DNA of 20,529 bases from assembly GCA_025201865.1 (NCBI GenBank), contig MU602713.1:17859-38387 (forward strand), given 5' to 3'. Position numbers and translations under genes: made by a program. A model generated the notes under the pieces. That model saw nothing but the letters and a program-made list of their open reading frames with translations. It had not been told where the DNA came from and did no database searches. Source of the stretch: Ramicandelaber brevisporus. Taxonomy: Eukaryota > Kickxellomycota > Ramicandelaberales > Ramicandelaberaceae. Positions 1 through 20,529 of the stretch are shown one piece after another (positions within the stretch are counted from its first letter, which is position 1; the number at the start of each line of letters is the position of its first letter).

Positions 1-293
1 TCATCGTGTGCACCGCCACCATCGTCGGTCTTGTGGCTTTCAATAACGCGCATGACACACTTGAAGCGGTCGTCGCATTCAGTCTTGCATTCTGGCGACT
101 TTGTTCCGCATTGAGCCAGGATTGCGTCGTGCACCGGATGGAACACCTCCCAGTTGAAGCACTTGTTTCCCTTGTCTCCGTCGCCTCCCTTGTCTCGCTT
201 GAGCACCAAGGCGGCCGGATACGAGCCTGCAAACAGCGCGGTCACGCTCTGCAGAGCGAGAATGGCCGCAACGATGGCTGTGACAATGTGCAT
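1..293 (-). CDS. Secreted cysteine-rich protein A, C-terminus cut by window edge
   Basis: The gene starts at ATG 293-291 on the minus strand and is still open at base 1, giving 97 visible residues. Residues 1-22 look like a signal peptide: a hydrophobic core (IVTAIVAAILAL) followed by a small-residue cleavage region. A Lys-Arg pair at 32-33 could be a Kex2/furin-type processing site. The mature part has Cys45, 62, 69, 73 and 79. Cys45, 62, 73 and 79, the CGT at 62-64, Phe77 and Val83-Ile84 recur at identical spacing in the next gene (623-1213), so the two are paralogues in tandem. There is no other minus-strand ATG for about 250 bases upstream, which supports the start. I recognise no named family. 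An extracellular or cell-surface disulphide-stabilised role is inference from the signal peptide and cysteines. The tail of the protein is outside the window. Confidence 0.75.
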   Translation of the reverse strand, partial: MHIVTAIVAAILALQSVTALFAGSYPAALVLKRDKGGDGDKGNKCFNWEVFHPVHDAILAQCGTKSPECKTECDDRFKCVMRVIESHKTDDGGGAHD

Positions 294-622
294 TGCGATA
301 TGTGAGTGTTCAAAGTAGCAGTGATTGTGGTGGTGGTGGTGTTGGAGAGGGCACTGTACTCCAAAATAGAGTTGTGGAGAGGCGATTGTGATTGAGAAGA
401 GCAAGAGCAGAAAGGAGGCAGAGAGATGCAGCTGTGTGTGGGAGTTATAGCAATGTGTGAGAGTTATAGCAATGTGATACTGATGTTGGTTATCGCGCTC
501 ACTGGTGGGAATCTAACTTGACAATGCAATATAAGTATCGTCACATGGCATCACCTATATTGCAGTTGCAGTTCAAATCAACTCGGCAAGTGGCGAACGG
601 CACTGTCGCTCTTCGCTCCAGC
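294..622 (-). promoter_or_regulatory. Intergenic leader/promoter of secreted protein A and 3' flank of protein B
   Basis: This 329-base gap lies between two same-strand genes. No minus-strand ATG occurs from 294 to 543, whereas the plus strand carries about six ATGs there, as expected for a transcribed 5' leader read on the minus strand. It holds a 19-base tandem duplication (442-479) and an 11-base word (521-531) also found in front of the neighbouring paralogue. A GGT/GTG-rich run lies near 326-345. No TATA box, CCAAT box or RNA gene is recognisable. Confidence 0.4.
442..479. repeat. Two-copy 19-base tandem repeat upstream of secreted gene A
   Basis: Units 442-460 and 461-479 match at 17 of 19 positions. 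The first 16 bases (gagttatagcaatgtg) are identical. The repeat sits about 150-186 bases before the start codon of the truncated secreted gene, in its leader or promoter. It may be a duplicated transcription-factor site or a chance slippage product. The sequence alone cannot distinguish these. Confidence 0.7.
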
Positions 623-1213
623 TCAGCTGCGGCGCGCACTCGAGGTGGACTCGCAACACGGCAGCTTGACGTTGTTCATGTCGTATGTGCAAATCGACTT
701 GAGAGCGGCAACATACCGACCGTAGAATGCGCCGTCCAGCATGCTGCCGCTCCGCTCATACTCGGTGGCGAGCACCGAGCGAGCCCACGGCTGCGCCGCT
801 GGAGTGAAGTGCATCACCATTCGGCCCAGCACCTTCGTCCAGCGGTCTGCCTTCTCCTCGCTACTCGCTCTGGTCTGGTACGACGGCGGCGGCCGAGAGA
901 TGATCTTGTCCATGCGGCTGATGACGGTCAGGATGCAGGCAAAGTCGCTGTTGCACGCTGCCATTGTTGCCGGCGCGGCGGTTCCACAGCTGGCGCGGAT
1001 CTCCTGCACCATCGGCAGCATCACGTCCACGTCGAAGCACCAGCTCAGATTGGGGCACGGCGGCATCGGCGGCATCGGTCCCCACGACACATAGTCGTCA
1101 GCCGGCGGCGGCCAGCTGCACCACGGCGGCGGAAGCGCTGTGTTGAACAGCCCTGACACTGCGCCAGGCCACGCAACAAGAGAGAGCACCGACACAGCTG
1201 CGATACACCGCAT
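623..1213 (-). CDS. Secreted cysteine-rich protein B (paralogue of A)
   Basis: This complete 196-residue protein starts at ATG 1213-1211 and stops at TGA 625-623. Residues 1-21 form a classical signal peptide with a hydrophobic core (AAVSVLSLVAW) and a cleavage region ending in AVSG. The segment that follows (about 25-55) is rich in Pro and Trp. Cysteines occur at 32, 53, 59, 76, 87, 93, 175, 186 and 187. The block Cys59-Phe60, Cys76-Gly-Thr, Cys87, Phe91, Cys93, Val97-Ile98 matches protein A residue for residue in spacing. The region after residue 100 is Ser/Arg/Met-rich and ends in a Cys-Cys pair near the C-terminus. No transmembrane segment follows the signal peptide, so secretion is likely. 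The family is not recognised and no enzyme motif is visible. The overlapping plus-strand frame is Arg-rich, starts without ATG and is treated as a shadow. Confidence 0.78.
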   Translation of the reverse strand: MRCIAAVSVLSLVAWPGAVSGLFNTALPPPWCSWPPPADDYVSWGPMPPMPPCPNLSWCFDVDVMLPMVQEIRASCGTAAPATMAACNSDFACILTVISRMDKIISRPPPSYQTRASSEEKADRWTKVLGRMVMHFTPAAQPWARSVLATEYERSGSMLDGAFYGRYVAALKSICTYDMNNVKLPCCESTSSARRS

Positions 1214-1365
1214 CGATACAGTGGATAGTCAGACTCAAAGAGTAAAGAATATTGAAACAATGCAATACAAAGTACAAGCTGTTTAAGATGGAGAGTGCAG
1301 AGTGAGTGCAGAGTGGAGGAGACTGGCTCTGTCCACTGCGGCAACATTCCATTCCGCGTCAGACT

Positions 1366-4300
1366 CTACGCCAGTCGCCAGTGCTCCTTCGATGGCAGGC
1401 ACTTGCGCACTTCGCGCAGCATCACGAACAGCGCATCCTCATCTTTATGAGCATCATTGGCCGAATTGGTCGCACTTAAAGTCAGTAGCAGTAGACGGGC
1501 ACCAATATCATCCTCAGCTTTACGTACTTCAACTTCACCACCTTTATATGGTTCTTGGGCAAATAACTGTGCAATACTCGGAATGGCATCAATAATCTCA
1601 CTTGCTTGCGTTTTTGTCGTGCCTGTAGCATTGAGGATGAGTGGATCAATAATATCAACAATGCATGTTTTGAACAACTCGAGTGCAGTGGTCTTGTCTG
1701 AGAACTCATGCTGCTGAGCGGATTGCAGTATCATGATGGCAATGTTCAATATACGAGTGATCCACTGCAATTTGTCCAGTTGACTGTGTGCCTCGTTTCC
1801 AGTCGGTCCTCCCATTACACTGATGATGGCAGCAGTCAAGTTATGCAGAATCATTTGTGAGTGAGTCTTGTTTGGCAACTGTTGAATATGCAACTCAAGA
1901 GCATCTTGTAGAAGCTTAGTAATGCACTTGCTGAAGACGGCAACCTGCGAAGCTGATGGCTGCTGCTCTTGCTCCAAACTGTATAACAGGCACTTGCTGC
2001 TCCAATACAAAGCCTCAGTTGTTGGTTTATTGGATGGCGAGGGCTGCGTAAACATTCCAATCGCTTTGTCTATATACTTAACTGCACATGTTCTAATCCA
2101 CATATCGAATACTGCCTGAATGCGCCTGTCCGCAATGTCAACTGCCGAGCCAGAAGACGCTGGAGCTGTGAAATAACCAACAGTTGTAGAGAGCAACTTC
2201 TGGCGGACCATATCTGCAACCTGTAGCTGGTGACGAGCCACTGCAGCCTGTTCACTTGTGACGCCTGCACGCACCGTGGTTCTCTCCTGCTGAGTTGAGC
2301 ATACATGGTCCAAGGTCGCCACAAGCGTGCTGAGGAATGTGTTTTGCGCAGCAATAAGCACACTCTTGTGTTTGCGTGGAGTGTTGCTATTTGAAGAGAA
2401 CAGATGCTTTGCACAGCGACCAATGAACTCGGTCAGTCTATCCGGCAAAAGCGATGTCTGCATTGATGGTAGAATGCGCCAGCGAACATTGCTGTGGCGC
2501 GCCGATGTCGCCAGTCCGCCAATCTCAAGGATTTGACCGAGGACGTCCGAGCTGAGTGCTAGCTGAACAAGACCCTTATCACAGCCACTGGTTGAGATCG
2601 AGGAGACTGCGTCGAGTACAGCTGACACTGTGAATGTCAGAAGGGACGACGAGGCTGGAGCGTGATGCGCAGCAAAACGTAAGCAAACTTCAGGCGAGGT
2701 GGAAGGATGTGTGACAATGGGCGCCCAATGGACAGCAGGAAGTGAACAGTTGACCTTGGTGAGAGCAGTGAACAGCATTGAAGAGACTCTGCTGTGTTCG
2801 GGTTTACTATTATTGATATTTGTGACGAGTCCTTCAAACACAGCACGTGAATACGAAGTATTCAGAGGCAGACGATTGAGGTTGTCAGGTTCAATGACGT
2901 TACTGGCAATGTCAAATCCTGATGTCTCATCTGTAGATGTGGTAGTGTCATGCTCTGAATTTGTGGATGATGTGTTAGCCTCAGCAGCTGTATTACGACG
3001 AATGCCAGTATGAGCAATATTATCTAGCGTGAAAGTGAGCGGTGATAATCTGGATGCCTGCCAGATTGAGAATGCGGCCATAGAAGAGCGCACAAACTTA
3101 ATATCCATCGAGTGATCGGATGTGGTCACAATAGAGCCAAGTCGATTTACTAGCAATTCAAACGTCTCAGCAACCCTCGCTGCCGTGTTGGATTCAGATA
3201 CATTACCAACAATGTCCAATATACGAGAGGAAGACCACATACAGTCAATGGACATCCAATAGCAACTGCGTGCCGTTAAGAAGGATGGTCTCATTCCAAG
3301 CAATATTATTATTGGCCAAATGTGCTGCTGTCTGGCAACCGTTGTCATTTGTGTTGCTGAATCCAGTGCATCAGAGTGGAATTCTAAAACATTCAAGACC
3401 AGTTCAACAATATCTTTATAGTTGAAGTCGCTGTCGGTGGCGTTGGCGGTGGCGGCGGCGTTATGCTGTTGCTGAAGTAAATGTTGATGGAGTAAACCCA
3501 GTAATTGAACAATGCCGCAAGCTTCAGCTAAATAAACATGAGATCTGACTAGACGGAATTTGGCATCACTGGCCACTACATCTGACGCCTGGCGAAGCTG
3601 CTGGAGACGAGCTAGAATACGAGTGGCATGAGCTGGTGCCAAAGCAAGCGACCACACTGCTGCTACAAATTCACCGAGTCTAGTAGAGTCGGATGATGCA
3701 ATCACGGCTGCTGGCTGATCAACTAATCTGCAGTCGCTGAAACTATGCAAGCTAGCTCCAATAACAGCGCCAGCCGCAGCTAAAGGAGTGCATGATGTTG
3801 ATGTGTTTACAGTTCTAATTAGTAGCTTAGTCATTGAATCAGCCACGGTTGAATAGCTAGTAGATCTGCTGTTTCCACTTCTAGTCTGAGATAATGCACA
3901 TCTACGAACAATACCGCATGATATCAGACTGGAATAGGCAAAGAATAATGTGTGATCGGACCCAGATTGTTGTAACTGTTGATGATACTGAACACATTCA
4001 CTAATCAATTTACTAATCGATAACAATCTCTCGCCATCAGTTGGAATCAGACAGCTTAATCGAGCCAACGAGCCAATCAATGCTGATCCAATTTCGTCTC
4101 CAAGCTGTTTAACTACAATTTGACTATCCAGCGGCTGTGGGAATGATGAGTAAATAGCTTCAAACGCATGCTCAACAATTGGAGCTAAAATTGCAGGAGC
4201 TACTCGGTGGATGGCAGTGCATAAACCACATAGTGCATACAGTGAGTTGGCGGCCGATGTAGGAGTGGCACGGCTGGACAGTACGATTTGAAGTCGACCA

Positions 4301-7300
4301 ATGAGAGTCTGAGAAATCTGAGAGAGCGCCTCACGGAATACAAGAGATGTATGCACAGTGCGTTCACCCAAATAACGCTTGTAAATTACATCAGCAGAAG
4401 ATTGTTTCTCGGCGGTAGACTGTGAATAGATGGACTCCAGCATTGCAACGAACTTGAGCATCCAGGTGGTCCACAGGCGAGGTGCATCAGATTGAACGGT
4501 CCAGTGAAGAGTGCAGTCGACTTCATTCAATTGCTTCTCAAGTAGAGTTGAGTAGATGCGCTCAGCTTGCTGCACAATGTCATCAGCTGGCAATGACAAT
4601 TGTTCAGAAATGTGAGGGTAAGAGAGAGATGCAAGCGCGAGACCACTGCGCTGGGATGGTGGAGTGTTTGATGGATCAACGATGGATGATTTGATGTACT
4701 CGGCTGCTGCTTTGCCTGGAACAGTGGTGGTTGCACTTGATGAGCGAGCTGTGGAGAATGAATGAGATTCACTGTGTGTATCATTCCGGCCATCATCCTC
4801 ATTCTCTTCATCATCGTCACCATCTTCATCGTTGTTGTTACTGCTATTCATGAATGATGATCCACCAAGACTAGCGAATGCTGCAGATGCACCAGTAGAC
4901 ACCAATGCTCTGGACGAGCCTTTTAATGAACTGTTGCGCATATGACGAGCTTCATGTTCAACTAATACAGCGATAAGCTTCTCAGCACCAAGTGAATCAA
5001 GGTTAACTTCAGATAGCGAAGTGAGCTGGGAAATGAGATCCGCAGCAGTGTCGGGTAGCATTGGGAACAGCCAGTGCGATGGGAACTGAGACATTGCATT
5101 CAATGACGCTGAATAAATGGCAGATTTCCAACTGGGATTGGACAATGAAGTGAGACGGACATCGCGACGATCGCCCAGTTGACCAAATAATGCAGACTGA
5201 GAGCCTGGAACAAAAGGAGCAAAAGGCAGTATAATTTGTTCAATAACGATTTGTTGGAACTGACGAACGCTGTCAACTGCTTCAGATGCATCGGTGCTTG
5301 CACGCTGCCCAACATATCCACAGAAATCAAGCAGAGACGTAATGATGGACGGGTGAATGGCTACTTTGTGAAGAGCCTTGTTAATATATGAATCCAAAAC
5401 TGCAGTCCATAGAGTGAGTGGTTCAATCACACCAGATGAGACACTGTAGTTTATTCCATCCAGGGCAATGCCCAAAACAACAGGATGGATTCGACCCGGA
5501 CTCATTGATTCGGTTTGAATTAATGATACCAACAGTGGGAAGTATTCATCATGGGATTCCATTGGTCTTTCAGCACAAACTGTTCGTATAATATTCACAA
5601 ACGTTACATCGCAATCAGTGTTGGCATCGTTAGTCTCATTTGAATAGTTTTCACGCTGCTGGCGTTTACTCTTTGTCCATTCTACCAGCACTGCTCTCAT
5701 TGATGGCCAGACTCGGCTGTTTCCACGCACAATTGTATCCAGCATGCGGATGCCAATAGAAGCCAGCGCTGGACGAGATCGAAAATCATTGGCCAGAGCA
5801 GTCGCAATGGCAAGAACCTGGCTGGTAACAACAGTGTTTACAGGTGAGCACATGGCTGGGAGGATGTCAGCAAGAACCCGCTGAGTAAACTCACCTGCAT
5901 CGCTGGATGTGTTTGTGCTTATAAGCCACAGGAGATATTTGCATAGAGGAACTGTGCTGGCTGTATTGATGCTGCTGATTCTCTCACCAACTAGTGTCAA
6001 GATGTGAATAGCCGTACGAGGAGCACTTTGCAGCAACAGAGGAAGCACCAAGTCGGAACTATTCGAAGTGATTACATCTCGATAGTGCTTCAGGTCAGAT
6101 CGATCAAAGTTCATTGCAATAGCCTTGATACAACTCTTTGCAGCCTGATGAAGAGCACCAACAATGTCAAGTTGCGCAATGTGTGAAGACAGCTCAGAAA
6201 TTAACTCAGCTGATTGCTCACATTGAACACCAGGCACTCGGCTTGCACCAGCAATTCGGCGAATCAGCTGGACAGCACCACTCGTAATATCAGACTGTGT
6301 GTAAGTTGCTGCAATAGTAAACAGCGGTAATATCAACAGACGCGGCACACAGCTCAACTGAGCACACTTTGGATTGCGGTCAAGAGACTCACTGGCAATA
6401 GCAAGCAATGTGCGCACAGTGTCAGATGACAAGTTGGCTCCACCATGTTGAAGGATGGTCGCTATAGCAATTGGTTCGAGCATTCCAAACGACGTTACTT
6501 TATGACTGCTAGCATCACCAACTGTGCAAAGCTTGGATGACAATTGACGATACAGGCGGCTGAGCTGCTCAATAGGACGTCCAACATGCACATTGTGAAC
6601 AATCTGAGAGAGCATCGATGACTGAATATGGTGAACGCTGTCTTTAACGGGTGCTGAGGATACAGTGGCAGCAGCAAGAGAGATGAATGAAGTTGCGCAC
6701 TGCACAAGCACAATTTCGCGAGCTGCCAATGGGTCATCAGACAATGATGCTGTCGATGTATAATCAAGAGGCAGTCGAACAATGACGGAAGCCAGGTACT
6801 CAGCTACTGCAGACAGTGCCACTTGAGGGTAAATTGTCGCAGCATTCAATAATACTGCAATGACAGATGTAGTGCTAACAAAGCCAGCGGAGCTCTGTTT
6901 TGGTAGGAACGGACGCTCCAGGACGACATAGTCCAGAAATGCGCGTAGCACTACGAGTAGACTACGGAACCTTGTCTCACCACTACCACCACCACCAGCA
7001 GCAACTGAGCAAATGTCACGAACAGTGGAGCTGATTTCGGCCAAAATGACGGGGAGGAGCTCTGGTCGAGAAGCTACAACACTGCGTAAAGGATGCTGAT
7101 GAGGGCCGGGACGCGTACTGTATGGAGACGATGATGTTGGTGCAGCATCAGGAGCGACAAAGCTACCAACACTCAATCTGTATGCTACCAATGCAATGTG
7201 GACTATTAGAGCATGGTCGGCTCGAATCGCTCTATTGCCAAGCAGTGCCAGCAGGTGAGAAAGGATAACCGAAGGATGTATGCGATGAGATATCCCTTCA

Positions 7301-7367
7301 ATGGCATCCAGTGCTGCTGCAGCTGAAACGCGGTCTAGCCCAGCACCATCACCACCGCTCTTGCCGT

Positions 7368-7400
<33 letters not shown>

Positions 7401-7614
7401 CAACCTCGGCAACGGCGGCGGCAGCAGCGGCTGGTGGATTCAGAAGTGCCCAAAGCGGCGCGAGTTCACCAGACGACGAAACTGTCTCAGCATAGGTCGA
7501 AATCGCAGCAACGCGCACCGACGGATGCGGCGACTTTAAGGCACGAAGCAGCTCCTGCTCGCCAGCCGTCATCGGCGTTGCTTTCTGGCCGTGTCTTGGG
7601 CCGAACTGGTACAT
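1366..7614 (-). CDS. FOCAD: Giant HEAT-type helical-repeat protein, focadhesin/RST1-like
   Basis: The 2082-residue protein starts at ATG 7614-7612. The open frame extends nine codons further, but only to a TTG, with an in-frame TAA just beyond. The protein is almost entirely amphipathic helices rich in Leu, Ala and Ser, typical of HEAT/ARM solenoids. The N-terminal helix (LLRALKSPHPSVRVAAIS) and the segment near residues 174-195 (HPLRSVVASRPELLPVIL) resemble, from memory, the start of plant RST1 and animal focadhesin; its length is close to theirs (about 1800). Those proteins bridge the SKI complex to the cytoplasmic exosome in mRNA decay; focadhesin was also placed at focal adhesions. Insertions include Ser10 at residues 73-82 and an Asn/Asp/Glu-rich run near 924-940. 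There is no transmembrane segment or catalytic motif. Another large HEAT scaffold remains possible. The open frame is certain and the family call is moderate. Confidence 0.62.
4795..4845 (-). other. Acidic Asn/Asp/Glu low-complexity insert in the HEAT protein
   Basis: This stretch encodes an Asn-rich then Asp/Glu-rich run (NNNDEDGDDDEENEDDGRND) around residues 924-940. It is flanked by Ser/Thr-rich sequence (SESHSFSTARSSSATTT). It interrupts the helical-repeat pattern and is probably a disordered loop between two solenoid halves. Confidence 0.7.
7369..7398. repeat. (GCT)10 microsatellite, read as Ser10
   Basis: Ten uninterrupted GCT units on the plus strand, read as AGC on the minus strand, encode Ser10 (residues 73-82) of the HEAT protein. 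The perfect repeat suggests recent slippage. It sits in an Ala/Ser/Gly-rich linker between the first helices. Confidence 0.9.
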
Positions 7615-8333
7615 GTGCACGATTTGTCGCTTTTTGGGCAAAGTTTAAAACGTTATCCAATCAGAGGCGAGGAGGGGAGAGTGAATGGAATCGAAACTGA
7701 CCACACAGGCGTTATTTTTTTCTGAACAAATTTCGGTCCTATTTGCTTCGCTTCGCTTCTCTCTGTCGCTTTGTCTTTCTCTGCATCCCACTCGTGCGCA
7801 CACACACACTCAGCTTCTCTTTTTCTTTTTCTTTTTCTTTTCTTTTTTATTTCTTTTCTTTATTCCTTGCCGTGATAGCCCAACGAGCAATTTTGTGTTT
7901 ACGCAATATCACACTTCGGCTTGCTACTGTCCACTAAGCCGGGTCTACCGCCAAATCGTCGAGAAGGTCACACTTGCTCACCCATCACATTTCCCTTTTG
8001 GCGTCCATCGTTGGCAAAGTTCATTGTTGCGGTAGTTGAGAGGGATTTCTATTTTTGTTCAGCAAGCAAGCAAACTGCCCGCGTGTGTGTACATCACAGT
8101 ATACAGCATCCGCTCACCCACCCACTCTTCGTCTAACTCTCGACGCTTTCCATCTTCGAGCCTTTTGCTTCTCACTCATCTCTGTTTGCATTTTGAGCTG
8201 AAGAGGAAGAGCAGTAGCAACAGCAAGAAGAAGAGGAAAGAAGAAGAAAGAAGAAGCTCTGCTGACTCACAACAGTGGCTCGACTTTGCACACTACTAGC
8301 TAACACTGGTATACAAAACAGCACACTTCCGTA
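7615..8333. promoter_or_regulatory. Divergent promoter region between HEAT protein and phosphatase genes
   Basis: This 719-base gap separates two divergently transcribed genes. A CCAAT element lies at 7657-7668, 43 bases before the HEAT-protein ATG. From 7687 to the phosphatase ATG at 8334 I find no ATG on the plus strand but about ten on the minus strand, which fits a long transcribed plus-strand leader. The region is strand-asymmetric: pyrimidine-rich at 7735-7870 (TTTTTC repeats) and purine-rich (GAAGAA runs) at 8199-8257. No RNA gene or small conserved ORF is recognisable. The minus-strand leader also lacks upstream ATGs for about 170 bases. Confidence 0.55.
7657..7668. promoter_or_regulatory. 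CCAAT box (NF-Y/CBF type) in the divergent promoter
   Basis: CCAATCAGAGGC matches the NF-Y/CBF consensus core CCAATCA. Exactly the same 12 bases occur at 15521-15532 in front of LARP1. NF-Y sites act in either orientation, so this one could serve the HEAT gene, the phosphatase gene or both. Confidence 0.5.
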
Positions 8334-11300
8334 ATGTCGGCTGTTGCTGTCATGCCTCCACTCGTCAGTGCCACAGCCGCTGGCCTCAAGACTACTTCCA
8401 CATCATCAAAGACTTCCTCGTCAACAGCAACTACAACAGCAACAGCAACAGCAACAGCAACTGCTGTGACAGTGACAGCTTCTATTACTCGCAAGACTAG
8501 AGCTGCTGCTGCTGCGGAAAAGACAGCCATCGCAGTGCAGACTCAGACTCAATCTCAATTACAGACTACAGCACAAACACAGACATCAGTTGCCCTCTCC
8601 AGCGGCGGCGGCAGACTCACTAGATCCCGTGCTGCGGCAGCCGCTGCTAACACCAGTATCAACACCAGCAGAAATGTCGGTGCTCAATCAACACAGCCAT
8701 CACAGCCATCACAGCCACAACCACAGCCACAGAACACTCAGGAAGTGCAGACTGAATTGCAGCCAAAGGTGACAGCATCAGTGCCCGGAACCGCATCAAG
8801 TCGCCCAGTGCGGTCAACCCGTACCAATGCCTCAACAGTCGCTCCAACAAAGCTGAAGATTCCATCCACTGCATCATCTCCTAGCATCTCGGCCACGTCT
8901 GTAGCAGCAGCAGCATCTCCAGAGAAGCCAATTAAGCGACAGAGTGCTCGTACAAAGGCACGCTCGACAAGACAAAATCAATCATCACTCAGCGACACCG
9001 AGCTCATGTCTGATGTCGATGTTCCTACACCGCCTGCACCAATTCATCTTCCCCCTCCGTCTACAGCATTGGCTGCATCAGCGGTATTAACCACAACCCG
9101 TAAAACACGCAGGCGAAATGCCACGCCAACAGGCTCGGACTCAACTACAGAGGCATCGGTTTCCGATACTGAAAGCACAGCCAGCTCAATCCAGTCATCT
9201 CATCAGCAGCCAAAGCAGACCAAGTCACAGACTCTGCCTGTTCGAACAAGGCAAAGTCGCGCAAGCTCCGTCACCGAGACTACTGGCATCAAGAAGCTGC
9301 CTCCTGCGGCATCATCTGCTGGCCCTGGCCGTGGTGCAGTCAAGAGCACAAAGCGCGAGCGTGGCGGCTCAGCAAGCCTCACTTTGCCTCCACCGTCACC
9401 AACATCTCCAGCTCCTGATCTAATCACATCCGCTGCAAGTCCTCGCTCGCCCATCTCTGCTCGCGGTCACCACCAGCATCACCAGCATCACCAGCATCAT
9501 CGGTCTCAATCTGGCCACCATTCTGGCTCGAGTACCCACAGGTCTGGCTCTGTTCAAACTGTCAATGGGCAAACCAAGCGCAAGCACTCAGACAGCACTA
9601 CTGGCAGCGACTCTGTTGACGAACCTGTGGTCAAGCGCCGTATTAGTGACGGAAGTCTGGCAACAGCAGCAACAGCAACGGCAGCAGCAGCAACTGGTGA
9701 TGGCAACATGTTTAGTGACAATGAGGATGGCGATGACCATGTTCCGCAAAGGCATCGTCAGGTTCAGCTGGTCTCTGCGTCTGCTTCGGTGTCAACTGAT
9801 TCTACATCATCAACTTCATCTGTTGCTGAGGATGCCCCAGTGGTTTTGCCGTTGGACTCCTACCAGCCTCAAGTGCAGCCACTCGTCTCAACGGCAGTTG
9901 AAGAACGCAGCATTAATCACGACCAGCATGGCACCAATCTACTGGCGCTGGGCAATGCGTCATCATTGACTGCTAATCTGGCACTGTATTCATCGCTACT
10001 GGCCGCCTCCGGTGCAGCTGTAACTGATGAGAACCAACTGCCCACTGCTCCATCTGCCGACTTGCTAACTGCCACATCTGCAGCTGCTTCAATGTTTTCG
10101 CTTTCTACCTCAGAGGCACTCGCTGCAACTACATTCTCATCGTCCTGGCCAACTGACTTCTACGGCCGTCTCCATGTTGGTTCACAAGCACCTGGCCTCC
10201 AGTTTGGCGATGCTAGCGGCGATGCTGATGGCACTGATGACACCATCTTTTCACCGCCGTACAAGGCTTCTCGTCGCAGCTCTCATGGCGGCACTCCCAC
10301 TGAGATGTCGCTGGCTGATGATGTCTCCGTTGCTGAAACCTCCACTGTGTCTGTATATGGTCCATCTGATACTCCAGATCGGTATGCCATGATGCGCAGC
10401 ACTCAGCTTGCAGCTTTTACGCCTAGCAGCGTGCCGTCGCTCATGCTCTCGTCCGCTACTGCTGATTTGACACAGACTGGCAACATGCTCGGTGGCAACT
10501 TGGCAGCGCATAACGGATCTGTTGCTGCTGCTACTGGTGGAGTCGACTTCACACTGAGTGTCAACACAGAGTCGTGGCTCGCCAGTGCTGCTGCAACCGC
10601 TGCTGCGATGGCTGCCGCTGCACAGCAGACAGCACTGACTGCCCCAGCTGCTTGTCTGGCAAACATGAACACAATGCTGATGCTGCGTGCTGATTCTCCG
10701 GAGAATCGGCTGTTTAGCGAGCAGCTCGCCCTGTTCACCACGGATGCTGCAATCAGCGATCTCAACATGCTTTTGCACAGTGCACCCTTTGTCGAGCGGT
10801 GTCGGTTCTGGATGGATGAAATGCCCTCACTGGATGAGCTCCGCAGCGACTCCGTCCGCACCACAATCAAGGGCTTCCAGACACTGGTCCGTCACTCCCC
10901 GCACGTCCTGGCTCTCGACGGTGTTACAAACCCACCGCCTGTTCACCCATGCTACGACCAAGCCCATCACAGTGCAGCCGAGAGACTGAGAGCCAACTTT
11001 GGGCCACTTGCGGCACTCTACTCCAAGAATGCTGCCGCTGCTGCTGCCGCGATGGCTGGCCAAAGGAACGGCAGCAACAGCGATGCAGGCCAGGATGAGA
11101 ACGACGATGCCATGGACTATGCCAGTGACGTTGATGATGGCTGGGCTATGGACGCTGACGCGGATGCTCCAAGTCAGCCGCCGCGCCTGCCTGTTCCGAT
11201 GCGAACTCGAAACACTCCCAAGATTACACTGGCACTGGACTTGGATGAGACTCTCGTTCACTGCTCTGTCGAAGAGTTGCCTGATGCCGACCATGTCTTT

Positions 11301-11777
11301 ACTGTTCCATTCGGTCCCGATGTCTACACAATCTGGTGCCGCATTCGTCCACATATGGCTGAGTTCCTCGAGCGCGTTTCGTCCAAATTTGAGCTGGTTC
11401 TGTTTACAGCCTCGCATCCCAACTATGCCGTCAAGGCTCTCGAGATTATCGATCCCAGGAACCGCATCTTCCGCCACCGTCTCTACCGCACATCCTGCGT
11501 CTATTATCAAAACAACTACATCAAGGACTTGACTGTGCTCGATCGCAAGCTGGCTCACGTTGCGCTTGTTGACAACTCACCCCATGCCTATTCATTCCAT
11601 CCAGTCAATGGTGTGCCAATTCGGACTTGGTATGATGATCCGTTTGACGAAGAGCTTCTCAAAGTGGCTGACTTTTTGGACACAATTGCCGATGTTGAGG
11701 ACGTTCGACCACACATTGACAAGTTCTTCAAGACGAGAACACGCATGTTTGAGTCATCAAGGTTCCCTGCCTTTTAA
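8334..11777 (+). CDS. CTDSPL2: SCP/FCP-type Ser/Thr phosphatase, CTDSPL2-like, with long disordered N-terminus
   Basis: The 1147-residue protein begins at the first ATG after a 647-base ATG-free leader. Residues about 965-1140 form a complete HAD-superfamily NIF/FCP1-homology phosphatase domain. The nucleophile motif is DLDET with Asp969 and Asp971; FTAS lies in the middle, then NNYIKDL and the metal-binding DNSP (Asp1080-Asn1081). The domain ends with a conserved DVRPHI. The spacing and the DLDETLVHCS, NYIKDL and DVRPHI motifs point to CTDSPL2 (SCP4) rather than Dullard or FCP1. Animal relatives are nuclear and dephosphorylate phosphoserines, including on the RNA polymerase II CTD and transcription factors. 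The first 780 residues are Ser/Thr/Ala/Gln-rich, with basic KR clusters and many Ser/Thr-Pro sites. Residues about 775-900 look helical and ordered but match nothing I know. At about 2.5 times the human length, the extension may be lineage-specific. Confidence 0.9.
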   Translation: MSAVAVMPPLVSATAAGLKTTSTSSKTSSSTATTTATATATATAVTVTASITRKTRAAAAAEKTAIAVQTQTQSQLQTTAQTQTSVALSSGGGRLTRSRAAAAAANTSINTSRNVGAQSTQPSQPSQPQPQPQNTQEVQTELQPKVTASVPGTASSRPVRSTRTNASTVAPTKLKIPSTASSPSISATSVAAAASPEKPIKRQSARTKARSTRQNQSSLSDTELMSDVDVPTPPAPIHLPPPSTALAASAVLTTTRKTRRRNATPTGSDSTTEASVSDTESTASSIQSSHQQPKQTKSQTLPVRTRQSRASSVTETTGIKKLPPAASSAGPGRGAVKSTKRERGGSASLTLPPPSPTSPAPDLITSAASPRSPISARGHHQHHQHHQHHRSQSGHHSGSSTHRSGSVQTVNGQTKRKHSDSTTGSDSVDEPVVKRRISDGSLATAATATAAAATGDGNMFSDNEDGDDHVPQRHRQVQLVSASASVSTDSTSSTSSVAEDAPVVLPLDSYQPQVQPLVSTAVEERSINHDQHGTNLLALGNASSLTANLALYSSLLAASGAAVTDENQLPTAPSADLLTATSAAASMFSLSTSEALAATTFSSSWPTDFYGRLHVGSQAPGLQFGDASGDADGTDDTIFSPPYKASRRSSHGGTPTEMSLADDVSVAETSTVSVYGPSDTPDRYAMMRSTQLAAFTPSSVPSLMLSSATADLTQTGNMLGGNLAAHNGSVAAATGGVDFTLSVNTESWLASAAATAAAMAAAAQQTALTAPAACLANMNTMLMLRADSPENRLFSEQLALFTTDAAISDLNMLLHSAPFVERCRFWMDEMPSLDELRSDSVRTTIKGFQTLVRHSPHVLALDGVTNPPPVHPCYDQAHHSAAERLRANFGPLAALYSKNAAAAAAAMAGQRNGSNSDAGQDENDDAMDYASDVDDGWAMDADADAPSQPPRLPVPMRTRNTPKITLALDLDETLVHCSVEELPDADHVFTVPFGPDVYTIWCRIRPHMAEFLERVSSKFELVLFTASHPNYAVKALEIIDPRNRIFRHRLYRTSCVYYQNNYIKDLTVLDRKLAHVALVDNSPHAYSFHPVNGVPIRTWYDDPFDEELLKVADFLDTIADVEDVRPHIDKFFKTRTRMFESSRFPAF
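8423..8461 (+). repeat. ACAGCA hexanucleotide repeat coding alternating Thr-Ala
   Basis: A run of ACA and GCA codons with a few ACT variants encodes an alternating Thr/Ala stretch near residues 30-43 of the phosphatase. It probably arose by replication slippage and marks the disordered N-terminus. Confidence 0.75.
9471..9497 (+). repeat. Three exact 9-base units coding His-Gln-His
   Basis: CACCAGCAT is repeated three times without change, giving a His/Gln run at residues 380-388 of the phosphatase. A further His codon lies on each side. His-rich tracts are often associated with nuclear-speckle localisation. That role here is speculation. Confidence 0.8.
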
Positions 11778-12310
11778 TTGATTAAAAACTCGACGATTCC
11801 CTTTCGTTTCGATTATTCATCAGTACATCATACTACTCTCCACCTCTCACTACTCACGTACACTCACACAAATGCCTTTATTTTCACACTTTTTTATTTT
11901 TCCTTCTTTACTTCTTTCCTTCTTTACGCATTTGACTCGCTGTTGTTTTCTTTTACTTTTTTTTTGTTTGCGCTGTTTCGTTATCATTATCATTTTTTTT
12001 ATTCCACTATTCATCACTCATCATTGTCGTCATCATTATCATTATCATCATCATCATTACTACTACTATCACCATTATTTTTTTTAATTGACAGAATTGT
12101 CACTCGATGAAACATTACTTTTACTACCAATACTTATTCTTAATGAGAACGTAAAACCTAATAGTAAAAAAAAATAATACCTAGAGACTAATGGCCAAGT
12201 TATGGTAGAGAACATAATGATGGAAAGGATAGTGAAGTAGGGTGTATAAAAAAAGGAAGGTGGGAGAAGATGATAAAAGGGTTTAAGGAGTTAAATCAGA
12301 ACTTGGACAT
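11778..12310. other. AT-rich convergent spacer holding two 3' ends
   Basis: This 533-base gap lies between the stop codons of the converging phosphatase and LARP1 genes. It consists of pyrimidine/T-rich sequence (11870-12000), then an irregular ATC/ATT trinucleotide stretch (about 12010-12080), then A-rich sequence. I see no gene, no clear AATAAA signal for either transcript and no strong hairpin. Plus-strand open frames here are hydrophobic by-products of T-richness. An ATTAAA occurs at 11781-11786 but lies too close to the stop to be a convincing poly(A) signal. Confidence 0.5.
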
Positions 12311-15129
12311 CTAGTTATCAGCGGCTGGAGCAACTGGGGCTGATGGTGGGGCAAATGGCGATGCAGATGGAGCGCGACGTCCGTTAGTGGACGCGCTTGG
12401 TGGCGGGCGAGAGCGAGAACGCGATGCTGCACGGCGCGAAGCAGACGAGGTGTTGTTAGCATGGATTGGTGGTGGCAGCAATGAAGATGGTGGTGGGTTG
12501 CGAGCCTTGGCCTCCTTGAAATCATCAAGCGACTTGAACTTGGTCAGGACCTCAGCCAGCTTCGTGCTGATGCCCAGCTCGGATTCAGGACGAGCATTCT
12601 TGTCTGGACGCCAGCGCAGATATGCCCAGAACTTCTCGAGACCGTAGAATTCGCCACACTCGTAATCCTGCAGAGTGAGAGTCTGGAACTCGTCAAAGAT
12701 TTCCTGGCGGAACTTCTTCTCGAGACCATAAGAGAAGAAGCGGAACAGGCACTCGAGACCGTAGCGGTAGTCGGTGTTGGCATCGTCCAGAGCAAGCAGC
12801 TTGAACTCAGAGTACATGCGACGGTTGAAGTGATCGCGCAGGAAATGCGACCAGAAACGATACAGAGTGTTCATCTCCTGCGACTGACCGACACCAAGGC
12901 GTCTGCGCTCCATCAAGGCCTTGCCGCGGTACTTGAAGTACTTTTGCTGCAAGAAGCCACCCTCGCGGAGCAGCTCGTGAGATGGATGCTCGACATTGTC
13001 GTCAAGGGAGCCAGCGCCGCGGCGGCGAGAGGCGGAGCGACCACGCATAGACATGCGGGCACTGCCACCAACTGGAATGGACTCTGCAGCACCAGCAGCT
13101 GACTGGTCGCCGGCATCGCTGGAGGCATCTCCATCGGCTGGCTGCTGTGGCTGCTTCTCGCCCATAACCCAACCGATGCTTTCCTGCTGGGACTGCTTCG
13201 GGTCAACTACAAACTTGGGACGCGGTTGGGCCGGAGCCGAAGTGGATGGTGGCGAGAGAACAGAGCGACCGCCGAGCTTGGCAGTGTCGAAATCATCTTC
13301 GGTATCAGCAAACGACACGCGAGACTGGCTTGGACCACGACGACCCAATGCAGACATGCGTGGAGGACGGCTCTCACTGCGATCGCGAATCGAGCGGAAA
13401 CCACCAAGAGCAGCGCCACGGCCAGAGCGCTCATCGCCAAGCTGAGTGACAATCATCAGGTTAGAGAGCTCCTCTTCATCAATTTCATCGTCAGAGTAGA
13501 CAATCTCGTCACCGTTTTCGCCGCTGGCAGCAGCTGGGGCGGTGTAACGAAGAGTGCGACCGCTTCTGGCAGAGACGCTGGCAGCAGCGTAAATGTCGTC
13601 GACGTCAAATCCGAACACATCGCTCTCGGATGGGCCAGAGACGGATTCACGGGAACGACGCCAGTCGGCGCTTTCAGTGCCAGGCGATGATGGTGGGAGA
13701 GAGTAGCGAGAGGTACTGCGGTGGCGCAGAGAAGAGGCAGATGGGGTTGGACGCTGACGAGAGCGAGAGCGACCGCCATCTTCTTCACCAGAGACGTCAC
13801 GAGCAGCGCCACCCCAGCGGCGGCTATTGCGAGCAGACGTCCGTTCGTCGATGTCAGCATTCTTGCTGCCTGGAATTGGAGGAGGCAGGCCAAGACCAGC
13901 GGGTGCGGCACGTGGGACCTTTGGTTGCTCGGGTGCAGGAGGCTGGGCTGCAATCTTGGAGTAGCTAATGGCCGGTGCAGCTGCAGCTGGTGCAGGGGCG
14001 GCTGCTTCCGGAGCCTTCTCCTCGGGCTTTTCATCGGCAGACTCGGTCTTGGAAGTCTCGGACACAGATGGAGTGATATCAGCCGATGAAGCAGAGGCGG
14101 TGTTTGGTGCAGCAGCCTTCGCAAGTGGCCACTGATCCCAACCAGAAATGAGGCGGACAGCATTGCCATCCTCGCTCAGCTCAATCAGCTGACTGTCCTT
14201 GATGGCGTCACGAATGAGCTCAACATCGGTGGACATGTGCTTGACGCGGTTGAATCCAGCAATGAGATCCAATGTAACGTGACCGTCGCTATCCATTTGC
14301 TGGCGGAACCACAGATCATGGCACAGGTTATCAACGCTGAAGTAGTACTCAATCTGACTGCGGACCCACAGCATTATTGCTTCGCGATCGACTGGAATTG
14401 GCACAAGAACTGGCTGGGCTGCAATGTCGGCAGAGCTGTATGGCATGGAGCCATTGGGGCCATAGTGGCCACCGCGGCGCGAGCTGTAGCCGCTGTATCC
14501 ACCACGGCCGCGACCACCGCGTCCACCGCGAGTGCTGCTGCCGCTGCTGCTGCTACCGTCAGCGTTGGCTGGGGGAGGAACAATTGGGAGAGCAGCCGAC
14601 AATAAGCCGGTGCTGCTGGAAATAGACTCTGATGTTGCTTCGCCAGTGGCAGTTGCGGTCGAAGCTGTAGTAGTGTTGTTGCTGTTATTAGTCTTGGCTG
14701 CATCCTTCTTTGCATTCCCACGACCAGCGCCTCCACTGCGTGGACCGGTACTTGCGCTGCGGCGTCCTGACTTGCTCGAGTCTTTCTGAGAGGCTGACTT
14801 GTCACGACGTCCACTGCTGCTGCTACTGCTGTTGCCATTGTATCCGCGTCCCGATGATGATGAGGCTTCGGCCGGTGGAGTATGCCTAATTTCCACTGGG
14901 AGTGGCTTCCATTTGTTGCCATTGCTTGATGATTTGGTAGCCGCATTCTGCTGCGGTTGTTGCGGCTGTTGACCGGAGGAGACCGTCTTGGTTGCATTCA
15001 AGGTTGGGAAGGCACTGTCTGGCAATGCAGCGGCTGGCTGATCTGCAGGGCTGAGAGTTGGCTCAGACTTTTTGCGCTGACCCCACACGCTGGGTGCGCC
15101 TGACTGTTGAGATTGAGCTGGCACTTCTG

Positions 15130-15160
<31 letters not shown>

Positions 15161-15190
15161 ATCTGCAGGGACAGGTACAGTAGACTCCAT
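12311..15190 (-). CDS. LARP1: La-related protein 1 (LARP1) with La motif and DM15 region
   Basis: The 959-residue protein starts at ATG 15190-15188 in a good context (AAAG before, G after). An N-terminal Gln10 tract and a Ser/Gly/Lys-rich disordered part precede an RGG box at about residues 218-240 ([20 protein letters not shown]). The La motif follows at about 271-345, with [15 protein letters not shown] and [10 protein letters not shown] long Ala/Pro/Ser/Arg-rich linker leads to the DM15 region at about 737-862. This holds three helical repeats with [41 protein letters not shown] and [13 protein letters not shown], nearly identical to animal LARP1. In human LARP1, DM15 binds the m7G cap and 5'TOP sequence to repress and stabilise ribosomal-protein mRNAs under TOR control. 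The Arg/Tyr/Glu pattern of the cap pocket (LFR..SYGLE) is kept. An Arg-rich tail ends the protein. I saw no clear PAM2 motif. Confidence 0.96.
15131..15160. repeat. CTG-type repeat coding Gln10 in LARP1
   Basis: Ten codons, nine CAG and one CAA on the coding strand, give Gln10 at about residues 11-20 of LARP1. The single CAA interruption suggests the tract is more stable than the perfect (GCT)10 at 7369-7398. Confidence 0.85.
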
Positions 15191-15936
15191 CTTTGCGCTT
15201 TGATTTTGATGACAGGGCTATGTGCTGGACGAGCTTTGCAAAGAACTAGTTCGTATGCGGCCAAGTTCAACTTGTAAAGACGAAGGAGGAGCTAGATTAA
15301 AGGATTCAAAACGAGGTTGATCTAGCCCCAAAAATGCGATAGACGAAAACGTGATGGATGAAAGTGGTAGCCGGGGAAAAAATAAAATAAATAAATGGAT
15401 CAATGAATGAAGGAATGAACGGGCGAATAAATAAATACGCTGCACTGTCACTGCGTTGTGCTGTGCTTTACTGTACTGTGCTGTGCCATATGTGTCAAAT
15501 GCTGCTAGCTGCCTTCAGTGCCAATCAGAGGCAGCTCCTGTATCATGCTGCTAATGACAGGGGTGGCATTTACCGAGATGGCGAGTATCTTTGTGATAGA
15601 GAATATTCGACGTCTTTTTTCTTTCTTTCTTCCGTTGCCGCCATTTTATTTCACTCAATTTTTGCTGTTCATTTCTTGCTATTTTTTGTTTTTGTCACTT
15701 TTTTCGCCACAATTACACAAATACCCACTTCCTCTATCTTCTCTTAACCATTATCAATACAGTCTGTTTCGTCTCAATGGACTTTGCGTAACTTCACCAG
15801 AAACACTCTTCTCTCCTTTATTGTCAACATGACTCCTTGATAGCTCAAAGCGGAAGGATTACAAATCTAATCAGTGAATTTTAATGAACATCTGGCAATG
15901 GTGAATTAGTTTTCTATTCGTTAAACAGGTGATATT
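15191..15936 (-). promoter_or_regulatory. LARP1 leader and promoter; 3' flank of NSUN2
   Basis: This is a 746-base gap between two same-strand genes. From 15191 to 15486 no ATG occurs on the minus (LARP1) strand but about ten occur on the plus strand, consistent with a LARP1 5' leader of up to about 300 bases. A CCAAT element follows at 15521-15532, close to where transcription would then start. AATA/AATG-type short repeats (15378-15440) and a T-rich stretch (15617-15710) are present. On the NSUN2 side, an ATTAAA on the minus strand (15885-15880) lies about 52 bases after the stop and could be a poly(A) signal, with low confidence. No RNA gene is seen. Confidence 0.5.
15521..15532. promoter_or_regulatory. 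CCAAT box (NF-Y/CBF type) upstream of LARP1
   Basis: CCAATCAGAGGC, identical over 12 bases to the element at 7657-7668, lies 331 bases before the LARP1 ATG and just outside the ATG-free leader. That is the usual position relative to a transcription start for NF-Y sites. On the LARP1 sense strand it reads ATTGG. Confidence 0.5.
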
Positions 15937-18375
15937 TTAAGCAGATTCGCTGGCTGGGAGTGCATCCTCCGAGGTGGTCGCGGCAGGGGCATCGGAAGTA
16001 GCGATAGTAGTAGTGGCAGTAGTAGTATGGGTAGACTCGTCCTCACCCAGAATACGGAGACACAGTGAACGCAGGTCTTTGCCACCAACAAGCAGATTCA
16101 GTGCACCGCGCGTGCGGAACACTGGAACGAGCAGAGGCTCAGAGCTGACATTCAATGCAGAAACATGGACATCAGCCGCATCACTTTCTTGTTTGGAGGC
16201 ATCGTATTCAAGAACATAGCCACCAATTGGCAACGAAGCAACACGAGACTGCAGCGGCTCGCTCAGCAGTGGAATCTTGACCATCTTGTCAACAAGCAGA
16301 CGCTTGAGTGACGCGAAATCGGAAGAGAGGTACTGCTCCGGCTTCATGTGAGCAGCAACCAGTGGGACACCATCAAAGAACAGGCGGAACGGACAAGCAG
16401 CCTCGCCGCCGCCATCCATGCGGCCAAACAACTTGACACCAGATTGAACTGGACGCAGGCGAGCTGGATTGGTGTGGGTCAACAGCGCCTTGACAGTACG
16501 CGAAGTGTAGTGCAGCGTGTTGTGCTTCTCGGTGCCAGCCGCAGCACGGACAAGGAAGCAGTCACGCGGGAATTCGGCATCCAAGCCATAAAAGTCAACA
16601 ATCTGGCTCACCTGAGCATCAGTGCCTGGAAGGAAGGTGAATGGCTCGTCCTTCATTGCTGGTGGAGTTGGATCAGTCTTCTTCTTCTTGCCATCATCAG
16701 CCGTTGTACCAGCATCGCCATCAACATCGCCATCAACATCAGCGTCTTCAACCGCTGGCGCTTCATCATCGTCATTTTCAAGACGAGCACGCTTGTGAGA
16801 TGTATCCTCACCATCAGCATCGACTGGTGGTGGAGAGGCAACGTCGCTCTGCGGACGCTTGGTGGCAGCCAAAGCAGCAGACTCCTCGGCGCTGATAGCC
16901 TCTGGAGATGCAGGCTCAGAGTCTGGCTTCTTCACGTTCTTTGGCTCCGCGGACTTCTCCAGCACAGCAACGAAGAAACCGCCGCAGTCCTGGTGATGTG
17001 GATAAATGCGCAGGCACTTTTCAAGACCAAGCTCGGCGACATTTGATGGCACAAACATCGTCTTCCACACCTTGTTGCGGATACCGCGCGAAGTGCCTTC
17101 CGGAAGTGGGGTCTCGGCGGAGGCAAGCTCAGTCATCTCAGCATCTGGGATAACAACCTTCCAGTCAGTCAGGCCTGGATGGCGACGCAGGTTCGGGAAA
17201 CGCTCAGACACATCAACCAGCTTGACATCATGAGCATGCGCGCCACTGGAAGCAGCGAATTCGTTCAAAATGGCAGCCACAACAGACTCATTCTCCATTG
17301 GATTGAGCGAGCATGTTGAGTAGACGAGTCTGCCGCCAGGCTTGAGGAGCTGGAGACCACGGCGGAGAATCTTGATTTGGAGCGGGTGCAAGCTCATACC
17401 GTCCATTGGCTTCCAGTTGATCCAAATGGCAGGGTTCTTGCGCAGTGTGCCGTCACCGCTGCATGGAACATCCGCTAAAATGCGATCAAACTTGAGCTCA
17501 TCTCCCTTGGAGTGAACTGTGGAGCCTGAGCGCTGTGGAGGCTGAATGTACACGTTCGGGAAACCCTGAGCCTCGTGGTTCGTGATGAGAAGGCATGGAC
17601 TGTGGAGACGCTTGGTCTGATGCACCAGCATGCACGCGCGCTTCAAATCAAAGTCATTTGCAATCACAATGCCAGTTGGAATGTCGCGTGGTGAGCTGTC
17701 CTCCATCTTGTGCAGAGCCTCCAGCAGCTGAGCAGTCTTTGAGCCCGGAGCGGCACACATGTCCAGCACGGCATGGTGAGGCTCAACATCCAGCAGCATT
17801 GGCGGAATCATGCTAACTTCTTCCTGGCGGCAGGTGTTGCCAACTTCAGTCTCCGTGACCAAGAACTTGTGGAATCTGTTGAGACCCTCGGCTTTACGTA
17901 GAACGGCACGCGGTACATCGAACTTCCAACCCATACCGTCGGGGTACCATGGGATTGGCGCTGGCGGAGTGAACGGCGTATCCTCCAGTCCGGCAATCAC
18001 CTTTTCGGCATTACCGCCATCATTAGCTGCCGCAGCTGAAGAAGCAGTGATACCGCGCTCAAAGTACGGAACATACTCACGTTTGATGCGGTCGCGCAGT
18101 TCAGTCGCCACGGCACGCGTGCCAGTGATGCGGAATGTCGTTGGCAGGCTGCGGCGCAAGGCTGCCATGAAGTCGTCCCATTCACCCTCCGGAACAATGC
18201 CCTGTCGCTGATAGTATGCTTCAAACGCAGCGTTCGTGCGCATGTCCGCTGTGACGCGAAGACGAGCTGGATCATAGGTGCTTGGAGCTGCATCGCCCTC
18301 ACTCTCACCGTCGGCTTTTTTGCCGCGACGGACCCATTTTTTGCTCTTATTCTTCTTCTGAGGTCTGATAGCCAT
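15937..18375 (-). CDS. NSUN2: NSUN2/Trm4 tRNA (cytosine-5)-methyltransferase
   Basis: The 812-residue protein starts at ATG 18375-18373 (purine at -3, G at +4). A basic N-terminus (KKNKSKKWVRRGKK), probably a nuclear/nucleolar signal, precedes the RsmB/Nop2-Sun methyltransferase fold. The SAM-binding DMCAAPGSKT lies at 205-214. The two catalytic cysteines are Cys305 (DVPCSGDGT) and Cys355 (YSTCSLNPMEN). They sit 50 residues apart, as I recall for human NSUN2, and work by covalent attack on C6 and enzyme release. PIPWYPDGMGWKF and the FHKFLVTETEVGN region are typical of Trm4/NSUN2 rather than other NSUN members. Substrates in yeast and animals are tRNA positions 34, 48, 49, 50 and some mRNA. 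The C-terminal half holds an acidic Asp/Lys-rich insert (about residues 530-570) and then the family's C-terminal domain. Its length is a little above human NSUN2 (767) because of that insert and an Ala/Thr-rich tail. Confidence 0.96.
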   Translation of the reverse strand: MAIRPQKKNKSKKWVRRGKKADGESEGDAAPSTYDPARLRVTADMRTNAAFEAYYQRQGIVPEGEWDDFMAALRRSLPTTFRITGTRAVATELRDRIKREYVPYFERGITASSAAAANDGGNAEKVIAGLEDTPFTPPAPIPWYPDGMGWKFDVPRAVLRKAEGLNRFHKFLVTETEVGNTCRQEEVSMIPPMLLDVEPHHAVLDMCAAPGSKTAQLLEALHKMEDSSPRDIPTGIVIANDFDLKRACMLVHQTKRLHSPCLLITNHEAQGFPNVYIQPPQRSGSTVHSKGDELKFDRILADVPCSGDGTLRKNPAIWINWKPMDGMSLHPLQIKILRRGLQLLKPGGRLVYSTCSLNPMENESVVAAILNEFAASSGAHAHDVKLVDVSERFPNLRRHPGLTDWKVVIPDAEMTELASAETPLPEGTSRGIRNKVWKTMFVPSNVAELGLEKCLRIYPHHQDCGGFFVAVLEKSAEPKNVKKPDSEPASPEAISAEESAALAATKRPQSDVASPPPVDADGEDTSHKRARLENDDDEAPAVEDADVDGDVDGDAGTTADDGKKKKTDPTPPAMKDEPFTFLPGTDAQVSQIVDFYGLDAEFPRDCFLVRAAAGTEKHNTLHYTSRTVKALLTHTNPARLRPVQSGVKLFGRMDGGGEAACPFRLFFDGVPLVAAHMKPEQYLSSDFASLKRLLVDKMVKIPLLSEPLQSRVASLPIGGYVLEYDASKQESDAADVHVSALNVSSEPLLVPVFRTRGALNLLVGGKDLRSLCLRILGEDESTHTTTATTTIATSDAPAATTSEDALPASESA

Positions 18376-18652
18376 CGTTGATCTCGTTACTGCTGAGCTT
18401 ACTTTGGGTGGTAGATCTGGTTTTAAAAAAAATAAAATAAAAAAGCAAACAGGGTTTAGCTTACGACGTGGTGCCCAACTGGGTATCGGTGATGAGGAAA
18501 TAGAGGGTTGGTTGTCGGTTTGTGGGTCGGAACTGAGTTTAAACTACCCATAAGTGCCCACGTAATGTGGAATAACCTATCCAGTCGTTGCAAACGTAAA
18601 AAACTAATTAAAAATGACTATAGTATTAAAGAGGTGTGGATTAGAAAGTGAA
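18376..18652 (-). promoter_or_regulatory. NSUN2 leader/promoter and 3' flank of the EEP-homeodomain gene
   Basis: This 277-base gap lies between same-strand genes. No minus-strand ATG occurs in the first 173 bases upstream of NSUN2, supporting its start. An A-rich tract lies at 18423-18445 (T-rich on the gene strand). An octamer palindrome (GTTTAAAC) falls at 18537-18544. No CCAAT or TATA box is evident. Confidence 0.35.
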
Positions 18653-20529
18653 TCAAACTTCAACTGCAGTGCGCGTGGCATTTTGAGCCTTCCGTCTGTT
18701 TCGTTTCTGAGCATTGAGCCACAGACGAATCTTTATGACATTGACACCAGCTATCTTTGCCCACTTCTCTTTCTCTTCCTTTGTTGGACACGGATTGCTA
18801 CTGTTATCATCAAGCCACTTGTCGAGATATCTTCTCAACCTGGGATGCAACCTGCCACCAGGTAATACTGATTTCCATCCGCCTTCTTCAGTTGGCACAA
18901 TATCCAATTCCGCTACTGCTTCTGCCAATGTCAACGTTTGATTGTCTTTAATTAAGTTGATGATATCACTAGCTTCCTGCAGTATTTCAGAGTGTTCAAA
19001 TATTTGAAGATTTGGAATCACATTTCGAAGTCGCTTGGCTGCAGCATATATTGTCCATTTAGAAACTGTAACTGTAGTTGAAGTTGATGTGGTTGATGAC
19101 TTGATACGTAGAGCTTTTCGAATTGCGCCAAGCTGATTGATTAGTTGCGTTTCAACAGCCAATTTCTGTAGCTCACCGTAGAGTGCTTTGAGGTTATTCT
19201 TGCATCTATTGTATTTAGTGGTACTCTGTTGATGTTGTTCATCAGTTAGTGTACTAGACTGTTGTTGCTGTTGTTGCTGTCGCTGTTGTCGCTGTTGTTG
19301 TGGTATATATGACGATAGAAATCTACCATTACTCAAAAGTCTCAATCCTCTGAGGAAGAGTGCATTTGCTTCTTTGTGAGAAGGGTGCTTATGTGGTGAG
19401 TTGGTGCGGCTGACAATCGTTTCCATACTGATGTTACTGATGTTGCTGCCAATACTAAACTTGAATGCTGTTGTGAAGGAGTGATATTTGGCTGGAGCAT
19501 TGATTGGAATGTGTGTGGATGGAACTGGCGGCTGCTGAGTGTAGGCTGGCAGGATGTCAACTGATGCAACAATCTCGTCGCCAGTACTGGGCTGCTGCAG
19601 AGGCAAGGTGACGCCAACAACAGTGTGGTCGAGATAAGAGTGCAATCCACCGTTAATGCCGTATTGGATAGAGCAGTCAGAAAGCAAATGAGGCGGCAGC
19701 ATTACGACATCCAGTGCGGATACCGGAGCAAGATCTCGGAAATGAGAAAGACGCAGATGAATGTTGGTGGAGCGAGCTGGCGTGTTTTGACAGCGAGAAA
19801 GGTGGACAGGGTCAATGAAACCAATACGAGCCAACGGCATGAGCACAGCTTCCAGATGGTGGTTGCATTCTCGCTTGTACTCGGCCAGCAGCTGTCGATA
19901 CCATAACGAACAACGTAGTTGAAGTGGCGTTGTGACCAATCGGAGGTGGCGGCTTCGGTCGTGCCAATGGCCAACTGAATTGACATCGCCGAGGAAGACT
20001 CGGAAGTAATGCAGCTCACCAATGCTCTTGATGGACTTCTCGATATACTGCCCAAACTGGCAGCGAATTGATGAGCGAGCCTGCCAACTTGAGTGGAAGT
20101 AGCACACGGAAGCATGTACCTTAACCCCACTGAACATTATGAGTTCATACAGAGCAAAGCGACTGTTGAAATCACTCGAATAAAGAGAGCTAGCTCTATC
20201 AAGTTCCACATCAGCAACAGAAGCAACACTGGCCAGGTTGACAACAATGCCCACATATCCACGACGCAGTGCCTTGTAATTCATGCGAGCACAGATTATC
20301 TCCATCTTCTTGAACACAGCCTCTGTCAGCTCAGTAAAACAGACTGTAGAATAGACATTGAGCAATGCAGGAAGATGCTGTAAGAACATGAGCCCATTGA
20401 GCATTCGCAGGTTGATGTGGCAAATGTTCAAATGGTTGTTGCCAACAACGTGCATGTTTCCAGAGCCAGCGACATCCACTTTGCGATTAAACCGCAGATA
20501 TCTGCAAGCTGGCAGCAGTGGAGTGGATG
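18653..20529 (-). CDS. EEP endonuclease domain fused to a TALE-type homeodomain, 5' end cut by window edge
   Basis: The frame is open from the window edge to TGA 18655-18653, about 625 codons. No in-frame ATG fits as the natural start, because the frame enters the window already coding (STPLLPACRYLRFNRKVDV). The N-terminal half (about 19600-20430) matches the endonuclease/exonuclease/phosphatase fold. It has HINLR (Asn codon 20411-20413), CFTELTE (Glu), VCYFHSS (Tyr), FLGDVNS (Asp 19985-19987, Asn 19979-19981), SALDVVML (Asp 19709-19711) and LDHTVVGV (Asp-His 19625-19630). The HINLR..L and SALDVVML patterns resemble CR1/Jockey-type retrotransposon endonucleases. No reverse transcriptase follows. 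After a Gln-rich linker come helical segments and a homeodomain (about 18690-18860) with the TALE-like NPCPTKEEKE loop and RLWLNAQKRNRRK recognition helix. The product is probably a nuclear DNA-binding nuclease or a domesticated retroelement protein. That function is inference. Confidence 0.72.
   Translation of the reverse strand, partial: STPLLPACRYLRFNRKVDVAGSGNMHVVGNNHLNICHINLRMLNGLMFLQHLPALLNVYSTVCFTELTEAVFKKMEIICARMNYKALRRGYVGIVVNLASVASVADVELDRASSLYSSDFNSRFALYELIMFSGVKVHASVCYFHSSWQARSSIRCQFGQYIEKSIKSIGELHYFRVFLGDVNSVGHWHDRSRHLRLVTTPLQLRCSLWYRQLLAEYKRECNHHLEAVLMPLARIGFIDPVHLSRCQNTPARSTNIHLRLSHFRDLAPVSALDVVMLPPHLLSDCSIQYGINGGLHSYLDHTVVGVTLPLQQPSTGDEIVASVDILPAYTQQPPVPSTHIPINAPAKYHSFTTAFKFSIGSNISNISMETIVSRTNSPHKHPSHKEANALFLRGLRLLSNGRFLSSYIPQQQRQQRQQQQQQQSSTLTDEQHQQSTTKYNRCKNNLKALYGELQKLAVETQLINQLGAIRKALRIKSSTTSTSTTVTVSKWTIYAAAKRLRNVIPNLQIFEHSEILQEASDIINLIKDNQTLTLAEAVAELDIVPTEEGGWKSVLPGGRLHPRLRRYLDKWLDDNSSNPCPTKEEKEKWAKIAGVNVIKIRLWLNAQKRNRRKAQNATRTAVEV
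19259..19300. repeat. Gln-rich CAG/CAA tract in the EEP-homeodomain linker
   Basis: Fourteen codons encode twelve Gln and two Arg (Q3-R-Q2-R-Q7) on the minus strand. The mixed CAG/CAA use and CGA/CAG slippage pattern indicate an older, imperfect expansion. It separates the endonuclease half from the homeodomain half. Confidence 0.8.

Follow-up and report, generated by a model that had tools for sequence, protein, structure and literature searches.

A dispersed gene family of Ramicandelaber brevisporus joins a conserved EEP nuclease domain to a homeodomain that varies at its base-contact positions

The DNA analyzed here, a stretch of 20,529 nucleotides referred to below as the window, occupies C47:17859-38387 in the genome (17.9 Mb, 510 contigs) of Ramicandelaber brevisporus, a soil fungus belonging to the kickxellomycetes. 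Near its 3' end lies a minus-strand frame in which a sequence-only reading had recognized an EEP nuclease followed by a C-terminal TALE-like homeodomain; the open frame itself, the fold matches of its predicted model, and a match to Pfam Homeobox_KN confirm this observation (Table 1). The frame stays open to the window edge and runs past it. Extension into the flanking contig, proposed earlier as a way to the 5' end, showed that this part of the gene lies behind an assembly gap: a run of Ns (L009 1989-3493) directly adjoins the frame, and past it, in the same orientation, is a frame of the family's N-terminal region (L009 3494-4447). On the other side, the 3' flank is alike to those of other copies as far as position 18592 or so, where the likeness breaks off shortly before the neighboring gene, on its upstream side. 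At the opposite end of the window, two tandem minus-strand frames (3-512 and 623-1228) encode small, cysteine-containing, secreted-looking proteins that by eye appear to be related.

Table 1. Features of the EEP/homeodomain gene and its 3' flank in the window (residue numbers are those of the frame)
Feature	Position in window	Strand	Basis or remark
C-terminal 624 codons and stop of EEP/HLH-like/homeodomain gene	18653..20527	-	open frame, paralogues
EEP nuclease domain, residues 21-314	19586..20467	-	alignment, Foldseek/VIA matches, dN/dS
Catalytic Asn39, motif HINLR	20411..20413	-	11/11 copies retaining the site, 14 examined
Catalytic Glu66, motif FTE	20330..20332	-	12/12 copies retaining the site, 14 examined
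Tyr143, motif YFHS	20099..20101	-	12/12 copies retaining the site, 14 examined
Asp181-x-Asn183, motif GDVN	19979..19987	-	13/13 copies retaining the site, 14 examined
Asp273, motif SALD	19709..19711	-	14/14 copies
Asp300-His301, motif LDH	19625..19630	-	13/13 copies retaining the site, 14 examined
Polyglutamine tract, differs between copies	19259..19300	-	sequence reading, alignment
Helix-loop-helix-like segment, residues 490-528	18944..19060	-	two predicted helices, low-confidence model
TALE-type homeodomain, residues 558-615	18683..18856	-	recognition helix variable between copies, one residue short here
Remnant of the family's common 3' flank	18592..18652	-	blastn between loci, L009 51 = window 18592

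The family is multi-copy: a six-frame search of the genome with the window frame yielded 19 matches, which are spread over 11 contigs and of which 18 are free of stops. Protein database searches yielded eight proteins, the window's own P0001 and seven from R. brevisporus; relatives outside this species were not found among the 7,985-7,993 candidates scored, which were those sharing most words, and polyglutamine words may have crowded some of the searches. The copies fall into three sequence groups: a window-like one (C47, C252, C359, C7, C199, and P0002), a second (C269, C246, C435, P0006, and P0008) whose EEP domain is 38-39% identical to that of the window, and a third (C299 and C68) with 42% identity in this domain. 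From stop to stop, the frames of L017, L018, and L019 span 1,219, 1,184, and 1,207 codons, respectively; P0005 matches the L019 frame except for one stretch omitted from the gene model. The proteins begin with an SR-rich part, followed by a domain of 260 residues in which cysteines are conserved, a low-complexity region, the EEP domain, polyglutamine, the HLH-like segment, and the homeodomain. Other contigs and other gene models show the identical order, and on this ground we reject a chance joint and also an assembly error, which the earlier reading had named as a possible source of the fusion.

Beyond the polyglutamine tract, both the alignment and the frames show that the C-terminal parts of the copies diverge. 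A homeodomain is missing from the end of the frames of L017, L020, and L021, whose terminal segment is HLH-like by eye; a frame in L014 (2883-4412) comprises HLH and homeodomain with no EEP part; and in L015 the EEP part is followed by polyglutamine and C2H2 fingers. Pfam HLH scored over its cut-off in the paralogous frames of L014 (2886-4412; 26.6 versus 20.7) and L020 (23.3 versus 20.7) and below it in L015, and did not match the window frame itself. The L015 frame (1457-6475, on C299), which reads through polyglutamine into a C2H2-finger protein over 1,673 codons, is separated by 130 Ns from a partial tandem copy that is about 96% identical. In the C359 copy, a 213-base insertion with the direct repeat AGTAGAT at its flanks lies within the EEP coding sequence (L012 6824-7036); gene model P0004 splices around it, and the genome search found no second copy. 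The view that no established family has this architecture agrees with the literature searched, mostly without subscription papers, where no EEP-homeodomain fusion appears in titles or abstract openings; in passages of PMC4120745, "homeodomain" refers to the plant homeodomain.

The predicted model of the EEP domain matched EEP sandwich folds in Foldseek and VIA. Its catalytic set (Asn, Glu, Asp-x-Asn, Asp, and Asp-His) is invariant in 14 copies wherever the site is retained, bearing out the earlier claim that the catalytic positions are all kept. Tyr143 stands at the APE/LINE-type position of the motif. NCBIfam gave no match over cut-off, and the AlphaFold models of the family proteins are of low confidence. 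We analyzed selection in nine copies, which form 36 pairs. In the 10 within-group pairs, dN/dS of the EEP domain was 0.21-0.36; in the 26 between-group pairs, dS was saturated in 23 and 2.4-2.6 in three. The EEP nuclease domain is under purifying selection.

In the N-terminal domain, dN/dS was 0.27-0.64 (28 pairs). Foldseek with P0006 returned USP30, USP15, Ubp8, USPL1, and other USPs (E 0.006-0.055, 62-118 columns), and we tentatively assign these matches to the modeled N-terminal region (pLDDT 25-50), the table being without query ranges. At the sequence level, hhalign against a USP gene on C215 gave a non-significant E of 0.26, and the profile of the N-terminal region had no match in the PDB, so that "USP-like" is a tentative label. 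The C215 gene itself (L036 5-1123, minus strand; PF00443, 2.1e-17) adjoins a stretch related to the 3' flank of the EEP family.

For the C-terminal domain, the profile and structure checks that had been proposed agree on a TALE homeodomain, with Homeobox_KN over its cut-off and a predicted three-helix fold. It resembles the TALE proteins PBX/Exd and Meis, the fold match to Exd having an rmsd of 1.3 over 58 residues and the best sequence match in the PDB being PBX1 (E 0.0062), and differs from them in the attached nuclease-type domain and in its base contacts. Classical homeodomains contact bases through positions 47, 50, 51, and 54, and Asn51 is almost invariant in those known. Among nine close copies of the present family, these positions form nine different quartets, and Asn51 is found in one copy (P0006); the residue in the window copy depends on the alignment, and the remaining copies have D, Y, K, R, or a gap. 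Two copies, C47 (the window) and C7, carry a one-residue deletion in helix 3, the recognition helix.

The mean entropy of the four contact positions was 2.15, compared with 0.89 for positions 12-57, in the nine close copies (the more distant C246 and the C299 frame were left out), and 2 of 20,000 random quartets reached this value. In leave-one-out runs and a run without the two deletion copies, 0-27 of 20,000 draws did so; with draws restricted to positions 41-58, the number was 23-72. Positions 25, 27-31, 41, and 46 are likewise variable. In six copies with C-terminal DNA, dN/dS was 0.41 for helices 1-2 and 0.87 for helix 3. Taken in its entirety, helix 3 does not stand out, since 25 of 181 windows of equal size are as variable, and the claim of diversification therefore rests on the contact positions. 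At the contact codons, pN was 0.576 and pS 0.417 (ratio 1.38) in a first alignment and 0.504 and 0.402 (ratio 1.25) in an alternative one, where the other 191 codons had a pN of 0.168 and a pS of 0.224; pN/pS of helix 1 and the core was 0.14. The contact pN was reached by 16 of 20,000 random codon quartets and by 99 of 20,000 taken from the disordered linker. Since pS at the contact codons is also raised (0.40-0.42; 13 synonymous differences, non-independent pairs, and small counts), the local ratio does not exceed 1.25-1.38. We conclude that the case for homeodomain variation lying on the DNA face is strong and that for positive selection at the contacts is moderate. What is new is the pairing of a conserved nuclease under purifying selection with base-contact positions that are among the most variable.

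Our best explanation, to which we give an even chance, takes the frame as the C-terminal portion of one member of a lineage-specific, amplified family that would encode nuclear, sequence-directed EEP nucleases without a reverse transcriptase. The EEP domain would be the conserved catalytic part, most likely nicking or cutting DNA (as opposed to RNA or another phosphodiester) in a metal-dependent manner, and the HLH segment would probably pair two subunits. The homeodomain would bind DNA and pick the site, with its diversified base-reading residues aiming different copies at different sequences. As predicted from these domains, cleavage or nicking of DNA at homeodomain-chosen sites is the most likely function. 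The family would amplify in the R. brevisporus lineage, with selfish spread as our first choice and host use as the second.

The main rival to this explanation, although we consider it rather unlikely, is homeodomain decay, by which the EEP domain would be functional and the homeodomain would drift without binding DNA while keeping its fold, for example as a protein-interaction module. The scarcity of Asn51 together with the helix 3 deletions fits a homeodomain that does not bind DNA; frames without a homeodomain occur, and a local pN/pS near 1 at the contacts is also in line with decay. Against it, variation is concentrated on the contacts and the other variable positions listed above, with a pN/pS of 0.14 in helix 1 and the core, and the contact pN lies above the regional synonymous level, which is unexpected under plain relaxation.

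The bearing of the family's surroundings on its mode of spread is as follows. DNA similarity between loci reaches past the genes, yet it is mosaic; several 3' flanks end near one point (about L019 9477), and others continue past it. Target-site duplications, terminal repeats, and a transposase were not established for the family. We considered terminal inverted repeats because 29 bases in the 3' flank of the C435 copy (L019 9117-9145) match, in inverted orientation, the 5' border of the C47 copy (L009 4677-4727); the match is perfect for C47 and has one mismatch in C359. Because the 5' edge is not sharp, we claim none; by eye, L051 resembles the C47/C359 5' segment beyond its edge. The family's 3' flank also occurs without the gene at L030 and L031 (C3 and C32), which are 83% alike over 1,357 bases; next to each is a gene on the minus strand for which no Pfam family exceeded its cut-off. 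With regard to the idea of a subtelomeric family, a TTAGGG array is absent from the assembly. Transposition is a plausible candidate for the way in which the family spreads.

A gene on the same contig as the window (L009 6529-8814, i.e., C47:42931-45213, minus strand) encodes a protein with C2H2 fingers, whose gene family is very large in R. brevisporus (at least 80 matches; 176 candidates, 59 scored). It presumably resembles OrsD-type domains, for which there was no Pfam match. DNA similarity to a gene of this family was present within the few kilobases fetched on 5 of 13 contigs of the EEP family; these comprise the 11 of the six-frame search plus C323 and C188, and the extents fetched differ, being short for the last two. 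Taking the 176 candidates as copy number, the Poisson or binomial probability of five such neighbors is 0.01-0.02.

This association is one of the points in favor of a host-domesticated regulator or genome-defense family, which might cut or silence invading or selfish DNA and whose homeodomains would diversify in an arms race. Long intact frames, the purifying selection on the catalytic domain, and the variable base contacts also fit such a use, which we nevertheless hold to be unlikely. An active mobile family would be expected to show purifying selection between its copies just as well, and the mosaic flanks of the dispersed loci and the confinement to one species of the relatives found among the candidates scored speak against host use. 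The sequence-only reading had left the choice between a host-domesticated factor and a mobile element. We favor selfish amplification slightly over an established role in the host, because the copies are dispersed with mosaic flanks, some are incomplete or have changed C termini, remnants of other repeats lie beside some of them, and the protein searches turned up no relative outside R. brevisporus; the mobile side of that choice is thus preferred, short of a defined element.

An EEP enzyme of the RNA or repair type, which would stand nearer to TDP2 or the CCR4/PDE12 deadenylases than to the endonucleases of LINEs and would have RNA or protein-DNA adducts as its substrate, is in our view improbable. 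Fold comparison gave figures of 13.6 for PDE12, 12.4 for TDP2 and CNOT6L, 12.2 for TRAS1, 11.7 for R1, and 11.6 for APE1, and LINE endonucleases are absent from the 50 VIA matches listed for the window model. The Exo_endo_phos_2 profile had no match in the genome, and the same profile also misses the EEP family. TDP2, CCR4/CNOT6L, and PDE12 have His at motif III, whereas the family has Tyr and a homeodomain partner. The earlier label "retrotransposon-type" is therefore a putative one as regards closeness to LINE/APE enzymes.

Reverse transcriptase, said earlier to be missing downstream, indeed had no match in the three complete frames (L017, L018, and L019), which leads us to reject a LINE with its reverse transcriptase in cis. 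RVT_1 has five matches in the genome, all of them away from the family contigs; the four that were checked (the fifth is on C384) are LTR-element-like, with RNase H and integrase zinc-binding profiles, the latter just below cut-off in L026. It is quite improbable that the gene is an accessory to some larger mobile element, be it a Helitron, a LINE, or another kind, with replicative genes that are located at a different site or have disappeared. Degenerate Helitron-like remnants, recognized by their motifs by eye, are present at L048 and L052 (C8 and C172; Pif1_2B in L048, 29.3 bits versus a cut-off of 23.9) and have a segment in common with the DNA that lies immediately upstream of the C299 copy, and upstream of the C323 copy is a LINE-tail-like frame with a CxxC...H...C motif seen by eye (L042 2688-3437). 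Rep and Pif1-type helicases had no Pfam match in the three complete frames. Against an accessory role, Helitron_like_N had no match in the genome (nor in control genomes searched in the same way), and PIF1 was found on C52 only; the LINE-tail-like frame occurs at only four places, with no Pfam or reverse transcriptase match at any.

Returning to a sequence-directed nuclease as the favored explanation, the family differs from the APE-type endonucleases of non-LTR retrotransposons (TRAS1, R1Bm, and L1 EN) in that its complete frames are without reverse transcriptase and its EEP domain is followed by polyglutamine, an HLH-like segment, and a homeodomain. Homing endonucleases and other sequence-specific selfish nucleases would be alike in uniting catalytic and target-reading parts in a dispersed gene; the family differs in its EEP fold, and neither an intron nor an intein nor a defined target site was seen. 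As in PRDM9-type zinc fingers, variation falls on the residues in contact with DNA, and the rest of the domain is conserved; unlike in PRDM9, the domain is here a homeodomain, varies between paralogues and not alleles, and is fused to an EEP domain. More doubtfully, the family may represent a new class of selfish gene in which an EEP nuclease lacking reverse transcriptase, retargeted through a diversifying homeodomain and through C-terminal modules (homeodomain, HLH, or C2H2) exchanged at polyglutamine-coding repeats, would cut homeodomain-chosen sites and be copied during repair.

To our knowledge, natural sequence-specific nucleases are rare once homing endonucleases, restriction systems, and RNA-guided enzymes are set aside. 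If our explanation is true, the family would provide a parallel in nature to engineered fusions of DNA-binding domains and nucleases, with a fixed active site and copy-specific base-reading residues, and would offer at least nine natural variants in which to study DNA reading by homeodomains that lack Asn51. Should the family prove mobile, it would constitute a type of element driven by nuclease targeting and not by reverse transcriptase or transposase. Its anatomy, constant catalysis with a changing address, resembles that of a natural nuclease, as predicted from its domains, in the course of shifting its target.
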